DNA from: Acidobacteriota bacterium
GTDB taxonomy: Bacteria > Acidobacteriota > Terriglobia > Acidiferrales > UBA7541
Direction: 5' to 3'
Length of the DNA: 64,000 nucleotides
Assembly (NCBI GenBank): GCA_021818865.1
Contig: JAKASX010000001.1
Coordinates: forward strand, 62,001 to 126,000
A program made the translations under genes and the position numbers. The notes beneath the pieces are model-generated. The model made no database searches and had not been told where the DNA came from. It worked only from the letters and a program-made list of their open reading frames with translations. This document shows, one piece after another, positions 1 through 64,000 of the stretch. Numbering within the stretch: position 1 is the stretch's first letter; the number at the start of each line of letters is the position of its first letter.

Positions 1-1037
1 GGCCCGGACAACTGTTTCAGCTTGTCCTTGTGTTCCACCAGCTTGACCACCGTATCCACAATCTGCGCGGTCAGCATCACGCTGTAACGCACGCCGCCAC
101 GAACGGCGGAGGAAAAGCGGTTTGTGCGGGTGGATGGAGGGGGCTGGTATCGAACGCCGATGTACCACATCGACTCGCCGTCCAGCTTGCCGTAGACGGG
201 GTGCAACGTAAGCGACAGAATTTTGCCCTGTCGCTCGATCGCAATCTGCACGGGTTTGCCTGCAGAGTCCTGAACCGTCTGGCCGAGGAGAAACCGGCTC
301 ACCGCTTCATTTCCATCGATCGACACGATGCGATCGCCGCCTTGGATGCCGTCCTTCGCGGCCGGCGTACCCGGCATGACTGACTTCACAAGGACGTTCT
401 CCACAGGGTAGCCGAGGAGATCGCCGAGAGCGTCATCGGCGGAAGTGGGGACGCTCAAGGGAATCCGTTGGCCGGCGCGATCCACCACCAGGTGCAGGCG
501 CGCGTTGGCTGGAACGAACATGGCATGCCAGATCGCATCGTCCCACGTGCGTACGGGCTTGCCGTTCACCGAAACGATCAAGTCGCCCGAGCGCAAGCCG
601 GCCTTTGCCGCCGGCGTGCCAGACATAACGAGGGAAACCTGCGGCCGTTGGCGGTAAAACGCCGGCTGGGCTCTGCCGCTCATGAACATCCCGGTGGCAA
701 TCACAAAGGCCAGCAGGATGTTCATCGTTGGCCCGGCGAGAATGATCAGCGCGCGCTGCCAGCGTTTTTTGGAGAGGAATTCGTCGGGCGCGCCGGTGCG
801 TTCTTCGGCGGGGTTTTCGCCCGCCATGCGCACGTAGCCGCCGATCGGCAACGCGCTCAACCGGTAATCGGTGGGTCCGCGCTTCACTCCCCACAGGCGC
901 GGTCCCATGCCTACAGAAAAGACCTCGACGCGCACTCCGCACAGGCGGGCCACGATGAAATGGCCCCATTCGTGAGCGACGATCATCACGCCGAGCAGGA
1001 AAATGACGGAGACGACGCTGATGAGGAAATCGTTCAT
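1..1037 (-). CDS. rseP: RIP zinc metalloprotease RseP (site-2 protease), 3' end cut by window
   Basis: Intramembrane zinc protease of the site-2 family, which in Gram-negatives cleaves anti-sigma factors and leftover signal peptides in the inner membrane. About 345 residues are visible of the roughly 450 usual; the C-terminal end lies beyond base 1. The start ATG at 1037 overlaps the dxr stop as ATGA, which fixes the start. The protein opens with a hydrophobic segment carrying HEWGH (about residues 22-26), the zinc-binding HExxH with its catalytic Glu. Two PDZ-type modules follow, each with a PAAKAGL/PAAKDGI-like ligand-loop signature around residues 130 and 210. Final gene visible of the uppS-cdsA-dxr-rseP operon, a common bacterial order. 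Identity is secure. Confidence 0.93.
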   Translation of the reverse strand, partial: MNDFLISVVSVIFLLGVMIVAHEWGHFIVARLCGVRVEVFSVGMGPRLWGVKRGPTDYRLSALPIGGYVRMAGENPAEERTGAPDEFLSKKRWQRALIILAGPTMNILLAFVIATGMFMSGRAQPAFYRQRPQVSLVMSGTPAAKAGLRSGDLIVSVNGKPVRTWDDAIWHAMFVPANARLHLVVDRAGQRIPLSVPTSADDALGDLLGYPVENVLVKSVMPGTPAAKDGIQGGDRIVSIDGNEAVSRFLLGQTVQDSAGKPVQIAIERQGKILSLTLHPVYGKLDGESMWYIGVRYQPPPSTRTNRFSSAVRGGVRYSVMLTAQIVDTVVKLVEHKDKLKQLSG

Positions 1038-2212
1038 GAAACTCTGGCCTCTCTCCGGCTCACTTCTTCGGCCGCTAGGCGTCGAGCTTCCCCGTCGGCT
1101 TCGAGCACGTCTTCGATCCGTTCGAACCTCATGCGGGGCATACGATCGAGCACCTGCTCGATCACCTGCGCGATGCCGGGAAACGGCAGCCGGCGATCGA
1201 GAAACGCCGCAACGGCGATTTCATCGGCCGCATTCAAAGCGCAGGGCAACGGGCCGCCGGCGCGGAGCGCGTGGCGAGCCAGGCCCAGGCACGGGAATTT
1301 TTCCGCCGGCACGGGTTCGAAATCGAGCCGCATCCGCGTCCAGTCGAGCGAGAAACCGCTGGCGGGCAGCCGATCGGGAAACGTGAGCGCGTATTGGATG
1401 GGTATCCGCATGTCGGGAGGGCCCAATTGCGCCACGACCGACCCATCCAGAAATTCCACCATGGAGTGAATGGTGGACTGGGGATGGATCACCACGTCAA
1501 TCTGGTCGGGAGCCGCGTCGAACAGCCAGCGCGCCTCGATCACCTCGAAACCCTTGTTCGTCAGCGTGGCCGAATCCACGGTGATGCGCCGGCCCATCCT
1601 CCAATTAGGATGCGCCAGCGCCTGGTCCGGCGTCACGGCGTCCAGATCCTCAATCGGCGTGCGGCGAAACGGCCCGCCCGAAGCGGTCAAGACGAGACGG
1701 CGCAATTCCTTTCGCTGGCCCGCGCGCAAGCATTGATGAATGGCGCTGTGCTCGCTGTCGATCGGCAACATTGGCACGCCGGCGCGGCGCGCGGCCTTCG
1801 TCACCACTTCCCCGGCGGCGACCAGAACTTCCTTGTTGGCGAGCGCGATCGTTTTTCCTTGCTCGATGGCCTTGTAGGTCGCGGGAAGGCCGACCACACC
1901 CACCGCGGCGGAAATCAGCAGATCGGCTTCGGGATCGGTCGCGACGCGTTCGATGCCTTCCGTGCCCCAGACGATTTCCGGCAGCGGATCGAGGCGCGCG
2001 GCGCGAAGCCGTTCGGCCAGTTCGGCCGCGCCCGCGCGAGTTTGCGTCGAAACGAGCGCCGGCCGGTGCTTGACGACCTGGCGCGCCAATTCCTCGACGC
2101 TCGTGCCGGCTGCCAGCCCGCGAACCACGAAGCGGTCACGAAGCGATTCCATCACTTCCAGGGATTGCCGCCCGATCGATCCTGTAGAACCCAGCAGTGC
2201 AACTCGTTTCAT
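1034..2212 (-). CDS. dxr: 1-deoxy-D-xylulose 5-phosphate reductoisomerase
   Basis: Cytosolic NADPH-dependent enzyme converting DXP to 2-C-methyl-D-erythritol 4-phosphate, the first committed step of the MEP isoprenoid pathway. The N-terminus MKRVALLGSTGSIG is the NADPH-binding Rossmann loop. IDSEHSAIHQCL carries metal and substrate contacts, and the HPNWRMG and DSATLTNKGFEVIEA blocks are family hallmarks. The frame is open to 2278, but the ATG at 2212 puts the nucleotide-binding loop at the N-terminus and starts 20 bases after the cdsA stop; the longer form would overlap cdsA. Length about 392 residues, normal. Its product feeds the polyprenyl chemistry of uppS, two genes upstream. Confidence 0.96.
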   Translation of the reverse strand: MKRVALLGSTGSIGRQSLEVMESLRDRFVVRGLAAGTSVEELARQVVKHRPALVSTQTRAGAAELAERLRAARLDPLPEIVWGTEGIERVATDPEADLLISAAVGVVGLPATYKAIEQGKTIALANKEVLVAAGEVVTKAARRAGVPMLPIDSEHSAIHQCLRAGQRKELRRLVLTASGGPFRRTPIEDLDAVTPDQALAHPNWRMGRRITVDSATLTNKGFEVIEARWLFDAAPDQIDVVIHPQSTIHSMVEFLDGSVVAQLGPPDMRIPIQYALTFPDRLPASGFSLDWTRMRLDFEPVPAEKFPCLGLARHALRAGGPLPCALNAADEIAVAAFLDRRLPFPGIAQVIEQVLDRMPRMRFERIEDVLEADGEARRLAAEEVSRREARVS

Positions 2213-2232
2213 TTGGCTCGCTTGCGATGCAT

Positions 2233-3108
2233 TCAGCGAAGATGGCCGCTCAAGGTCAATATCCACAAATACCACCAAGCGACCGGCGCGGCGAGTGTGA
2301 GGCTATCAATGCGGTCGAGCATTCCCCCATGGCCGGGCAGGAGCTGGCCCGAATCCTTTACTCCCGCACTTCGCTTATAGCTCGATTCTAGCAGGTCGCC
2401 CACCTGCCCCGCGAGGTTGGCGGCGACGGCGAGTGCCAGGAGCGTAACCATAGACGCGTCGAGCCATCTGGCCGCAACCAAAGCCACCACAACCGATCCC
2501 AGAAGATTCGCGGCCGCTCCTTCCCATGTTTTCTTTGGACTCAAGACCGGCGCCATAGGCATGCGCCCGATCGACCTGCCCACAAGGTAGGCCGACGTGT
2601 CTCCCACCCACATCATGACCAGCAGCAGGAGCAGGTAACGCCGACCCTCCGGCAGCCCCAGCATCCGCACTAAATAGCTGAGTGGCAGGGCCACGAAAAC
2701 CATCCCGCCGGCGCTCGCCACCAAGGCCCCCAGGCGTTTGCTCACCGGAATCCGGCTGAAGGTGGCGAGAAGCCCCAACCCGACCACAAACAGGATCAAG
2801 ATGGCCTCGATCCCGCCGGGAATACCATGCCATGCGGAAACGGTCATGCGGTCGGGCAATCGGCCGTCGGCATCGGCGGCCTGGCGCCATTGATTGAAGA
2901 CGATCAGCAACGAGCAAAGCGTCGTCCATTGCACGTAACCGGAAAATCCCGCCAGATCACCCATCCGAAAAAATTCCCAGAGCGAAAGCAGGATCACCAC
3001 GCCGGCAGCACCCGCCAGCAACCACACCGGAGCCAGCAAGACCAAGGCTACCGTGGCCGGCACCAGAATCACCACCGTCAACGCGCGCTTCCAGAACACC
3101 GTTGGCAT
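2233..3108 (-). CDS. cdsA: Phosphatidate cytidylyltransferase (CDP-diglyceride synthase)
   Basis: Integral membrane enzyme making CDP-diacylglycerol from phosphatidate and CTP, the branch point for phospholipid synthesis. The 291-residue protein is strongly hydrophobic with about seven or eight membrane segments, the first starting near residue 8. The C-terminal signature SSYKRSAGVKDSGQLLPGHGG followed by MLDRIDS matches the CDP-diglyceride synthase signature, including the KR and KDSG residues and the catalytic-region Asp residues. An LSPKKTWEG block lies upstream of it, also typical. It sits 44 bases after uppS and just before dxr, so these genes are probably cotranscribed. Confidence 0.95.
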   Translation of the reverse strand: MPTVFWKRALTVVILVPATVALVLLAPVWLLAGAAGVVILLSLWEFFRMGDLAGFSGYVQWTTLCSLLIVFNQWRQAADADGRLPDRMTVSAWHGIPGGIEAILILFVVGLGLLATFSRIPVSKRLGALVASAGGMVFVALPLSYLVRMLGLPEGRRYLLLLLVMMWVGDTSAYLVGRSIGRMPMAPVLSPKKTWEGAAANLLGSVVVALVAARWLDASMVTLLALAVAANLAGQVGDLLESSYKRSAGVKDSGQLLPGHGGMLDRIDSLTLAAPVAWWYLWILTLSGHLR

Positions 3109-3152
3109 GCCCCTCCCGGGCTAAATCAGGCTCAGTTCGACCGTCCGACGGC

Positions 3153-3953
3153 TTATTCGGCCGACGCACTCGCCGGGCGCATCGCCGTTTTCGCCCCCGG
3201 CCCCAAACCGCCGTAGCGGCGCTCGCGCCGCTGATATTCGATGAGGGCTTCGAGCAGTTTGGCTCCATGAAAATCCGGCCACAGCGTTTCGGTGACGTAG
3301 ATTTCAGCGTAGGCGATCTGCCACAGCAGGAAATTACTGACTCGCATTTCTCCGCTCGTGCGAACCAGCAGATCGGGATCGGGCAGGCCGGCCGTATAGA
3401 GATGGTCGGAAATCGTCTGCTCGTCCACTTCATCCGAAATCGGGCCGCTTTCGCGCTTTTCGCGCAGAATCGCGTTGAAGGCGTCCACGAGTTCCGCTCG
3501 TCCGCCATAGTTCAGCGCGACCACCAGCTTCATTCCCGTATTCCCACCGGTGAGCTTCATCGCATCGTCCAGGTCGCGTTGCACCGCAGCCGGCAACTGG
3601 CTGCCGCGGCCGATGACGAGCAGCCGGATATTATTCTTGTGAATCACCGGCAATTCCTTGCGCAGGTATTCGCGCAGGAGGCGCATCAGGAATTCCACTT
3701 CGGCCTGAGGGCGGCGCCAGTTTTCCACGGAAAATGCGTAGAGCGTCAGCGCCTCGATTCCCAGCCGCGCCGAGCTTTCAATCACTTCGCGCGCGGTGCG
3801 CACACCCGCGCGATGACCGGCCACGCGCGGCAAATGACGCCGCTCTGCCCATCGCCCGTTCCCATCCATGATGATCGCGACATTGCGCGGAAGGCGGGTC
3901 AAATCCAATTGTTCCAGCAGGCGGGCTTCTGCGCGATTCGACGGCTTCAGCAA
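3153..3953 (-). CDS. uppS: Isoprenyl transferase (undecaprenyl diphosphate synthase)
   Basis: Cis-prenyltransferase that extends farnesyl diphosphate with isopentenyl diphosphate to C55 undecaprenyl diphosphate, the lipid carrier for peptidoglycan and surface glycans. The P-loop-like motif NVAIIMDGNGRWA (about residues 24-36) carries the catalytic Asp. YAFSVENWRRP and the C-terminal DLLVRTSGEMRVSNFLLWQ block are diagnostic. At 266 residues it is normal length with a short N-terminal extension. First gene of the minus-strand operon; any promoter should lie in the roughly 290 bases between this start and the plus-strand gene at 4246. Confidence 0.95.
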   Translation of the reverse strand: MLKPSNRAEARLLEQLDLTRLPRNVAIIMDGNGRWAERRHLPRVAGHRAGVRTAREVIESSARLGIEALTLYAFSVENWRRPQAEVEFLMRLLREYLRKELPVIHKNNIRLLVIGRGSQLPAAVQRDLDDAMKLTGGNTGMKLVVALNYGGRAELVDAFNAILREKRESGPISDEVDEQTISDHLYTAGLPDPDLLVRTSGEMRVSNFLLWQIAYAEIYVTETLWPDFHGAKLLEALIEYQRRERRYGGLGPGAKTAMRPASASAE

Positions 3954-4245
3954 CGGTTCGAGCGCCCTCGTCGGTTCTCGGGGTCGAAGCTAGCATACGC
4001 CGTCAGTTGGCGCAACCGAGTGCGGCTTGGTCGCTTCCCTTCGCTGCGGCGCCGAGCGGAACAGCGACCGGATGCGGAAGCGGGACTTCCCTTCCCGCAA
4101 AGCGAGTATCTCGGCTGAGCGCCTCCGGGAGAGGAGGGCCGGGCGACAGGGCGGTGTATGGCGACAAGGCCTCGGGGTTTATCATTAGGAAACAACGAAC
4201 GAAGAGGCTATGTACTTAGTAGTAACGGAGGAGGAGACTGTAACC
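3954..4245. other. Intergenic region between divergent uppS and a small hypothetical gene
   Basis: About 290 bases separate the start of uppS (minus) from the small plus-strand gene at 4246. Both promoters should lie here, but I cannot place convincing -35/-10 boxes. The right part turns A/T-rich around 4180-4215. No RNA gene or repeat is visible. Confidence 0.4.
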
Positions 4246-4632
4246 ATGTCGGCGGCTTGCCAGTACCCGCTTTGCCGCAACACCGTTCCCGCGGTGCTCG
4301 AGAGAGAAGGTTTCTGCCCGTTGCATTTCCTCAAAAGGCTCGATGCCCAGTGCTCCGAAATCCGCCGGGAGACGCTGGCTGGGCGTTTGGACGGGCACCG
4401 CTCGGCGGAAATTAACGAATTTCTTTCGACGCGCGCGGCCGCCTTGGCCCAACTCGCCACCTGCGGAGCCCGACTGCGCGACGATACGCGGCCTTGCCTG
4501 CTCAGCGTCTTCCTGACGCTCATCAATCTGGGGGAACGCGTGGCTCGCGCCAGGGATGAAGAGCGGCAGGAAGCTCCGTTCGCTTCGATGGGGCCTCGGC
4601 TGGTCGCACAGTCCTCGGCCGGCGCGAAGTAA
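4246..4632 (+). CDS. Small hypothetical protein with Cys/His cluster
   Basis: I do not recognise this 128-residue protein. The ATG at 4246 is preferred over the upstream in-frame ATG at 4210 because GGAGGAGGAG lies just before it. The N-terminus has C-x4-C followed about 14 residues later by C-x2-H (residues about 5-27), spaced like a small zinc-binding knuckle. The rest is helical and charged with two further cysteines and no signal peptide or membrane segment. It stands alone between the uppS operon and the accessory island. Function unknown; a small cytosolic metal-binding or regulatory protein is only a guess. Confidence 0.6.
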   Translation: MSAACQYPLCRNTVPAVLEREGFCPLHFLKRLDAQCSEIRRETLAGRLDGHRSAEINEFLSTRAAALAQLATCGARLRDDTRPCLLSVFLTLINLGERVARARDEERQEAPFASMGPRLVAQSSAGAK

Positions 4633-4777
4633 CCACCAGCCGCCGCCGACGCCACCACGCGCGTTTTTCTCCCGACGAGCTTCGGTTAACAGGTTCCCGC
4701 TGTAAATTCCAAGTGCTTTCTTTGGTGTCGATTACGGCCCAAGCGAGCCTACCAAACCTTCCTCGATTGTCCGTAAA
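4633..4777. other. Left flank of the accessory island
   Basis: Non-coding stretch after the small Cys/His gene. It holds no gene I can support and ends in the TGTCCGTAA-type motif at 4766-4789. No terminator is obvious. Confidence 0.3.
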
Positions 4778-4789
4778 TTGTCCGCAAAA
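4766..4789 (+). repeat. TGTCCGTAA-type double motif, left copy
   Basis: Two near-identical halves in tandem, TTGTCCGTAAA and TTGTCCGCAAA. A closely similar double motif in the same orientation occurs at 12118-12140, at the other side of the accessory island and exactly where the RHS fragment loses its reading frame. It may be a mobile-element end or recombination scar. Confidence 0.5.
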
Positions 4790-5017
4790 GTCAGGCTCGC
4801 TCGCGGACTCAAGAAAGCACGAGCAAACTCGGCTCAGTTCCCGATTCGTTGCCATGGTTTCAACTTTCCCCTCGCCAATGCCATCTTCAAGCGGGCGGGA
4901 ATGATCGAAGAATTGAGGGCCGCCGCGCGAGACGCCGTTCGTTGCCAGTTCGACGAGGCCAGCCGCCCGAGCGTGATCCGTCTTCACCTCGTCAAACTTG
5001 CGGTCATCGCGGCTTGA
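4778..5017 (+). pseudogene. Remnant of a HicB-like antitoxin
   Basis: The last ~40 residues (MIEELRAAARDAVRCQFDEA, then RPSVIRLHLVKLAVIAA) look like the C-terminal half of the small HicB-like antitoxins that accompany HicA toxins, where the usual ending is RLHxVRDEVIAA. Upstream, the frame loses the expected beta-strand N-terminus (a normal antitoxin begins with a hydrophobic strand and an acidic/Gly turn) and runs straight into the TGTCCGTAA motif. The only upstream start in frame is a weak TTG. I read this as a 5'-truncated, decayed antitoxin followed 10 bases later by the matching toxin remnant. Confidence 0.5.
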
Positions 5018-5026
5018 GACTGCCGC

Positions 5027-5380
5027 TTGACTGGGCGGCGAGTGACTCGCCCGCTCCGCCAATACGGTTATGAAGTCACCCGCCAAACCGGCGGCCACCT
5101 CCGACTCACCAGCAAAGCGCAAGGTGCTCAGCGCCACGTCACCATCCCCGCCCACAACCCGCTCAAAATCGGTACGCTGAGTGCGGGCCTCGCCGAAGTC
5201 GCCTCCTCTCTTGTACACGAACACCTGCTTTCCGGGCGCTGGGACCTCCTCTCGGAAGCCCAAGCCACCCGCTGGGTGGTGTCCAGCGCTGCCAAACTGC
5301 TTTCCATGGCCGATTCCGGAGCATCCCGATCGCCCTTCCGGACACCCCGATCGGTGATCGGCTTGGCCTCGGAACGGTGA
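5027..5380 (+). pseudogene. Remnant of a HicA-like mRNA interferase toxin
   Basis: Residues about 10-60 match the HicA double-stranded RNA-binding fold: LRQYGYEVTRQTGGHLRLTS, then HVTIPAHNPLKIGTL, with the catalytic-type His in GGHLRL. The usual N-terminus RLPxD is present but in the preceding frame (LRLPLD, just before 5027), implying a frameshift, and the frame begins with TTG. After about residue 65 the sequence stops resembling HicA and reads into the 23-bp repeat array. HicA proteins are about 60-80 residues, so the 117-residue frame is not natural. Most likely a broken toxin interrupted at its 3' end by a transposon end. Confidence 0.5.
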
Positions 5381-5473
5381 TCACTTTCACCCCGGAATGG
5401 TGATCGGAATCAGCCCGGAATCCTGATCGGAATCATGTCGGAACGCTGATCGGCTTCGCCCGGAACCCGCATC
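5323..5473. repeat. Tandem 23-bp repeats resembling an IS21-type transposon end
   Basis: At least four clear 23-base units run back to back from 5369 to 5460 with consensus YCGGAAYSSTGATCGGMWTC, preceded by a degenerate unit at 5346-5368, more diverged sequence from about 5323, and a partial unit at 5461-5473. Arrays of TGATCGG-containing repeats like this are what I recall at termini of IS21-family elements, where the transposase binds several end repeats. No istA/istB gene is nearby, so this would be an orphan end. A CRISPR is excluded because there are no spacers. Confidence 0.55.
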
Positions 5474-5616
5474 TACCCCCGTCCCCATGCCGCAAGCATG
5501 GCTCCTCCGGCGTCTACGGTGCTCTGCGGTAACCACCGGTAACCAGCGCCAATCGCTAACTTAATAGCTAACCGGAGCCGGGCGGACTCGTCGTCGCCCA
5601 GTGCTCGCTCCGTGGG
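5474..5616. other. Non-coding gap between repeat array and lipoprotein gene
   Basis: Contains short palindromes (for example CATGCCGCAAGCATG near 5497 and TAGC-type symmetry near 5560) and duplicated GGTAACCA words, but no gene or recognisable terminator that I can support. Confidence 0.3.
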
Positions 5617-6153
5617 TCAGCGCCGCTGCGCCGTCCTCCCAGGTGGGAATGTTGTGACAACCAGCCCCTCAGCCACCGTAGTCGTTTCCCGACGGCCCGG
5701 GTGCGCCACCACGACCGTGTTCATGTAAATCCTTGATCCACTTGCGAAGGACACGCCGATGAGCAGATCGTCAGGGTCCGCCCCTGCCTGCCAAAGATCG
5801 GCCTCGATGAGTTGGTCGGCTCCTGTCGTCTCCGCCGCATCGCGGTAACCCAACCATTTGATCGCCCTTCCGGGACGAAAAGAAAACTGAACCCGGCCGC
5901 TCTCCCCCTGGCTTTCGGAGCTCCCACGACTGGCTCTGCACAGGGGGAACGTGGACTTGTACAGCGTCCTGCCGTCCAGTTTCACCTCGAGACTCATTGC
6001 CGGTCCTCCGCAGGTCGCAAACCAAAACCACACGGGGCCGCTCTGCGCCTGTGTCCCGGAAGGGAAGCAAGCAGCGAGCAAAATAGGCAAGGTGGTGAGC
6101 AAAAGCCACTCCCTCCGGTTCGAGCGCCGGACTGCGCCTTCACGGACTCTCAT
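5617..6153 (-). CDS. Predicted lipoprotein of unknown function, downstream of RHS cassette A
   Basis: Unrecognised 178-residue exported protein. The ATG at 6153 follows GGGAGGTGCAGCA, a good ribosome binding site, and gives a classic lipoprotein signal: Arg-rich n-region (RRSNRREW), hydrophobic core and lipobox LAAC with Cys near residue 26. The mature part is rich in beta-strand-like stretches (VWFWFATCGGP, LEVKLDGRTLYKS, RVQFSFRPGRAIKWLGY) and has a pair of cysteines. It follows RHS cassette A by about 140 bases on the same strand, the position of a toxin-linked immunity or accessory gene, but nothing in the sequence proves that role. It shows no similarity to the two paralogous exported proteins next to the other RHS fragments. 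Confidence 0.6.
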   Translation of the reverse strand: MRVREGAVRRSNRREWLLLTTLPILLAACFPSGTQAQSGPVWFWFATCGGPAMSLEVKLDGRTLYKSTFPLCRASRGSSESQGESGRVQFSFRPGRAIKWLGYRDAAETTGADQLIEADLWQAGADPDDLLIGVSFASGSRIYMNTVVVAHPGRRETTTVAEGLVVTTFPPGRTAQRR

Positions 6154-6295
6154 TGCTGCACCTCCCGGGCGTCTTCCAGATACCCCCAAAGTCGCGGGAC
6201 AGTAGGATAGGCGAGGGTCCCGGTGAGCGGGGCGGGCGAGAACCCGCTGCATCTAGATGCATCGCTACTCCCTGGAATGCCCCAAGCGAACCGCA

Positions 6296-7660
6296 TCATC
6301 CAACCGTTGGACCTGTCACCGGATCTGTAATAAACGGCGGTGCCGCAGGGCATGGTGACCCCGCTGGAACATTGATTATCGCCGGAACCCTACCGGGCTC
6401 GGGCCCCGTGGGGAGCTCTATGATCACTTGACCGGGATTTATGAACTCCAAGTAATAGCGGATGTTATTGAAACCCATGGGCGGAGGCCCCCCGATGACG
6501 TCCGTGGCACCTTGGAAGGAAACCCCCATGCCGGGGAAGTACCCGCTGATTTGGAGAGCATAGGGTGCCAGCCCCGCACCGCTGCCCACGCCGAACTCCG
6601 AGGGCACCACCGCCGCCGAGCCCGCTTGTACCTTCGCTCCAGGGATTCCGCCCTGAAAACCTACTTTCGCTGGGTTACCTTGGAGTACGCGTGCCGACAC
6701 GTCACACATTTTCGTCTGTCCCGGCGCTTGCGGTGCCGTTTGGTCCCCGCCGATCCCGAGGGCCAGCGGATAAGCCAGACCGGGCCACCAAAAGCCGGCC
6801 CCGCCCTCGATGGACTGTCCGTTGATGGCGTCAAGCATCCCTGCGGCGCAGCCGGCGCTGTCCCAGCATTCGATGACAGAGTAAACAGAGTCGGGCGGTG
6901 CCAGCAACCCCAGCGCACCGCAGGGAACGTCGCCACCATCCACGTAGCAGTTGCCACCGCCCCAATAATAATCGTTCCCGCCACCGCCTCCGCCCCAAGT
7001 TCCTCCGCCTTCGGTTGGCCCGTCGCCGCAGCTAGGTAGAGAATTGTTTCCGCCGCCCGCAACGTCGGCCCGACCGGCGACAAGGCAGACCGCGACGAGA
7101 CCGAGAGGATCGTTGAGCGTGGTGGGGTTGTTCAGAACGTAGGAATACCCGTTCATGGATTGCGGATCGCCAGCCGAGCCGCCGAGTGGATCGGGACTCA
7201 TGAAGCGGCCCAGACGCGGGTTGTAGTAACGGGCATAGGCGTAGTAGTTTCCTGTTTCCGAATCGGATTCGTAGCCGGTGAATTTGTACGTCGGCGAACA
7301 AGACGTGTTGTAGTCGTTTTCCCGCCCGTAGGGGTAATAATCGGCGCTGAAGCACACGTTCCCGCTGAAATCGGTGACCGCTCGCGTTGAGCCAATCGCG
7401 TCCACGAAATAATAGTAGACGTTGCCGGAGGAGTCCTTCCACGCGATGCGGCGACCGGCGAAGAAAATGTAATCGCGCTCCATTCCACCGCTCGTGTTTG
7501 TCTCTTCGATCACCTGGCCAGTATACGCGCGCCAGAAGAGCGTGCCGCTGGATTTTTCGACGCGCGGTCCGTCGCCGTCGTACATGTAATTCACGCCGTT
7601 GGCGCCGGTGATTTCGTTCGCGCCGTTGAACGTGTAGCTGTACAGCGCGTCGCCCGTCAT
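6296..7660 (-). CDS. RHS-core fragment A with unique C-terminal tip
   Basis: A 454-residue frame beginning inside RHS/YD-repeat sequence (YTFNGANEITGANGVNYMYD) and running through the RHS-associated core: RDYIFFAGRRIAW, GSTRAVTD, YYPYGRE, FTGYESDSETGNYYAYARYYNPRLGRF. It ends the core with NDPLGL, the DPxGL border after which polymorphic-toxin tips diverge. The unique tip (~270 residues) has a Gly-rich linker, several cysteines and long hydrophobic/Pro-Gly stretches; I recognise no catalytic domain. Homology to the other cores begins near 7705, right after an in-frame TAG, and there is no convincing ribosome binding site. It therefore looks like a 5'-truncated orphan cassette rather than a complete RHS gene. 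Confidence 0.7.
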   Translation of the reverse strand: MTGDALYSYTFNGANEITGANGVNYMYDGDGPRVEKSSGTLFWRAYTGQVIEETNTSGGMERDYIFFAGRRIAWKDSSGNVYYYFVDAIGSTRAVTDFSGNVCFSADYYPYGRENDYNTSCSPTYKFTGYESDSETGNYYAYARYYNPRLGRFMSPDPLGGSAGDPQSMNGYSYVLNNPTTLNDPLGLVAVCLVAGRADVAGGGNNSLPSCGDGPTEGGGTWGGGGGGNDYYWGGGNCYVDGGDVPCGALGLLAPPDSVYSVIECWDSAGCAAGMLDAINGQSIEGGAGFWWPGLAYPLALGIGGDQTAPQAPGQTKMCDVSARVLQGNPAKVGFQGGIPGAKVQAGSAAVVPSEFGVGSGAGLAPYALQISGYFPGMGVSFQGATDVIGGPPPMGFNNIRYYLEFINPGQVIIELPTGPEPGRVPAIINVPAGSPCPAAPPFITDPVTGPTVG

Positions 7661-7700
7661 GTCGCCATCAGCATCGTAGCTGGACCCGTTGCTCGAAATG
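7120..7700 (-). repeat. RHS-core DNA repeat, copy 1
   Basis: About 580 bases nearly identical to copies at 9395-10020 and (partly) 11240-11520. For example GATCACCTGGCCAGTATACG occurs in all three, at about 7509, 9779 and 11285. The copies diverge abruptly on both sides, consistent with duplication of the core as a recombination platform for tips. Confidence 0.8.
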
Positions 7701-7747
7701 AGGCTGCTTGCCTAGGCGGAGGCCGCAGGCTCAATGCTGGGGCGGCG

Positions 7748-8716
7748 CTAGAAGGCCGGCTCCGGCAGGCCCAGGTACGGGACGGTCACGACGAGGGCAT
7801 ATCTCTGCTCCCAGATCCAGTGCCACAGGTTGCCTGGGTCTGGGGTCAGTGGCTTGCCGGCAATCGCGTCCTCCGCCTTAGTGACCTCTCGCGTGAGGAC
7901 CATCGTCGTTAGGCTGGCCGAGATCCTGTTGCCCGCAGGGCCCACAGTGACATCTCTTGAGGCGGCCTTCACGATTCCGAAGGGTCCGGCGCCAGGTGAG
8001 ACCCACACGTCGCCGCCGTGGTGCCGGAAGCTCCAGTGCTCGCAATGAAAAGTTCCCGCCGGCGTGGTCACTACGGCTGGGCCGAGGTCGTCCGCCCTCG
8101 GCATCTCCAAGTACTGCACGTTTGCCATCCTGAGTCCGGAGAAATAGCCTCTCCCGCCCACCGAGCCAACCCCCCACCAGTTGTCTGGGTCGCTCCATGG
8201 TCCGTTGTACCAGACCCCCGTCGTCTTTCCACGTGGGGTGTGGATGTACCCTGAGGCGGCCTGGAGGTCGCCCTGCGCCCAGCTCCAGAGCCACTCCTGC
8301 GGGAGGGCCATCGGCGGATGGCCCGGAACCAGAGCTACTCCTCTCGAAAACGCCGCCCTCCCCGTGTCTACTGTGAACAGTACCTTGTTGACCAGCGATT
8401 CCTTCTTGCCGGGAAGATGCCCGGACGCCTCCAGCCAATACCACTCCCTTCCCGCGATGATGCGGGCCCCTACGATGGCCAACCTAAACTCGCAATCTGT
8501 GAGCCAGTGCTTAGGGGGGGTCTTTGTCTTTACGCTGTACTCGGCCCCGAACCCGACGGAGAGTTCCCACGCATGCCAGAAGGGCGGGGCATTGCGACGT
8601 ACGGTCCCCTGGGCACGCGCTGCCAGGCTAGCTGCCGCCAGCGTCAAAACCACCGCGACGGTGCACCAAGCCACGCTCACGACACCGCGCTGCAACGTGC
8701 GCCTCAGAAGCTGCAT
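7748..8716 (-). CDS. Exported protein, paralogue 2 of the RHS-linked family
   Basis: About 322 residues with an N-terminal signal peptide (hydrophobic core VVSVAW through LAAASLAARAQG). The body is clearly homologous to the protein at 10105-11016. Shared blocks include AWELSVGFGAEYSV, YWLEASGHLPG, VNKVLFTVDTG, PMALPQEWL, GPFGIVKA and a closing DAIAGKPLTPDPGNLWHWIW. A TPAGTFHCEHW block is present here. I recall acidobacterial periplasmic proteins with a similar CEHW pattern but cannot name a family. The start at 8716 is uncertain (8746 and 8731 also in frame); all of them overlap the end of RHS cassette B, so the two genes are physically coupled. Role unknown; immunity or cargo processing is inference from position. 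Confidence 0.6.
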   Translation of the reverse strand: MQLLRRTLQRGVVSVAWCTVAVVLTLAAASLAARAQGTVRRNAPPFWHAWELSVGFGAEYSVKTKTPPKHWLTDCEFRLAIVGARIIAGREWYWLEASGHLPGKKESLVNKVLFTVDTGRAAFSRGVALVPGHPPMALPQEWLWSWAQGDLQAASGYIHTPRGKTTGVWYNGPWSDPDNWWGVGSVGGRGYFSGLRMANVQYLEMPRADDLGPAVVTTPAGTFHCEHWSFRHHGGDVWVSPGAGPFGIVKAASRDVTVGPAGNRISASLTTMVLTREVTKAEDAIAGKPLTPDPGNLWHWIWEQRYALVVTVPYLGLPEPAF

Positions 8717-9987
8717 GGGTCCATGTCCCATGGCGTCGGCAGGCAAGAATTGCCTCCGCCGCCACTGCTGCCGAAGAACATCTGCATGTCGAATTGGGGA
8801 AACCCGGCATCGAGCCAGTCTCCGAGCAGGTTGCCTCCGATCGGAATGTCGTCCTCGGCCGGGAAGCCGTACGCGTGCGTGTAAAATGACAGCCCCTCCG
8901 CTACATTACTCCCGCTTGCCGAGGGGGCACCGAAGATAGCGTCGAAGCTGGGCTGATAGTAGTTCAGATAGAACCATGATTCTTGTTCCGCGGGCGTCAA
9001 GTTTTTCGGAGGTACGGGCGGGGAGGAAAGGTACGTCCCGCACCCTGACGGGCCGGGGTGTGTCCAGGCCTGTTGTGTTAGAGGGCCTGGCCCTGGCGCA
9101 GAGAAGGCGTCGCACACCGCGCCGAAGGCGCTGCCGTACGGGCTGGTTGGCGTGGGCGCGTGGCTGCGCAGGTACGCAAGGAAGGCGCGCGCTTCGATCT
9201 CAGCGGCCTCGGCTATTTGGAGCATCGCCCCAAGGGGATGCGCCGGCACGGGGGTTGGTGCGGCACCCGTCCACCCCCCGGCGATGGAAACCGTCGGGCC
9301 TCCAGCGATCAAGGCAGCGACGAATACTTCTGTAGAATTGCCTGCGGGAGCGCCAAAGGCCGCTGGCATTTCCCTTGGGCCGACGAAGCTCGTCGGGTTG
9401 TTTGCAATATAGGAGTAGCCGTTCAAGGATTGTGGGCTTCCGACGTCCGCGAGCGTGAAATCTGGACTCATGAAGCGGCCGAGACGCGGGTTGTAATACC
9501 TTGCGTACGCATAATAATTACCCGTTTCGGAGTCGAATTCGTAGCCGGTGAATTTGTACGTGGGCGAGCAGGACGTGTTGTAGTCGTTTTCCTGCCCATA
9601 CGGATAATAATCCGCGCTGGAACACACGTTCCCGCTTGAATCGGTGACTGCTCGCGTCGAGCCGATGGCATCCGCGAAATAATAGTAGACGTTGCCGGAG
9701 GAGTCCTTCCACGCGATTCTTCGTCCGGCGAAGAAAATGTAATCGCGTTCCATTCCGCCGCTCGTGTTAGTCTCTTCGATCACCTGGCCAGTATACGCGC
9801 GCCAGTAGAGCGTGCCGCTGGATTTTTCGACGCGCAGGCCGTCGCCGTCGTACGTGTAATTCACGCCGTTGGCTCTCGTGATTTCGCCCGCACCGTTGTA
9901 CGTGTAACTGTACAGTGCGTCGCCCGTAATGTCGCCATCAGCATCGTAGCTGGGCCCGCTGCTGGAAATCTGGTTGTTGCCATTCAC
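8704..9987 (-). CDS. RHS-core fragment B with unique C-terminal tip
   Basis: A 427-residue frame starting with GTG inside RHS sequence (NGNNQISSSGPSYDADGD). It carries the same core as copy A (RDYIFFAGRRIAWKDSSGN, YYPYGQENDYNTSC, YNPRLGRFMSPD). Homology extends upstream to about 10020 (KCTGPSLSVTV) and stops next to an in-frame TGA. After NGYSYIANNPTSF the expected DPxGL border is replaced by VGPREM, so the usual cleavage/border motif is missing. The ~220-residue tip is Pro/Ala/Gly-rich with a helical stretch (AMLQIAEAAEIEARAFLAYL) and ends DMDPCSF; I recognise no toxin fold. Its stop overlaps the start region of the next exported protein, suggesting the pair moved and is translated together. 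Confidence 0.7.
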   Translation of the reverse strand: MNGNNQISSSGPSYDADGDITGDALYSYTYNGAGEITRANGVNYTYDGDGLRVEKSSGTLYWRAYTGQVIEETNTSGGMERDYIFFAGRRIAWKDSSGNVYYYFADAIGSTRAVTDSSGNVCSSADYYPYGQENDYNTSCSPTYKFTGYEFDSETGNYYAYARYYNPRLGRFMSPDFTLADVGSPQSLNGYSYIANNPTSFVGPREMPAAFGAPAGNSTEVFVAALIAGGPTVSIAGGWTGAAPTPVPAHPLGAMLQIAEAAEIEARAFLAYLRSHAPTPTSPYGSAFGAVCDAFSAPGPGPLTQQAWTHPGPSGCGTYLSSPPVPPKNLTPAEQESWFYLNYYQPSFDAIFGAPSASGSNVAEGLSFYTHAYGFPAEDDIPIGGNLLGDWLDAGFPQFDMQMFFGSSGGGGNSCLPTPWDMDPCSF

Positions 9988-10020
9988 AGTGACGCTGAGA
10001 CTGGGCCCCGTGCATTTGGG
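9395..10020 (-). repeat. RHS-core DNA repeat, copy 2
   Basis: Second copy of the core segment. It covers the same stretch as copy 1 and reaches about 60 residues further upstream (through KCTGPSLSV). It ends abruptly just after the stop of the exported-protein gene at 10105. Confidence 0.8.
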
Positions 10021-10104
10021 ACTCCATCAGGCAATGCGCCGGCTCCCGAAAGATACGGTTCGCGCTCACGCAAATCCCGACTAAGACTGGCAACGGCCTG
10101 CAGC

Positions 10105-11016
10105 TTATCCTGGCGCACCTGGCTCTGGAAGTCCGAGCTGCGGAAGGCAGAGCGCCGGCCTTCCCCTCGCCCATTGGTCCCAGATCCAGCCCCAGAGCAC
10201 ATCTGGGCGTGCCGAAAGGGGCTTGCTGACTATCGCGTCCTTAGCGCCGCTCAGAACGCGCGTCAGCAGCATGGCGGAGGGGAGTGCATACGTGCCGGCC
10301 TCTCCAAAGCTCGCCTTGACGATACCAAATGGGCCTGCCTCTCTCGCGATGTACACCCGCACCGAGCCGCCGGCGAGAAGCCAAGGTGCCGCGCTCGCAT
10401 GCATGCTCCATAGCTGAGCCCTGTATCTTCCTGCTGGCACCCCTATCCACTCCTCCCTCACGGGCACCGCCTTGGGGATCTCCGAAAGCCCTGTCGCTGG
10501 CCCGAAAAACCCGGGCACATACTGGGAGGTGACCGTGCCGGGTGAGGGAGCGGTACCGAAGCCAGCGGTTGTGTAGGGCTCTATGAACCCGGTCGCTGCG
10601 GCTAATTCGCCCCGAGTCCATTGGGGCAGCCAACTCCTCGGCAACTCCATGGCCGGGCGTCCTGGTAGCTGCGTAATCGCCCTTACGAACACCACGCTGT
10701 CCCCCTCCCTGTAAAACAGCGCTTTGTTTACGAATGGCTCAGGGGAGCCTGGCAGGCGCGACGAGATCTCAAGCCAATACATTTTGCCGCCCCGCCGAGG
10801 CTCCTCACCGACCACGGCCAAGTCAATCACACACGTCGCCGCATACGAACAACTCACTCGGTACTCCGCGCCAGAGCCAACCCTCAGGTCCCAGGCCTTA
10901 GAAAATGCCGGCGCTCTCCAGCGGACGCCCTTCTCTTTGACACAGCCAGCCGCGCACGCCAGCGCGAGCCCCAAGGACCACGACTTCGCGTGCCTGGCCA
11001 ATCGCTGGAAAGCCAT
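10105..11016 (-). CDS. Predicted lipoprotein, paralogue 1 of the RHS-linked family
   Basis: About 303 residues from the ATG at 11016. That start gives a compact lipoprotein signal (FQRLARHAKSW, hydrophobic LGLALA, then AAGC at about residue 26); the frame is open to 11193 but the extra sequence is low-complexity. The body is paralogous to the protein at 7748-8716: AWDLRVGSGAEYRV, YWLEISSRLPGS, VNKALFYREG, PAMELPRSWL, GPFGIVKASFG and KPLSARPDVLWGWIWDQ. The CEHW-type motif of the paralogue is replaced by RAQLWSM. It sits directly after the broken end of RHS fragment C and before RHS fragment B, so RHS and this family alternate. Function unknown. Confidence 0.6.
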   Translation of the reverse strand: MAFQRLARHAKSWSLGLALACAAGCVKEKGVRWRAPAFSKAWDLRVGSGAEYRVSCSYAATCVIDLAVVGEEPRRGGKMYWLEISSRLPGSPEPFVNKALFYREGDSVVFVRAITQLPGRPAMELPRSWLPQWTRGELAAATGFIEPYTTAGFGTAPSPGTVTSQYVPGFFGPATGLSEIPKAVPVREEWIGVPAGRYRAQLWSMHASAAPWLLAGGSVRVYIAREAGPFGIVKASFGEAGTYALPSAMLLTRVLSGAKDAIVSKPLSARPDVLWGWIWDQWARGRPALCLPQLGLPEPGAPG

Positions 11017-11239
11017 GCCTTTGGCCCCATGCGGGCTTTCTCGCCCTGCACCAGCCGAGGCGGAGGAGCCACAGACAGGATGCGTATTTGCGCGGGGGCT
11101 TGGCGGCTGCTCGTGACCCTCACAGGCTGCACACATCGTTCCATCCGCCGATGCCGCATTCGCTGTTCCCCGAAAATCCCCCTCCCTCTCCAAAAAACGT
11201 ATTCACGTCGAAGGAGGGGAGCCGGGGTCGGCTGCGAAG

Positions 11240-11520
11240 TTAATGTAGTCGCGTTGCATTCCACCGCTCGCGTTTGTCTCTTCGATCACCTGGCCAGTAT
11301 ACGCGCGCCAGAAGAGCGTGCCGCTGGATTTTTCGACGCGCAGGCCGTTGCCGTCATACGTATAATTCACGCCGTTGGCGCTGGTGATTTCGTTCGCGCC
11401 GTTGAACGTGTAGCTGTACAGCGCGTCGGCTGTCATGTCGCCATCAGCATCGTAACTGAACCCGCTGCTGGAAATCTGGTTGTTGCCATTCACCGAAACG
11501 CTCAGGCTCGGGCCGGAGCA
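11240..11520 (-). repeat. RHS-core DNA repeat, copy 3 (partial)
   Basis: Matches copies 1 and 2 from the NGNNQISSSG region to RDYI, then diverges at about 11240, where the exported-protein gene begins. The second half of the core present in the other copies is absent. Confidence 0.8.
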
Positions 11521-12117
11521 CTTGAAGACGCTCATCGAAAGCAGGTTGCCGAGAGCATCATCGGCGAGGTTGCCTCCAGTGCCGAAATTCAAGCCCCAGC
11601 AGTCCTGACCGGAGCCCGCTTGTGTTTGGGCTTGTAAGATGCGGCCGAGCGGATCGTAGCTGAAGGATTCGTTTCGGCCGCTGTCGTTGCCGTTGCCGAT
11701 TGACGTGACGCTGCCGTTGTTCGCAAAGCCGTAGCTCAGATTGAGCGCGCTGCCGGCGGACGAGGAAGCGGAGATCGAGGTGGGCTCCAAGTCGGGATTG
11801 TAGCTCCAGCTTTCGGTGATTCCGCCGAAGCCGCCGCTGACGTAGCCGTGGAGGTCCTGATCGAGCGCGCCCTGCGGCCAGTAAGTGGCGTTCTGCGCGT
11901 AGTTCGTGCCGCTCGCACCCACGGCGGTCAGTGGACGCTGGGCGCCGCTGTACGTGTAATTGACCGTTCGACCGTCGGGATACGTGAGCGAGACGAGCGA
12001 GCCGTCAAGGTTGTAGGAATGCAGGATGATCTTCGTGACGCCGGCAATTGTCTTCTCTTCGGCCACGATGCGCCCTGCGGGACCGTAGCTCCAGGCGGTT
12101 TGGCCCGATTGAACCCA

Positions 12118-12140
12118 ATTGTCCGTAATGTCCGTAAAAA
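12118..12140 (+). repeat. TGTCCGTAA-type double motif, right copy
   Basis: TTGTCCGTAA followed at once by TGTCCGTAAAAA, in the same orientation as the copy at 4766-4789. It lies precisely where RHS fragment C loses its upstream frame, 140 bases before the end of the Nramp-like gene. Confidence 0.5.
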
Positions 12141-12279
12141 ATCGGCTTCAGTTGCAGTCGGAGTTGCCGCGTAAATGGCAGAGCAAGGGAGGTTTGGAAT
12201 GGTTCCTAGGATCGGACCTACAACCTTTCGGTTTTCAGCATTCGGATTGCGAGCCTGGCGGTGCGGCCTTCCCTGCCCT

Positions 12280-13629
12280 CTACAGGCCGGGGATCAAGAG
12301 CATGCCGGGCGCGGCATTGGCCTTGCCGAAGGTCAGCGAGTAAATCATGAAGAGCGTGACGACGATCATTACCATCACGGCGATCCAGCCGATCACGTTG
12401 AAAACGCGCCCATTCGTCAATTTTCCCATCAGGTCGCGCCGGTTGATCAGCAGCAGCATGAAAATGATCACGATCGGCAGCCAAATACCGTTGGCCACCT
12501 GGGAATAGAGCAGGATTTTGAAAAGAGGGGCGTGGGGAATCAGGATGATCGCACCACCTACGACGATCAAACCCGTGTAGAGGGCGTAGAAAATCGGCGC
12601 TTCGGCGAGTTTGCGGTCGATACCGGCCTCAAACCCAAGCCCTTCGCAAATTACGTGCGCGGTGGAAAGCGGCAGCACCGAAGCGGAAAAAACCGATGCA
12701 TTGAGCAGGCCGAAAGCGAACAGCCACGACGCCCAACGCCCGGCGAGCGGGGCGAGCGCCGCGGCCGCCTGGCCGGCGTCGGTGATATTCAAAACGCCAT
12801 GCAGATTGAGCGTGGCCGCCGTGCAGACGATGATGAAAAAGACCACGATCATGGACGTGACGCTGCCGAGCAGGACATCCATGCGGGCGTGCCGATATTG
12901 CCGCGGACCGATTTTCTTTTCGACTTCGCTCGCCTGCAGGTAGAAGAACTGCCACGGGGCCACCGTCGTGCCCACCAGGCCGACCAGCATCACCAGATAG
13001 CCGCCGCTGAAATGAAATTCCGGCACCAAGGTCCGGTGAATCGCCAGCGACCAATCGGGCTTCGCCAGAATCGCGGAAAAGACGTAGCAAACATAAAAGC
13101 TGCAACCGACCAGAAACACCTTTTCCACGACGCGATAAGTCCCGTTCACCACCAGCAGCCACACCAGCAGCGCTGCCACGGGCACGGCGATGTACTTGGA
13201 AATGCCGAAAATGCTCATGCTTTCGGCGACGCCGGCGAATTCCGCCGTCGTATTGCCCAGGTCCACCAGCAGGCCTGCCAGCATCAGGAAAAAGGTCCAG
13301 CGGAATCCGAATTCCTCGCGCGTAAGGTCGGAAAGCCCTTTGCCCGTCACCACGCCCATGCGGGCGCTCATTTCCTCGGTGACGTACAGAAGGATCGTCA
13401 GAGGGATCATCGTCCAGAGCAGCGCGTAGCCGAATTGCGCTCCGGTCTGGGAGTAGGTGGCGATGCCGCCAGCGTCGTTATCGACGTTGGAGGCGATAAG
13501 CCCGGGACCGATCACCGCCAGGAACAAAAAGATCCGTCGGCGCCACAAATGGAGCTGATGGCGGAGGCTGGGCTCGGGGCGTTCCTCGCGGCGGGAGCGC
13601 AGCCGGCTGGTGAGTGTGGGCCAATTCAT
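12280..13629 (-). CDS. Divergent Nramp-family divalent metal transporter
   Basis: A 449-residue inner-membrane transporter with about 11 hydrophobic segments and the Nramp fold pattern (GPGLIAS in segment 1, GAQFGYALLW after it). The metal-site motifs are altered. In segment 1 the canonical DPGN reads DNDAGG (D50), and in segment 6 the canonical MPH reads APW (A224-P225-W226). The lost methionine is the residue that favours Mn/Fe over Ca/Mg in true Nramps, so this belongs with Nramp-related transporters that may prefer Mg or another hard cation. The start ATG overlaps the stop of the MgtE-N/CBS gene as ATGA, implying translational coupling and a shared job in Mg/Mn homeostasis. The family is sure; the substrate is inferred. 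Confidence 0.85.
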   Translation of the reverse strand: MNWPTLTSRLRSRREERPEPSLRHQLHLWRRRIFLFLAVIGPGLIASNVDNDAGGIATYSQTGAQFGYALLWTMIPLTILLYVTEEMSARMGVVTGKGLSDLTREEFGFRWTFFLMLAGLLVDLGNTTAEFAGVAESMSIFGISKYIAVPVAALLVWLLVVNGTYRVVEKVFLVGCSFYVCYVFSAILAKPDWSLAIHRTLVPEFHFSGGYLVMLVGLVGTTVAPWQFFYLQASEVEKKIGPRQYRHARMDVLLGSVTSMIVVFFIIVCTAATLNLHGVLNITDAGQAAAALAPLAGRWASWLFAFGLLNASVFSASVLPLSTAHVICEGLGFEAGIDRKLAEAPIFYALYTGLIVVGGAIILIPHAPLFKILLYSQVANGIWLPIVIIFMLLLINRRDLMGKLTNGRVFNVIGWIAVMVMIVVTLFMIYSLTFGKANAAPGMLLIPGL

Positions 13630-14867
13630 CGCTTCTGGCGCAGGCGGCTGACGACGTCGTCCACCGTAATCACGCCTACCGGGCGCTCGTCGTCGTCGAC
13701 CACCGCCAGACTCCTCAGATTGTATTTGTCGAACATTTCAAAAACTTCCCGCTCCCCAGTTTCCCCGCGCACGTAGACCCGAGGTTCGCTCTTCAGTTCG
13801 CGCATGGGCCGCTCGTCGTCAGCGAGCACCAGCCGCGCGACGGCCACCGTTCCCGTAAAGACCGCGTGCGCATCGATCAAAACGATCGTATCGAGCTGAT
13901 CGGGCTTCAGATCGCGAGACCGGATCCAGGCGACCGCTTCCTGGCGCGTCGCGTCTTCGCCGACGAACACGAAATCGGTATTCATCATCCAGCCGGCCGT
14001 TCCCTCGCCGAATCGCAGGAGTTCGCTCACTTCCCGCGCTTCCTCGCGCGGCAGTTCGCAGAGCAGTTCCTCGCTGGTTTCCGGCGGCAAATTCGCCAAC
14101 AGGTGAGCCGCTTCGTCCGGCGCCATTTCCTCCAGAATATCCGCGGCGCGTCCCGGCTCCAGTTTCTCGACCACCTGCGTTTTCAGCCGGTGATCGAGTT
14201 CGGCAATCACCTCCGCTGCGGTCTGCTCGTCGAGCGAAGCCACGATTGCTTCGCGCTCGCTGGGCGAGAGTTCTTCCATGATGTCGGCCAGATCGGCCGG
14301 GTGCAGCCGGGCCAGCCGGTGGCCGGTGAGCCGGAGCTTCACGCGCCGCAGCGGATTCGGTTCGATCAGATTCACGAATTCCCAAGGGATCACGCGCGGC
14401 GGCAATTTATCCTGCAAACGCCGGATCACCTGCGCCGGGGCGAGTCCCTGCATGAGCCGGCCGACCGCGCCCGGCAGCCCCACATCCACCTGGCTGACAC
14501 GAAGCTCGATGGCGCCGTTCGTTCGGACTTCGGTCATGGTGATGTCGTTCACACGCACCACTTTGCGCCCATGCGTATCAATGATCTGCTGATCGAGCAG
14601 ATCCTTCTGAACGGCGAGCCACGCTTCGTTTGGGCTGTAGGGCCGCAGCGCCCGCTCGTCCACCTGCAACCGAATCGTGCCGGGCGCGACGAAGCCTATC
14701 TGGTCCCAACGGGCCACGAGCGGCTGGAAGCGCCCGCGCGCCAGCAGGAACCAGGCCACGCGGTTCGGCTGCTCCGCCGGCTCGATAAACATCTCCCGCA
14801 GGCGCCCGACGAAGTTGCCTTGGGCGTCGTAGGCCTGCGCACCCAGAATTTCAGTTGCTCGGAGCAC
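13626..14867 (-). CDS. Soluble PRC-barrel / MgtE-N / CBS-pair protein
   Basis: About 413 residues with no membrane segment. Domain order: a PRC-barrel-like module (GAQAYDAQGNFVGRLREMF), a second PRC-like module (DTHGRKVVRVNDI), the MgtE N-terminal superhelix (LHPADLADIMEELSPSE, then repeated EMAPDEAAHLLANLPPE), and a CBS pair ending in SLAVVDDDERPVGVITVDDVV. In MgtE these soluble domains sense Mg2+ and gate the channel; here the channel is missing and an Nramp-like transporter gene follows with a 4-base overlap, so it probably acts as that transporter's metal sensor. The start is placed at GTG 14867, preceded by GAGGTGG; the longer frame to 14933 would begin inside the leader terminator. Confidence 0.85.
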   Translation of the reverse strand: MLRATEILGAQAYDAQGNFVGRLREMFIEPAEQPNRVAWFLLARGRFQPLVARWDQIGFVAPGTIRLQVDERALRPYSPNEAWLAVQKDLLDQQIIDTHGRKVVRVNDITMTEVRTNGAIELRVSQVDVGLPGAVGRLMQGLAPAQVIRRLQDKLPPRVIPWEFVNLIEPNPLRRVKLRLTGHRLARLHPADLADIMEELSPSEREAIVASLDEQTAAEVIAELDHRLKTQVVEKLEPGRAADILEEMAPDEAAHLLANLPPETSEELLCELPREEAREVSELLRFGEGTAGWMMNTDFVFVGEDATRQEAVAWIRSRDLKPDQLDTIVLIDAHAVFTGTVAVARLVLADDERPMRELKSEPRVYVRGETGEREVFEMFDKYNLRSLAVVDDDERPVGVITVDDVVSRLRQKR

Positions 14868-14907
14868 ACCCACCTCATGCGGAGGACCGGGGCCCGCGTC
14901 GAGGCAT

Positions 14908-14951
14908 AAAAAAAGCCCCGTGGCCGGCAGCAAAGGCTTGGGCCACGGGGC
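14908..14951 (-). terminator. Intrinsic terminator in the leader of the metal-transport operon
   Basis: Perfect 11-bp stem GCCCCGTGGCC/GGCCACGGGGC (14941-14951 with 14915-14925), a 15-base loop and seven T on the minus strand. It lies about 40 bases before the GTG start of the MgtE-N/CBS gene, inside the transcript leader, so it must be regulated or it would silence the operon. Confidence 0.85.
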
Positions 14952-15075
14952 CTGTCCAATGTTCGGACAGGCTAAATCCCCGGACTCAGCGCCACCGGAC
15001 CCGAGCGGCCGGAAGGCTCCGCCCCGCTACCGAAGGGCGGTTCCCAGCCGGCCACATCTCTACTCCCATCCATTT
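14908..15075 (-). ncRNA. Structured leader RNA, candidate metal riboswitch (yybP-ykoY-like?)
   Basis: Minus-strand leader of the MgtE-N/Nramp pair. It begins with GATGGGAGTAG, followed by a long GC-rich stem (GGCCGG...CCGGCC enclosing CCGCCC/GGGGCGG with a TTCGG loop), then GGCGCTGAGTCCGG, a perfect hairpin GCCTGTCC/GGACAGGC and a terminator. The GGGAGTAG and GCTGAG words and their order recall the yybP-ykoY (Mn2+) riboswitch, whose consensus has GGGGAGUAG and CUGAGAC; the match is imperfect, so the class is tentative. A structured leader plus terminator in front of a metal-transport operon argues for metal-dependent antitermination. Confidence 0.5.
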
Positions 15076-15139
15076 CTGCCTCGCATTCCTTTAGTAGGAG
15101 CAGTTCGACTCTTTGTCAAGAACAGAGTCGCGCAATCGC

Positions 15140-15793
15140 TTACTTTTTTTCGTGAGGAGCCGGTTTCACGGCTTCGGGAAAGACCATCGCGTCGCTGGGA
15201 AGCCCCAATCGCTCTCGCGCAGCCAGAAACAGCTCGTAATAGCTCACCGTCAGGTAGTCGTCCGGCGCATAACCCAGCTTCCGGGCAGCCTTGTCGATCT
15301 CGCTCCGGGGACCCTCGAGCTCGAAATAAACGCCGATGGAGGTTTCGTCGAGTTCGATCGCCAGATTCTTCAGGCCGGGCAAGCGGTAGGTGGTGCGGAA
15401 TTTCTCGTAACGGAACCACGGCTGGAACCCCACGCTCTCGAGCATCCGCTCAACCTGCCCTGGATCCTCGACCCGGGTCTCGATTTCCCGCCGCACCTTA
15501 TAGCCGGGCTGGTCCAGCGGCGTTTTCACGGTCAAAAAACCCACCTTTCGTTTCCGACCGGGATTCGTGCCCGCGGGATGGCGCGGCCTTGCCGTGCCCG
15601 CGGCTCGCTGAACGGTCCGAACGCGCAGTACGCGGCCCGTAAACCCCAATTTTCGTTCCGGGGTGTCGAACAACGTATTCCGTTCATAGACGCGACGGAC
15701 GGCGCGGGCGCCGGCGCGGCGAAGCAGTTTTCGCGCGGTTGCCAGATCGGCCGCGGCCAGCTTAATTTCGATTTCGAGCCCGTTGTTGGCCAT
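15140..15793 (-). CDS. CYTH-domain protein (class IV adenylate cyclase / triphosphate phosphohydrolase family)
   Basis: A 217-residue cytosolic protein. It starts with LEIEIKLA (ExExK, residues about 6-12), the metal- and triphosphate-binding signature of the CYTH tunnel fold. It continues with RNTLFDTPERKL, LRVRTV, LTVKTP, VRREIET, ELDETSIGVYFELEG, the alternating charged beta-strands expected for CYTH. These enzymes act on triphosphates (class IV adenylate cyclase, thiamine triphosphatase, tripolyphosphatase), and sequence alone does not decide which. An Arg/Lys-rich loop (about residues 65-85) is inserted between strands. It is upstream of the metal-transport operon but separated from it by the leader, so it is probably its own unit. 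Confidence 0.8.
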   Translation of the reverse strand: MANNGLEIEIKLAAADLATARKLLRRAGARAVRRVYERNTLFDTPERKLGFTGRVLRVRTVQRAAGTARPRHPAGTNPGRKRKVGFLTVKTPLDQPGYKVRREIETRVEDPGQVERMLESVGFQPWFRYEKFRTTYRLPGLKNLAIELDETSIGVYFELEGPRSEIDKAARKLGYAPDDYLTVSYYELFLAARERLGLPSDAMVFPEAVKPAPHEKK

Positions 15794-15840
15794 CTTGCGT
15801 GTAATCCCTTGGTACGTTCTCTCGCGCTTGGGGCCGTGCC

Positions 15841-15945
15841 GTTAAGAGTTTAGAGCTTAGAGTTCAGAGTTTAGGGGCAAACGCCCCGAATTTCGAGTTT
15901 CGTTTTTCGAATTTCAAGTTTCGCTTCTTGAATTTCGATTTTTCG
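15841..15945 (+). repeat. Degenerate heptamer array followed by TTTCGAAT-type repeats
   Basis: Five heptamers at 15841-15875 (GTTAAGA, GTTTAGA, GCTTAGA, GTTCAGA, GTTTAGG) merge into a small hairpin GGGGC-AAAC-GCCCC (15874-15887) and then about 60 bases of repeated TTTCGAATTTC-like words. The heptamers are the same family as those around the four-helix-bundle gene at 46563 and 47056. No gene lies inside; mutS begins at 16024. Confidence 0.65.
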
Positions 15946-16023
15946 CCGCAGGCGGCTCGACAGAACGCCCGCGCAAAGGTATAACCCATCGAGTGCCGGC
16001 TCGCCGCCGGCTCGATCCAGACC

Positions 16024-18633
16024 ATGGCTGAACCAACCACGCCGCTCTTGCGGCAGTATCACGCCATCAAACAGCGCTACCCGCAGGCGCTCCTGCTTTT
16101 CCGGCTGGGCGATTTTTACGAACTCTTCTACGAAGATGCGATTGCCGCTTCGCGCGAGCTGCAGATCACGCTGACCTCGCGCAATCGCGAGGCCGGACAG
16201 GCCGTTCCGATGTGCGGCGTTCCCTACCATGCGGCCGAGACCTACGTGGCGCGCCTGGTTCGCGCGGGCTACAAGGTGGCCATCTGCGAGCAGATGGAAG
16301 AGCCGTCCAAGAAGAAGAAACTGGTGCGCCGCGAGGTGGTTCGCGTCATCACGCCCGGCACGGCGACGGATTTTCCACTGCTCGAGCCACGGGAGAACAA
16401 TTACCTGGCCGCTGTCGCCCGCGATCCCGACGACGGCGTCATCGGCCTGGCCGCCGTGGACGTTTCCACGGGCGATTTCACCGCGACGGAATTTTCCGGC
16501 GGCGACGCCGAATCGCGCCTGGCGGAGGAACTCGGGCTGCTGCGCGTGCGCGAGGTGCTGTTGCCGCGGCCGACGACGCTTTTTTCGCCGGGACACGAAA
16601 GCGAGCGTTCCGGCGCGGTGGAAACCCGCCTGGACGACTGGGTGTTTCGCAGTGATTACGGCGCGCGGCTGCTAGCCGAGCAGTTTGGGGTGGTCACGCT
16701 CGAAGGATTCGGCCTCGAAGGGCATCCGCAAGCGATCGCCGCGGCCGGCGCGCTGATTCACTATTTGCGGGAAACGTCCGGGGTCGGCGGCGGGGGTCTC
16801 GATCATCTGGCCCGCATCCGTTTCTACAACGACCAGGACGCGCTGGTGCTCGACGACGCCACGGTCCGCAACCTTGAACTCGTCTCGCCGCTCCCTGGAG
16901 GCGGCCCGGAAACCACGCTGCTCGCCGCGCTCGATGAGACCGCGACGGGCATGGGCGCCCGGCTTTTGCGCGCCAGCTTGCTGCGCCCTCCCGTTGAGCG
17001 CGCGGAAATCGAGGAGCGGCTCGACGCCGTGGCCGAGCTTGTTCCATCCACCGTTTTGCGCGAAGAGCTGCGGACCGACCTTGGCGGGGTGATGGACCTG
17101 GAGCGGCTGGCGAGCCGCGTGACGTTGGGCGTGGCCACGCCGCGCGACCTGGTGGCGCTCAAGCGCTCGCTCGCCCGGCTGCCGCTGCTGCGCGGATTTC
17201 TGGCGCGCTGCACCAGCGCACGCCTCGCAACGCTACGCGAGCAGATCGACGAACTCGCCGACGTCCGCGAACACATCGAACGCGCCATTGCCGACGATCC
17301 CCCCGCGCAGCCCACCGAGCCTGGCGTCATTCGCCGCGGATTCGAGGCCGAACTCGATGAACTGCGCGATCTGAGCCAGAACGCCAAGCAGACCATCGCA
17401 CAGATGGAAGAACGCGAGCGCAAGCGCACCGGGATCGGGTCGCTCAAAATCCGCTTCAATCAGGTGTTCGGCTATTCCATCGAAATCTCGAAGCCGAACC
17501 TGCATTTGGCGCCCGCCGACTACGAGCGCAAACAGACGCTCGTTGGCGCCGAGCGATTCATTTCCCCCGAATTGAAGCAGTACGAGCGCAAAGTGCTCGA
17601 AGCCGACGGCCGGATTCTCGAAATCGAGCGCCGGCTGTTCACCGAGCTTCGCGGCTGGATCGCGACGCACGTGGGCCGGCTGCGCCAAACGGCCGCGGCG
17701 ATCGCACGGCTCGACGTTCTGGTGACGCTCGCGCGCATCGCCGTGGCGCGGAATTACGTTCGGCCGGAATTTAACGATGGCGATGAGCTGTGCATCGTCG
17801 GCGGGCGCCATCCGGTGGTCGAGCGGCTGCTCGAGCGGCGCGGCGAACGATTCGTTCCGAACGACCTTTTTTTGAATTCCACTTCGCACGCGATTCTGGT
17901 GATCACCGGACCGAACATGGGAGGCAAATCCACTTATCTGCGCCAGGCCGCGCTCATCGTGTTGATGGCGCAGATGGGGTCGTTCGTTCCAGCCGGCGAA
18001 GCGCGGCTGCCGATCACCGACCGCATTTTTACCAGGATTGGCGCGTCCGACAGCCTAGCGCGCGGACGGTCCACGTTTTTGACGGAGATGAGCGAAGTGG
18101 CGGCGATTCTGAACGGCGCGACCGAATCGAGCCTGGTGTTGCTGGATGAGGTGGGCCGCGGCACGGCAACCTACGACGGCCTCGCGATCGCGTGGGCGGT
18201 GGTGGAATCGCTCGATTCGCATCCGCGTCCGCGCACGCTTTTCGCCACGCACTATCACGAACTCACGGAACTGGCCGAACGGCTGGAAGGCGTGAAAAAC
18301 ATGCACGTCGCGGTGCGCGAAGCGGGCCAGGAAGTGATTTTTCTGCATCGCGTGGAGCCCGGGCCCGCCGACCGCAGCTACGGCATCGAGGTCGCGCGCC
18401 TAGCGGGGCTTCCACCGGCGGTGGTGGATCGCGCGCGGGAAATTCTTCGCCGTCACGAGCAGAGCGAGCATCAACTTACCGAAAGTCTTTCGCCCGGCGC
18501 GGCCGAGCAGACGGCGATTTTCACTCCGCTCGACGGTAAGATCGTCGAAACACTGCGCTCGCTCGATCCCGACGGGCTGCGCCCGATCGAGGCGCTGGCG
18601 CTGCTGGCCGAACTGAAGAAGCAGGTTTCCTGA
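16024..18633 (+). CDS. mutS: DNA mismatch repair protein MutS
   Basis: Mismatch-recognising ATPase, 869 residues, full length. The N-terminus MAEPTTPLLRQYHAIKQRYP leads into the mismatch-binding domain, including the GDFYELFYEDA block with the Phe-x-Glu that probes mismatches. Core and clamp domains follow. The ATPase has Walker A GPNMGGKST (about residues 630-638), FLTEMSE, Walker B LVLLDEVGRGT and the His switch ATHYHEL. The C-terminus ends RPIEALALLAELKK, normal for MutS1. Its TGA overlaps the anmK ATG by one base. No mutL lies in the window. Confidence 0.97.
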   Translation: MAEPTTPLLRQYHAIKQRYPQALLLFRLGDFYELFYEDAIAASRELQITLTSRNREAGQAVPMCGVPYHAAETYVARLVRAGYKVAICEQMEEPSKKKKLVRREVVRVITPGTATDFPLLEPRENNYLAAVARDPDDGVIGLAAVDVSTGDFTATEFSGGDAESRLAEELGLLRVREVLLPRPTTLFSPGHESERSGAVETRLDDWVFRSDYGARLLAEQFGVVTLEGFGLEGHPQAIAAAGALIHYLRETSGVGGGGLDHLARIRFYNDQDALVLDDATVRNLELVSPLPGGGPETTLLAALDETATGMGARLLRASLLRPPVERAEIEERLDAVAELVPSTVLREELRTDLGGVMDLERLASRVTLGVATPRDLVALKRSLARLPLLRGFLARCTSARLATLREQIDELADVREHIERAIADDPPAQPTEPGVIRRGFEAELDELRDLSQNAKQTIAQMEERERKRTGIGSLKIRFNQVFGYSIEISKPNLHLAPADYERKQTLVGAERFISPELKQYERKVLEADGRILEIERRLFTELRGWIATHVGRLRQTAAAIARLDVLVTLARIAVARNYVRPEFNDGDELCIVGGRHPVVERLLERRGERFVPNDLFLNSTSHAILVITGPNMGGKSTYLRQAALIVLMAQMGSFVPAGEARLPITDRIFTRIGASDSLARGRSTFLTEMSEVAAILNGATESSLVLLDEVGRGTATYDGLAIAWAVVESLDSHPRPRTLFATHYHELTELAERLEGVKNMHVAVREAGQEVIFLHRVEPGPADRSYGIEVARLAGLPPAVVDRAREILRRHEQSEHQLTESLSPGAAEQTAIFTPLDGKIVETLRSLDPDGLRPIEALALLAELKKQVS

Positions 18634-19856
18634 TGCTTGTTCTGGGGATGATGTCCGGCACTTCGGCCGACGGAATAGACGTCGCACTGGCGCGAATCGA
18701 ATCCGCGCCGCCGCACCTGCGCGCGAAACTCGAAAATTTCTTCGCCGTTCCCTACCCCGCGCCTGTGCGCCGCGCGATTTTGCGCGTGGCCGAGGGCCAG
18801 CCGACGACAACCGCCGAAATCAGCGAGATGAACTTTCTGGTGGGGGAACTCTTCGCGCGGGCCGCGCTCGACGCCTGCCGCAAATTTCGCGTGCCGCCGG
18901 CACGAATCGCGCTCATCGGTTCGCACGGCCAGACGATTTACCATCAGGGACACCCTTCTCGATTTCTGGGCCATTTGGTCGCTTCGACGCTGCAGATTGG
19001 CGAACCGTCCGCGATCGCGGCGCGCACCGGCGTGCCCGTGGTCGCCGATTTTCGCCCGGCCGACATGGCCGCGGGCGGACAAGGCGCGCCGCTGGTTCCT
19101 TTCGTGGATTATCTGCTCTATCGTGACGCGCGGCGCGGGCGTGTGGCGCTGAATATCGGCGGCATCGCCAATGTGACGGTGATTCCGCGCGGCGCGCGAG
19201 CGAGCGACGTTTTCGCGTTCGATACCGGGCCGGGAAACATGGTTTGCGACGCGCTGGCGTGGAAATTCAGCGGCGGCCGCGCGGCGTTCGATCGCGGTGC
19301 GCGCATGGCGACGCGAGGGAAACCGCTTCGCCGCGTGCTCGATCGGCTGCTGGCGGATCCCTACTTTCTTGAAAACCCTCCGAAAAGCGCGGGGCGCGAG
19401 CAATATGGAAACGCGTACGTCGAGCGGCTGCTCGCGCTGGCGCACGGCGCGCGAACGGAAGACGTTCTCGCCACGGCCACGCTGCTGACGCCGCTTTCCA
19501 TTCTCGACGCGCTGCATCGCCACGTTTTCCCGCGGGCCCGCGTGGACGAAGTGATCGTTTCCGGCGGCGGCGCGCATAATCCGCTTATGCTCGCCCAACT
19601 CGCCGCCGGGCTCGGACGCATTCCGCTGCGCAGAGCCGAGGAACTGGGCGTCTCCGAAGACGCCAAGGAAGCTTTCGCCTTTGCCATCCTCGCTTACGAA
19701 ACCTGGCACCGAAGGCCGGCGAATCTTCCTTCCGCGACCGGCGCTCGCCTGCCGGCGATTTTAGGAAAAGTGAGCTACCCTCTGGTCGCATGGCGAGCGG
19801 ACCGCAGGGGGTGGTCCCGGGGCGCGCAATCCCTCTCCAGCCGATCGGGAAAATGA
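18633..19856 (+). CDS. anmK: Anhydro-N-acetylmuramic acid kinase
   Basis: Cytosolic kinase that opens and phosphorylates 1,6-anhydro-MurNAc from peptidoglycan recycling to MurNAc-6-phosphate. The start VLGMMSGTSADGIDVAL is the ATP-binding signature, with the catalytic-type Asp in VVADFRPADMAAGGQGAPL and phosphate contacts in NIGGIANVT and FDTGPGNMV. The conserved body ends with AFAFAILAYETWHRRP; the last ~45 residues are a Ser/Arg-rich tail unlike the family and may reflect a late stop. At 407 residues it is longer than the usual ~370. Overlaps mutS by one base, so cotranslation is likely. Confidence 0.93.
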   Translation: MLVLGMMSGTSADGIDVALARIESAPPHLRAKLENFFAVPYPAPVRRAILRVAEGQPTTTAEISEMNFLVGELFARAALDACRKFRVPPARIALIGSHGQTIYHQGHPSRFLGHLVASTLQIGEPSAIAARTGVPVVADFRPADMAAGGQGAPLVPFVDYLLYRDARRGRVALNIGGIANVTVIPRGARASDVFAFDTGPGNMVCDALAWKFSGGRAAFDRGARMATRGKPLRRVLDRLLADPYFLENPPKSAGREQYGNAYVERLLALAHGARTEDVLATATLLTPLSILDALHRHVFPRARVDEVIVSGGGAHNPLMLAQLAAGLGRIPLRRAEELGVSEDAKEAFAFAILAYETWHRRPANLPSATGARLPAILGKVSYPLVAWRADRRGWSRGAQSLSSRSGK

Positions 19857-21574
19857 ATACTGGAACGGTGAAGCGGCCATCACTGGATCCGGACGCGCGC
19901 CCAAACAAAGACAACAGACAGCAGATGCTTCGCTCCGCTCAGCATGACAATTTTTTTGTGCGGTTGGCCGAAGGGTACGGTCGTTTTCGCAGGGCTACGG
20001 CGTGGCATGCCGAGCGCAGGTTGCTTGGAATGCTCTGCGCCTGCGCCGCGACGATCTGCCTTGTCTCTTGCGGCGCTGGCCAGGCGAAACCTCAGCCGGG
20101 CACCGTCGTTTTCGCTATTGAAAGCACTCCGGTCAATCTTGATCCCCGCATCGGCACCGACGCGCAATCGGAATATCTCGACGGACTGATGTTCGACAGC
20201 CTGGTCCAGCGTAACGACGCGATGGAAATGGTGCCCGACCTTGCCGAGAGCTGGCAGACGCCCGATCCACTTACCTATATTTTTCATTTGCGTCCCGGCG
20301 TGCGTTTCCAAGACGGCCAGCCGCTGACTTCGGCCGACGTGGTCTACACGTTCGATTCGATTCTTTCGGGCGCAGTGAAAACGCCGAAGCTCGGATCGTT
20401 TTCCATCATTCAAAGCGTCACGGCGCCCGATCCCGCGACGGTGATTTTTCATCTGCGCCGTCCTTACGAATCCTTTCTTTGGGACATGGCGCGCGGCGCG
20501 ATCGGCATCGTACCGCGACCCGGCACGCCGGCAGGCGCTTACGATCCCGCGGAGCATCCGATTGGCACGGGACCGTTCCGTTTCGTCAGCGAAGTTCCGG
20601 GCGAGGAAGTCGTTCTCGAGCGCAATCCGTATTATTTCGGCGCGGAACCGAAGATTCAGCGCGTGATATTCCGCGTCATTCCCGATGCGACCACGCGCGC
20701 GCTGGAATTACGCAAGGGCAGCGTGGACGTCGCGATGAATTCGCTGACCCCGGACATGGTGGACGCGCTCGGGAAAATGCGCGGCATCCGTGTGACGAAT
20801 GAGCCCGGCACGATCGTGCGCTACGTCGCGTACAACTGCGCGGATCCGATTCTGCGCCACGCCCGCGTGCGCCGCGCGCTCGCCTACGCCACCGACCGGC
20901 AGCAGATCGTTCGCTACCTGCTGCGCGGGCAGGCGCGCGTCGCCCACAACCTGCTCCCGCCGGGGAATTGGGCGTACGACGAGAACATTCCTCAATACCC
21001 GTTTGATCCCGCGCGCGCCGATCGCCTGCTCGACGAGGCCGGTCTCCCGCGCGGCCCGAATGGCATTCGATTCCATCTGACGCTCAAAACGTCCACCGAG
21101 GAGACCTCTCGGCTGCTCGGAGCGGTCTTGCAGCAGCAATGGAAGCGCGTGGGCGTCGCGCTGACGCTGCATTCGCTCGAATTCGGGACATTTTACGCGG
21201 ATATCACGCGAGGGCAGTTTCAGCTCTACACGCTGCGCTGGATCGGCGCAAACAACGATCCCGATATTTTCTATTTCGTTTTCGATTCGAAGGAAATTCC
21301 GCCCGAGGGCGCCAATCGCGGCCGCTACACGAATCCCGCGCTGGACCGGCTGCTCGAAGAGGCTCGCGTCGAGCCCAGCCGCGCCAGGCGCATGGCGCTC
21401 TACGTGCAGGTGCAGGACATCATCGCCCGCGATCAGCCTTACCTGACGCTGTGGTATCGCAACAACGTGGTGGTTCACCGTGCACGCGTGGAAGACATCC
21501 ACATCGGTCCGGCGGGAGGGTACGATTTTCTGACTTCGGTCGCCCTCGGCGACGCGCCGCCGGCTTCTCGCTAG
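19790..21574 (+). CDS. ABC transporter substrate-binding lipoprotein, family 5 (peptide/nickel type)
   Basis: Extracytoplasmic solute-binding protein of the DppA/OppA family. After a lipoprotein signal (AERRLLG, hydrophobic MLCACAATICL, then VSCG) come the hallmark blocks LDPRIGTDAQSEYLDGLMFDSL, LAESWQTPDPLTYIFHLRPG, VRFQDGQPLTSADVVYTFDS and, later, HPIGTGPFRFV. No permease or ATPase gene is adjacent, so it is an orphan. The longest frame starts at 19790 inside anmK, but its first ~80 residues are implausible and include a translated copy of a scattered repeat. A start nearer the signal peptide (GTG 19958 or ATG 20030) is likely; I give the outer limit because no ribosome binding site decides it. 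Confidence 0.85.
   Translation: MASGPQGVVPGRAIPLQPIGKMNTGTVKRPSLDPDARPNKDNRQQMLRSAQHDNFFVRLAEGYGRFRRATAWHAERRLLGMLCACAATICLVSCGAGQAKPQPGTVVFAIESTPVNLDPRIGTDAQSEYLDGLMFDSLVQRNDAMEMVPDLAESWQTPDPLTYIFHLRPGVRFQDGQPLTSADVVYTFDSILSGAVKTPKLGSFSIIQSVTAPDPATVIFHLRRPYESFLWDMARGAIGIVPRPGTPAGAYDPAEHPIGTGPFRFVSEVPGEEVVLERNPYYFGAEPKIQRVIFRVIPDATTRALELRKGSVDVAMNSLTPDMVDALGKMRGIRVTNEPGTIVRYVAYNCADPILRHARVRRALAYATDRQQIVRYLLRGQARVAHNLLPPGNWAYDENIPQYPFDPARADRLLDEAGLPRGPNGIRFHLTLKTSTEETSRLLGAVLQQQWKRVGVALTLHSLEFGTFYADITRGQFQLYTLRWIGANNDPDIFYFVFDSKEIPPEGANRGRYTNPALDRLLEEARVEPSRARRMALYVQVQDIIARDQPYLTLWYRNNVVVHRARVEDIHIGPAGGYDFLTSVALGDAPPASR
19920..19948 (+). repeat. CTTCGCTCCGCTCAGCATGAC dispersed repeat, copy 1
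   Basis: The word GATGCTTCGCTCCGCTCAGC followed by ATGACA recurs in degenerate form at 25791-25843 (GATGCTTTCC ... TTTCGCTCAGC ATGACAGG). I recall such words as common dispersed intergenic repeats. Here it lies inside the annotated frame but upstream of the signal peptide, which argues that the true start of the binding-protein gene is further downstream. Confidence 0.5.
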
Positions 21575-23439
21575 GGGCCACTACTCAGGTCGACTTCGAC
21601 CGGAGTGCCCATCATCGGATTTGGGTGAACCACGCGGAATTTCACCGTCACGCGTTTTCCATCGAGCATCGTGCACGGCGAAAAATGCCCGGCGAGGGAC
21701 GCCGGCACGCTGAACTTCACGAACGCCAGATCGGGAGCGGAAAGCGGTACCCCGCTTCCATTCACCATCAGCAGAAAGTGGATGCCTCCTCCTTCGCATC
21801 CCACTTGCCGCGCGACGCCCGTCGCGATAAGAAACGTTTTACTCGAAAACGCATTCTTCCCGGTGACGGTGCGCGATTCGGGTGGCCCGGCCGGCTTCGC
21901 TCCGGGAGTTTCGGCCGGCGCAGCCCCGGCGAAAGTCACTCCCGAAGAGCCGCTCGGCAGCCGGAACTGGAGCGTTGCCAGGAATTTTTCGGCGCGCTGG
22001 CGGTCTTCGGTGCCGCGGGCAAGCATTATCGCGGCCTTGGCTTGGGCTTCCGCGCGTTTCATTTCGCCCAGACGTTCGAAAACATATCCGGCCGTCAAAT
22101 GATGCTGCACCGAGCCGGGTTCGAGTTCCACCGCGCGCAGCGCTACGCCCAGCGCCACGTTCAACCTGCTGCCGTCCATCGCGTAGAGCTGCGCCAGCAG
22201 GTCGTAGCCTTGTGCGAAATTCGCATTGAGTTCGAGGGAATGATTCAAATCGCTTTCCGCCTGCTTCGCCTCCGCCGGCCCTCCCTGGCTCATCAGAAGC
22301 GCCGCGCGGTAGTAATACGCCAGGTAGCTCCGCGCATCGAGGGCGACGGCCTGGTTTAGCCATTTCAGCGCTGCCTTCTGATGGTTTTGCTCGAGCGATA
22401 GCAGGCCCAGGCTTACGTACGGTGATGCCAGTTTGGGATAGCCGTGAATGGCGTTTTCCAGCGCCGCTCGCGCTTCCACCGGCCGGTCCGTGTAGACGTA
22501 GAAATCGCCCAGCACCGCGTCCCGCTGCGGTACCGTCATGGTTTGCGCGGGGAATTTCTGTTCGTCCTCGGAAACCGTCGTTTTCACGCGCAGGTAATTC
22601 AGCACCGGCTTGCGGGCGTAGCTCGCCAGCTCGCCTTCCAGCTTGTCCAGATTACCGAACGCCTGCTCGGCCGCTTGCAAACTCCCCATGCCTTGATCGA
22701 TCAGATTGTCGTAAAGGATCAACTCCTGCGCGCGCTGGCCGTTGTCCGAGGTGAACAGGTAATGCGTGAGCTCCCAGGATTCGGCGTAGAAAATGGACGA
22801 AAGGTCGCCCTTTGTGTAGTACGGTGAAGACGAATCGGCTGTCACCAGTTTTGCCAACGGCAGCCATTCGCCGGAATTCAAAACGGCCAAATCGCCCCGG
22901 ATCGGGTACCCGAGCCCCACGTCTCCTTTTTCGATGTGCGCCGCGCCGTAGAAATCCGCCAGGCCCTCGGAAAGCCAGAGCGGAATCGAGGAAAAATTCA
23001 GGCTTTCGAGCAGGTGCACGTATTCGTGATAGACCACGTGATAGCCCATTTCGGAATTCACGTCCATCCGCACCGCAACGTAGTTGCGTTCCGGCCCGGC
23101 CAAAAAGACGCCGGCGGGATGCATGTGCCCGCGCGTGGCCCAATAGGCGGGCAGGAGCACGCGGAGATCGTTCTCGTTTCGCACGGCAAGGATCACCACG
23201 GGATCGGAGGGGTCCACGCGGAGCTTGGGCGAAAGCGTGCGGAAAACTTCGCGAATCTGCTCGAAATGGCGGGCAACCGAGCGGCCTTGCTTCACGGCGC
23301 CGTCGGTGATCACGGTGAAATGCGGGCTCTTCACTTCGGTCCACGTCTTGCCGGAGAAGCGCGGGGTCGACGCGTTCGCGCACACCCTTGCGCTCCACAG
23401 AAAAAAGAGGAAGAAAATGGACAAAAACAGCCGTTTCAT
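21571..23439 (-). CDS. Exported gluzincin-type metallopeptidase with TPR repeats (DUF1570/peptidase MA-like)
   Basis: About 622 residues from the ATG at 23439, which gives a clean signal peptide (MKRLFLSIFFLFFLWSARVCA). Residues about 30-250 form a peptidase MA-like domain with HEYVH, the HExxH zinc motif, and the downstream Glu in WLSEGLADFYG, a gluzincin arrangement. From about residue 300 come TPR-like helices (AALENAIHGYPKLASPYVSL, SLEQNHQKAALKWLNQAVAL, AESDLNHSLELNANFAQGYD). A C-terminal beta-rich segment of ~90 residues follows a Pro/Gly linker. Last gene of a long minus-strand run; its stop overlaps the substrate-binding-protein stop by 4 bases. Substrate unknown. Confidence 0.8.
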   Translation of the reverse strand: MKRLFLSIFFLFFLWSARVCANASTPRFSGKTWTEVKSPHFTVITDGAVKQGRSVARHFEQIREVFRTLSPKLRVDPSDPVVILAVRNENDLRVLLPAYWATRGHMHPAGVFLAGPERNYVAVRMDVNSEMGYHVVYHEYVHLLESLNFSSIPLWLSEGLADFYGAAHIEKGDVGLGYPIRGDLAVLNSGEWLPLAKLVTADSSSPYYTKGDLSSIFYAESWELTHYLFTSDNGQRAQELILYDNLIDQGMGSLQAAEQAFGNLDKLEGELASYARKPVLNYLRVKTTVSEDEQKFPAQTMTVPQRDAVLGDFYVYTDRPVEARAALENAIHGYPKLASPYVSLGLLSLEQNHQKAALKWLNQAVALDARSYLAYYYRAALLMSQGGPAEAKQAESDLNHSLELNANFAQGYDLLAQLYAMDGSRLNVALGVALRAVELEPGSVQHHLTAGYVFERLGEMKRAEAQAKAAIMLARGTEDRQRAEKFLATLQFRLPSGSSGVTFAGAAPAETPGAKPAGPPESRTVTGKNAFSSKTFLIATGVARQVGCEGGGIHFLLMVNGSGVPLSAPDLAFVKFSVPASLAGHFSPCTMLDGKRVTVKFRVVHPNPMMGTPVEVDLSSGP

Positions 23440-23510
23440 GGGCACCGTATACAACCGCGACGTGGCAACGTCAAGCGCTTCAGGCCACGCGGGACGCCGG
23501 CGCGAACGTC

Positions 23511-24785
23511 TCACCACGGCACGGGGGCGTGTTTTTCGTGCATCAGCCTTTTCACCAGGCGGCGGGGCAACGCGTAAACGGTGTGACCGTCAATTCCCGT
23601 CATCGTTCGCGCTCCGATCATTGCATTCACAATCGCTTCTTCGGTGGCTTCGATCGTCGCGTCGAAGAGTGGATCCATCGCCCAATTCGGCAACATTTCG
23701 ACGTTAACCGGCCGCGGCGCTCCCGCGACGGTCAGCTGGTCGTGGCCGCGCGCGGGATCGGCGTTCGGATTTGCCGTCGAAAACGAAACGAAGAGGTCGC
23801 CAGAACCGTCTCCTGACGTTCCACCGACGCGGCCGAGCCCCAGTGTGGCGCGTTTGCAAAGCCGGTCCAGTTCGCCCGCAACAAGCGGAGCGTCCGTGGC
23901 AATCACGATGATGATCGAGCCGGTGTCATACTGTTGCGGCCGGACCAGGCTTGCGTAAGGCTCTGGAAAACTGACGTGCTTGCCCACCGCGACGCCGCCA
24001 ATCCGCAATTCGCGCCGCGATCCGGTATTGCACTGCACCAACACGCCGACCGTATACCCTCCTTCCCTCGCCGGGAGCACGCGCGATGCCGTTCCCGTTC
24101 CTCCCTTGAATCCGAAGCAGACCATACCCGTTCCGCCGCCGACGTTTCCTTCGGCCACCGCGCCGCCGCGCGCCGTTTCGATCGCGTGCCAGGCATCGGC
24201 CGGCGTCACGTGAAATCCGTTGATATCGTTCAGCCAGCCGTCCCACGTTTCCGCGACGACGGGCAGCGACCATGGATATTGCGTCGCGCCGTGTTTCATT
24301 TCCCACGCGATCACCGCATCACGCACCACGCCCACGCTGTGGGTGTTCGTAATCATGATCGGGCCTTCGAGGAACCCCGATTCCTTCACCCAATGGATGC
24401 CGGTCATTTCCCCATTGCCGTTTTGCGAGAAAAACCCGGCAAAAACGGGGTGGTGGAAATCCTCGCCGCGCGGCAGAATCGCGGTCACTCCAGTGCGCAC
24501 CGGTCCTTTGCCCACAACCAGCTTGCCCGAGCCGGAAATCAGAGTGGTGTAGCCGACTTCGACGCCATTTACGTCGGTGATAGCGTCGTTCGCGCCGGGC
24601 TTGCCTTCGAATGGAACGCCCAAATCGCGCGCGCGCGGCGCGCGAGCGGCCGTCGCCTTGCGAGGATCGTTCTCCCGCGCCTGATGGGTCGCGGCCCGCG
24701 CAGCGGCGGCCGACAAGCAAAGACCTGCCGCGGCGGCAAACGCCACCACTCGCCACGACCACCCCTTTCGCTTCCCGTTTTTCAT
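23511..24785 (-). CDS. P1 family (DmpA-type) aminopeptidase, exported
   Basis: A 424-residue N-terminal-nucleophile hydrolase with a signal peptide (hydrophobic VVAFAAAAGLCLSAAAARA). It matches the DmpA/BapA family: ITDVNGVEVGYTTL, GVTAILPRG, FFSQNGNGEMTGIHW, ITNTHSVGVVRDA, and NVGGGTGMVCFGFKGGTG. Autoprocessing is expected at the Gly-Ser of YDTGSIIIVIATDAPL, which makes Ser the catalytic N-terminus of the small subunit. These enzymes release N-terminal D- or L-amino acids from amides and peptides. The gene lies 71 bases before the TPR peptidase and 44 bases after an exporter, fitting peptide or amino-acid salvage. Confidence 0.88.
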   Translation of the reverse strand: MKNGKRKGWSWRVVAFAAAAGLCLSAAAARAATHQARENDPRKATAARAPRARDLGVPFEGKPGANDAITDVNGVEVGYTTLISGSGKLVVGKGPVRTGVTAILPRGEDFHHPVFAGFFSQNGNGEMTGIHWVKESGFLEGPIMITNTHSVGVVRDAVIAWEMKHGATQYPWSLPVVAETWDGWLNDINGFHVTPADAWHAIETARGGAVAEGNVGGGTGMVCFGFKGGTGTASRVLPAREGGYTVGVLVQCNTGSRRELRIGGVAVGKHVSFPEPYASLVRPQQYDTGSIIIVIATDAPLVAGELDRLCKRATLGLGRVGGTSGDGSGDLFVSFSTANPNADPARGHDQLTVAGAPRPVNVEMLPNWAMDPLFDATIEATEEAIVNAMIGARTMTGIDGHTVYALPRRLVKRLMHEKHAPVPW

Positions 24786-24829
24786 CTTCCGCCTCCCGGC
24801 TCAAAAAGGGCTTTCCCCGCCGCTTGTTG

Positions 24830-25750
24830 CTAACCAGAGGTTCCGGGCCCCGTCGTCGCACCCTCGGGCGCAGTCGGCACCGGGCCTTTCAGTTCCGCGG
24901 CCAAAATTCCCGCGAGGACCAGCGCGGCGCCCAGGATCGCGCGGCCGCTGAGCCATTGGCCATACACGACGAACGACGTGAGCGCGGCGAAAACCGGCTC
25001 GAGGCTGAAGAGGATGGCGACGTGCGCCGGCGTGGTGAATCGCTGCGCCCACACCTGAATCGAAAACGCGATCGCCGTCGCACCAAAGGCCGTAATCAGC
25101 ACGGCGGAAATCAAATTGGGCGTCCAGGCGACGCGCGGCGATTCGAGTCCGGTCTTCCAGACCACCGGCAAAAAAATTGCCGTCAACCCTGCGGAAACAG
25201 CGACTTGCATGAACGTCAGCGCGCCCACAGAATGCCGCGGGCTGTAATGCCCGACGAGCAGAATATGGAACGCCCACAAAATCGCCGCGCCAAAGACCCA
25301 CAAATCGCCTTTGTTCAAATCGCCCAGACCAGCCTTCGGCACGGTGAGAAAATAGAGCCCCACGAGCGCCGCAATCGCTCCCGCCCAAACCCACGCGCCG
25401 GCGCGACGGCGCGAGATGAGCGCGTGGAGGACGGGAACCATCACCACGCTCGTGCCGGTGATGAAGGCCGCTTTCGAGGGGGTGGTGTATTGGAGGCCAA
25501 TCGTCTGGAGCGCGTAGCCGGAAAACATGAACCATCCAATTGCCGCGCCGGCGAGGAGCGTTGCGCGATCCATGCGCCGGACCGCGGAACGGTAAATCAG
25601 CGCGAGGGTGACGGCGGCAAGCGCGAAGCGCAAGAGCAAGAACACGAAGACCGAGGCGTCCGCGAGCGCGCTTTTCACCACCACAAACGTCGCGCCCCAG
25701 ATCAGGCTGCAGAACGCGAGCCACAAATCGGCTTGTAGTCGGCGGCTCAT
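24830..25750 (-). CDS. EamA/DMT-family transporter
   Basis: Ten hydrophobic segments over 306 residues arranged as two EamA repeats. The first begins AFCSLIWGATFVVVKSAL and the second DLWVFGAAILWAFHILLVGHYS. The FLLLRFALAA and EPVFAALTSFVVYGQWLSGRAILGAALVLAGIL blocks are typical of the drug/metabolite exporter superfamily. The substrate cannot be told; the neighbouring peptidases and amidohydrolase make amino-acid or metabolite export plausible. Start ATG at 25750. A 130-base gap with a dispersed repeat separates it from the amidohydrolase. Confidence 0.87.
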   Translation of the reverse strand: MSRRLQADLWLAFCSLIWGATFVVVKSALADASVFVFLLLRFALAAVTLALIYRSAVRRMDRATLLAGAAIGWFMFSGYALQTIGLQYTTPSKAAFITGTSVVMVPVLHALISRRRAGAWVWAGAIAALVGLYFLTVPKAGLGDLNKGDLWVFGAAILWAFHILLVGHYSPRHSVGALTFMQVAVSAGLTAIFLPVVWKTGLESPRVAWTPNLISAVLITAFGATAIAFSIQVWAQRFTTPAHVAILFSLEPVFAALTSFVVYGQWLSGRAILGAALVLAGILAAELKGPVPTAPEGATTGPGTSG

Positions 25751-25790
25751 TTATTTATTAGCGGCCCCTCTGGGCACCCGGCCGTAGCGA

Positions 25791-25843
25791 CGAGATGCTT
25801 TCCACCAAAAAGCTGGCGGGCAGGCGTTTCGCTCAGCATGACA
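25791..25843 (+). repeat. Dispersed repeat, degenerate copy 2
   Basis: GAGATGCTTTCC ... GGCGTTTCGCTCAGC ATGACAGG, a longer and interrupted relative of the repeat at 19920-19948, in the 130-base gap between the EamA and amidohydrolase genes. Confidence 0.45.
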
Positions 25844-25880
25844 GGGCCGGGGATTCCGCATATGTTTCGGTTACGGGACG

Positions 25881-27647
25881 CTAGCGCGAAGCGCCAGGGA
25901 CGCGCAAACGGTCGTAGACGATGCGGCCGCCGACGATCGTCAGTAGCGCTTTCGTTTGCCACAATTCCGACGAAGGGATTTCTCGTGGATCGTGCGACAG
26001 CACGACGATATCGGCGAGCATGCCGGGCTTGAGCTCGCCTTTCGTTTTCTCTTCGAATTCGGCGTAGGCCGAGCCGGTGGTGTAGCCGCGCAGGCAATCA
26101 TCCATCGAAATTCGCTGTTGCGGTTCCCAACCACCTTTCGGCCAGCCCTCGGGCGTTTCGCGCGTGACGCAAGCCCACAGGTTGCCCATCGGATCGATCG
26201 GCTCGACGGGATAATCGGTGCCGACGGCAAAATGGACGCGGTCGTCGAGCATGGTGCGCCAGGCGTAGGCGTCTTTCGAGCGCTCGGGGCCGAGGCGCTG
26301 GTTCGCCCAGCGGACGTCGTCGTTCAAATGGCAGGGCTGCATCGAAGCGATGACGCCGAGCCGGGCGAAGCGAATGAAATCGCCGGGCAAAACGATCTGG
26401 GCGTGCTCGATGCGCTGACGGCGATCGCGCGGACCATTGGCTTTTTCGGCAGCGGCGTAGGCATCGAGCGCGATGTGGACGGCGCGATCGCCAATCGCGT
26501 GGACCATCATCTGGAAGCCGGAGCGGTCGCGGCGAATCACCATTTGCGTGAGCTTTTCCGGCTGGATGCGCAATATACCGATGTCGCCGGGGTTATCGGA
26601 ATACGGCTGGAACATCGCGCCGGTTTCCGAGCCGAACGTGCCATCGAGCAAAAATTCGCCCAGGCCGCCGACTTTGAGTATCGGATCGGTCGTTCCGCCC
26701 TCGCGCCGCCTCTCTTCGAGCACCTTGAGCGGACGCGAGAAATTGACGAATTCGTAGATGCGCAGCGTCAGCTTCCCTTCCCGTTCGAGCTGCTTCATCA
26801 CGAGGAAATTCGCCCAACCGGAAGAATCCTGCACGCTGGTGACGCCATGGGAATTCGCGTCGGAAATCGCAAGGAGCAGAGCGCGGCGACGCTCGGATTC
26901 GGATGGCGACGGAATCCGGCGCGCGACGAGGCGCGTGGCGGATTCTTCGAGCATTCCCGTCGGCTCGCCCGTTTTCGGGTCGCGCACGATATGGCCGCCG
27001 GGCGGATCGGGCGTCGAGCGCGTGATTCCCGCCAGTTTCAACGCGAGCGAATTGGCCACGGCGCCGTGACCATCCACGCGCACGAGAAAAATCGGGTGCG
27101 TGCGGCTGACCGCGTCGAGTTCCTGGCGCGTGGGATATTGTTCGCCCGGCCAAAGCGTCTGGTCCCAACCCGCGCCGGTGATCCATTCGCCCGGCTTGTA
27201 GCGCCCGAGCGACCGCCGAATGCGCGCCTGGAATTCGGCGATCGAGCGCGCACCGCGCAAATCCACAGACATCTTCAGCGCGCCCGCCGCACCCAGATGC
27301 GTGTGCGCGTCGTTGAACCCCGGCATGGCGAAACGGCCACGCAAATCCATCACGTGGGTTTTCCGCCCGATGAATTTCCGGATTTCGGCGTTCGATCCAA
27401 CCGCCAGAATTTTGCCGTCGCGCATGGCGACGGCTTGCGCCGCGGGCTCGGCGGGATTCACCGTGTAAAAATCTCCATTCACGAGGGCGAGATCGGCGAG
27501 CGGTTCGGGCGCGCGAAGTGCACGCGCTTTCGCATTGCGCCCTCCGGCCGCGTGCGCGCGGGAACTCGCGGCGAGCGGCGCGCCAAGCGCAAATGCCAAC
27601 AGTAACGCAATCGTTCCGATCCGTTTCCGCTCGGATTCACGGTTCAT
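25881..27647 (-). CDS. Exported amidohydrolase family 3 protein (YtcJ-like)
   Basis: About 588 residues from the ATG at 27647, preceded by AAGGAGCGAAGCG and 20 bases after the upstream stop. A signal peptide (IGTIALLLAFALGAPLAASSRAHA) leads into LALVNGDFYTVNP and FAMPGFNDAHTHLG, the metal-binding HxH of the amidohydrolase TIM barrel. Other family blocks are GWDQTLWPGEQYPTR, MVHAIGDRAVHIALDAY, RRQRIEHAQIV and VGTDYPVEPIDP. The composite beta-sandwich is closed by DIVVLSHDP. These are putative metal-dependent hydrolases of amides or ring compounds; the natural substrate is unknown. Confidence 0.88.
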   Translation of the reverse strand: MNRESERKRIGTIALLLAFALGAPLAASSRAHAAGGRNAKARALRAPEPLADLALVNGDFYTVNPAEPAAQAVAMRDGKILAVGSNAEIRKFIGRKTHVMDLRGRFAMPGFNDAHTHLGAAGALKMSVDLRGARSIAEFQARIRRSLGRYKPGEWITGAGWDQTLWPGEQYPTRQELDAVSRTHPIFLVRVDGHGAVANSLALKLAGITRSTPDPPGGHIVRDPKTGEPTGMLEESATRLVARRIPSPSESERRRALLLAISDANSHGVTSVQDSSGWANFLVMKQLEREGKLTLRIYEFVNFSRPLKVLEERRREGGTTDPILKVGGLGEFLLDGTFGSETGAMFQPYSDNPGDIGILRIQPEKLTQMVIRRDRSGFQMMVHAIGDRAVHIALDAYAAAEKANGPRDRRQRIEHAQIVLPGDFIRFARLGVIASMQPCHLNDDVRWANQRLGPERSKDAYAWRTMLDDRVHFAVGTDYPVEPIDPMGNLWACVTRETPEGWPKGGWEPQQRISMDDCLRGYTTGSAYAEFEEKTKGELKPGMLADIVVLSHDPREIPSSELWQTKALLTIVGGRIVYDRLRVPGASR

Positions 27648-27667
27648 CGCTTCGCTCCTTCCCGTCG

Positions 27668-28951
27668 TCAGCCGGCGAGTCCGGCGGCCAGCAGCACCAC
27701 CAATAAAATCCTTTCGACGCCGGCCACGCGGCCCGCGGCATCGTACCATTCAGCGTTCGTGTGCACCCTGCCACCTTTGCCGCCGGCGCCAAGCGCCAGG
27801 GCGGGAATCTGGAGCGAAAGCGGGAGGTTGGCGTCCGTTGAGGCGGCGTGGCATTGCGCCTGGAACCCCATGAAACGGTCGGCGTCGCGCACGGCGGCGA
27901 GAAGCGGCGAATCGGCGGCCAGCCTTCCCGCCGGACGCGAGCCCAGAGCGCGAAATTCAGCCGAAAGCGATTTCGCCGCGCCGGTCGCATTTTCGCGTTC
28001 GTCAGCCGCCGCGCGTTCGCAGGCCCACCGGATTTCGTTTTCGAGATCGGCCAGCGCGGATTCGGATTCGGAGCGCAGATCCAGCTTGATCGAGGCCCGC
28101 GCGGCGATGGCGTTCACCGCCTCGCCGCCCTCCATCGCGCCGACGTTCAGCGTGACGCGCGGCTTTTGCGGAAGGGAGATCGCCAGAATGCGCGCGATCG
28201 CGCGCCCCATCGCGTGAATCGCGCTCGGCGCGCCGGCGTCCGCCCAGCTATGCCCGCCCGGGCCACGCATGACCACTTCGAATCGGCGCGAGGCCAGACC
28301 GGTCGTCACGATATGCGTGGTCGAGGCGCCATCGATCGCGATCACCGAATCGAGACGGTCGCCATAGCGAGCGGCCAGCGCCCGCATCCCGCGCAAATTC
28401 CCTTCCCCTTCTTCGCCCACGTTGGCGGCGAAGACCACGCGCAGGCGCGGTTCGATTCGCGCGGCGCGAAACGCCACGGCAACCGCCAGGAGGGCGGCGA
28501 GGCCGGCGCCGTTGTCACAGATTCCCGGCGCTTCGAGGCGCGTTCCCTCGCGCCGCACGCGAACCGGCTCGGGCGGTCGAATCGCGGTATCGAGATGCGC
28601 GGAAAGAAGAACAATTTTTTCGGTTTCGCCAGGAGCCTCGGCAATCGCATTGCCCGTTTCGTCGAGTTCGGCTCGATAGCCGGCCTGTTTCAAGAGCGCG
28701 CGGAACGCCCGCGCGCGCCGCTCCTCGCCAAACGGCGGAGCGGGAATTTGCGTAAGGCGAATCTGCTGCCGCGTGATCCACGCTTCGTGCGACCGTAGCC
28801 AGCGAATGGCTTCCGCAACGCGCGGCGAGCGCAAAAGTTCCTGCGCGCGGGAATCCATTGCGGCGCCTGGCGGAGCGGGAGACGATCCCGCGCGGCCGGG
28901 CCGAACCGTTTGCGCACGCGCCCCCAAGGGAGCGGCTTTGTTCTTTTCCAC
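27668..28951 (-). CDS. M20-family zinc aminopeptidase (PepT/ArgE-like)
   Basis: Di-zinc metallopeptidase. Visible ligands and catalytic residues are LLSAHLDTA (His and Asp), ICDNGAGLAALLAVA (bridging Asp), GEEGEGNLRGM (catalytic Glu pair), IAIDGAS (Asp) and the final His in GRVHTNAEWYD. The lid/dimerisation domain contains RGPGGHSWADAGAPSAIHAMG, close to the PepT/M20 exopeptidase pattern. The longest frame uses GTG 28951; an ATG at 28858 would drop a low-complexity 31-residue leader. No signal peptide, so cytosolic. Probably cleaves di- or tripeptides. Confidence 0.87.
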   Translation of the reverse strand: MEKNKAAPLGARAQTVRPGRAGSSPAPPGAAMDSRAQELLRSPRVAEAIRWLRSHEAWITRQQIRLTQIPAPPFGEERRARAFRALLKQAGYRAELDETGNAIAEAPGETEKIVLLSAHLDTAIRPPEPVRVRREGTRLEAPGICDNGAGLAALLAVAVAFRAARIEPRLRVVFAANVGEEGEGNLRGMRALAARYGDRLDSVIAIDGASTTHIVTTGLASRRFEVVMRGPGGHSWADAGAPSAIHAMGRAIARILAISLPQKPRVTLNVGAMEGGEAVNAIAARASIKLDLRSESESALADLENEIRWACERAAADERENATGAAKSLSAEFRALGSRPAGRLAADSPLLAAVRDADRFMGFQAQCHAASTDANLPLSLQIPALALGAGGKGGRVHTNAEWYDAAGRVAGVERILLVVLLAAGLAG

Positions 28952-29018
28952 TTGGAATGCCTTTCGCTCGGAGCGCGTCCCACCACGCGAACCGAATTGC
29001 AGGCCGAAAAACAGGAAC

Positions 29019-30272
29019 TCAATCGCCTCGGGCTACCGCACCCGCACCGGCGGCAATCGCGCGAATCTCGTCGTCGGTGAGGACGCGCGGCGACTGTTTG
29101 GCGGCCTGGAAAATCGCATCCACGAGGTCGTCGCGCGGCTCGATTTCATGCCGTTCCAGCCAGTAAATGACGTTCGAACGCCCGCTGAGCGGGCCGATTT
29201 CAATCACTTGCTCCAGGCCAAACAGATGCGAGGGGACGCCGCTATAGACCGAATTCGCCAGCATCCGATTCCCCTTGCGAAACGCCTTGATGATCGCCGC
29301 GGCGTGGACGCCGGTGGACGTGCGGAAGGCGTCGCGGCCCACCACCGGATAATTCACCGGAATCGGGGTGCGGGTAGCGCGCGAGACCGTCTCCGCGTAT
29401 TCCTTCAATCGGCTCAAATCGCGGTCGATCGCGCCGGCGAGCCGCAGATTCACCAGCATCAACTCCATCGGCGTATTGCCCACGCGCTCGCCGAGCGAAA
29501 TCGAAGCGGCGTGCACCTGATCCGCTCCGGCGGAGATGGCGGCGATGGAATTCGCAATGGAAAGCCCGCGATCGTTGTGTCCGTGCCAATCGACGCGAAT
29601 CGGGTGGCCGGCGTGCGAAACGACTTCGTCGATCACGAACTTCACCAGGTTGTACGCGCCGCGCGGAGTGGCGTGGCCGACGGTGTCGCAGAGCACGACG
29701 GTTTCGGCGCCCGCTTCGATGGCCGTCGAATAGAGGCGTTTCACCGTTTCCGGATCGGTGCGCATCGTGTCTTCGGTGACGTACATCGCGCGCAGCCCGA
29801 GCGAGCGAGCGTAGCCGACGGCCTTTTCCGTGGTCCGTTGCAGATGGTCCACCGTCCAGTCTTCGACCAGGCGCCGGATCGGCGACGAGCCCAGAAACGT
29901 GGCCGCTTCGATGGCGATGCCCGCACGCTGGGAAATTTCCGCGATCGGCCGGATATCGGCTTCGACGGTGCGCGCCGCGCAATTCGGCCGGATTCGCAGC
30001 CGCGCCCGGGCGATCTCCTTCGCCAGCGCTTCGGTATCGGCGTAGGCGCGCGGGCCGGCGCCGGGTAGGCCGATATTCACCATTTCGATTCCGAGGGATT
30101 CCATCAGATGCAGAATTTTGAGTTTTTCCTCGATCGGAGGATCGAAGACGGAAGGATTCTGCAGGCCGTCGCGCAGCGTTTCGTCGTCGAGCGTCACTTT
30201 GCGCCCCGGCGGGATTTCCGGGCCGGCCACGACGTTCCAATCGTAGATCAGATCGCCCAGTTCGTCGCTCAT
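29019..30272 (-). CDS. DRE-TIM metallolyase of the 2-isopropylmalate/homocitrate synthase family
   Basis: A 417-residue TIM-barrel acyl-transferase. The active-site entry reads TLDDETLRDGLQ, the RDG(x)Q signature with general-base Arg and metal-binding Asp. The metal-binding His pair is in DWHGHNDRGLSIAN, and VLCDTVGHATP is the third conserved strand. The GGDP-like region after that is replaced by SLGERVGNTPMELMLV, normal for LeuA/NifV/CimA relatives. It lacks the C-terminal regulatory domain of full LeuA, so the exact substrate (2-oxoisovalerate, 2-oxoglutarate or other) cannot be named. It lies between an M20 peptidase and an aldehyde dehydrogenase, with no leuBCD nearby. Confidence 0.82.
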   Translation of the reverse strand: MSDELGDLIYDWNVVAGPEIPPGRKVTLDDETLRDGLQNPSVFDPPIEEKLKILHLMESLGIEMVNIGLPGAGPRAYADTEALAKEIARARLRIRPNCAARTVEADIRPIAEISQRAGIAIEAATFLGSSPIRRLVEDWTVDHLQRTTEKAVGYARSLGLRAMYVTEDTMRTDPETVKRLYSTAIEAGAETVVLCDTVGHATPRGAYNLVKFVIDEVVSHAGHPIRVDWHGHNDRGLSIANSIAAISAGADQVHAASISLGERVGNTPMELMLVNLRLAGAIDRDLSRLKEYAETVSRATRTPIPVNYPVVGRDAFRTSTGVHAAAIIKAFRKGNRMLANSVYSGVPSHLFGLEQVIEIGPLSGRSNVIYWLERHEIEPRDDLVDAIFQAAKQSPRVLTDDEIRAIAAGAGAVARGD

Positions 30273-30315
30273 CGCGCCCTCCTGTTCCGCCCGTAGCCGG
30301 GCGTGACGCCGCTCG

Positions 30316-31887
30316 TCATTTCCGCCGCGCGCGGTAGCTGCGCCAGGCGTTGCGCAGGCCCCGCCAGCGCTCGGCGGCTCTCGCGCCGAACAGCGCGGCG
30401 AGCATGCCCTCGGCCAGTTCCACCACGCCGCGGTCGTAGGGAAACCACCACGGCTTCGTTCCTCGCGGGAAAACGTCTCTGTCCACGTATTTTACTTGAA
30501 CCATTTCCTCGACGCCGCTTTCGCCGTGCGTGCGCCCCCAGCCGCTCGCGCCACGGCCGCCGTGCGGAGCTTCGGCGATTCCGTAGCAGCTCACGACGTC
30601 GTTGATCATCACCGAACCGCAACACAACTGGCGCGCGAGCGATTCCCCGCGCCGCCGGTCCGCGGTCCAAACGCTTGCACCGAGACCGAACGGAGTTTCG
30701 TTCGCCAGACGCACCGCTTCCTCCGCGTCCGCGGCAGGAGCAATCGCGAGCACTGGGCCGAAAGTCTCCTCCTGCATCAGCAGCATCTCGGGCTCGACGC
30801 CCGAAATCACCGTTGGTTCGAAAAACATCGGGCCCAAATCGCGCCGGCGTTTGCCCCCGGTCAGAACGCGCGCGCCGCGCTTCACGGCGTCGGCGAGTTG
30901 GCGTTCGACGCGCTCGATCTGGCGCTCGTGAATCATCGGGCCGACGTCCGTTTCCGGATCGAGTCCGGAGCCGAGCCGCAATTTTTTCGTTTTTTCGACA
31001 CACAACTCCGTGAAGCGCCCGGCCACGCCGGGCTCGACGTAAATTCGTTCGACGGAAAGACACGCCTGACCGCAATTCGTCATGCCGCCCCACACCGCTC
31101 CGCTCGACGCCGCGTCGAGATCGGCGTCGCTCAATACGATCATCGCGTCCTTCCCGCCGAGTTCGAGCACCGAAGGAATCAGCCGCCGCGCGCACGCTTC
31201 AGCCACCAGCCGTCCCGTGGCCACGCTGCCGGTAAAACTCACCTTGTCTGGCCCGGCTTCGATCAGCGCGCGGCCCAATTCGCCCGGTCCCTGAATCACC
31301 TGCACCAGATCCACCGGCAAGCCGGCCTGATCGAAGAGTTCCCCCACCAACGCGCCGCACCACGGCACCAACTCGGAGGGTTTCAGAATCACCGCGTTGC
31401 CAGCGACGAGCGCGGCGGCGATGGTTGTCATCGGAATCGCGAGCGGATAATTCCACGGCGCGATCACCGCGACCACGCCGTACGGTTCGCGTTCCACCCA
31501 TCCGCGTTTTCCCTTGAAGACCGGATTGTGATGCGCGAGGCGCCTCGGCGCGAGGAGGCTGGCGGCGTGGCGCTCGTGCCAGCGCACCGAATCGAGCGAA
31601 ACCAAAACGTCCGAGAGCAGCGCTTCGCCGAGCGGCTTGCCCGTTTCCCGCGCCACTACTTCGGCAATTTCGCGCGCCCGCGCCAGCATGACCGAGGCGA
31701 GCGATTCCAGGCGCTTGGCACGCTGCGCCGCGCCGAGCCTCGCCCAATCGCGCTGGGCGCTGCGAGCGTGTTCCATCACGCGGCCGAGTTCCCCCGCCGT
31801 GGTGCACTCGAAGCGCCCGATCGTTTCACCGGTCGCACGATCCATCGATTCGAGATGGGTCGCCGCGCGCGGCGGTTGCTCTTTCAT
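30316..31887 (-). CDS. NAD(P)-dependent aldehyde dehydrogenase (succinate-semialdehyde dehydrogenase GabD2-like)
   Basis: A 523-residue cytosolic ALDH oxidising an aldehyde to an acid. Core motifs: PWNYPLAIP for cofactor and substrate, KPSELVPWC, SFTGSVATGR, the general-base Glu in LELGGKDAMIV, and the catalytic Cys in NCGQACLSVERIYV. EETFGPVLAIAP follows. The extended C-terminus (WWFPYDRGVVEL then an amphipathic tail) resembles the mycobacterial GabD2 type more than short GabD. It could also serve another medium-chain aldehyde. The gene lies between the LeuA-like enzyme and truA with gaps under 60 bases, so it is probably in the same operon. Confidence 0.83.
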   Translation of the reverse strand: MKEQPPRAATHLESMDRATGETIGRFECTTAGELGRVMEHARSAQRDWARLGAAQRAKRLESLASVMLARAREIAEVVARETGKPLGEALLSDVLVSLDSVRWHERHAASLLAPRRLAHHNPVFKGKRGWVEREPYGVVAVIAPWNYPLAIPMTTIAAALVAGNAVILKPSELVPWCGALVGELFDQAGLPVDLVQVIQGPGELGRALIEAGPDKVSFTGSVATGRLVAEACARRLIPSVLELGGKDAMIVLSDADLDAASSGAVWGGMTNCGQACLSVERIYVEPGVAGRFTELCVEKTKKLRLGSGLDPETDVGPMIHERQIERVERQLADAVKRGARVLTGGKRRRDLGPMFFEPTVISGVEPEMLLMQEETFGPVLAIAPAADAEEAVRLANETPFGLGASVWTADRRRGESLARQLCCGSVMINDVVSCYGIAEAPHGGRGASGWGRTHGESGVEEMVQVKYVDRDVFPRGTKPWWFPYDRGVVELAEGMLAALFGARAAERWRGLRNAWRSYRARRK

Positions 31888-31936
31888 GTTTCCGCGCCTC
31901 TCTCGTTTGGGCCGCTGGCGACGGCGTGGCCGCGCT

Positions 31937-32770
31937 TTACCGCGGCTCGATGCGCCACGGCTCGGAATATTCCACCGAAACGAGCGCGAGTCCCTGCGCC
32001 GGCACCGTCGGGCCCGAGCGCGACCTATCGTGCACGCGAAACAATTCTACGATGTCCTCGATCGTCAGACGGCCGCGTCCCACATCGAGCAAAGTACCCG
32101 CCAGCTTCCGCACCATGTGCCGCAGAAACGATTTTCCCCGCACCAAGTAAACCAACTCTTCTTCGTGCTCGTCCACGTCCCTCGCGGCGACGGCTTCCGC
32201 CGCGCGAAACGCCGGCACTGCGCGGCGAATCAACTCCGAACGAAAAACCTCGCGCTGGGGATTGATCTCGCGCTCGTCCGCTTCGGCGCCGGCCGAAGCT
32301 GCAAACGAGGTGAAATCGTGTTCGCCCTCGAAGAGCCGCGCTGCTTCCATCATTTTCCGCTCGTCGAGCGGAAAGGGGTAGTGGAGAGCGTAGCGGCGGT
32401 CGAACGGGCTCATCACGCGGCCGCGGAAAATCCGGTATTGGTAGGTTTTCGCCATCGCGTCCCATCGTGCATGGAAACGCGGTTGGGTTTCCTCGGCGTG
32501 CACCACGCGAATTGCGTCGGGAAGGAGGGCGTTGAACGCGCGCTGCAATTCCGGCGGATCGAGCCGCGTATCGGCGCGGAAATTCGCCACCTGGCCCAGC
32601 GCGTGAACACCGGCGTCGGTGCGGCCGGCGCCCTGCACCACCGTTCGCGCGCCCACGAGCCGCTCAGCAATCTCCGTGAGCGCGCCCTGGATCGTCGGGC
32701 GTCCCGGCTGAGTCTGCCAGCCGTGGAAATCGGCGCCGTCATAGGCGATCGTCAGCTTGAAATTCTTCAT
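31937..32770 (-). CDS. truA: tRNA pseudouridine(38-40) synthase TruA
   Basis: Modifies U38-U40 in the tRNA anticodon arm. The ATG at 32770 gives MKNFKLTIAYDGADFHGWQ, the standard TruA N-terminus; the longer frame is low-complexity. The catalytic Asp is in GAGRTDAGVHA. Other family blocks are ALPDAIRV-like LPDAIRVVHA, RFHARWDAMAKTYQYRI and FLRHMVRKLAGTLLDVGRG. About 277 residues, normal apart from a charged insertion (AVAARDVDEHEEELV). It begins 68 bases after pyrE on the same strand. Confidence 0.95.
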   Translation of the reverse strand: MKNFKLTIAYDGADFHGWQTQPGRPTIQGALTEIAERLVGARTVVQGAGRTDAGVHALGQVANFRADTRLDPPELQRAFNALLPDAIRVVHAEETQPRFHARWDAMAKTYQYRIFRGRVMSPFDRRYALHYPFPLDERKMMEAARLFEGEHDFTSFAASAGAEADEREINPQREVFRSELIRRAVPAFRAAEAVAARDVDEHEEELVYLVRGKSFLRHMVRKLAGTLLDVGRGRLTIEDIVELFRVHDRSRSGPTVPAQGLALVSVEYSEPWRIEPR

Positions 32771-32837
32771 GGCAGGAAAAAAGACCGCATTTTTCGAAGC
32801 CTTCGGATCGCCGAGGAAGCCGAAACGCCGAGGCCAA

Positions 32838-33470
32838 CTATTTCTGCGCTTCCTTGAAGCGGCTGCCGGGACGCACGGCCACGCTTCCCCCTCGGCACAA
32901 CGGGCAATCCTTTTCCTCGTAGCTCGGGATCGCAATTTCCACGAGCGCCGCTGCCGGCACTTTCCAGTCGATTGCACCGCCGCTGCGATCCACCAGCGCG
33001 GCCAGCGCGACCACGCGACCGCCTTCGGCTTCCACCACTTCCCATCCCTCGCGCGTGGATTTGCCCGTCGTCCACACGTCCTCGACCACCAGAATTCGCT
33101 CGCCCGGCGCGATATGGAATCCGCGCCGCAATGCCATTTTGCCGCTGGGGTCCCTTTCGACGAACATGGCGCGCACGCTGAGAGCGCGCGCCACTTCGTG
33201 TCCCAAAATCAGTCCGCCCAGCGCGAGCGAAACGACGGCGTCGATCCGGATCCCGCGTAAGCGCTCGGCAAGAGCGCGCCCCAGCGCTTCGGCGTGTTCG
33301 GGATGCGCGAGCACCAGCGCGCATTGCACATAGGTGCCACTGTGCCGGCCGGAAGAGAGCACGAAATGCCCGTGCCGCACGGCGCCCACGCTTTCGAGCA
33401 GTTGTTCGATCGTCTCTTTTTCCACGGCGTTCGTCCGCCTGAATGTACGAGCCACGCCCACCGGTGTCAA
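32838..33470 (-). CDS. pyrE: Orotate phosphoribosyltransferase
   Basis: De novo pyrimidine enzyme joining orotate and PRPP to OMP. Residues about 17-50 (IEQLLESVGAVRHGHFVLSSGRHSGTY) are the PyrE N-terminus. DAVVSLALGGLILGHEVA and FVERDPSGKMALRRGF follow, and the PRPP motif reads VVEDVWTTGKST where VEDVVTTGGS is usual. A CPLC pair near the C-terminus is a feature of one PyrE branch. The longest frame starts at TTG 33470; GTG 33425 would begin VEKETIEQLL, nearer the family start, so the first 15 residues are doubtful. First gene of the minus-strand run; its promoter lies in the 265 bases shared with the divergent permease. Confidence 0.9.
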   Translation of the reverse strand: MTPVGVARTFRRTNAVEKETIEQLLESVGAVRHGHFVLSSGRHSGTYVQCALVLAHPEHAEALGRALAERLRGIRIDAVVSLALGGLILGHEVARALSVRAMFVERDPSGKMALRRGFHIAPGERILVVEDVWTTGKSTREGWEVVEAEGGRVVALAALVDRSGGAIDWKVPAAALVEIAIPSYEEKDCPLCRGGSVAVRPGSRFKEAQK

Positions 33471-33734
33471 CTCCCGAAGCGACTAATTACCCGCGGACAA
33501 GCCGCGCCGAGTGGTCGTGAGGACGCCCCGCCGGAAGCCGTCCGGCTGTCCGTTTTCGGACGCCCCCGTTCCACAGACGGGCAAAATCGTACGCTCAGGC
33601 GGCCGGGCCATCCGCAACCCATTCTCCTGAAAGAGAAAACGGGAGCCAGGATGGCAAGAAGTGTGCGAGACTCTTTCGCGTGTCGTCCCCGGTCCGTGCT
33701 TCTGGCCGGGGAAACGCGGGCGGGAGGAGGCGTG
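33471..33734. promoter_or_regulatory. Divergent intergenic region between pyrE and the permease pair
   Basis: About 264 bases between divergently transcribed pyrE and the first permease. It should hold both promoters. The plus-strand end carries GGGAGGAGGCGTG in front of ATG 33735, a strong ribosome binding site. I cannot assign promoter boxes, and no operator palindrome stands out. Confidence 0.4.
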
Positions 33735-36500
<2,766 letters not shown>

Positions 36501-36536
36501 CTTGCGCCCATCAGCCGCGAAGGCGAGGATTGCCGG

Positions 36537-39017
36537 ATGACGCAACTCTGGCGCGACATGCGGCTGGGTCTGCGCTCGCTGGTGAAGAGCCCGGGTTTCA
36601 CCGCGATTGCCGTGCTTACGCTCGCGCTGGGCATCGGTGCGAATACGGCGATTTTCAGCATCATCGACGCCGAGTTGCTGCACCCGCTGCCGTATCCGCA
36701 GGCCAGCCGTTTGGTGGCGTTTTACACGACCGACGTCAAGCGCCATGAGTTGAACGGCCGGCTTTCGTACTCACTGTTTCAGCAGTTGCGCCCCGCCGTC
36801 TCCACGCAAGCCGCAATGGCGGGCTACGTGGCGTGGCCTTTCACCATCACGCATCCGGGACAGCCGAAGACCGTGCTTGGAGTTCTTTGCACAAGCTCCT
36901 TTTTCCGCGTGCTTGGCCTGCGGCCCAAGCTCGGCCGATTTTTCACGGCTGCCGACCGGCGTCAAGGGCAACCAGCGGTTCTGGTGAGCGAAGAGCTGTG
37001 GCGGAAGCGGCTGGCTGCCGATCCGGGAATCGTTGGGAAAACTATCGAGCTCGATCACCGCTCGTACATCGTTCTTGGCGTGGTGCCCGAGAGCGCGCGA
37101 TTTCCCATCCTGCCGGGCACGCCCGAGGTCTGGATGCAGGTTTCGACAGCCAGCGTTAACCAACTCGTGGGCTCGTTTGCGAGCTCGCTGGCCAGCGCGC
37201 TGCCCTCCAAGCACAAAGAGGGCTTCGACCCGGTCAATTTCGATCTTCTTAAGGTGATCGGCCGTCTTTCGGGAGGCGCAACGCTGGAGCAGGTCAACGC
37301 GCGAGCCGTGGCGATGACGGCGGCTTTCGTCGCCGCCCATCCGCACGACTATCGGGGCGTGGGCATGCGTGTGGCCCTGCTGGAACGAGAGGTACAAAAA
37401 GGGCACCGCAAGGCGCTCCTGCTGCTTCTGGGAGCCGTCGGTTTGGTGCTGCTGATCGCCTGCGCCAACGTAGCCAGCCTTCTTCTCGCTCGCGCCACGG
37501 CACGGCAGCGGGAAATGGCGTTACGGCTGGCGCTGGGCGCGGGCAAGGGCGCGATTCTGCGGCAAATGATCGTCGAAAGCCTGGAACTGGCCATTTTCGG
37601 TGGCGCGCTCGGCGCTTATCTTGCCGATCTTGCCTCACGCAGCCTTCCCCACTGGCTTCCGAAAAGTCTTTCCCACATACCCGAAGCCGGAATGAGCGCA
37701 GACGTTTTGCTGTTCACCGCCGGCGTTTCGGTCCTCGCCGGGCTCTTGTTCGGCTCGTTTCCCGCATGGGGACTGGCCGACCTGAAGGTTTATGAATCGC
37801 TGAAGGAGGGCGGGCGCGGGACGAGTGCGGGAATTTCCGGCAAGCGGCTGCGCGGAGCGTTGGTTGTGGCCGAGGTGGCGCTTGCGGTGGTTCTGCTCAG
37901 CGGTTCCGGATTGCTCCTGCACAGCCTGATCAAAACTCTTCGCGTCAATCCCGGCTACAATCCCCGCTCCGTCCTGCTGGCGCAGATCCAGCTGCCCACG
38001 CGTCAATATCCTCAACCTGAACAATGGAGAACTTTCGTCGTTGCCGCCATCGCGCGCCTGCGCGCGATTCCCGGCGTTCAGGAAGCGGCAGCTGCGGTCA
38101 CCCCGCCGCTCGCCCCCGAGCACATCGGCCTGAACCTGGGTTATTCGCTCGCCGGGCATCCCCTGCCCGAAAACGAGCAGCCTACGGCTTTCCTTCTCCC
38201 CATCAGCCCCGGCTATTTCCACCTGATGGATATTCCCTTGCTTCGCGGGCGTGGATTCAACGACGGCGATCAGTTCGATTCCACGAAGGTGTGCGTGGTG
38301 CCCCGCGACCTGGCGGAAAACGAGTTTGGCGCGAAGAGCCCACTCGGCAGGCAGCTGGTTTTCACCCATGCCGGAGGGATGTGCGAAATCGTCGGCGAAA
38401 CGGGCACGGTGATCGAGGGTGGGCTCACGTCGAAAGCTCAACCTTCCATTTACGTTCCCTATACGCAATTTTCGCTGCCATTCGTCAGCTTCGTCCTGCG
38501 CAGCCCGCTCGGTCCCTCGACGGCGCTGCCGCAGTTGCGCGACGCGATTCATGCGGTCGCGCCGGGCGTGCCCGTCGAGAAGGTCTATGCGATGGAGGAT
38601 TTGCTGCGTCAAAGCACCGAAACGGAGCGATTCCAGACGCTGCTCGTCGGCATCTTCGCGGCGCTGGCGACGCTGCTGGCCGCGGTGGGCATTTCCGGCG
38701 TTTTGAGCTATTCCGTCAGCCGGCGCACGCAGGAAATCGGCGTGCGGATGGCGCTGGGAGCGACGCCTGGCGGCGTATTGCGGCAGGTAGTGGGCGAAGG
38801 ACTGCGCCTGGTGGCGATTGGTGGATTCATCGGCCTTGGCGCCGCGCTGGGCCTCACCCGGCTGATGCGCAATCTGCTGTTCGGCGTAGGCCCCGCCGAC
38901 GCAATCACCTACGTTGGGGTCGCCTTGCTGCTTCTGCTCGTGGCGCTACTGGCCTGCGCGTTGCCGGCTCGCCGCGCCGCGAAAACCGATCCCAGCATCG
39001 CCCTGCGCTATGAATAA
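36537..39017 (+). CDS. MacB/FtsX-type orphan permease (ADOP family), second copy
   Basis: An 826-residue paralogue of the preceding gene, starting 36 bases after it. Same N-terminus (LWRDMRLGLRSLVKSPGFTAIA, LGIGANTAIFSIIDAELLHPLPYP), a MacB periplasmic core without the insertion, two FtsX blocks (LLGAVGLVLLIACANVASLL; RTQEIGVRMALGATPGGVL) and the ending TDPSIALRYE. The two copies probably form a heterodimer. No nucleotide-binding subunit follows; a TolC-like gene starts 133 bases downstream, which would extend a tripartite exporter across the outer membrane. Confidence 0.88.
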   Translation: MTQLWRDMRLGLRSLVKSPGFTAIAVLTLALGIGANTAIFSIIDAELLHPLPYPQASRLVAFYTTDVKRHELNGRLSYSLFQQLRPAVSTQAAMAGYVAWPFTITHPGQPKTVLGVLCTSSFFRVLGLRPKLGRFFTAADRRQGQPAVLVSEELWRKRLAADPGIVGKTIELDHRSYIVLGVVPESARFPILPGTPEVWMQVSTASVNQLVGSFASSLASALPSKHKEGFDPVNFDLLKVIGRLSGGATLEQVNARAVAMTAAFVAAHPHDYRGVGMRVALLEREVQKGHRKALLLLLGAVGLVLLIACANVASLLLARATARQREMALRLALGAGKGAILRQMIVESLELAIFGGALGAYLADLASRSLPHWLPKSLSHIPEAGMSADVLLFTAGVSVLAGLLFGSFPAWGLADLKVYESLKEGGRGTSAGISGKRLRGALVVAEVALAVVLLSGSGLLLHSLIKTLRVNPGYNPRSVLLAQIQLPTRQYPQPEQWRTFVVAAIARLRAIPGVQEAAAAVTPPLAPEHIGLNLGYSLAGHPLPENEQPTAFLLPISPGYFHLMDIPLLRGRGFNDGDQFDSTKVCVVPRDLAENEFGAKSPLGRQLVFTHAGGMCEIVGETGTVIEGGLTSKAQPSIYVPYTQFSLPFVSFVLRSPLGPSTALPQLRDAIHAVAPGVPVEKVYAMEDLLRQSTETERFQTLLVGIFAALATLLAAVGISGVLSYSVSRRTQEIGVRMALGATPGGVLRQVVGEGLRLVAIGGFIGLGAALGLTRLMRNLLFGVGPADAITYVGVALLLLLVALLACALPARRAAKTDPSIALRYE

Positions 39018-39149
39018 CCGGATACGGGGCGATGAAAAAGGCTGGCAAACAGCAAATTCCCGGAAATTCCGGAAACAAAAGGGCTCTGGTTCGCGTTCCA
39101 TAGTAGTGCACAAAGACCACCTGCAAGAAACTGCATCTGGGAGAAGGAA

Positions 39150-41153
39150 ATGAGCAAGAAGTCCGTCTATCGCACGATTGCTGTAACGCTGTCCATGCTG
39201 CTGGCGCTGGGCATGCCGGTCGGAGTTTTCGCCCAAACGACGCAAACGCCGGGGGCGGCCGGCTCTTCGCAGTCGCAAAAATCCGCGCAACCCGCGTCCG
39301 CGCAAGCCGCGCCGCCACTCAAGGTGACCGCCGGCACTGAATACATGAAGGATATTCCGTTTTTCCCGACGTCCATCAGGCCCTTCCTCCAACGGCGCGT
39401 GCCGCAGTCGACGCTGACGAATTCTCCCACGATCCAGCAGATGATTCACGACGGCAAGCTCACGCTGAGCCTCGAGGACGCCGTTCGCCTGGCCGTCGAA
39501 AACAATCTGAACATCGAAGTACAGCGCTACACCACGTGGATCCAGGACACCAACGTTTTGCGGCAAGAGGCTGGCTCGCCCTACGCCCCCAACTTCGATC
39601 CGATGGTCACCTCTTCGCTCGGCTGGTCGCGCGCCTCGATTCCCATCAACAACCCCTTCATTTCCGGTACCGGCGTTTCCACGCTCTCGGCACTCACCGA
39701 CTACAACGGCACGGCCAATTTCACCTACAGCCAGGGATTCAAGACCGGCACTGAGGTCGGAGTCCTATTCAACAACTCGCGCACTTCGTCGACCTCAACC
39801 GCCAACTTCTTCAATCCTGCCGTCACCACGACGCTAGGCTATACGTTCCAACAACAGCTGCTCAAAGGGTTCGGCACTCTGCCGAACACCCGCTACATCG
39901 TCGAGGCCAAAATCGAATCGCGAGCCGCGCGCGACACTCTTGCTACCGAAGTGATGACGATCGTCGGGCAGGTGGAAACGGCCTATTGGAACCTGGTGTA
40001 CGCACTCGCCAACGTCAGCGTGCAGCAAACGCAGGTGGAGTGGGCGCAGAAAAACCTCCAAGCGACGCAGGCGCAGCTCAAAATCGGCACGCTCGCCCAG
40101 CTTGACGTCGTAACCGCCGAATCGCAACTAGCGACGAACCAGCAGGGGCTGATCGTCGCGCAAACCAACGCCCAACAGTCTGAAACCGTTCTGCTCAATT
40201 TGATCACGCGGGACCCAATGGCCGCCGGACTCTCTCACCTTCAGATCGTTCCCACCGACAGCATCAATACGCCGCCCAAGGTGGAAATCATTCCCTACCG
40301 CGACGCCGTCGAAGAGGCGTGGCAGAGCCGGCCCGATCTGCTCGCCACGGAACTCGGCGTCAAAGTGGACGACATCGAAGTGAAAGCGACGCGCAACGCT
40401 CTGCTGCCCACGTTGACGCTTTCCGGCGAGTACAGTTCCGAGGGTTTGGCCGGCAACACGCGGACCGTCACGGAGGTTCCGACGGCCTTTGCGCCCGACC
40501 TCAATGCGCCGGTTCTCAACGCGAGCGGACAACCGATCACTCTGGGTGGCGAACCGATCTACGCCGGCACACCCTCTCAATTCGCCACTTCCGTCGCAAC
40601 CGCGCAGGCCGGGCTGCTGGATTCGTGGGACACGATGATCCACAGCAATTTTCCCGCCTACCAGTTCGGGCTTACGCTCAGCTTCCCACTGCGCAACCGC
40701 ACGGCGCAGGCCGATAGCGCGCAGGCTCTGCTCACCCAGCGGCAAGCCGTGGTGAACGTCCAGGTGCTCAAAAACACCATCGCCTCTTCCGTTCGTCAGG
40801 CGCAAATCGCCATGCAGCAGGGCGTTGCAAGCGTTCACGCCGCCGTGGAGGCCACGCGGCTGGCGCAGGAATCGCTCGATGCCGAACAGAAGAAATTCCA
40901 GCTCGGCGTCGCCACCGATTACGACGTCATCCTCTACGAACGCGACCTGGCCAGCGCGCAAGGCGCCGAAATCCAGGCCAAAGCCAGCCTGCTCGAAGCC
41001 GTCGCAAACTTCAATCTGGCGGTCGGCCGTAGTCTGCAGGTGCACAACATCTCGATCGCCGACGCTTCGTCCGGCCACGTTTACCGTGCGCCGCTCATCC
41101 CCGGCGCGCCGGTCAAACCGTTCACTTTGTTCCCCACGCGCCAGGGCCGGTAG
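39150..41153 (+). CDS. TolC-family outer-membrane efflux protein
   Basis: A 667-residue exported protein with signal peptide (RTIAVTLSMLLALGMPVGVFAQ) preceded by GAGAAGGAA. After a Gln/Ala-rich linker it has two outer-membrane-factor halves of long amphipathic helices. Signatures are LTLSLEDAVRLAVENNLNIEV, VETAYWNLVYALANVSVQQ, KIGTLAQLDVVTAESQLATNQ in the first, and RPDLLATELGVKVDDIEVKATRNALLPTL then QAQIAMQQGVASVHAAVEA and GVATDYDVILYERDLASAQGAE in the second. Forms a trimeric outer-membrane channel; most likely works with the permeases just upstream. A membrane-fusion protein is not in the window. Confidence 0.9.
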   Translation: MSKKSVYRTIAVTLSMLLALGMPVGVFAQTTQTPGAAGSSQSQKSAQPASAQAAPPLKVTAGTEYMKDIPFFPTSIRPFLQRRVPQSTLTNSPTIQQMIHDGKLTLSLEDAVRLAVENNLNIEVQRYTTWIQDTNVLRQEAGSPYAPNFDPMVTSSLGWSRASIPINNPFISGTGVSTLSALTDYNGTANFTYSQGFKTGTEVGVLFNNSRTSSTSTANFFNPAVTTTLGYTFQQQLLKGFGTLPNTRYIVEAKIESRAARDTLATEVMTIVGQVETAYWNLVYALANVSVQQTQVEWAQKNLQATQAQLKIGTLAQLDVVTAESQLATNQQGLIVAQTNAQQSETVLLNLITRDPMAAGLSHLQIVPTDSINTPPKVEIIPYRDAVEEAWQSRPDLLATELGVKVDDIEVKATRNALLPTLTLSGEYSSEGLAGNTRTVTEVPTAFAPDLNAPVLNASGQPITLGGEPIYAGTPSQFATSVATAQAGLLDSWDTMIHSNFPAYQFGLTLSFPLRNRTAQADSAQALLTQRQAVVNVQVLKNTIASSVRQAQIAMQQGVASVHAAVEATRLAQESLDAEQKKFQLGVATDYDVILYERDLASAQGAEIQAKASLLEAVANFNLAVGRSLQVHNISIADASSGHVYRAPLIPGAPVKPFTLFPTRQGR

Positions 41154-41452
41154 CCGCAAGCGTTACACACTGAATCGTCACCCGACGGCGGTGAGGAAAC
41201 CAGTTCCTCGCCGCCGTTTCGTTTCCGCCTCCAAAAACCGTCCACGTTCAACACGCACAGGCTCCGGCGGTCGCCGAAGCCGGCTTCCCTCGGCGCAATG
41301 GACAATTCCTGCTCCTCGGCCCTTTATTGGAGCGTTTCGGCACTCTTGCGGCGCCCTTGCGCTTGGCACTAAGATGCAATCAACAAGCGGCGCCCAGAGC
41401 GATCCGACGTTTCCCTGCGCTTGACGCGCCGCGCCGCGGGAAAAGGAGCGCT
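41154..41452. other. Intergenic region between tolC-like gene and methylmalonyl-CoA mutase
   Basis: Starts with the terminator at 41185-41217. The rest (to 41452) should hold the promoter of the mutase gene, which is preceded by AAAAGGAGCGCT. No small gene or repeat is visible. Confidence 0.4.
41185..41217 (+). terminator. Intrinsic terminator after the tolC-like gene
   Basis: Inverted repeat ACGGCGGTGAGGAA / TTCCTCGCCGCCGT with a 5-base loop, one G-T wobble, followed by TTCGTTT. It ends the permease/TolC transcript about 30 bases after the stop. Confidence 0.75.
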
Positions 41453-43171
41453 ATGGGCGATAAGAACGAACTGAACCGGCATGCGGGCGGAGCGGCAATC
41501 GAGGGCGAAACGCCGCGCAGCCCGTCGGCCAGTGAACGCGAATGGGAAGCTCGCGTGCTCCAGCCGACGCTCGAAAAATCTCCTGAGCGCCAGACCGAAT
41601 TCACTACCGTTTCCGGCCATCCGATTCGCCGCCTCTACACGCCCGCGGACGTCGCCGATCTCGATTTCGAACGCGAAATCGGATTTCCCGGCCAGCCGCC
41701 GTACGCGCGCGGCATCCATCCGACGATGTACCGCGGCCGCCTGTGGACGATGCGCCAATTCGCGGGATTCGGCACGCCGGAGGATACCAATCGCCGCTTC
41801 CGCTACCTGCTCGAACAGGGCCAGACGGGACTTTCCGTCGCTTTCGATCTGCCCACGCTGATGGGTTACGACAGCGACCATCCGCTTTCAGAAGGCGAAG
41901 TAGGCAAATGCGGTGTTGCGATCAGTTCGCTCGCGGATATGGAAACGCTTTTCGACCGGATTCCGCTCGGCGACGTCACCACTTCGATGACGATCAATTC
42001 GCCGGCTGCGGTGATCTGGGCGATGTACCTGGCCGTGGCGGAAAAACAAGGCGCGGACTGGAACAAAATTTCCGGAACCATCCAGAACGACATCCTGAAG
42101 GAATACATCGCGCAAAAAGAATATATCTATCCCCCGGCGCCCTCGATGCGCTTGGTGATCGATACGTTCGCCTTCGGCGTCGAACGCACCCCCCGTTTCA
42201 ACGTCATCTCGATTTCCGGCTATCACATTCGCGAAGCCGGCTCGACGGCGATACAGGAACTTGCCTTCACGCTGCGCGACGGTATGGAATACGTCGAATG
42301 GGCGCTGCGGCGCGGGATGGACATCGACGAATTCGGTCCGCGGCTTTCGTTCTTCTTCAATTCCCACAACGATTTCTTCGAGGAGATCGCGAAATTCCGC
42401 GCCGCCCGCCGCATCTGGCAACAGGCGACGCGCGAGCGCTACGGCGCGAAAAATCCGCGTACCTGGGCGCTGCGTTTCCACACGCAAACCGCCGGTTGCT
42501 CGCTCACCGCGCAGCAGCCTTATAACAACGTGGTGCGAACGGCGATTCAGGCTTTGGCGGCCGTTCTCGGAGGCACGCAATCCCTCCACACGAATTCGCT
42601 GGACGAAGCCTGGGCGCTGCCGACAGAATTCGCCGCCACGCTCGCGCTGCGCACGCAACAGATCATCGCGCACGAGAGCGGCGTGACGAATACGGCCGAT
42701 CCGCTGGGCGGTTCGTACTTCGTCGAATCGCTCACGGGCGAAGTGGAGCGCGGCGCGTGGGAATACATCGAGAAAATCGATTCGCTCGGCGGGATGGTGG
42801 CCGCGGTCGAGCGCGGCTATCCACAGCGCGAAATCGCGGAAGCTTCCTATCGCTATCAAATGGCCGTGGACCGCAAGGAGAAGATCATCGTCGGCGTCAA
42901 CGAATACGCCGGCGAGGATCAACCGATCGAAATCCTGAAGATCGACGAAAGCGTCGCGCGGCGCCAGAACGAGCGCTTGCGCCAAGTGCGCGCCGAACGC
43001 TCGCAAGAAGGGGTCAGTCGCCGCCTTCAGGCCCTCCGTCACGCCGCCGAAGGCGACGAAAACCTGATGCCGCACATCTACGACGCGGTGAAAGCGTACG
43101 CCACGCTCGGCGAAATCTGCGACGCGATGCGCGAAGTCTTCGGCACCTACGAAGAAGTCGCCATCACCTGA
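41453..43171 (+). CDS. Methylmalonyl-CoA mutase, large (catalytic) subunit
   Basis: Catalytic subunit of the coenzyme-B12 enzyme interconverting methylmalonyl-CoA and succinyl-CoA; no B12-binding domain is present, so it is the split type. ATG 41453 with AAAAGGAGCG upstream gives 572 residues. Hallmarks: [133 protein letters not shown] and THTNS-like [15 protein letters not shown]. The partner B12 subunit lies 181 bases downstream. Fits propionate, branched-chain amino-acid or odd-chain fatty-acid catabolism. Confidence 0.95.
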
Positions 43172-43352
43172 GTACCCATCCGTTTCCGTCGCGGAATGGC
43201 CTCAATTGGGACTGGCGCGGCCGCGCTGCCTGCCGAACGCGCGTGGGCAATCCAAGCGCCGTGCCGTGAATCTGCGCGGGCTCCATGGTAAGCTCATCGG
43301 CTGGCCCGCGGGGAACCGAGCGCGTTCGCGGGCACTGAGGAATACTCGGACC

Positions 43353-43775
43353 ATGGCGGAAAAGAAGATTCGCGTGCTGATTGCCAAGCCCGGCCTCGAT
43401 GGCCACGATCGAGGCGCGAAAGTGATCGCGCGGGCGCTGCGCGACGCGGGGATGGAAGTGATCTATACGGGGCTGCGGCAAACGCCGGAAATGATCGCTT
43501 CCGCCGCGGCGCAGGAAGACGTCGACGTCATCGGTATCTCGATTCTTTCCGGCGCGCACAACGTTCTGTGTCCGGAACTCGTGCGGCTGCTGAAAGAGAA
43601 AGGCGTCGAAGACGTGCCAGTGGTGGTTGGCGGAATCATTCCGGAAGGCGACATTCCGGGCTTGAAGGAAGCGGGAATCGCGGGCGTATTTCTGCCGGGG
43701 ACATCGACGCAGGAAATCGTGGATTTCGTTCGCAAACTGGCGCAACAAAGGCACTCGCAAAGCGCAAATCCGTAG
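43353..43775 (+). CDS. Methylmalonyl-CoA mutase, small cobalamin-binding subunit
   Basis: A 140-residue B12-binding domain. The ATG at 43353 gives [21 protein letters not shown], where DGHDRG contains the DxHxxG motif whose His is the lower axial cobalt ligand. GISILSGAH and [11 protein letters not shown] are the other two cobalamin-binding elements. An upstream extension of the frame (to 43206) is Arg-rich and unlike the family. It completes the split mutase with the gene at 41453. No MeaB chaperone or epimerase is visible nearby. Confidence 0.94.
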
Positions 43776-43875
43776 TTCTTCGTTTCCCCGCTGACCCGGC
43801 GTCTAAATTTTTCATCTACTGGCGCCCGAGCTGTTTCGTTCCCTACGCCGGCGGCGGCTTCCCGTTTTCACCCTT

Positions 43876-44727
43876 TCATTTCACCGGCAATGTGAATTTT
43901 ACTCTCGTGTAAGCCACGCGAAATCCGGCACGCTCGGCATTGCGATGCGATGCGCTCCCCGGAACGGCGATCGTATAGGCGAGCGTTGCCCCGGCCCGCA
44001 ATGCCTCGGCCAGCCGCGCCTGGAAAAGCGCCTGTTGCACGCCGCGCCCGCGAAATTCGTCCAACGTCGCGGCGCCGAATAACCCCGCCATGCCATCGTC
44101 CACCGCAAGCGCCGCGCCACCGGCAACCGTACCTTCGCACTCCGCCAGCCATAATTGGGCACCGGGCCGCTCGGCGAAAGAACTCAAGACGGCGATCAGC
44201 ATAGAGACGTTAGAGAATTCTTCCGAAAAACCTTCGGCAATCGTCTCCGCCCAGAGCCTTCTTTCTTTTTCCGCTGCTGGTCGAACGCGAATGCCGTTCG
44301 AAGGCGCGGAAAACCGTTCGTTCGACTCAACGACGCGATATAGGACATTCGAAAACGCCGTTGCTCGATAGCCTCGGCTACCCAGCAGATCGAAAAGCGA
44401 TGGATGAGCCATCGGACAGGTTTCGAAATCGGCGGCAGCACCACGCTCGAAAAAGAGCGCCTCGATCCGGGCCATGTCCCGCTCGTCCACGGCTCCGGCC
44501 ATGCCGACGCCGACGGCCTGCGTGAGCGGGGAATCCTTGCCGCTAAACGCCGCGCAACCGCCCGCCACGGCAATCCAGGTTGCGCCCAGGTTCGCATCGT
44601 GCATGGCCAATGCTTCCGTGCAAAAGCGCGCACTTTCGGCCTCGAATGCCTCGATCTTGCGCGCCAGATTCAAATCGGCGAATTGCACGACAAAAAATCT
44701 CCCTGCCTTGCCGGTCGCCGCTTGCAT
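43876..44727 (-). CDS. GNAT-family N-acetyltransferase
   Basis: About 283 residues from the ATG at 44727; the frame extends to 44907 but that part is Cys-rich and overlaps the divergent carboxylase start. The C-terminal half has the acetyl-CoA-binding strand and loop of GNAT enzymes: LWLAECEGTVAGGAALAVDDGMAGLFGAATLDEFRGRGVQQAL, with the RGRG phosphate-binding turn, then AYTIAVPGSASHRNAERAGF. The N-terminal half is less conserved and resembles other long GNAT proteins in which only the second domain is catalytic. Substrate unknown. Divergent from the gene at 44876. Confidence 0.75.
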   Translation of the reverse strand: MQAATGKAGRFFVVQFADLNLARKIEAFEAESARFCTEALAMHDANLGATWIAVAGGCAAFSGKDSPLTQAVGVGMAGAVDERDMARIEALFFERGAAADFETCPMAHPSLFDLLGSRGYRATAFSNVLYRVVESNERFSAPSNGIRVRPAAEKERRLWAETIAEGFSEEFSNVSMLIAVLSSFAERPGAQLWLAECEGTVAGGAALAVDDGMAGLFGAATLDEFRGRGVQQALFQARLAEALRAGATLAYTIAVPGSASHRNAERAGFRVAYTRVKFTLPVK

Positions 44728-44875
44728 AGGCACGGCGGCGTTCCGGCCGAGTCTAACCGCCGGGCCGGGCCACATGCAATGGCCGCAATGCGGGCACGAA
44801 GATACGCCTCCCACTCGCTTGGGACATTGCCAACACCGTATACTGGGCAGCCGGAAATGCCGCGAGGATGAAGCG

Positions 44876-46546
44876 GTGAAGCGAATCGAATCGCAAATCG
44901 ACACCACATCGAAGGACTTTTATCGCAACCGCCGGCTGATGCTCGACCGGATCGAGCAGATGAGCAAGCAGGAGACGGAAATCCGCCAGGGAGGCGGAAC
45001 GGCGGCGATTGCGTCACAGCACAAGAAGAACCGGCTCACCGCGCGCGAGCGGATCGCGCTTTTGCTCGATCGCGACACCGAGCTATTCGAGTTGGGGCTC
45101 TACACCGCCTTTGAAATGTACGAGGAGTGGGGCGGAGCGGCGGCGGCGGGAGTGGTGACCGGGCTGGGGCGCGTGGCGGGGCGGTTGGTTATGATCGTCG
45201 CGAACGACGCGACGGTAAAGGCCGGAGCCTTTTTCCCGATGACGGCGAAAAAGGTGATTCGCGCGCAGAATATCGCCATCGAAAATCGAATTCCGACGAT
45301 CTATCTGGTGGATTCCGCCGGCGTGTTCTTGCCTTTGCAGGAAGACGTCTTCCCCGATACCGACGATTTCGGCCGCGTGTTCCGCAACAACGCGGTGATG
45401 AGCGCGCTGGGCATCCCGCAGATCACGGCGATCATGGGCATGTGCGTGGCCGGAGGGGCGTACCTGCCGGTGATGTGCGACCACATTCTGATGACCGAGG
45501 GCAGCGGCCTGTTTCTGGCCGGGCCGGCCCTGGTGCAGGCGGCGATCGGACAGCGCTCCGGCGCGGAAGAACTGGGCGGCGCGCGGGTCCACGCGCAGAT
45601 CAGCGGCACCGTCGATTTCCGCGAGCCGACCGACGAGGCTTGCATCGAACGCATTCGCGCGCTGGTGGAGAAAATGGGGCACGGGCCCGCTCCTGTCTTC
45701 GATCGCGTCGCAGCGCGCCCGCCGGCGTATTCGGCGGAGGAGATTTCCGGCATTTTTTCGGCCGATCCCGCCAAGCCGTACGACATGCGCGAAGCGATCG
45801 CGCGAATCGTTGACGCGAGCGAATGGGACGAATACCGCGCCGAATACGGGCAGACGTTGCTGTGCGGCTACGCGCGTGTGGGCGGATGGGCGGTGGGGAT
45901 CGTGGCGAATCAGAAGCTGAACGTGAGCACGATCGGCCCCGGCACTGGCGAAAAACGGATGGAATTCGCCGGCGTCGTCTACACCGAATCGGCGGACAAG
46001 GCGGCGCGATTCATTCTGGCGGCGAATCAGAACCGGATTCCGCTGATTTTCCTGCACGACGTGAACGGGTTCATGGTGGGCCGGGAAGCGGAATGGAGCG
46101 GAATCATTCGCGCGGGCGCGAAGATGGTGAACGCCGTGGCGAACAGCGTGGTGCCGAAACTCACGGTGATCTGCGGCGGAAGTTTCGGCGCAGGGCACTA
46201 CGCGATGTGCGGGAAGGCGTACGATCCGCGCTTCGTTTTCGCCTGGCCGCTGGCGCGCTACGCGGTGATGAGCGGGGAATCGGCCGCCGGGACGCTGGTG
46301 GAAATCAAGCTGCGGCAACTCGAGCGGCAGGGAAAAAAGCTGAGCGAAGCGGAACGGAAAGAACTTTACGAATCTATTCGCTCGACCTACGACCAGCAGA
46401 TGGATCCACGCTACGGAGCGGCCCGGCTGTGGATCGACGCCATCCTCGATCCATCGCGCACGCGGCAGGCGCTCGTTTGTGCGCTCGAAGCGGCGGCTTT
46501 AAATCCATCGCTCCCCGAGCTCAAGACCGGCGTTTTGCAGACGTGA
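44876..46546 (+). CDS. Acyl-CoA carboxylase beta (carboxyltransferase) subunit, probably methylcrotonyl-CoA type
   Basis: Carboxyltransferase half of a biotin-dependent acyl-CoA carboxylase, 556 residues from GTG 44876 (GCGAGGATG precedes). The crotonase-like halves are seen in LTARERIALLLDRDTEL and GVVTGLGRVAGRLVMIVANDATVKAGAFFPMTAKK, then LVDSAGVFLPLQEDVFPD, GMCVAGGAYLPVMCD, QRSGAEELGGARVHAQISGTVDF, and in the second half FLHDVNGFMVGREAEWSGIIRAGAK and GGSFGAGHYAMCGKAYDPRF. The neighbours HMG-CoA lyase and an enoyl-CoA hydratase point to 3-methylcrotonyl-CoA and leucine degradation rather than propionyl-CoA. The biotin-bearing alpha subunit is not in the window. Confidence 0.9.
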   Translation: MKRIESQIDTTSKDFYRNRRLMLDRIEQMSKQETEIRQGGGTAAIASQHKKNRLTARERIALLLDRDTELFELGLYTAFEMYEEWGGAAAAGVVTGLGRVAGRLVMIVANDATVKAGAFFPMTAKKVIRAQNIAIENRIPTIYLVDSAGVFLPLQEDVFPDTDDFGRVFRNNAVMSALGIPQITAIMGMCVAGGAYLPVMCDHILMTEGSGLFLAGPALVQAAIGQRSGAEELGGARVHAQISGTVDFREPTDEACIERIRALVEKMGHGPAPVFDRVAARPPAYSAEEISGIFSADPAKPYDMREAIARIVDASEWDEYRAEYGQTLLCGYARVGGWAVGIVANQKLNVSTIGPGTGEKRMEFAGVVYTESADKAARFILAANQNRIPLIFLHDVNGFMVGREAEWSGIIRAGAKMVNAVANSVVPKLTVICGGSFGAGHYAMCGKAYDPRFVFAWPLARYAVMSGESAAGTLVEIKLRQLERQGKKLSEAERKELYESIRSTYDQQMDPRYGAARLWIDAILDPSRTRQALVCALEAAALNPSLPELKTGVLQT

Positions 46547-46562
46547 GCCAGAGACGGGGAAC

Positions 46563-46639
<77 letters not shown>

Positions 46640-46679
46640 GAGTGGCGAGACGGTAACCGAGGGTTCGGAGGCTGACCAA

Positions 46680-47039
46680 TTGCAGAGATTCACGGAGCTG
46701 AAGGTTTGGCACCGCAGCCACGAATTCGCATTGGCCATCTACCGGCTCTCAGGAAGATTTCCTCCGTCGGAGCGATTTGGACTCACCACTCAACTCAGGC
46801 GTGCAGCGCTTTCCGTCCCGACGAATATCGCCGAGGGATCCAAGCGCTTGGGGCGGCAGGAATTTGCCAGATTTCTGAATATCGCCGAAGGCTCTCTGGC
46901 GGAGACCGAGTACCTCTTGATGTTCAGCCGCGATCTGGGCTATCTGGGCGATCAGGGCTCGAAAGCAAGCCTTGCGGAAGCCGACGAAATCGCGCGGATG
47001 CTCAATGCCCTACGAGCCAAGGTGCAGCAAGCCAAATAA
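46680..47039 (+). CDS. Four-helix-bundle protein (23S rRNA intervening-sequence / Avd-like family)
   Basis: A 119-residue protein of the S23/TIGR02436 kind: FTELKVWHRSHEFALAIYRL (the KVWxxA-type helix 1), then PPSERFGLTTQLRRAALSVPTNIAEG (the strongly conserved TxQLRRAAxSxxxNIAEG helix 2) and FARFLNIAEGSLAETEYLL (helix 3). The start is TTG 46680 with GGAGG nine bases before it. Proteins of this fold are encoded in 23S rRNA intervening sequences and, as Avd, in diversity-generating retroelements; here there is no rRNA or reverse transcriptase nearby. The gene is bracketed by oppositely oriented heptamer arrays and interrupts a leucine-degradation gene cluster, which suggests it was inserted. 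Function of free-standing copies is unknown. Confidence 0.88.
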   Translation: MQRFTELKVWHRSHEFALAIYRLSGRFPPSERFGLTTQLRRAALSVPTNIAEGSKRLGRQEFARFLNIAEGSLAETEYLLMFSRDLGYLGDQGSKASLAEADEIARMLNALRAKVQQAK

Positions 47040-47055
47040 GGGGCGGGATGTTTTA

Positions 47056-47097
47056 CTCTGAACTTAAGACTTAAAGCTCAAAACTCTGAACTCTGAG
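47056..47097 (-). repeat. Six degenerate heptamers, reverse orientation
   Basis: CTCTGAA, CTTAAGA, CTTAAAG, CTCAAAA, CTCTGAA, CTCTGAG. Read on the minus strand these are the TTCAGAG relatives of the array at 46563, making an imperfect inverted pair around the four-helix-bundle gene. Confidence 0.75.
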
Positions 47098-47103
47098 CTC
47101 CTT

Positions 47104-47970
47104 ATGAAACTCATCGAATGTCCGCGGGATGCATGGCAGGGATTGGCCGAGGTGATTCCGACCGAGGCCAAGGCCGCTTACTTGCGGCAGTTGATCGAAC
47201 TGGGTTTCCGGCACATCGACGCGGTGAGTTTCGTTTCGCCGAAATACGTGCCGCAGATGGCGGATAGCGAAGCGGTGATGGAGCAGATCGCACCCGCGGT
47301 TGCCGCATCCGAAACGGAAATCATCGGAATCGTGGTGAACGAGCAGGGACTCGAGCGGGCGATCGAAACGGCCGGCGTGACGACGATCGGTTATCCGCAC
47401 TCGCTCTCCGCCACGTTTCTGGAATCGAACGCGCACACGACGATCGAGAGGTCGCGGGCGCTCGTCGCGGATTTCGTTGAACAAACACAGGCAGCAGGTC
47501 GCGGGCTCGTGGTCTATCTTTCGATGGCGTTCGGCAATCCTTACGGCGACCCGTGGAGCACCGGACGCGTGGCCGAGGAAATCGGCTGGTTGGCCGCAAG
47601 CGGCGTGAAGGCGATTTCGCTGGCCGATACGGCTGGGCTCGCATCGCCTGCAGAGATACGAAACCTGCTTGGCGCGGTGTTCCCAGCGTCCGAAGGCGTG
47701 GAAATCGGCGTGCACCTGCACAGCCGGCCGGAGGGAGCGGCGGAAAAAATACTGGCGGCATATGAGGCAGGCTGCCGGCGATTCGATGCCGCGCTCACCG
47801 GCCTTGGCGGCTGCCCGTTTGCTGGCGACACGCTGGTGGGCAATCTCCCGACGGAAATCGCCGTTCTCGCTCTGAAGCGGCGCGGCGCGTGGACGGGCAT
47901 CGCGCCAACGGCGCTGGTGCAGGCGCTCGAAACCACGAAGGAACTGCGCCGGCGCTACGCGCACGGATGA
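47104..47970 (+). CDS. mvaB: Hydroxymethylglutaryl-CoA lyase
   Basis: Cleaves 3-hydroxy-3-methylglutaryl-CoA to acetyl-CoA and acetoacetate, the last step of leucine breakdown. 288 residues, normal. The catalytic loop is ALTGLGGCPFAGD with the active-site Cys. FGNPYGDPWS, SLADTAGLASP and GVHLHSRPEGA (metal-binding His pair) match the family. At the N-terminus the usual PRDGLQ reads PRDAWQ: Arg and Asp are kept but GL becomes AW, a variant I associate with one bacterial branch. It starts seven bases after the heptamer block that follows the four-helix-bundle gene. Confidence 0.92.
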   Translation: MKLIECPRDAWQGLAEVIPTEAKAAYLRQLIELGFRHIDAVSFVSPKYVPQMADSEAVMEQIAPAVAASETEIIGIVVNEQGLERAIETAGVTTIGYPHSLSATFLESNAHTTIERSRALVADFVEQTQAAGRGLVVYLSMAFGNPYGDPWSTGRVAEEIGWLAASGVKAISLADTAGLASPAEIRNLLGAVFPASEGVEIGVHLHSRPEGAAEKILAAYEAGCRRFDAALTGLGGCPFAGDTLVGNLPTEIAVLALKRRGAWTGIAPTALVQALETTKELRRRYAHG

Positions 47971-48003
47971 ATTGCCTGCGTTTTCCCCAGGAAGGAGCCG
48001 AAC

Positions 48004-48786
48004 ATGCCATTCGCAACGCTTACGGTGGAATCGGACGATTCGCTGGCCGTTCTGACGCTGAATCGGCCGGAAAAGCGCAACGCCATTTCCACCCCGATGA
48101 CCAACGAATTCGCGGCAGCTCTGGCGGAAATCGCGGCCGGGCCGGCGCGCGTCATGATCCTGACCGGCGCGGGAAAGGCGTTTTGCGCGGGAATGGACCT
48201 CGAGGGACTGCGAGAACTGGTGCACCAACCGCCCGAACGGAATTACGAGGATTCGAGGCGGATGGCATCTCTCTTCCACCGTTTATACAGCTTTCCGAAG
48301 CCAACGATCGCGGCGGTGAACGGCCACGCACTGGCTGGAGGGTGCGGGCTGGCGACGCTTTGCGATTTCACGCTGGCGGTGCCCAGCGCGAAATTCGGCT
48401 ATACCGAAGCGCGGATCGGGTTCGTTCCTGCGCTCGTTTCCGTGTTTCTGACGCGACAAATCGGCGAAAAACAGGCGCGCGACCTGCTGCTCACGGCGCG
48501 GCTCGTCAGCGCGGAGGAAGCCGCCGGCATGGGCCTGGTGAATGAGGTGGTCGAGCCGGAGCGGCTGATCGCCCGGGCGCGGGAACTGGCGCAAACGCTT
48601 GCCGCGAACAGTCCGGAAAGCCTTCTTGCGACGAAACGATTACTGCTCGACTTTGGAGAAGCCAAAGTCGAGCGGCAACTGGCGCTGGCCGTGGATGCCA
48701 ATGCGCGGATCCGGCAAACCGAGGATTTCCGCGAGGGAATCAGCTCGTTTCTCGAGAAGAGGCAACCGCGCTGGAGCGGGAAATAA
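48004..48786 (+). CDS. Enoyl-CoA hydratase/isomerase, probably methylglutaconyl-CoA hydratase
   Basis: A 260-residue crotonase-fold enzyme 33 bases after mvaB, with AGGAAGGAG before the ATG. It has LTLNRPEKRNAIS, the oxyanion-hole segment LTGAGKAFCAGMDLEGL, and AAVNGHALAGGCGLATLCDFTLAV. The catalytic-Glu region reads GYTEARIGFVPALVSVFL with Glu in YTEARIG, followed by ARLVSAEEAAGMGLVNEVV. In a cluster with an acyl-CoA carboxylase beta subunit and HMG-CoA lyase, the fitting reaction is 3-methylglutaconyl-CoA hydration to HMG-CoA; that is inference from neighbours. Confidence 0.88.
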   Translation: MPFATLTVESDDSLAVLTLNRPEKRNAISTPMTNEFAAALAEIAAGPARVMILTGAGKAFCAGMDLEGLRELVHQPPERNYEDSRRMASLFHRLYSFPKPTIAAVNGHALAGGCGLATLCDFTLAVPSAKFGYTEARIGFVPALVSVFLTRQIGEKQARDLLLTARLVSAEEAAGMGLVNEVVEPERLIARARELAQTLAANSPESLLATKRLLLDFGEAKVERQLALAVDANARIRQTEDFREGISSFLEKRQPRWSGK

Positions 48787-49005
48787 GCGGCGGATTAGGG
48801 ATTGCCGTGCCGGTGCGCCTGTGGTGCGTGGGAAAGATTACACACGGAGGACACGGAGATTGGTTGCAGCAGCCGCGGCGCCGCTCCGAGAGAACAGAGG
48901 GAACGGAGAAACGGAGGCGGTTCGTCCCGTGGCGCGCCGCCATGGAACGCCAAAGCGGCCGGGGTTCCCTGTGACGTGCGGGGTTTGTTACACTTCCCTG
49001 CCCGG
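48787..49005. other. Non-coding gap with A/G-rich direct words
   Basis: Contains purine-rich repeats of the ACACGGAGGACACGGAG and AGAGAACAGAGGGAACGGAG type. No gene or terminator is supported. A promoter for the thioesterase/hutH pair could lie toward 48990. Confidence 0.3.
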
Positions 49006-49440
49006 ATGAATACGTTCTACGAAACGACGACGCGCGTGCGCTACGCCGAAACCGATCGGATGGGCGTGGTCTACTACGCGAATTTCTTGATCTGGTTTGA
49101 AATCGGGCGCGTGGAGACGTTCCGGCAGATGGGCTTTTCCTACAAGGAAATGGAAGAGGCGGACGACAGTTACGTGGTGGTGGCCGAAGCGAGCTGCCGG
49201 TACCGACAGCCCGCGCTTTACGACGACGTGATTCTGATCCGGACGCGAGTGACGGAATCGAGATCGCGCACGCTGCGTTTCGGCTACGAAATCCGGCGGC
49301 AGGAGACTGGCGAACTGCTGGCGACGGGCGAAACGCTGCACGTGATCTGCGATTCGAGCAACCGGCCGAAAACCCTTCCCGAGAAATACCGGCGCTTTTT
49401 TCCGTTGACGACGGCGGAAAGCGCGAAGGCTTCGCCATGA
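49006..49440 (+). CDS. Acyl-CoA thioesterase, 4-hydroxybenzoyl-CoA thioesterase/YbgC family
   Basis: A 144-residue hotdog-fold protein from ATG 49006. The N-terminal signature RVRYAETDRMGVVYYANFLIWFEIGRVE includes the catalytic Asp in ETDRMGVVYYANF, and YRQPALYDDVILIRTRV is the second strand block. The family hydrolyses short or aromatic acyl-CoAs; the substrate cannot be told. Its TGA overlaps the hutH ATG (ATGA), so the two are probably translated together even though their chemistry is unrelated. The longest frame goes back to 48802 but its N-terminus is low-complexity. Confidence 0.87.
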   Translation: MNTFYETTTRVRYAETDRMGVVYYANFLIWFEIGRVETFRQMGFSYKEMEEADDSYVVVAEASCRYRQPALYDDVILIRTRVTESRSRTLRFGYEIRRQETGELLATGETLHVICDSSNRPKTLPEKYRRFFPLTTAESAKASP

Positions 49441-50951
49441 CGATTGCGCTGACGGGAAACGATCTGACGATCGAGGAATTTGCGCGCGCGGTGCGCGGAG
49501 ACGAGCCTGCCGCGCTTGACGAAGGCGCGCGAGGCCGCATGAGGGCGTCGCGGCGGGTGATCGAGCACCTGGTGGAATCGGACAAAACAGCATATGGCGT
49601 GAATACGGGCTTTGGCGAACTGGCGCGCGTGCGGATTCCCGCGGCGGATATCCGCCAATTGCAACGCAATCTGGTTCGCAGCCACGCGGCGGGCGTGGGG
49701 CAGCCGCTTTCGGCCGAGGAAACGCGGGCGATGTTGCTCTTGCGCGCGAACGCGCTGGCAAAAGGATTGAGCGGGGCGCGGCCGGTGGTGGTGGAAACGC
49801 TGTGCGCGATGCTGGAAGGCGGGGTTCTGCCGGTGATCCCAGCGCAAGGTTCGGTGGGCGCGTCGGGAGACTTGGCGCCGCTGGCGCATCTTGCGCTGGT
49901 GGCGATTGGGGAAGGCGAAGCGGTTTATCGCGGCGAGCGGGTAAGCGGTGCGGAGGCGATGCGCCGAGCGGGCATTTCCCCGCTCGAACTCGAAGCGAAG
50001 GAGGGCCTGGCGCTGCTCAACGGCACGCAGGGAATGCTCGCTCTGGTGACGCTTGGGCTGCTCGACGCGGAAATTCTGGCAGACACGGCAGATGTCGCGC
50101 TGGCGCTTTCGCTCGATGCGCTGCGCGGGACGCCCGCGGCGTTTGACGATCGCATCGCGATGGCGCGGCCGCATCCGGGAGCGCTGCGCGTGGCACGGAA
50201 TGTGGCGCGAATGGTGCGCGGCAGCCAGATTCGCGAATCACATCGCGACGCGGCGCACGATCTGCGCGTGCAGGACGCTTACAGCCTGCGCTGCGCGCCG
50301 CAGGTGCATGGTGCGGTGCGGGACGCGCTCAGCGAAATCCGTCGCGTGGTGGAAATCGAAATGAACAGCGCCACCGACAACCCGCTGGTTTTCGCCGAGC
50401 AGGGCGAGGTGGTGAGCGGGGGCAATTTCCACGGCCAGCCGGTGGCGATGGCCGCCGATCAGATGGCCGTGGCGCTGGCGACGATGGCGGGGATCAGCGA
50501 GCGGCGAATCGACCGGATGACGAATCCGCATACGAGCCTGTTGCCGGCGTTTCTGACCGAGCATCCCGGGCTGCATTCGGGATTCATGATGGTGCAGGTG
50601 ACGGCGGCCGCGCTCGCCAGCGAAAACAAGGCGCTCGCCGTGCCGCATTCGGTGGATTCGATTCCAACCTCCGGCGATCAGGAAGATTACGTTTCGATGG
50701 GGATGGGCGGGGCGCGGCGGCTGGGACGGATGATCGAGAATACGCGCAACGTTCTCGCGATCGAATTGCTGGTGGCGTGTCAGGGGATCGATCTGCTGGC
50801 GCCGCTTGCGCCGGGCATCGAAGCGGAAAAGGCGCGGCAGTTGGTGCGCTCGGCTGCAGAACATTACGGACCGGATCGGCCCCATGCACCGGATATCGCT
50901 GCGGTCGCCGCGATGGTTCGCCAAGGCGAAATTGCGAAGCTCGTGCGATAG
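49437..50951 (+). CDS. hutH: Histidine ammonia-lyase
   Basis: Converts L-histidine to urocanate and ammonia, first step of histidine utilisation. 504 residues. The MIO prosthetic group forms from Ala-Ser-Gly in GSVGASGDLAPLAHLAL (around residue 140). YGVNTGFGELARVRI, ALLNGTQGMLALV, RVQDAYSLRC-like LRVQDAYSLRCAPQVHGAV, MNSATDNPLVF and GGNFHGQPVAMAADQMAVAL complete the family pattern. It overlaps the thioesterase gene by 4 bases. No other hut gene is in the window. Confidence 0.95.
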   Translation: MTIALTGNDLTIEEFARAVRGDEPAALDEGARGRMRASRRVIEHLVESDKTAYGVNTGFGELARVRIPAADIRQLQRNLVRSHAAGVGQPLSAEETRAMLLLRANALAKGLSGARPVVVETLCAMLEGGVLPVIPAQGSVGASGDLAPLAHLALVAIGEGEAVYRGERVSGAEAMRRAGISPLELEAKEGLALLNGTQGMLALVTLGLLDAEILADTADVALALSLDALRGTPAAFDDRIAMARPHPGALRVARNVARMVRGSQIRESHRDAAHDLRVQDAYSLRCAPQVHGAVRDALSEIRRVVEIEMNSATDNPLVFAEQGEVVSGGNFHGQPVAMAADQMAVALATMAGISERRIDRMTNPHTSLLPAFLTEHPGLHSGFMMVQVTAAALASENKALAVPHSVDSIPTSGDQEDYVSMGMGGARRLGRMIENTRNVLAIELLVACQGIDLLAPLAPGIEAEKARQLVRSAAEHYGPDRPHAPDIAAVAAMVRQGEIAKLVR

Positions 50952-51000
50952 CGCGAGACGACGCGACGCGAATCGCGCGAGCCCCTCCTGAAAAGTCTTC

Positions 51001-52026
51001 CTACAACAGACGATCGCGGAGAAAGAAGCCGAATCGGAGGCCGGCCATGACGCTGAAGGGCGGGCGGTCGAGCGAATAGTGGCCGCAGGGGAGACGGAGG
51101 ATTTCGAGGTCGACGCCGGTGGACTGGATTTTCGCGAACATCTCTTCCGTAAATTCCGGCCAGAAGGTGGGATCGTAGCGGCCGGTAATCATCAGGAGTT
51201 TTTGGCCCGAAGCGCCAAGGCGATGCACGTAGGGATACGGGCTGATGGGCGCCCAGTAGCGGCGAATCTGTTCGGCGGAAACATGAGGTTTCATCGGTTC
51301 CCAGACGTGCATCGTGGTCATGCCGGTGCGTACCACCTCGCCAAAATACGTGGACACGTGGAGATAGGCGCCGGCGCGAACGGCAGGATCGTGCGCGGTG
51401 ACGATGCAGGCGATCGCCGATCCGATACTAGCGCCGAGCACGCCGAGCCGGCGATAACCCTGGAGTTCGAGCCAGCGCAGCGCGCGGCGGACGTCGGCGA
51501 TCGCCTGGCGATTCGCCTGAAGCGTGAGGCCGATGTTCGGGCCGACGAGGTAATTATCGCGCTCGATGCCGGCGACGGCGCGGCGATCGTGATAAGGCAA
51601 CGTGAGCTTCAGCGCGGAGAGCCCCAGGCGATTCAGCCAGCGGCAGACGCCGATTTGGGATTCCCAACCGGCGTTCCACTGCGGTAACACGATGACGGCA
51701 GCGCGAGAGCCGGTGACGGGGAAATAGCGGCCCCAAACGCGATTATTCTCCGGCCACGGCGATTCGATCGCGCTCGAAAAGGTAAGGATTTGGCCTTCGG
51801 CGGCGGGTTCGAGCCGAGCGTCCTCGGGAGGGTCGGCGGCAAACCAGCGATCACTCGAGGCAACGGTTTCCTCGGCAAAGCGATCGAGGAACGCGTGCGG
51901 ATCAGGGTGATTCGCCGGACCGCCGATATATTCGAGGCCCCAGCCAAACGGGCGCGCCGTGCGATTGTTTTCCGCCGACCAGCGGCTGTGCTCGTAGCGA
52001 CGGATTATCCGCTCAAAAGAGTTCAT
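51001..52026 (-). CDS. Alpha/beta hydrolase of uncertain specificity
   Basis: About 341 residues from the ATG at 52026 (MNSFERIIRRYEHSRWSAENN); the upstream frame to 52080 is unlikely. The core has a hydrolase fold with the nucleophile elbow GVLGASIGSAIACI (Ser in GASIGS), preceded by the strand AVIVLPQWNAGWESQI and by LSALKLTLPYHDRR. Candidate acid and His follow in MITGRYDPTFWPE and LRLPCGHYSLDRPP. No signal peptide. It resembles the uncharacterised ABHD18-like hydrolases. Last gene of the minus-strand housekeeping run, convergent with hutH. Confidence 0.75.
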   Translation of the reverse strand: MNSFERIIRRYEHSRWSAENNRTARPFGWGLEYIGGPANHPDPHAFLDRFAEETVASSDRWFAADPPEDARLEPAAEGQILTFSSAIESPWPENNRVWGRYFPVTGSRAAVIVLPQWNAGWESQIGVCRWLNRLGLSALKLTLPYHDRRAVAGIERDNYLVGPNIGLTLQANRQAIADVRRALRWLELQGYRRLGVLGASIGSAIACIVTAHDPAVRAGAYLHVSTYFGEVVRTGMTTMHVWEPMKPHVSAEQIRRYWAPISPYPYVHRLGASGQKLLMITGRYDPTFWPEFTEEMFAKIQSTGVDLEILRLPCGHYSLDRPPFSVMAGLRFGFFLRDRLL

Positions 52027-52190
52027 GGTTTTCCGCAAGACGCGCGACCGGGCCACAGGTCGGCCGTTCGAAGCGCGCATCCAACGCGGCTGTGGCGCTG
52101 CCTGTGCGCAGGGGGAGCCCGTTTCCGCTATCGCGCAGTTTTTTCAGGAATGCGAGAGCCGCCGCCGGGGCCTTGAAACCATTCCGAGCC
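52027..52190. other. Gap between bamD and the alpha/beta hydrolase
   Basis: 164 bases without a gene. No clear terminator hairpin or promoter is seen. Confidence 0.3.
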
Positions 52191-53543
52191 CTAAAACGGA
52201 ATGATTTTGTGCAGCAGCCCTTTTTTCTTTTTCTTCTTTTGTTTCCCGCTCGCGGCCTTCGATCCCGCTTTTTTGCCTTTGGCCGCGGCTGCCTGCGGCT
52301 TTGCTGTTGAGGCTTCGGATGGGTCCTTCGCGGATGCCGGTTCTCCAGCGGCGGGTGCGGAGGCTTCCGAGCCGCCTTCGACTGGAGCGGCCTGAACGCT
52401 GTTGCCCAACCCGGCGCCTGTCGCACCGGTAGCGCCGGCCGAACCGGAATCGGCGTTCTGCGGTCCGCCGGAAATCACCGGCGTGACCGAAATCGAATGA
52501 TCGATTTCCTCGCTGGGACTATTCGCGGCCAGGGAAACGACTGAAGGTTCGAGCACCTGGTGCGCCCAAACGGAGCCGACGTCGGGCGTCAGATTCGGCT
52601 GGCCGAAATGGGCCGCATGAGCGATGGCCATATCCGGCCCGGTGCGAAGAACGTCGAGCGCCTTCCCGAGGATCCCGGGCTGGTCCTTGTCGTACTTTAC
52701 TTCTTTTTCCATCCGGGCGAGGGCTTTTGGATCGGGCTTGGGGACGCGGTCGCCCATGGCGATCAGATCCTTCTTCGCCTCCGGGGCCAGGTTCGAAAGC
52801 GGATAATCGCGCACGATGTTGTCGTAGAAGCGGGCGGCGAAATCCTTGTGTTCAAACTTCTGATAGATCTGGCCGAGCATCATATTGGCCTCGTCGGCCT
52901 GGCTGAAGAGCGGGTAGCGCTCGGTGAGATTGAGCAGGCGAGCCGCCGCTGCCGGGTAGGCCTTGCGCATGTAATAGAAGCTGGCGACCTCGAACTGGCC
53001 CTGAGCCAAGACTTCCTGGACGTCGCGCAGGCGCTGGCGGGCCTCGGCCGTCCATTGGCTGCGCGGATACTTCAAAATCATCGTCTGGAGTTCGGCTTCG
53101 GCTTCGAGGGCCTGCGTCGGATCCCGGTCGGGCTTTTCCATCATGCGGAAATGCGACATAGCGGCGCGATACTGGGCGAAAGCGGCTTCGTGGAGGAACG
53201 GGAAAAAGGTGATGAAGTCCTTGTACTCGGCGACCGCTTCGGTGAGCCCTTCGACGCCACCCTGCTTGTAATAGGAGTTGGCGATTTCGAGTTTCGCCTT
53301 GGCCAGATATTCGCTTTCGGGATACGTGTTGATCAGGTTCTGCAGGAGCAGGCGTCCGACGGTGTAGTGGCCGTGGTGAATGTTGTCGAGCGCCTGGGTA
53401 TAGAGGACCTTGTCGGGCGCGGCCTTGGTTCCGGCGAGCGGCGCTTTCTGCGAGTGGCCGAAGAAAAGGCAACCGCTGGTTCCCGTGGCAAGGAATGCCA
53501 CGACCGCAAGCAACACCAAATTCCTGGTCGTTGGGTATCTCAT
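52191..53543 (-). CDS. bamD: Outer-membrane assembly lipoprotein BamD with long C-terminal extension
   Basis: Subunit of the BAM complex that inserts beta-barrel proteins into the outer membrane. Lipoprotein signal: LVLLAVVAFLATGTSGC with Cys near residue 25. TPR helices then cover about residues 45-250 (LYTQALDNIHHGHYTVGRLLLQNLINTYPESEY, AKAKLEIANSYYKQ, YKDFITFFPFLHEAAFAQYRAAMSHF), the BamD pattern. Ordinary BamD is about 245 residues; this one has 450. The extra ~120 C-terminal residues are Ser/Ala/Gly/Pro-rich and end in a run of lysines (KGKKAGSK, GKQKKKKKKGLLHKI). Start ATG overlaps the rpe stop by 4 bases. Confidence 0.88.
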   Translation of the reverse strand: MRYPTTRNLVLLAVVAFLATGTSGCLFFGHSQKAPLAGTKAAPDKVLYTQALDNIHHGHYTVGRLLLQNLINTYPESEYLAKAKLEIANSYYKQGGVEGLTEAVAEYKDFITFFPFLHEAAFAQYRAAMSHFRMMEKPDRDPTQALEAEAELQTMILKYPRSQWTAEARQRLRDVQEVLAQGQFEVASFYYMRKAYPAAAARLLNLTERYPLFSQADEANMMLGQIYQKFEHKDFAARFYDNIVRDYPLSNLAPEAKKDLIAMGDRVPKPDPKALARMEKEVKYDKDQPGILGKALDVLRTGPDMAIAHAAHFGQPNLTPDVGSVWAHQVLEPSVVSLAANSPSEEIDHSISVTPVISGGPQNADSGSAGATGATGAGLGNSVQAAPVEGGSEASAPAAGEPASAKDPSEASTAKPQAAAAKGKKAGSKAASGKQKKKKKKGLLHKIIPF

Positions 53544-54232
53544 ACTTTCAGTGCCAGAGCCTCCTCGCCTCGTTCGCGGAGTTGACGCACCGCTGTCGAG
53601 GCGTCTGGCGTGTGGAAGACGGATGTGCCCGCGATCAGGATCTCCGCCCCTGCTCGCACGATCTCCGCCACGTTCTCGGGCCCCACTCCCCCATCCACCG
53701 CGATACCGAAGTTGCCATTATACCGCTCGCGCAGCACCACAAGCTCCTGGATTTTGAGGAGCGAGCGGGGAATGAAATGCTGGCCGCCGAAACCCGGATT
53801 GACGGTCATCACAAGCACCGCGCTCACCAGATCGAGCACCTCGGTGAGCGTCGCCACCGGCGTCGAGGGATTGATGGCCACCGCAGGCTCGGCGCCGGCT
53901 TCTTGAATCTGATGGAGCACGCGGTCGAGATGGGGCGTGGCCTCCTGGTGGACGTAGATGCGATCGGCGCCGGCGCGAGCGAACGGCTCGATGAAATCGC
54001 CGGGATTTTCAATCATCAGGTGGGTTTCAAGCGCCAGGCGCGTGGCTTTGCGCAGCGACGCCACCACCGGCACGCCGATCGTCAGGTTGGGCACGAAATG
54101 CCCGTCCATGACGTCCACGTGGACGAGGCGCGCTCCACCCGCTTCCGCCAGACGAACCTCGCGCTCGAGGCAAGCGAAATCCGCCGCGAGGATGGAAGGA
54201 GCAATCTCGACTCGGCTGCGTGGAACCCTCAT
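53540..54232 (-). CDS. rpe: Ribulose-phosphate 3-epimerase
   Basis: Interconverts ribulose 5-phosphate and xylulose 5-phosphate. TIM barrel with EIAPSILAADFACLEREV, VHVDVMDGHFVPNLTIG (metal His and Asp), ETHLMIENP, VLVMTVNPGFGGQHFI (catalytic Asp region) and GIAVDGGVGPENVAEIV. About 230 residues. The start ATG at 54232 overlaps the PASTA gene stop as ATGA, and its stop overlaps the bamD start, so the three are tightly coupled. Confidence 0.95.
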   Translation of the reverse strand: MRVPRSRVEIAPSILAADFACLEREVRLAEAGGARLVHVDVMDGHFVPNLTIGVPVVASLRKATRLALETHLMIENPGDFIEPFARAGADRIYVHQEATPHLDRVLHQIQEAGAEPAVAINPSTPVATLTEVLDLVSAVLVMTVNPGFGGQHFIPRSLLKIQELVVLRERYNGNFGIAVDGGVGPENVAEIVRAGAEILIAGTSVFHTPDASTAVRQLRERGEEALALKV

Positions 54233-55089
54233 CTCCACCTGCCGGGCATTCTAGCATAGACCGCGCCGCCTTCAGCGTCCGGATTCGATTCGAAAGAAGA
54301 CGTCGGAGCGGGACTTCCCCCGCTGCCCGCGCGCGAGGCGACCTGTAGGGTGACAGGCGTTGTCGCGTCGACGCGGGCGCCAGCGGCCGGCGTCTGGCCG
54401 ACCACCGAACCCGGAATCGAGCCGGGGCTGACGATGGGCGTCACCTGGGGCGCGGGTAGGCCAACCGTCGTCAATTGCTTCGAGGCTTGTGCGGCGGGAA
54501 GGTTCACGAGATTGGGCATGAGAAAGGATGAAGGACGCGGACCGAGCGAGACGAGGAGCGAAACGCGCGGGCTTGAAATTCCCGTTTCGCCGGGCAACGG
54601 GTCCTGCTGGATGACCACATCGGCCGGTTCGCCCGGCTCGTAGAGATAGGACACCTCACCCAATTGCAAACCACTGGTGAGCAATTCGAGACGAGCCGCT
54701 GGCAGGGCGCGATCCACCAGATTCGGCACGGTGACTTTCTGCGGGCCGAGACTCAGCACGACTTGCGCGAGCTGGCCGATTTTGAGTTGCGTGCCGGCAG
54801 CGGGACTTTGCCGCACGACGCTGCCGACGGGCAAATCGCTGTAGGCATGGTCGGCGACCATCGCGGCCAGATGCTTTGCGTGCAAGGCGGATTCGGCCGC
54901 GGGGTAATTTTCACCGACGAGATTCGGCATTTCGACGACGCGGCCCTCGATCGCGAGACGCATCGCGGTGATCGCGCTCAAAAAGGCGGCCGCGCCCAGA
55001 ACGAATAACAAAAGGAACAGCCGGCCCAGCCAGCGCAGCCGGTCGAAAAATCCCACGGAGATCGGTTCGGTTGGCAACGTCAACCCCAA
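54229..55089 (-). CDS. Membrane-anchored PASTA-domain protein
   Basis: A 286-residue single-pass protein with the membrane helix RLFLLLFVLGAAAFLSAITA at about residues 22-42. Three PASTA repeats follow outside the membrane: VEMPNLVGENYPAAESALHA, VTVPNLVDRALPAARLELLT and FLMPNLVNLPAAQASKQLTT, each with the following QxPxAGxx turn (QSPAAGTQ, QQDPLPGE, GQTPAAGA). PASTA domains bind muropeptides or beta-lactams in Ser/Thr kinases and penicillin-binding proteins; here no kinase domain is attached. The N-terminus is uncertain: TTG 55089 is the outer limit and GTG 55056 (GFFDRLRWLG) is likely. Lies between rsmB and rpe. Confidence 0.82.
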   Translation of the reverse strand: MGLTLPTEPISVGFFDRLRWLGRLFLLLFVLGAAAFLSAITAMRLAIEGRVVEMPNLVGENYPAAESALHAKHLAAMVADHAYSDLPVGSVVRQSPAAGTQLKIGQLAQVVLSLGPQKVTVPNLVDRALPAARLELLTSGLQLGEVSYLYEPGEPADVVIQQDPLPGETGISSPRVSLLVSLGPRPSSFLMPNLVNLPAAQASKQLTTVGLPAPQVTPIVSPGSIPGSVVGQTPAAGARVDATTPVTLQVASRAGSGGSPAPTSSFESNPDAEGGAVYARMPGRWR

Positions 55090-55168
55090 TTTTCCGCCGC
55101 GCGGGCGCTGTTGCGCCAGAACGGATCTAGGCGCCAGGCGGTGTGACCGTTCGCTCCCATACGATGCC

Positions 55169-56611
55169 TCATTTTCGCGTCAGGATGGCGGCGAAAAAGC
55201 CGTCGGTTGACGTTTCGGGCGGGAGCGTGTGAAAGAAGCCATTGGAGTCGAAAAGCCGCGCCGGTGAAATGCCGGCCGCGAGGTGGGCGGCGAAATCGGG
55301 CGGCGGCGCGCAGAGATGGGCTTCGGGACATTGGCCGAGAACAGTTTTCACCACCGACTCGTTTTCCTCCGGCTCGAGCGAGCAGGTGGCGTAGACGAGG
55401 CGTCCGCTGGGCGCGAGGACATCGAACGCGTGGCGCAGAATCGCCGTCTGGCGGCGGGCGAGATCGGCGATATCGCCGGGCTCCAAACGCCAGCGAATTT
55501 CCGGATTGCGCGACAGCGTACCGGTACCCGAGCACGGGGCATCGACGAGCACCCGATCGAATTGCGCGCGAAACGGCAGCGGGCGCGTCGCGTCGAGCGC
55601 AACCAGAGAGACGCCATGCGTGGCCGTGCGCTCGAATTGGCCCCGCACGGCACGCAGGCGATGAGGATGCAAATCCGCCGCAACCACGCGCGCCGCGGGG
55701 CCTGCCGCCCGCGCCAGATGGAGGGTTTTGTTGCCGGGCGCAGCGCAGAGATCGAGAACCGACTGGCCCGGTTCGATGCCGGCCAGCAGCGCGACCGCTT
55801 GCGATGCTTCGTCCTGGACGGTGATCCATCCTTCGCGAAATGCCGAGGTTTCGATGGGATTGCCTCCACGAAGAATGAGTGCGTGCGCGAGCAGGTGTCC
55901 GGGACCCACGTCGAAACCGTCTTCGCGCAGCGACTCGGCAACCTGCTCGGCGTGCTCGACATCGAGCACCGAGCAGGCCGTGGGCAGCGGGCGATTGTTG
56001 GTTTCGAGGAGGGCCACGGTGCGCTCGCGACCGAATTGAGCGAGCCAGCGATGGATCATCCAATCGGGGTGGGAATAGAGAATGCCGAGGCGCTCGGCTT
56101 GGCTCATGCGTTCAGGAAGCGTGCGCTCGAGATCCGCGGCGCGAAACGGAGCGCGCGGCATGCGGCGCAGTACCGCGTTGACGAGCGAGGCAGCGCGCTG
56201 TTTGCCGGCACGCTTTACGAGTTCCACCGATTCGTTGACGGCGGCCGAGGCGGGGATACGGTCGAGAAAGAGAAGCTGATAGGCGCCGAGGCGCAAGGCC
56301 AGCCGGACGTCCGGCTGGAGTGATTCCGACGGACGATTCGATTGGCGCTCGATGAGGAAATCGAGCAGACGCTGCCAACGCAGGACGCCGAAAACGAGTT
56401 CGGTGGCGAGCGCGGCGTCGCGGCGATTGATGGGGACTTCGGCCGGGGCTTTCGCCTCGCCGCGGGATGCGGCAACGTTGCGTTCCGGCCGCCGCGTTGA
56501 GCGCAGGCTCGAAGCGAGGCGCGCGTGGAGCGCATCGGAGGCGTAGGCGCCTTGCTCCTCCACGCGGCGCAGGATTTCAAACGCGATCGCTCGGGAGGGG
56601 GAGACGGGCAT
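55169..56611 (-). CDS. rsmB: 16S rRNA (cytosine-967-C5)-methyltransferase RsmB
   Basis: SAM-dependent rRNA methyltransferase with an N-terminal NusB-like RNA-binding domain. ATG 56611 gives VSPSRAIAFEILRRVEEQGAYASDAL, the normal start; a longer frame would overlap fmt. NusB-like helices run to about residue 160 (LALRLGAYQLLFLDRIPASAAVNESVELVKR). The catalytic domain has SAM-binding VLDLCAAPGNKTLHLA, the release Cys in DAPCSGTGTLSR and the second Cys in YATCSLEPEENESVV. Next to fmt and def as in many bacteria. About 480 residues, slightly longer than usual because of a charged insertion near residue 50. Confidence 0.93.
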   Translation of the reverse strand: MPVSPSRAIAFEILRRVEEQGAYASDALHARLASSLRSTRRPERNVAASRGEAKAPAEVPINRRDAALATELVFGVLRWQRLLDFLIERQSNRPSESLQPDVRLALRLGAYQLLFLDRIPASAAVNESVELVKRAGKQRAASLVNAVLRRMPRAPFRAADLERTLPERMSQAERLGILYSHPDWMIHRWLAQFGRERTVALLETNNRPLPTACSVLDVEHAEQVAESLREDGFDVGPGHLLAHALILRGGNPIETSAFREGWITVQDEASQAVALLAGIEPGQSVLDLCAAPGNKTLHLARAAGPAARVVAADLHPHRLRAVRGQFERTATHGVSLVALDATRPLPFRAQFDRVLVDAPCSGTGTLSRNPEIRWRLEPGDIADLARRQTAILRHAFDVLAPSGRLVYATCSLEPEENESVVKTVLGQCPEAHLCAPPPDFAAHLAAGISPARLFDSNGFFHTLPPETSTDGFFAAILTRK

Positions 56612-56657
56612 CAGGATTCTCGAGAATTCGGCCGCTTCGCAGGGTGGCGAGTCCGTT

Positions 56658-57605
56658 TCACGGGGCGCCGAACCGGTCGCCGGGCGCGAGGCGCGCACCG
56701 CTCAAAAATTCGCGGGCGGAGATGCGCTTGCGTCCTTCGCGCTGCACGGCTTCGATGCGCAGCCAGGTGGCTTCGCCGCAGGCGACGTACAAATCGCCCG
56801 AAACCACGCGCAGTTCGCCCGATTCTGCCGCAGCGGTTTCCGGGGCGGGAAGCTCCGCGGGAAGGCCCCAGAGATGGCACAGAGAGCCATGGAATGTGGT
56901 GTACGCGCCAGGCCAGGGCGCGAAACCGCGCATTCGGTTGTAGATTTTTGCCGCCGGCCACAACCAATCGATTTTCCCGTCTTCGCGTTTGAGCAGCGGG
57001 GCAAGAGTCGCCTGCGCGTGATCCTGCGGGCGCGGGATGAGAGTTCCCTGCCCCAGCCCGCGCAGCGTGCGCACCATCAGCTCGGGACCTGCGGCAGACA
57101 TTCGGGCGGAAAGTTCGGGAGCGCTTTCGTCGGGGAAAATTTCGGTTTGCCAATCGAGCAGCATCGGGCCGGTGTCCATGCCGGCGTCTATGCGCATGGT
57201 GGTGAGACCGGTGCGGGTTTCGCCCTGCGCGATGGCCCAGGCGATGGGCGCGGCGCCGCGATATTTGGGCAGAAGCGAGGCGTGGAGATTGATCCAGCCG
57301 AGCGGGGCGAGATCGATGAGGCGCTGAGGAATGATCTGGCCGAAGGCGATGATGACGACGGCGTCGGGTGCGACGGCGCGGAAAAACTCAAACGCTTCCT
57401 CCGTGCGAACCTTGGCCGGCTGATAAATGCGCAAGCCGCGCGCCAGGGCCGCGCGCTTCACCGGGCTCGGCTCGGTTTCGAGGCCGCGGCCGCGCGGGCG
57501 ATCGGGCTGCGTGACCACGGCTTCGATCTGAAATTCCGGCTCGGAGGCCAGCCGTTCGAGCGTGGGAACCGCGAAAGACGGCGTGCCGCAGAAGACCAGG
57601 CGCAT
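56658..57605 (-). CDS. fmt: Methionyl-tRNA formyltransferase
   Basis: Formylates initiator Met-tRNA. MRLVFCGTPSFAVPTLERL is the N-terminus. The formyl-THF site HASLLPKYRGAAPIAWAI contains the catalytic Asn/His region (NLHASLLPKYRG), followed by GETRTGLTTMRIDAGMDTGPML. The C-terminal RNA-binding domain has YNRMRGFAPWPGAYTTF. 315 residues, normal. Thirteen bases after def on the same strand, the usual def-fmt pair. Confidence 0.96.
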   Translation of the reverse strand: MRLVFCGTPSFAVPTLERLASEPEFQIEAVVTQPDRPRGRGLETEPSPVKRAALARGLRIYQPAKVRTEEAFEFFRAVAPDAVVIIAFGQIIPQRLIDLAPLGWINLHASLLPKYRGAAPIAWAIAQGETRTGLTTMRIDAGMDTGPMLLDWQTEIFPDESAPELSARMSAAGPELMVRTLRGLGQGTLIPRPQDHAQATLAPLLKREDGKIDWLWPAAKIYNRMRGFAPWPGAYTTFHGSLCHLWGLPAELPAPETAAAESGELRVVSGDLYVACGEATWLRIEAVQREGRKRISAREFLSGARLAPGDRFGAP

Positions 57606-57618
57606 CGCCGCGCCTCCT

Positions 57619-58128
57619 CTACCAGTCGCCGGCTTTTTGGAGCTTGCGAACGCGGCGGCGGATCAAATCGCGTTTCAGCATGCTCAGGTGATTGATGAAG
57701 AGCACGCCGTAAAGATGGTCGATTTCGTGGCAGAAAGCACGGGCGAGCAGATCCTCCCCGCGCATTTCCCATTCCTTGCCGGTGGCGTCCTGGGCGCGAA
57801 CGGTAACGAATTTCGGCCGCAGGACGAGACCGCGGAAACCCGGCAGCGACAGGCAGCCTTCCTCTTCACGTTGCTCGCCCTCGGAATACGTGATTTCGGG
57901 ATTGGCGAGAACGAGGCGCGCCTCGGGATTTTTGCCGACGGTGACGTCGATGACGGCCAAGCGCAGGCTGATGCCGATCTGCGGCGCGGCCAGGCCGACG
58001 CCTTCCACCGCGTACATGGACTCGAACATGTCGTCGACGAGCTTCTGGAGCTCGTCGTCGAACTCTTCGACCGGCGGGGTCTGTTGCGCGAGCACGGGCT
58101 CGGGAAACTTCACGATTTTGCGAATCAT
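57619..58128 (-). CDS. def: Peptide deformylase
   Basis: Removes the formyl group from new proteins. The ATG at 58128, with AAAAGGACGAG upstream, gives MIRKIVKFPEPVL. The three deformylase motifs are all present: GVGLAAPQ, EGCLSLP (metal Cys) and HEIDHLYGVLF (metal His pair and catalytic Glu). About 169 residues, normal. It starts 10 bases after the aroC stop. Confidence 0.96.
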   Translation of the reverse strand: MIRKIVKFPEPVLAQQTPPVEEFDDELQKLVDDMFESMYAVEGVGLAAPQIGISLRLAVIDVTVGKNPEARLVLANPEITYSEGEQREEEGCLSLPGFRGLVLRPKFVTVRAQDATGKEWEMRGEDLLARAFCHEIDHLYGVLFINHLSMLKRDLIRRRVRKLQKAGDW

Positions 58129-58138
58129 CTCGTCCTTT

Positions 58139-59317
58139 TCAGTACTCGTCGACTTGGCGACGGTAGCCTTCGAAATTTCGGCGCGTCTCCTCGATCGAGT
58201 CTCCAGCGAATTTTTCCAGAAAAGCATCACCGAGCGCCAGCGCCACCATCGCTTCGGCCACGACGCCGGCTGCGGGAACCACGCAGACGTCCGAGCGTTC
58301 GTAGGCGGCCTGGACCGGCTGTTTCGTTTTCAAATCGGCCGTGCCGAGCGCGCGGCGCAGCGTGGAAATGGGTTTCAGATAACCGCGAACGACGACATCC
58401 TCGCCATTGGTGATGCCCGCTTCGAGACCGCCGGCGTGGTTGGAGGAGCGGGTGAAGCGGTGACGTTCGGCGTCGTACGAGATCGGATCCTGAACCACCG
58501 AGCCGTAGGCGACGGCGTTTTCGACGCCGCTGCCGATTTCCACCGCTTTGACCGCCTGAATCGACATGACCGCCTGCGCCAGGCGGCCATCGAGCTTTTC
58601 GTCCCATTGAGCGTGGCTGCCAAGACCCGGAGGGACGCCGCGCGCCACGACTTCGAAAATACCGCCGACGGAATCGCCAGCGCGGAGTGCGGCATCCACT
58701 TCGGCTTTCATGCGCGCTTCGGCTTCCGCGTCCACGCAGCGCAAGGGCGATTCGAGATCGGCGCAAACGGCCTGAATTTCCTCCCAAGACGCCGCGCGTT
58801 CCAATCGCGTGTGGCCGACGGCAACGACGTGGCTCAGAATTTCCACGCCGAATTCAGCCAGAAAAATTTTGGCAAAGGCGCCGGCCGCTGTGCGGGCGGC
58901 GGTTTCACGAGCCGAGGCGCGTTCGAGGGCGTAGCGGGCGTCGTGCCAATTGAATTTCAGCGCCGCCGGGAGATCGGCGTGGCCGGGACGCGGCGCGGTG
59001 AGCGGGCGAGCGAACTGAGCGGAATCCTCGAAATCCTCGACGGGCAGCGCCTGCTTCCATTTCTCCCATTCGCGGTTTTCCAGGCGTATGCAGATCGGCG
59101 CGCCGATTGTCCGACCGTGACGGACGCCGGAAAGGACATCGGCCATGTCCTTTTCGATTTTTTGCCGGCCACCACGGCCGTAGCCAAGCTGCCGGCGGCG
59201 CAATTCGCGATTGACCGTTTCGAGGTCCACGCGCACGCCGGCGGGAAGGCCGGAAATCCACGCGAAAATCGCAGGCCCGTGCGATTCCCCGGCGGTGACA
59301 TATCTGAGTCTGCTCAT
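58139..59317 (-). CDS. aroC: Chorismate synthase
   Basis: Flavin-dependent last step of the shikimate pathway, EPSP to chorismate. The ATG at 59317 gives MSRLRYVTAGESHGPAI, the AroC N-terminus with GESHG. RPGHADLPAALKFNWHDARYALERASARETA and the C-terminal SVVQDPISYDAERHRFTRSSNHAGGLEAGITNG block (RxxRxGGxxGG-type phosphate-binding region) are diagnostic. About 392 residues. It shares the operon with def, fmt and rsmB. Confidence 0.95.
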   Translation of the reverse strand: MSRLRYVTAGESHGPAIFAWISGLPAGVRVDLETVNRELRRRQLGYGRGGRQKIEKDMADVLSGVRHGRTIGAPICIRLENREWEKWKQALPVEDFEDSAQFARPLTAPRPGHADLPAALKFNWHDARYALERASARETAARTAAGAFAKIFLAEFGVEILSHVVAVGHTRLERAASWEEIQAVCADLESPLRCVDAEAEARMKAEVDAALRAGDSVGGIFEVVARGVPPGLGSHAQWDEKLDGRLAQAVMSIQAVKAVEIGSGVENAVAYGSVVQDPISYDAERHRFTRSSNHAGGLEAGITNGEDVVVRGYLKPISTLRRALGTADLKTKQPVQAAYERSDVCVVPAAGVVAEAMVALALGDAFLEKFAGDSIEETRRNFEGYRRQVDEY

Positions 59318-59397
59318 GCGAAGCAAGGCCCCTATTGTAAAAGCTTCGCATTGTAACGGATAGGCGGAAAATGGGCCAAAAGGCGGTCAGGGCTCCC

Positions 59398-61818
59398 TCA
59401 AGGCTTTGGTGCGGCCGGATGCACAGCCGGCCCCGTCTGCGGTTGCGCAAGGGGCCCTTCGTAGGATTGCACCGATCGCCAAAGGATCGTGACATCACCG
59501 GATTGCGACCGCACCGCGTACGCAGGCCGTGCGGCGAGCAGCGCGTTGCCGGTTGGCGGGAGACTGTAGGATTCGTCGAGCAGAATTAGCTGCGCGGAAG
59601 ATTGGCCGGATGGTTCAGCAGCGACTGCCTGCGCAGGAGACTGGACGAAGCTGACGTCCACGCCGGAGGGCGGGGTGGTGACCACGGAGAAACGCCGCCA
59701 GCCGGAAGCGAATTGGGCTCGCCGACGCGGCGGCGGAGGGACGGACACGCCATTCACGGAAAAAGAATAGACGCGAACCGAGGGCGGAAATAGCAGAGCG
59801 ACCACGGGCGCACCTCGCGGAGACGCGATGTGCGCCTGGACTTCCAAGCGACCATCCTTCAACTGAGATTTCTCGATCGTCCAGGAGGGCCCAGGCGCGT
59901 TCAGGGGCGGAGCGCCGGCGACGAAGGCGGGTGCGGAGGGTGGAAACCAAGGGAAAAGATCGTGGGCGCCGCGGTAGAAATGCGCGATGCGACTCAGCGA
60001 GGGCGGCAAAGCGCCGCTTTCGGGAGTAATGAGCCAGTGCGCGCGGCCAGAATCGGTATTCTGGATGAAGTACTCGCTCATGCGCTCGGGCGATTGGGGC
60101 GTATAGGGAGGAAGAACGGCGGCAAAACCGGCGGATGCGACCATGGCAAAGGCCAGGAACGCGAGCGTAGCAAAACGCCATTTTTTCCCAGCGTGAACGA
60201 TCAGTGGGCTCAAAGTGAGCGCGAGGAATGCGACGAGTACGGAGACGATCGGCAATGCCGCCGTTCCCATGGCCGTATACAGCGGCAAAGCGGTTTGGAA
60301 CGTGAAAAGCGCGGCGACGCAGGCTGGCGCAATGGCCGCCAGCAGGAGAGCTATTTCGGAGCCGGACGCGATAATCCCCAGACCGAGAATTCCGGCGGAA
60401 AGCGCCGGAACCAGCCACACGAAGCTTCCTTCGGGCAGAACGACCGACACTGCGAGGGCCAGAGCGGCCCACCAGATCCAGACGGCGCACCAAAATTCCT
60501 CAAAGCCGATCCTGGTGCTGGAAAAGAGCCAGGCAGCGAGAACTCCTGCCAGCCAACATGCCGCGACAAGCGGGACTGGGTGAGCGACCCAGCCGCTGGG
60601 CACGCTGCCAATTTGGCGGAGGATTCTGAGCAAACCGGACGATAGAACCCAGGCAAGGGCAAAAGCGACGGGCGGAGCCATCAGTGCACCGAGGAAATAC
60701 ACGCCGCGCAGCCTTCCTCGCATCCACAACCGCACAGCGCAAATCAGGATCAGCGCGAGTGCGATGACGGCTATCCAGGGCGTCCAGCCGAGCGGCCACC
60801 AGACCATGCGCCACGCTGCGACGTCGAAGAAAACGGCCTGGCCAGGCCTGGGAACGCCCAATTTTGCATTGGCCAGAGCGCGGATGATGCCCAAGGCGTG
60901 ATCGCCCTGGCTTTGGAGGCTGCCGGGGTCCAGATTGCGCAGATTATCGAGCGGGGTGTGGTAGTGGCTGACGCTGCCGATGAAGGCGAAATTAAATCCA
61001 TCAAATCCGTGCTTTCTAAAAATTGAAAAATCTGTATCATTCGGTAGACGCCGATAGATGGCGTAGGAAAGAGAATTGGCGAGCGGTCTGGGAACCGCCC
61101 GCGCAAACAGAGGCATCAACCAAAGCGAGTGACGGCCCGTCTCGAACATGAGGCTGGGGCCGGAGGTGCCGCGCGCTTCCAGATTCACCGCCGCGCCCAC
61201 CTCGCGAGCCCACGGACTCTCGGCCACGAAAGCCACAGCGCCGAGCAGACCGGCTTCTTCTCCCTCGTCGAACAGAAAAACCACCGAATGCCGCGGCGGA
61301 GGGGCCGCGCGGAGAGCGCGGGCCACTTCCAGCATGGTAGCCACGCTCGAGCCGTCGTCGCTTGCGCCGGGGCCGGCGGGAACCGAGTCGTAATGCGCGG
61401 CGACGAGAATCACCTTCCCTGGTTCGCTGCCGTGAAGGCGCGCCACGACGTTTTGCACCTGGGCACAGGTCTGGTCGTAGCTGCAAGCGAAGCCGGTTTC
61501 GATGTGCGGCTGGTAGCCGAGCCGCGTGAGATCGGCGGCGATGGCCTGGCGAATCACGGCATCGGCGGCGCTGCCGACCGGGTGCGGTTGGCCGTTTCCG
61601 ACCAGCGGCGCGAGAAACGATTCAGCGCGCACGGCGGAGAATTTGTCGGACGGAGCGGTTGCGGGTTTTGGCGCGGGAGGCTGGTAGCGCAGCCAAACCA
61701 GCAGAAACAGACCGGCGCAGATGGCCAGGGCCAAGCCGAGCGGGCGCGGGCTCGTGCCGGACGAAGCGACCGCGCCGCGAATGGGATCGAGAGAAGAAGG
61801 AGGGGGATGGTTGGTCAT
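59398..61818 (-). CDS. M28-family membrane metallopeptidase (ER-metallopeptidase-1/Pff1-like)
   Basis: An 806-residue protein: one N-terminal membrane helix (LGLALAICAGLFLLVWL), an M28 di-zinc peptidase domain facing outward, then about nine membrane helices and a C-terminal beta-rich domain. Zinc and catalytic residues: VAAHYDSVPAGPGASDDGSSVA (His and bridging Asp), DEGEEAGLLGA (Glu pair), LEARGTSGP, and the final His in SVSHYHTPLDNL. The layout matches the eukaryotic ERMP1/Pff1 type found sporadically in bacteria. Substrate unknown. First gene of the minus-strand run that continues into aroC. Confidence 0.85.
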   Translation of the reverse strand: MTNHPPPSSLDPIRGAVASSGTSPRPLGLALAICAGLFLLVWLRYQPPAPKPATAPSDKFSAVRAESFLAPLVGNGQPHPVGSAADAVIRQAIAADLTRLGYQPHIETGFACSYDQTCAQVQNVVARLHGSEPGKVILVAAHYDSVPAGPGASDDGSSVATMLEVARALRAAPPPRHSVVFLFDEGEEAGLLGAVAFVAESPWAREVGAAVNLEARGTSGPSLMFETGRHSLWLMPLFARAVPRPLANSLSYAIYRRLPNDTDFSIFRKHGFDGFNFAFIGSVSHYHTPLDNLRNLDPGSLQSQGDHALGIIRALANAKLGVPRPGQAVFFDVAAWRMVWWPLGWTPWIAVIALALILICAVRLWMRGRLRGVYFLGALMAPPVAFALAWVLSSGLLRILRQIGSVPSGWVAHPVPLVAACWLAGVLAAWLFSSTRIGFEEFWCAVWIWWAALALAVSVVLPEGSFVWLVPALSAGILGLGIIASGSEIALLLAAIAPACVAALFTFQTALPLYTAMGTAALPIVSVLVAFLALTLSPLIVHAGKKWRFATLAFLAFAMVASAGFAAVLPPYTPQSPERMSEYFIQNTDSGRAHWLITPESGALPPSLSRIAHFYRGAHDLFPWFPPSAPAFVAGAPPLNAPGPSWTIEKSQLKDGRLEVQAHIASPRGAPVVALLFPPSVRVYSFSVNGVSVPPPPRRRAQFASGWRRFSVVTTPPSGVDVSFVQSPAQAVAAEPSGQSSAQLILLDESYSLPPTGNALLAARPAYAVRSQSGDVTILWRSVQSYEGPLAQPQTGPAVHPAAPKP

Positions 61819-62027
61819 TTAGCCTCTGGCCTCCACGATTCGCTTTACTTGTCCCGGCATGCGTGGTATTTTTCCGTGTTCTTCCGCTATTCCGTGCGCC
61901 AGAGCGGCGGGACGGCCTTTCAGGCCGTGTGCAGCTCTGTCTTTCCCGGATTCTCCCAGCCTTATTGGGAGCCTCCCTGCTCGAAAACGCAACAGTTTGC
62001 ACATCTTAGAGAGGAGCCCGTCGAGCC
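61819..62027. promoter_or_regulatory. Divergent region between the M28 peptidase and smc
   Basis: About 209 bases serving two divergent genes. GAGAGGAG lies about 10 bases before the smc TTG. A GGCCTTTCAGGCC palindrome occurs near 61916. No promoter boxes can be assigned with confidence. Confidence 0.4.
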
Positions 62028-64000
62028 TTGCTCAAGCTTCGCAAAGTCGACATGATCGGTTTCAAGTCGTTCTCTGACCGCACCACGCTTTCCCTGGGCG
62101 GTCGAGGCATCACGTGCATCGTCGGCCCGAACGGGTGCGGAAAATCGAACATCGTGGATGCGATCACGTGGGTGCTGGGCGAGCAGAGCCACAAATCGCT
62201 CCGCGCGGAACGCATGGCCGACTGCATTTCGAACGGCTCGGCGAGCCGGGCGCCGCTCGGCATGGCGGAAGTATCGCTCACGATGGTGGATCCCGAACTG
62301 GCGGACGCGGCGGAAAAAATTCTGAACCGAGCCAACGATTCTTCCTCCGCACCTAGCGACGAGAGTGTGCCGACTGCCTCTGCTGATGCAGGAGAAACCG
62401 GCGCTGGCGCGACGGCAGAAGTTGCGCAGCCAGCGGCAAGCGACGCATCGGCTGGCGAACCGGCTCCGGCGGGTGTGGCCGCGGCGGAATCGGGCGCGAA
62501 AACGGGCAAAGGACGCAAACAGCCGGCTCCGGCAGCAAAACTGAATCCTGGCGAAGTGGTCATCACACGCCGCCTTTACCGCTCCGGTCAGAGCGAATAT
62601 CTGATCAACGGCCGGCAAGCCCGTTTGCGCGACATCCAGGAACTCTTCATGGGCATGGGCCTGGGGCCGAATTCCTACGCGATCATCGAGCAGGGCCGGA
62701 TTGGCCAGATCCTTTCCTCGCGTCCGGCCGAGCGCCGGGCCATTCTGGAAGAAGCGGCCGGCGTGAGCAAGTACAAAACTAAAAAGAGGCTGGCCGAAGC
62801 CAAGCTGGAATCCTCGAAACTGAATCTTTCGCGGGTGAACGACATTTTGGCCGAAGTAACCAAGCAGCTCGGTTCGCTGAAGCGGCAGGCGGCGAAAGCG
62901 CGGCGGCACGCGGAATTGCGCGAGGAGATGCGTCGCACGCTCAGCACGATTCTGGCGGCGAAATGGGGCCGTATGGCGGCCGACGCCGAGCAACTGGCGT
63001 TGCAGTTCGACGCGCTGCGGGAAGAGGAAGCGCGGGAAGTGGCGCGCCTGGCGGAACTCGAAAACGAGCAAAGAACGCTCGAATCGCGTGCGTACGAGCT
63101 GGAAGGCGAGCTTCGGGAAAACCAGAATCAGCGGAATCAGGTTGCGCTCGAGGCCGACCGGACGCGCAACCGCATGGTTTACAACCGCCAGCAGGATCAG
63201 CAGATTGAATTCCAGATCGGGCAAATGGAACGACAGGCGGAGGAACTCGCCGGACGAGCAGCAGCAGCCGACGAGCGGCTGAAAGCGCAGCAGGAAACGC
63301 TCGACGCGCTGGCGCGCCAGAAGGCCGATATCGAAGCGGCGGCGAATACTCTGGCCGAGCGCACAGAAGCCGCCGAGGCTCGCGAGCGGGCGTTGGCCGC
63401 ACGCCGCGAGGAATTGCTGACCGAAACCCGGCGCATGGCCGAGGCGATTTCCCGGGCGCAGGTGGAAGCGGCTGAAGCGGGCGAAGCGCGGCGGCACCAC
63501 TCGGAATCGTGCGCTCGCGCAGAAGAGGCGCTGGCGCGCCTTTCCGAAGCCTGCCGCGAGCAGACCACCGCGCTTGCCGCCGCGGAAACGCGCTGGAACC
63601 ATGCGCTGGCGCGCGCCGAGGCGGCGAGCCACCGGTTCGGACAGCTTGAAACCTCGCTTGCCGAACGGCGGCGCGAACAGATGAACGCCGTCGCCAGTCT
63701 GACGGAATCGCGCGAACAACTGGCGGCAGCGCGGGCGCGGAAGACCTCGCTCGACGAAATCCTGCGGGAGCGCGCCTACGCCGCCGGGACGATTCAGAAG
63801 CTGTTGGGGCTCAACGGCGACGGAGAAAAGCACGGTTTCCACACTTCCGGCCTGCTGTCGGATTTCGCCGAAGTGGAACCCCGCTACGAAGCGGCGGTGG
63901 AGCAATTCCTGCGTGAGGAACTGGATTTCGTGGTGGTGGAAAGTTTCGATTGCGCCCGAGCGGGGGTAAACCTGCTGCGCAGCCAACTGGGCGGGCGCGC
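62028..64000 (+). CDS. smc: Chromosome segregation protein SMC, 3' part beyond the window
   Basis: ATPase that organises and segregates chromosomes. About 657 codons are visible of roughly 1200. The TTG start at 62028 follows GAGGAG and keeps the conserved LKLRKVDMIGFKSFSDRTT; a later ATG at 62052 would remove it. Walker A is IVGPNGCGKSNIVDAITWVLGEQS. SEYLINGRQARLRDIQELFMGMGLG, YAIIEQGRIGQIL and RRAILEEAAGVSKYKTKK are the rest of the N-lobe; a long coiled coil follows and the hinge begins near HGFHTSGLLSDFAEVEPRYEAAVEQFL. Between LTMVDPEL and VVITRRLYRSG there is an extra ~72-residue Ala/Ser/Glu/Pro-rich segment (about 62330-62545) absent from ordinary SMC heads. A long minus-strand frame opposite is a shadow. 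Confidence 0.95.
   Translation, partial: MLKLRKVDMIGFKSFSDRTTLSLGGRGITCIVGPNGCGKSNIVDAITWVLGEQSHKSLRAERMADCISNGSASRAPLGMAEVSLTMVDPELADAAEKILNRANDSSSAPSDESVPTASADAGETGAGATAEVAQPAASDASAGEPAPAGVAAAESGAKTGKGRKQPAPAAKLNPGEVVITRRLYRSGQSEYLINGRQARLRDIQELFMGMGLGPNSYAIIEQGRIGQILSSRPAERRAILEEAAGVSKYKTKKRLAEAKLESSKLNLSRVNDILAEVTKQLGSLKRQAAKARRHAELREEMRRTLSTILAAKWGRMAADAEQLALQFDALREEEAREVARLAELENEQRTLESRAYELEGELRENQNQRNQVALEADRTRNRMVYNRQQDQQIEFQIGQMERQAEELAGRAAAADERLKAQQETLDALARQKADIEAAANTLAERTEAAEARERALAARREELLTETRRMAEAISRAQVEAAEAGEARRHHSESCARAEEALARLSEACREQTTALAAAETRWNHALARAEAASHRFGQLETSLAERRREQMNAVASLTESREQLAAARARKTSLDEILRERAYAAGTIQKLLGLNGDGEKHGFHTSGLLSDFAEVEPRYEAAVEQFLREELDFVVVESFDCARAGVNLLRSQLGGR

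What the first reader, a model, noticed from the sequence alone, without database searches (positions are those of the whole stretch)
5617..12147. Three RHS-core copies alternate with predicted exported proteins
On the minus strand the order is RHS fragment C, exported paralogue 1, RHS core+tip B, exported paralogue 2, RHS core+tip A, lipoprotein. Cores are nearly identical in DNA but the tips differ completely and the upstream truncation increases from C to B to A. This is the layout of displaced (orphan) toxin-tip cassettes that can recombine through the core. The partner genes are exported proteins rather than small cytosolic immunity proteins, which is unusual for RHS and could be a distinct acidobacterial arrangement.
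Basis: partly seen in the sequence, partly recalled or inferred. Interest (0 to 1): 0.78.

Follow-up and report, generated by a model that had tools for sequence, protein, structure and literature searches.

The report
Stranded RHS tips with exported partners
An uncultured Acidobacteriota genome keeps a decaying row of three cut-off RHS toxin-gene ends, each once followed by its own predicted protector gene; the protectors look like proteins sent out of the cytoplasm, which hints that these toxins act in the cell envelope, though no activity has been shown.

Summary
The array is real. Three N-terminally truncated RHS fragments lie at 12147-5617 (minus strand), with cores 86-91% identical in DNA (not 'nearly identical') that diverge at the tip. 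The repeating unit is [core][tip][partner]. Fragment C is not tip-less: an internal deletion left the last ~35 residues of a tip-B-type tip directly before exported gene 1. So exported genes 1 and 2 both follow tip-B-type tips, as in a second cassette on contig C147. Tip A pairs elsewhere with a different exported protein (own contig C46 and two other genera); in this window that partner is lost and a lipoprotein gene follows. Geothrix limicola has an intact Sec-signal RHS gene ending in tip A, with an exported gene overlapping its stop codon. These are displaced (orphan) RHS tip/partner modules, as known for Rhs and CDI. Less usual is that partners are exported: about half of 23 surveyed RHS-downstream genes, against 22% of background; cytosolic-type partners also occur. 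No T6SS sheath gene was found, so Sec export of an RHS head is likely; no head was found here. Toxin and immunity activity is inferred. The LolA-like fold of the exported family is well supported; a cell-wall fold for tip A is only a weak lead.

The parts
12148..12233 (-). non-coding 5' flank of fragment C, also present before an RHS fragment on contig C1
   Evidence: blastn: window 12233-11942 matches L043:3547-3840 at 81.5%
11206..12147 (-). RHS fragment C: open frame with no start at the RHS boundary, two RHS repeats, core cut by a deletion at about 11234
   Evidence: Pfam RHS_repeat E 3.4e-10; stop-to-stop frame; 83% aa identity to C147 RHS, dN/dS 0.23
11119..11239 (-). remnant end of a tip-B-type tip, in another frame, directly before exported gene 1
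   Evidence: profile A2 E 1.1e-11; DNA 83.6% to C147 tip end; translation
10108..11016 (-). exported gene 1 (Exp1), candidate exported immunity; signal sequence with conserved AAGCVKEKG; longer start possible up to the ATG that overlaps the tip remnant
   Evidence: 63% aa identity to C147 partner, dN/dS 0.19; family alignment A7
9394..10026 (-). RHS core B, N-terminally truncated
   Evidence: TIGR03696 E 3.2e-17
8704..9393 (-). tip B (229 aa plus stop), lacks DPxGL, begins TSFVGPREMP
   Evidence: homologue on C147, E 6.5e-13; no Pfam, NCBIfam or PDB match
7751..8716 (-). exported gene 2 (Exp2), start overlaps the end of tip B by 13 nt; candidate exported immunity, LolA-like half-barrel
   Evidence: AF2 pLDDT 75 and Foldseek E 3.5e-5 to 4fvs and 6.0e-5 to 3fzx; the profile ranks the same two PDB entries, E 0.28 and 0.4
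7124..7711 (-). RHS core A, N-terminally truncated
   Evidence: TIGR03696 E 2.3e-21; 88% aa identity to core B, dN/dS 0.17
6296..7123 (-). tip A (275 aa plus stop, after DPLGL); conserved domain 6299-6742 with an invariant Cys pair
   Evidence: homologues on C46 and in G029, G125 and Geothrix limicola
6150..6299 (-). trace of the lost tip A partner: ATGATGCG overlap shared with C46, then an unrelated 49-codon frame whose TGA overlaps the lipoprotein start
   Evidence: blastn homology to C46 ends at 6292; junction sequences; frames
5617..6153 (-). lipoprotein (lipobox LLAAC); candidate immunity of a lost fourth tip or an unrelated accessory gene
   Evidence: sequence; no homologue in 40 other genomes or in plasmids

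Best explanation
This is a head-less, partly decayed array of orphan RHS tip/partner modules. Each module is the 3' end of a former RHS gene (core plus a variable tip) and the gene translated directly after it. I infer that the tips are antagonistic effector domains that a full-length, Sec-exported RHS protein would present on the surface or deliver, and that the exported partners are their immunity proteins, placed in the periplasm or membrane because the tip acts there or because the RHS protein passes through the periplasm of its own producer. Modules spread by recombination through conserved core or linker sequence and then lose heads, tips or partners. Shown: truncation, tip/partner pairing, gene overlaps, purifying selection on average, an intact Sec-signal version elsewhere, and tip exchange behind shared linkers. 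Inferred: toxicity, immunity, target compartment, and whether this copy is expressed.
For: Three RHS copies without heads. Tip-B-type tip followed by an Exp-family gene at C147, at window B/Exp2, and as a deletion remnant before Exp1. Tip A followed by partner A on C46 and in G029 and G125. Intact RHS with signal peptide and tip A plus an overlapping exported gene in Geothrix limicola. Stop/start overlaps at C46, C147, Geothrix, G029 and tip B/Exp2. Different tip and different exported partner behind a C46-like linker, 82% identical over 45 aa, in G003. dN/dS 0.17-0.30 for cores, Exp genes and tip A. RHS-downstream genes predicted exported in 11 of 23 cases against 64 of 285 background pairs, one-sided Fisher p=0.009; 9 of 21 outside this genome, p=0.037. 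No VipB/TssC in the genome. LolA-like fold of the Exp family. Orphan modules and toxin-immunity order described in PMC3150448 and PMC3482391; a teneurin-like C-terminal domain toxic only when given a signal peptide in PMC13018210.
Against: No tip matches a known toxin family. No full-length head was found in this genome, and RHS contigs end at repeats, so its absence is uncertain. At least eight Exp-family copies lie without a recognisable intact tip, and weak relatives are ordinary secreted proteins in many genomes. The Geothrix partner is not significantly similar to partner A. Tip B divergence is weakly constrained (dN/dS 0.55). The signal-peptide calls are my own heuristic, not SignalP, and the survey is small. 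Export evidence for RHS heads rests on two other genomes.
Confidence: 0.7

Rival explanations
1. The partners are not immunity proteins but surface or periplasmic companions (carriers, anchors or subunits) of a non-toxic RHS surface protein.
For: The Exp family has the LolA-like half-barrel fold typical of carriers and lipid binders, occurs alone at many loci and is weakly related to a common secreted family; no toxin domain was recognised.
Against: Each tip type has its own partner type, partners change together with tips, and the gene order and overlaps match toxin-immunity modules. A shared companion should be constant rather than tip-specific.
Confidence: 0.17
2. Non-functional debris: a former RHS locus eroding by deletion, with no present role for tips or partners. 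This can be true together with the main explanation of origin.
For: C is internally deleted and frame-shifted, tip A has lost its partner, there is no head, no start at the RHS boundaries and no promoter above chance.
Against: A, B, Exp1, Exp2 and the lipoprotein keep long intact frames; average selection is purifying, although this may reflect time spent in functional genes. Orphan immunity genes can be expressed without their toxins (PMC3150448).
Confidence: 0.35
3. Assembly artefact of collapsed RHS repeats.
For: Draft genome of 165 contigs; other RHS loci lie at or near contig ends.
Against: Copies differ at 9-14% of sites; the array is inside a 147-kb contig; the same layout recurs on C147 and in G125.
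Confidence: 0.04

Closest known systems
Orphan rhs-CT/rhsI and cdiA-CT/cdiI modules (Poole et al. 2011, PMC3150448)
   Same: Start-less 3' fragments with variable upstream length, each with a polymorphic tip and a downstream partner gene; modules fused to full-length genes in other species
   Different: No head gene is linked here; partners are predicted exported rather than small cytosolic proteins; two of three modules are damaged; activity untested
Polymorphic toxin systems with toxin-immunity cassettes, RHS type exported by Sec (Zhang et al. 2012, PMC3482391)
   Same: RHS repeats, variable C-terminus, toxin-then-immunity order, Sec-signal full-length relative
   Different: That survey describes Imm65 as the only lipoprotein immunity in its collection, plus secreted or TM partners of an L,D-peptidase toxin; here several unrelated exported partner families recur
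Bacterial teneurin-like proteins (PMC13018210)
   Same: Sec-exported YD-shell with a polymorphic C-terminal toxin and a downstream immunity gene; one C-terminal domain toxic only when sent to the periplasm
   Different: Only a sub-threshold TEN_YD-shell match for core B; no full head to compare
LolA/YmcC-like exported half-barrels (PDB 4fvs, 3fzx; DUF3108-like)
   Same: Predicted fold and weak profile similarity of the Exp family
   Different: Exp proteins carry a long insertion, follow RHS tips and are expanded in this genome

Membership tests
Orphan Rhs tip/immunity module | RHS fragment lacking head and native start | tested here: met
   A, B and C open only inside the RHS region
Orphan Rhs tip/immunity module | Sharp change from conserved core to unrelated tip | tested here: met
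   A/B DNA homology ends at 7122/9392, at NNP|T
Orphan Rhs tip/immunity module | Tip-specific partner gene directly downstream | tested here: met
   Tip B-Exp at window and C147; tip A-partner A on C46 and in G029, G125; partner lost behind window tip A
Orphan Rhs tip/immunity module | Same tip fused to a full-length RHS gene elsewhere | tested here: met
   Tip A in Geothrix limicola, 1749 aa, signal peptide; not found for tip B
Orphan Rhs tip/immunity module | Module downstream of a full-length head (usual, not obligatory) | tested here: not met
   No head at this locus or among the RHS loci found in the genome; contigs break at RHS repeats, so one may be missing from the assembly
Orphan Rhs tip/immunity module | Toxic tip neutralised by partner | not testable with these tools
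   Needs expression experiments
T6SS-delivered Rhs effector | T6SS present in the genome | tested here: not met
   No VipB/TssC match in a 95% complete genome; control found it in E. coli
LolA/YmcC-like exported proteins (Exp1, Exp2) | Half-barrel fold and signal sequence | tested here: met
   Foldseek E 3.5e-5 with the same two PDB entries ranked by sequence profile; low TM, probably because of the long low-confidence insertion; signal sequence judged by eye and heuristic
3D-domain / double-psi barrel cell-wall enzymes (tip A) | Fold match | tested here: inconclusive
   Expansin and aspartate decarboxylase at E 1.6-8; phage 3D proteins at E 0.1-0.65
3D-domain / double-psi barrel cell-wall enzymes (tip A) | Sequence relation to the 3D family | tested here: not met
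   No Pfam match; hhalign to E. coli MltA P=0.49

The most novel reading that the evidence does not exclude
Acidobacteriota use a recurring class of Sec-exported RHS toxins whose tips act in the periplasm or cell wall, each guarded by an exported immunity protein; one immunity family was recruited from LolA-like exported proteins and expanded to about a dozen copies in this genome, and tip A is a double-psi-barrel (3D-like) cell-wall enzyme.
Probability: 0.25. Interest if true: 0.65.

Novelty: new variant of a known kind. Interest (0 to 1): 0.45.

Why it matters
Known RHS immunity proteins are mostly cytosolic because most known tips attack nucleic acids or other cytoplasmic targets. Several tip families paired with exported partners would point to a set of envelope-acting RHS toxins in a phylum where interbacterial conflict is hardly studied, and would supply specific tip/partner pairs, one in a named strain (Geothrix limicola Red804), for direct tests.

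Tried and rejected
Known-family naming of tips and partners (Pfam, NCBIfam, PDB sequence): no match except RHS and sub-threshold DUF3108-like in distant Exp relatives. T6SS delivery: no sheath gene. Tip A as a 3D/MltA-type domain: fold hits only at E 0.1-8, no sequence support; PF06725 absent from 121 genomes of the class. Geothrix partner as a member of partner A: not significant. Tip A in viral contigs: none. Lipoprotein homologues in relatives and plasmids: none. Tip B outside this genome: none significant in 399 class genomes. Promoters and terminators: no more than chance. First version of the survey script was too loose and was replaced, from which I removed two duplicates and one false RHS call by hand.

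Full report
Observation. The window is positions 62001-126000 of a 147,646-bp contig (C165) of a draft Acidobacteriota genome (3.97 Mb, 165 contigs, 95% complete). On the minus strand, 12147 to 5617 reads: RHS fragment C, exported gene Exp1, RHS core+tip B, exported gene Exp2, RHS core+tip A, lipoprotein. RHS core models match A and B strongly (TIGR03696 E 2e-21 and 3e-17) and RHS repeats match C. Core identities are 85.7% (A/B, 593 nt), 88.0% (C/B, 291 nt) and 91.0% (C/A, 255 nt), so 'nearly identical' is too strong. A/B homology stops at NNP|T, just before the tip.

The unit is core-tip-partner. Contig C147 carries a more complete RHS fragment: core, a tip 34-36% identical to tip B, then a protein 63% identical to Exp1. 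That tip ends GNGECGVGGWNDVCSL. In the window, between C and Exp1 and in a different frame, lies FDVNTFFGEGGGFSGNSECGIGGWNDVCSL* (E 1.1e-11). Core homology ends at 11234 and tip-end homology starts at 11239, so C is a third core-tip-partner unit whose middle was deleted. On C59 a similar tip-end remnant (GECGTGGWSDVCFP*) lies upstream of another Exp paralogue; I saw this by eye in the frames and it did not pass the profile search.

Tip A has a different partner. On C46 a tip 60-65% identical to tip A over its conserved domain is followed by a two-domain exported protein, with the stop codon overlapping its ATGATG start. In G029 (another genus; Acidobacteria BP7.bin36) and G125 (another family; YP1.bin34), tip A homologues are again followed by homologues of that partner (E 2e-15 and 2e-23). 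In G125 the pair sits between further truncated RHS fragments, the same layout as here. In the window, homology to C46 continues through the tip A stop into the partner's first codons and then ends; an unrelated 49-codon frame follows whose TGA overlaps the lipoprotein's ATG. The lipoprotein may be the partner of a lost fourth tip; it has no homologue in 40 other genomes searched.

An intact relative exists. Geothrix limicola Red804 (Holophagae) encodes a 1749-aa RHS protein that starts MNRWLKFCLAVCLGLSWTKVQAQ, has RHS repeats and the RHS core, and ends in tip A; a 184-aa exported protein overlaps its stop by ATGA. Its similarity to partner A is not significant (hhalign P=0.023, probability 2%).

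Tips move. In G003, same genus, a core and 45-residue linker like C46's (82%) carries a different tip and a different exported partner. In G029 a non-RHS linker occurs three times at 97-98% DNA identity with three different C-termini, one of them tip A.

How general are exported partners? RHS cores are common in the class (143 of 200 genomes). G225 has a Sec-signal head followed by orphan cores whose next genes look cytosolic. Among 23 RHS fragments with a clear next gene (after removing two duplicates and one false RHS call), 11 next genes were predicted exported, against 64 of 285 background gene pairs (one-sided Fisher p=0.009; outside this genome 9 of 21, p=0.037). The predictor is my own and missed at least one obvious lipoprotein (L095). 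Exported partners are thus frequent but not universal.

What the proteins may be. An AF2 model of Exp2 (pLDDT 75) matches PDB 4fvs and 3fzx, exported proteins of YmcC/LolA-like fold (Foldseek E 3.5e-5 and 6.0e-5); a sequence profile search returns the same two entries as its only hits (E 0.28 and 0.4). The family has about a dozen loci in this genome, many without tips, and weak relatives of DUF3108 type in other genomes. The tip A model (pLDDT 79) gives only non-significant hits, but they include expansin and aspartate decarboxylase, which are double-psi barrels (from my own knowledge), and three phage 3D-domain proteins. Sequence comparison does not support this, so it is a lead only. The tip A domain has two invariant Cys residues near its ends, compatible with an oxidising compartment.

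Delivery. No VipB/TssC gene was found, so T6SS delivery is unlikely. The two intact heads I read, Geothrix and G225, start with Sec-type signals, which fits the Sec route for RHS in Zhang et al. 2012 (PMC3482391). That paper calls Imm65 the only lipoprotein immunity in its collection. A Sec-exported RHS carrying a periplasm-active tip would need protection in the producer's periplasm, which would explain exported partners. This step is inference.

State of the locus. C is broken, tip A has lost its partner, and no head was found. I read the locus as an orphan array in decay that may still provide immunity. Orphan modules with these features were described by Poole et al. 2011 (PMC3150448). The kind is known; the variant is the exported partner families.

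Noticed in passing
window 5027-5377, + strand: HicA-type toxin-antitoxin gene (Pfam HicA_toxin E 1.9e-7) beside the array on the opposite strand; possible HicB-like residues just upstream gave no Pfam match.
   Followed up: partly
L032 (contig C147) about 18560-18640; also C46 (L045) and C48: In-frame insert of the type GACPERSRRDGDALYASRMAL inside RHS cores, looking like a palindromic intragenic repeat.
   Followed up: no
L032:16085-16156: An isolated 72-nt piece of the RHS core, 94% identical to core B, left downstream of the C147 exported gene.
   Followed up: partly
L034, L035, L036, L037, L038, L039, L040, L032:5711-6637: Exp-family expansion in this genome: further copies on other contigs, mostly without a recognisable tip; several share the conserved AAGCVKEKGVRW lipoprotein-like start.
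   Followed up: partly
L062 (G029 contig C12): A non-RHS linker repeated three times at 97-98% DNA identity with three different C-termini, one of them tip A with its exported partner: tip A may ride on a scaffold other than RHS.
   Followed up: partly
L082 (G225 C15): Sec-signal RHS head of 1876 aa followed by a row of orphan cores with cytosolic-looking partners: an ordinary orphan array in the same class.
   Followed up: partly
L041, L042, L044 (contigs C48 and C16): A second, different RHS family in this genome, with copies at contig ends.
   Followed up: partly
window 12148-12233 and L043:3547-3640: The non-coding flank upstream of fragment C is shared with an RHS fragment on contig C1, so the 5' truncation point may predate the duplication.
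   Followed up: partly

What the first reader, a model, noticed from the sequence alone, without database searches (positions are those of the whole stretch)
12280..14867. Nramp-like transporter with altered metal site, coupled to a channel-less MgtE sensor
The transporter keeps the Nramp fold but DPGN becomes DNDAGG and MPH becomes APW, removing the methionine that selects transition metals. It overlaps by ATGA a soluble protein with MgtE-N and CBS domains, the Mg2+-sensing parts of a different transporter family. Together they look like a two-gene Mg2+ (or Mn2+) uptake system in which a borrowed MgtE sensor gates an Nramp-type carrier.
Basis: partly seen in the sequence, partly recalled or inferred. 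Interest (0 to 1): 0.68.

Follow-up and report, generated by a model that had tools for sequence, protein, structure and literature searches.

The report
Magnesium importer operon with leader-ORF attenuator
Two overlapping genes of an uncultured soil Acidobacteriota bacterium encode an already described kind of magnesium- or manganese-importing Nramp relative and its magnesium-sensing partner, and in front of them sits an undescribed short open reading frame followed by a transcription stop signal that may switch the importer on when the ribosome fails to finish translating it.

Summary
An Nramp-type carrier (12280-13629, minus strand) with NDAGG and TTVAPW at the metal site overlaps by ATGA a soluble protein (13626-14867) with PRC barrel, MgtE_N and CBS. 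The pairing is not new: Shin et al. 2014 (PMC4072509) named the carriers NrmT, reported the separate MgtE-N gene beside most of them, and tested one acidobacterial pair, which rescued manganese fully and magnesium only weakly. The partner keeps the Mg4-site aspartates of MgtE but has lost its Mg5 and ATP-binding residues. In the family (89 genomes) the pair is nearly universal while CorA and MgtE are rare, which favours magnesium uptake.

The undescribed part lies upstream. In 70 of 71 leaders tested, a 33-70 codon ORF ends about 55 nt before the T-run of an intrinsic terminator in front of the partner gene (17% in shuffles). The ORF stays open although its middle evolves almost freely, and it usually carries an acidic-proline pair at codon 8 or 9, as in the Mg2+-sensing leader peptide MgtL of enterobacteria. 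I infer a translation-coupled attenuator. Magnesium sensing is a hypothesis; weak Shine-Dalgarno sites, loss of the motif in part of the window's genus and weak antiterminator evidence count against it.

The parts
12280..13629 (-). NrmT-type Nramp-related carrier, 449 aa; metal-site motifs NDAGG (TM1) and TTVAPW (TM6)
13626..14867 (-). Soluble partner, 413 aa, GTG start: PRC barrel(s) + MgtE_N + CBS pair; no transmembrane channel
14655..14867 (-). PRC-barrel domain (Pfam match); a second barrel-like part follows up to about model residue 181
14004..14306 (-). MgtE_N domain; keeps equivalents of TtMgtE E59 and D91; H at D95
13641..14003 (-). CBS pair; keeps D247; D226->N, D250->S and all five ATP-contacting residues replaced
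13626..13629 (-). ATGA overlap of partner stop and carrier start
14972..15073 (-). Leader ORF, 33 codons (MDGSRDVAGWEPPFGSGAEPSGRSGPVALSPGI), stop TAG just before the terminator
15035..15043 (-). Glu11-Pro12-Pro13 codons of the leader ORF
14908..14951 (-). Intrinsic terminator: 11-bp GC stem (14941-14951 with 14915-14925) and seven T (14914-14908)
15114..15119 (-). TTGACA, -35-like, at similar distance in most relatives; the -10 (TACTAA, 15091-15096) is a poor match
   Evidence: the promoter scan did not call it
15140..15793 (-). CYTH-domain gene upstream, same strand, synteny conserved

Best explanation
The two genes are one operon for a divalent-cation importer of the NrmT type, most likely the main Mg2+ importer of this acidobacterial family (about 0.7; Mn2+ may also pass). 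The soluble partner is the Mg2+-sensing half of MgtE used in trans: at high cytoplasmic Mg2+ its N and CBS domains close around a retained Mg4-type site and restrain the carrier (inferred, about 0.6). Expression is set by a translation-coupled attenuator in the leader: RNA polymerase meets an intrinsic terminator before the partner gene. If a ribosome translates the leader ORF to its stop codon it covers RNA that could otherwise pair with the terminator's 5' arm, and transcription ends. If translation halts or aborts early, at the acidic-proline codons, an antiterminator can form and the operon is read (translation-coupled attenuation about 0.75). That the signal is low Mg2+, through destabilised ribosomes as in MgtL, is a hypothesis (about 0.4). 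Shown by sequence: the genes, the motifs, the open leader ORF, the terminator, their conservation. Inferred: every functional step.
For: Carrier: best PDB relative EleNRMT (2.6e-100) far ahead of canonical Nramps; DxxG-TxxA signature met (signature from PMC8806188). Partner: model residues 187-413 match the MgtE cytosolic domain (2yvy Z 26.7, rmsd 2.1, 239 aligned); over 108 partner sequences the Mg4 residue D91 is D in 27 of 27 family and 77 of 81 other rows, and D247 is D in 26 of 27 and 76 of 81 (site residues from PMC5882242). Mg2+: over the curated cut-offs MgtE is in 3 of 89, CorA in 7 of 89, MgtA in 15 of 89 family genomes, the partner in 81 of 89; by hand tally of those calls, 32 of 50 good-quality genomes have none of the three, all 32 have the pair, and the one good genome without the pair (G091) has an MgtA of 1160 bits. 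A canonical Nramp is present besides in 48 of 89. Leader: ORF of at least 30 codons with its stop 45-70 nt before the T-run in 70 of 71 leaders, 17% of shuffles; stop-to-T distance 50-59 in 68 of 70; 0 nonsense changes against 22 expected in 28 pairs; [DE]P at codon 8 or 9 from the first ATG in 49 of 70, and anywhere in 62 of 70 against 10 and 12 in the other frames; residues 2-10 are 22% acidic, the rest 6%. Ribosome-masked folding: P(terminator) mean 0.85 with the ribosome on the last three codons, 0.70 without; higher in 37, lower in 7 of 70. In the window 0.63 free, 0.03 and 0.01 at E11 and P12, 0.97 at the stop. Enterobacterial MgtL works by this logic through an EPDP motif (PMC11282234 passages).
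Against: The A. capsulatum homologue behaved as a Mn2+ transporter, with weak Mg2+ rescue and no effect of its partner (PMC4072509). The window's genome also has an MgtA-like ATPase (864 bits) and a second NRMT-like carrier, and CNNM/CorC proteins are in 82 of 89 family genomes, so NrmT is not its only possible Mg2+ route. In the window's genus the acidic-proline motif is in 2 of 5 leaders only. Shine-Dalgarno strength before the leader ORF is little above control (42 of 70 against 142 of 350; main gene 69 of 70). Substitutions by codon position 267/266/315 show almost no amino-acid constraint over the whole ORF. The antiterminator is not supported by covariation: own against foreign duplex z -0.23 (terminator control -0.82), few varying pairs. 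The dip at the E-P codons seen in the window occurs in 1 of 45 leaders. Mg6 is H in the window's genus and Mg5 is lost in all. The leader is absent outside the family (0 of 27 loci with the motif).
Confidence: 0.58

Rival explanations
1. The carrier imports Mn2+ (or Mn2+/Fe2+) and the MgtE-like partner responds to Mn2+; the leader reports something else.
For: The only tested acidobacterial pair rescued a Mn2+-uptake mutant fully and Mg2+ only weakly (PMC4072509). The window's genome has no canonical Nramp over the TIGR01197 cut-off. Mg6 and Mg5 residues of MgtE are not kept in the window protein.
Against: The metal-site methionine that favours transition metals is absent; 48 of 89 family genomes carry a canonical Nramp besides; CorA, MgtE and MgtA are mostly missing in the family while the pair is almost always there.
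Confidence: 0.25
2. The leader is a ligand-binding riboswitch (an unknown Mg2+ or Mn2+ aptamer with a terminator) and the ORF in it is incidental.
For: Leader is strongly structured (z -4.15); both ends of the ORF are conserved at the nucleotide level (pairwise identity 0.76 and 0.71 in one group); almost no amino-acid constraint in the middle; weak SD.
Against: The middle is not conserved (0.39) and the ORF varies from 33 to 70 codons, unlike an aptamer; an open frame in 70 of 71 against 17% in shuffles and 0 nonsense of 22 expected; no Rfam match in the window at gathering score and none plausible up to E 1 in the leader; M-box in 0 of 89 family genomes.
Confidence: 0.2
3. The leader attenuator is real and translation-coupled but senses general translation speed (proline or charged tRNA supply, EF-P or EttA activity) rather than Mg2+.
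For: The conserved residues are acid-proline; early acidic residues pause or destabilise ribosomes in general (PMC11282234); no run of one codon as in amino-acid operons.
Against: The leader stands before a candidate Mg2+ importer, and the same arrangement is Mg2+-responsive in enterobacteria (PMC11282234).
Confidence: 0.35
4. The terminator belongs to the upstream CYTH gene and has nothing to do with the operon behind it.
For: The CYTH gene lies upstream on the same strand in 31 of 39 and 36 of 60 loci with room.
Against: A TTGACA and a leader ORF with conserved spacing sit between the CYTH gene and the terminator in the window, and precede the terminator in most leaders; the window terminator is about 190-230 nt behind the CYTH stop and within 50 nt of the partner start.
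Confidence: 0.08

Closest known systems
NrmT / NRMT, Nramp-related Mg2+ transporters (C. acetobutylicum Ca_c0685; EleNRMT 7qia) with adjacent MgtE-N-like gene
   Same: Carrier fold, DxxG-TxxA metal site, adjacent gene for the MgtE cytoplasmic domain (PMC4072509 passages and section 11; PMC8806188 passages)
   Different: No M-box (0 of 89); leader ORF with intrinsic terminator instead; partner has PRC barrels in front, which the passages read do not mention
MgtE Mg2+ channel, cytosolic N and CBS domains
   Same: Fold (Z 26.7), Mg4 aspartates, mostly Mg6 in the family
   Different: No membrane channel; Mg5 residues and ATP-contacting residues replaced
MgtL leader peptide of mgtA (enterobacteria)
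   Same: Leader ORF with early acidic-proline residues before a Mg2+ importer; full translation favours termination (PMC11282234 passages)
   Different: Intrinsic, not Rho-dependent, terminator; ORF 33-70 codons; one acid-Pro pair rather than EPDP; no sequence homology shown; Mg2+ response untested
MgtQ uORF of mgtB (Salmonella)
   Same: Acidic residues in a short ORF that destabilise ribosomes and switch alternative stems (PMC8092293 passages)
   Different: Acts on translation of mgtB, between genes, 8 codons

Membership tests
NrmT/NRMT | Nramp fold by profile | tested here: met
   Pfam PF01566 2.5e-97
NrmT/NRMT | DxxG in TM1 and TxxA/T in TM6 in place of DxxN and A/CxxM (PMC8806188) | tested here: met
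   NDAGG and TTVAPW
NrmT/NRMT | Closer to a characterised NRMT than to canonical Nramps | tested here: met
   EleNRMT 2.6e-100; best canonical 2.3e-35. By pairwise score; the tree is not relied on because one row was a wrong-frame translation
NrmT/NRMT | Transports Mg2+ | not testable with these tools
   needs assay; A. capsulatum homologue weak for Mg2+ (PMC4072509)
NrmT with M-box (subset) | M-box riboswitch upstream | tested here: not met
   no match in window, 0 of 89 family genomes
MgtE cytosolic sensor module | N domain and CBS pair of the MgtE fold | tested here: met
MgtE cytosolic sensor module | Mg4 residues D91 and D247 | tested here: met
   residues named in PMC5882242
MgtE cytosolic sensor module | Mg5 residues D226 and D250 | tested here: not met
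   N and S in the window; D226 is N in 26 of 27 family rows
MgtE cytosolic sensor module | ATP-contacting residues Y170, R187, D188, N203, F227 | tested here: not met
   T, A, R, S, L in the window (residues from PMC5529423)
MgtE channel | Membrane channel domain | tested here: not met
   protein ends after CBS; no MgtE channel domain in the Pfam scan
MgtL-type Mg2+-sensing leader | Open leader ORF under selection before a candidate Mg2+ importer gene | tested here: met
   openness, not amino-acid sequence, is conserved
MgtL-type Mg2+-sensing leader | Early acidic-proline motif | tested here: inconclusive
   49 of 70 at codon 8/9; window has WEPP at codon 11; 2 of 5 in the own genus
MgtL-type Mg2+-sensing leader | Rho-dependent terminator | tested here: not met
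   intrinsic terminator instead; so not filed as MgtL, only as possibly working like it
MgtL-type Mg2+-sensing leader | Read-through rises in low Mg2+ | not testable with these tools
   needs reporter fusion

The most novel reading that the evidence does not exclude
This acidobacterial family has independently evolved an MgtL-like device: a leader peptide whose acidic-proline start makes ribosomes drop off at low Mg2+, here coupled to an intrinsic terminator, which together with an MgtE-derived sensor in trans controls the family's main Mg2+ importer at both transcription and activity.
Probability: 0.33. Interest if true: 0.75.

Novelty: new variant of a known kind. Interest (0 to 1): 0.48.

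Why it matters
The role of the MgtE-like protein beside NrmT has been open since 2014. The site comparison makes a sharp prediction: Mg4-dependent, ATP-independent sensing. The leader offers a second, independent handle on which ion the system serves: if its read-through follows Mg2+, the disputed substrate of these acidobacterial NrmTs is settled by the cell's own regulation. A Mg2+-sensing leader ORF in Acidobacteriota would also suggest that ribosome destabilisation by acidic-proline nascent chains is a general, repeatedly recruited Mg2+ sensor.

Tried and rejected
M-box or another known riboswitch in the leader: rejected for known families. A pattern scan for promoters and terminators missed both the TTGACA and the long-loop terminator. 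Antiterminator by duplex swapping, motif contingency and RNAalifold on three groups: weak, not used as proof. Ribosome pausing at the acid-proline codons as a general antitermination switch: seen in the window only (1 of 45). The same leader before MgtA-like genes: not found in nine upstream stretches (L213, L215-L222); two of them hold a short ORF with the motif but no TTGACA or terminator of this kind. Leader outside the family: 0 of 27 loci with the motif. Tree of carriers: not relied on, because the row for the second carrier was a wrong-frame translation; its true reading is. Literature: searches gave no paper describing a leader ORF before NrmT or PRC barrels on the MgtE-like partner; only the held open library was searched, and I read the hits named in the report, not all. 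In the fold searches no listed row covered the PRC part except 8qzo at rank 49; absence of others says nothing.

Rows dropped: of 81 family genomes with the partner, the leaders of 80 were read (G075 lies at a contig end). Of the 80, 8 had no terminator at the strict threshold (L048, L051, L056, L059, L069, L070, L082, L119) and 1 had a short leader (L042); 71 were tested. L048 and L051 still show the ORF with the motif. In some searches the leader start was chosen with the help of the motif; one search uses the first ATG without it. Both members of the 28 pairs had been selected to carry an ORF, but only 1 of 71 leaders (L101) failed that selection.

Full report
What was claimed and what is there. 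The finding describes an Nramp-like carrier with an altered metal site and an overlapping soluble protein built from MgtE sensing parts. Both are present as described. The carrier is 449 aa on the minus strand, 13629 to 12280. Its TM1 reads SNVDNDAGG and TM6 GTTVAPWQFF. The partner runs from a GTG at 14867 to 13626; homology in relatives begins at that start. Pfam gives Nramp for the first, and PRC barrel, MgtE_N and CBS for the second.

The pairing is already known. Shin et al. 2014 (PMC4072509; passages, section 11) named these carriers NrmT, noted that most have an adjacent gene homologous to the MgtE cytoplasmic domain, and tested the pair of Acidobacterium capsulatum. That carrier rescued a manganese-uptake mutant fully and a magnesium mutant only with low-millimolar Mg2+; the partner had no effect. 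The carrier here meets the DxxG-TxxA signature that the 2022 eLife paper on EleNRMT gives for NRMTs (PMC8806188, passages), and its best solved relative by far is EleNRMT.

The partner. A model built from 51 partner sequences (mean pLDDT 84, pTM 0.52) matches the MgtE cytosolic domain over residues 187-413 (2yvy Z 26.7, rmsd 2.1, 239 aligned). Residues 1-181 match one chain of the archaeal CdpB1-CdpB2 complex (8qzo, Z 12.9, 133 aligned), which I recall as PRC-barrel proteins. I mapped the Mg2+ and ATP contacts of Thermus MgtE (named in PMC5882242 and PMC5529423, passages) through the alignment onto 108 partner sequences. D91 and D247, the Mg4 site, are kept almost everywhere. D95 (Mg6) is D in 22 of 27 family rows but H in the window and in 5 of 27 in all. 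E59 (Mg7) is E in 19 of 27. D226 has become N in 26 of 27 and D250 is lost. All five ATP contacts are replaced. So a Mg2+ response through Mg4 is plausible, ATP control as in MgtE is not.

Which ion. Over curated cut-offs the family of 89 genomes has MgtE in 3, CorA in 7 and MgtA in 15 genomes, and the partner gene in 81. My hand tally of the 50 good-quality genomes: 32 have none of the three other importers and all 32 have the pair; the one good genome without the pair carries an MgtA of 1160 bits. Some genomes counted as lacking MgtA hold fragments below the cut-off. Canonical Nramps occur besides in 48 of 89. This favours Mg2+ uptake as the family's use of NrmT. Against it: the A. capsulatum result; an MgtA-like ATPase and a second NRMT-like carrier (GENDAPS, TVTPW) in the window's own genome; and CNNM/CorC proteins in 82 of 89, which are often taken as exporters (recalled).

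The leader. Upstream of the partner gene in the window lie a TTGACA, a 33-codon ORF ending in TAG, and directly behind it an 11-bp GC stem with seven T. I read the leaders of 80 of the 81 family loci. Seventy-one have a terminator at a strict threshold and enough length; 70 of these have an ORF of at least 30 codons whose stop lies 45-70 nt before the T-run, against 17% of dinucleotide shuffles. The distance is tight: 50 to 59 nt in 68 of 70. In 28 independent pairs of related leaders no nonsense change is seen where about 22 are expected. Yet substitutions fall almost evenly on the three codon positions (267, 266, 315) and the middle of the ORF is poorly conserved (0.39 identity in one group of 26). 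That is the pattern of a reading frame whose translation matters more than its product. What is conserved is the start, roughly M-x-x-S-x-[EN]-x-[ED]-P, and the end. From the first ATG, [DE]P stands at codon 8 or 9 in 49 of 70; it occurs anywhere in 62 of 70 in frame, against 10 and 12 in the other frames.

How it may work. MgtL of enterobacteria carries an EPDP motif; at low Mg2+ ribosomes drop off there, the RNA refolds, and termination before mgtA is avoided, while full translation leads to termination (PMC11282234, passages). MgtQ of Salmonella uses acidic codons in a similar way (PMC8092293, passages). In the leaders here, a ribosome placed on the last codons raises the computed terminator probability (mean 0.85 against 0.70; up in 37, down in 7 of 70), in keeping with pairing of the ORF end to the terminator's 5' arm. 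In the window a ribosome at Glu11 or Pro12 lowers it to 0.03 or 0.01, and at the stop it is 0.97. This last effect is seen in 1 of 45 leaders only, so I do not generalise it. Covariation for the antiterminator is weak. The Shine-Dalgarno before the leader ORF is hardly above control. In the window's genus only 2 of 5 leaders keep the motif. The leader occurs in this family (Candidatus Acidiferrales and relatives by the record titles) and its motif in none of 27 loci outside it. No genome of the family has an M-box.

Verdict. The pair as found is a further member of a described system. The addition is the leader-ORF attenuator, which I found in no paper of the held library. That it is translation-coupled is likely; that it senses Mg2+ is an open and easily tested hypothesis.

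Noticed in passing
window 15140-15793 minus: A CYTH-domain gene (Pfam 5.8e-16) lies upstream on the same strand in 31 of 39 unnamed and 36 of 60 named loci with room upstream: conserved synteny of a probably metal-dependent triphosphate-binding enzyme with the importer operon.
   Followed up: partly
L002:1282-2649: Second Nramp-related carrier of the same genome with GENDAPS and TVTPW at the metal site, a further departure from both canonical Nramp and NrmT.
   Followed up: no
L167, L177, L186, L195, L202: Five NrmT carriers of other Acidobacteriota without an adjacent partner have NDPGG, four of them also TTITPW. Not a clean split: lone L182, L191 and L210 have NDAGG and TTIAPW, and partnered L006 has NDPGG.
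   Followed up: partly
L070, L082 (genus g11): Both genomes of this genus carry CorA and lack the long leader and terminator; the TTGACA sits 67 nt before the partner gene.
   Followed up: partly
L061, L062 (family f3): Short leaders with TTGACA and a GC hairpin with T-run before the partner gene but no leader ORF: attenuation of another kind?
   Followed up: no
L069: About 30-nt tandem repeats directly before the partner gene in place of the leader.
   Followed up: no
L053, L054: The partner gene looks broken into pieces in these two genomes (split match for L025 and L026; a stop), possibly assembly errors.
   Followed up: no
window 8704-9987 and 11203-12066 minus: Two RHS/YD-repeat fragments with near-identical stretches downstream of the carrier gene.
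   Followed up: no
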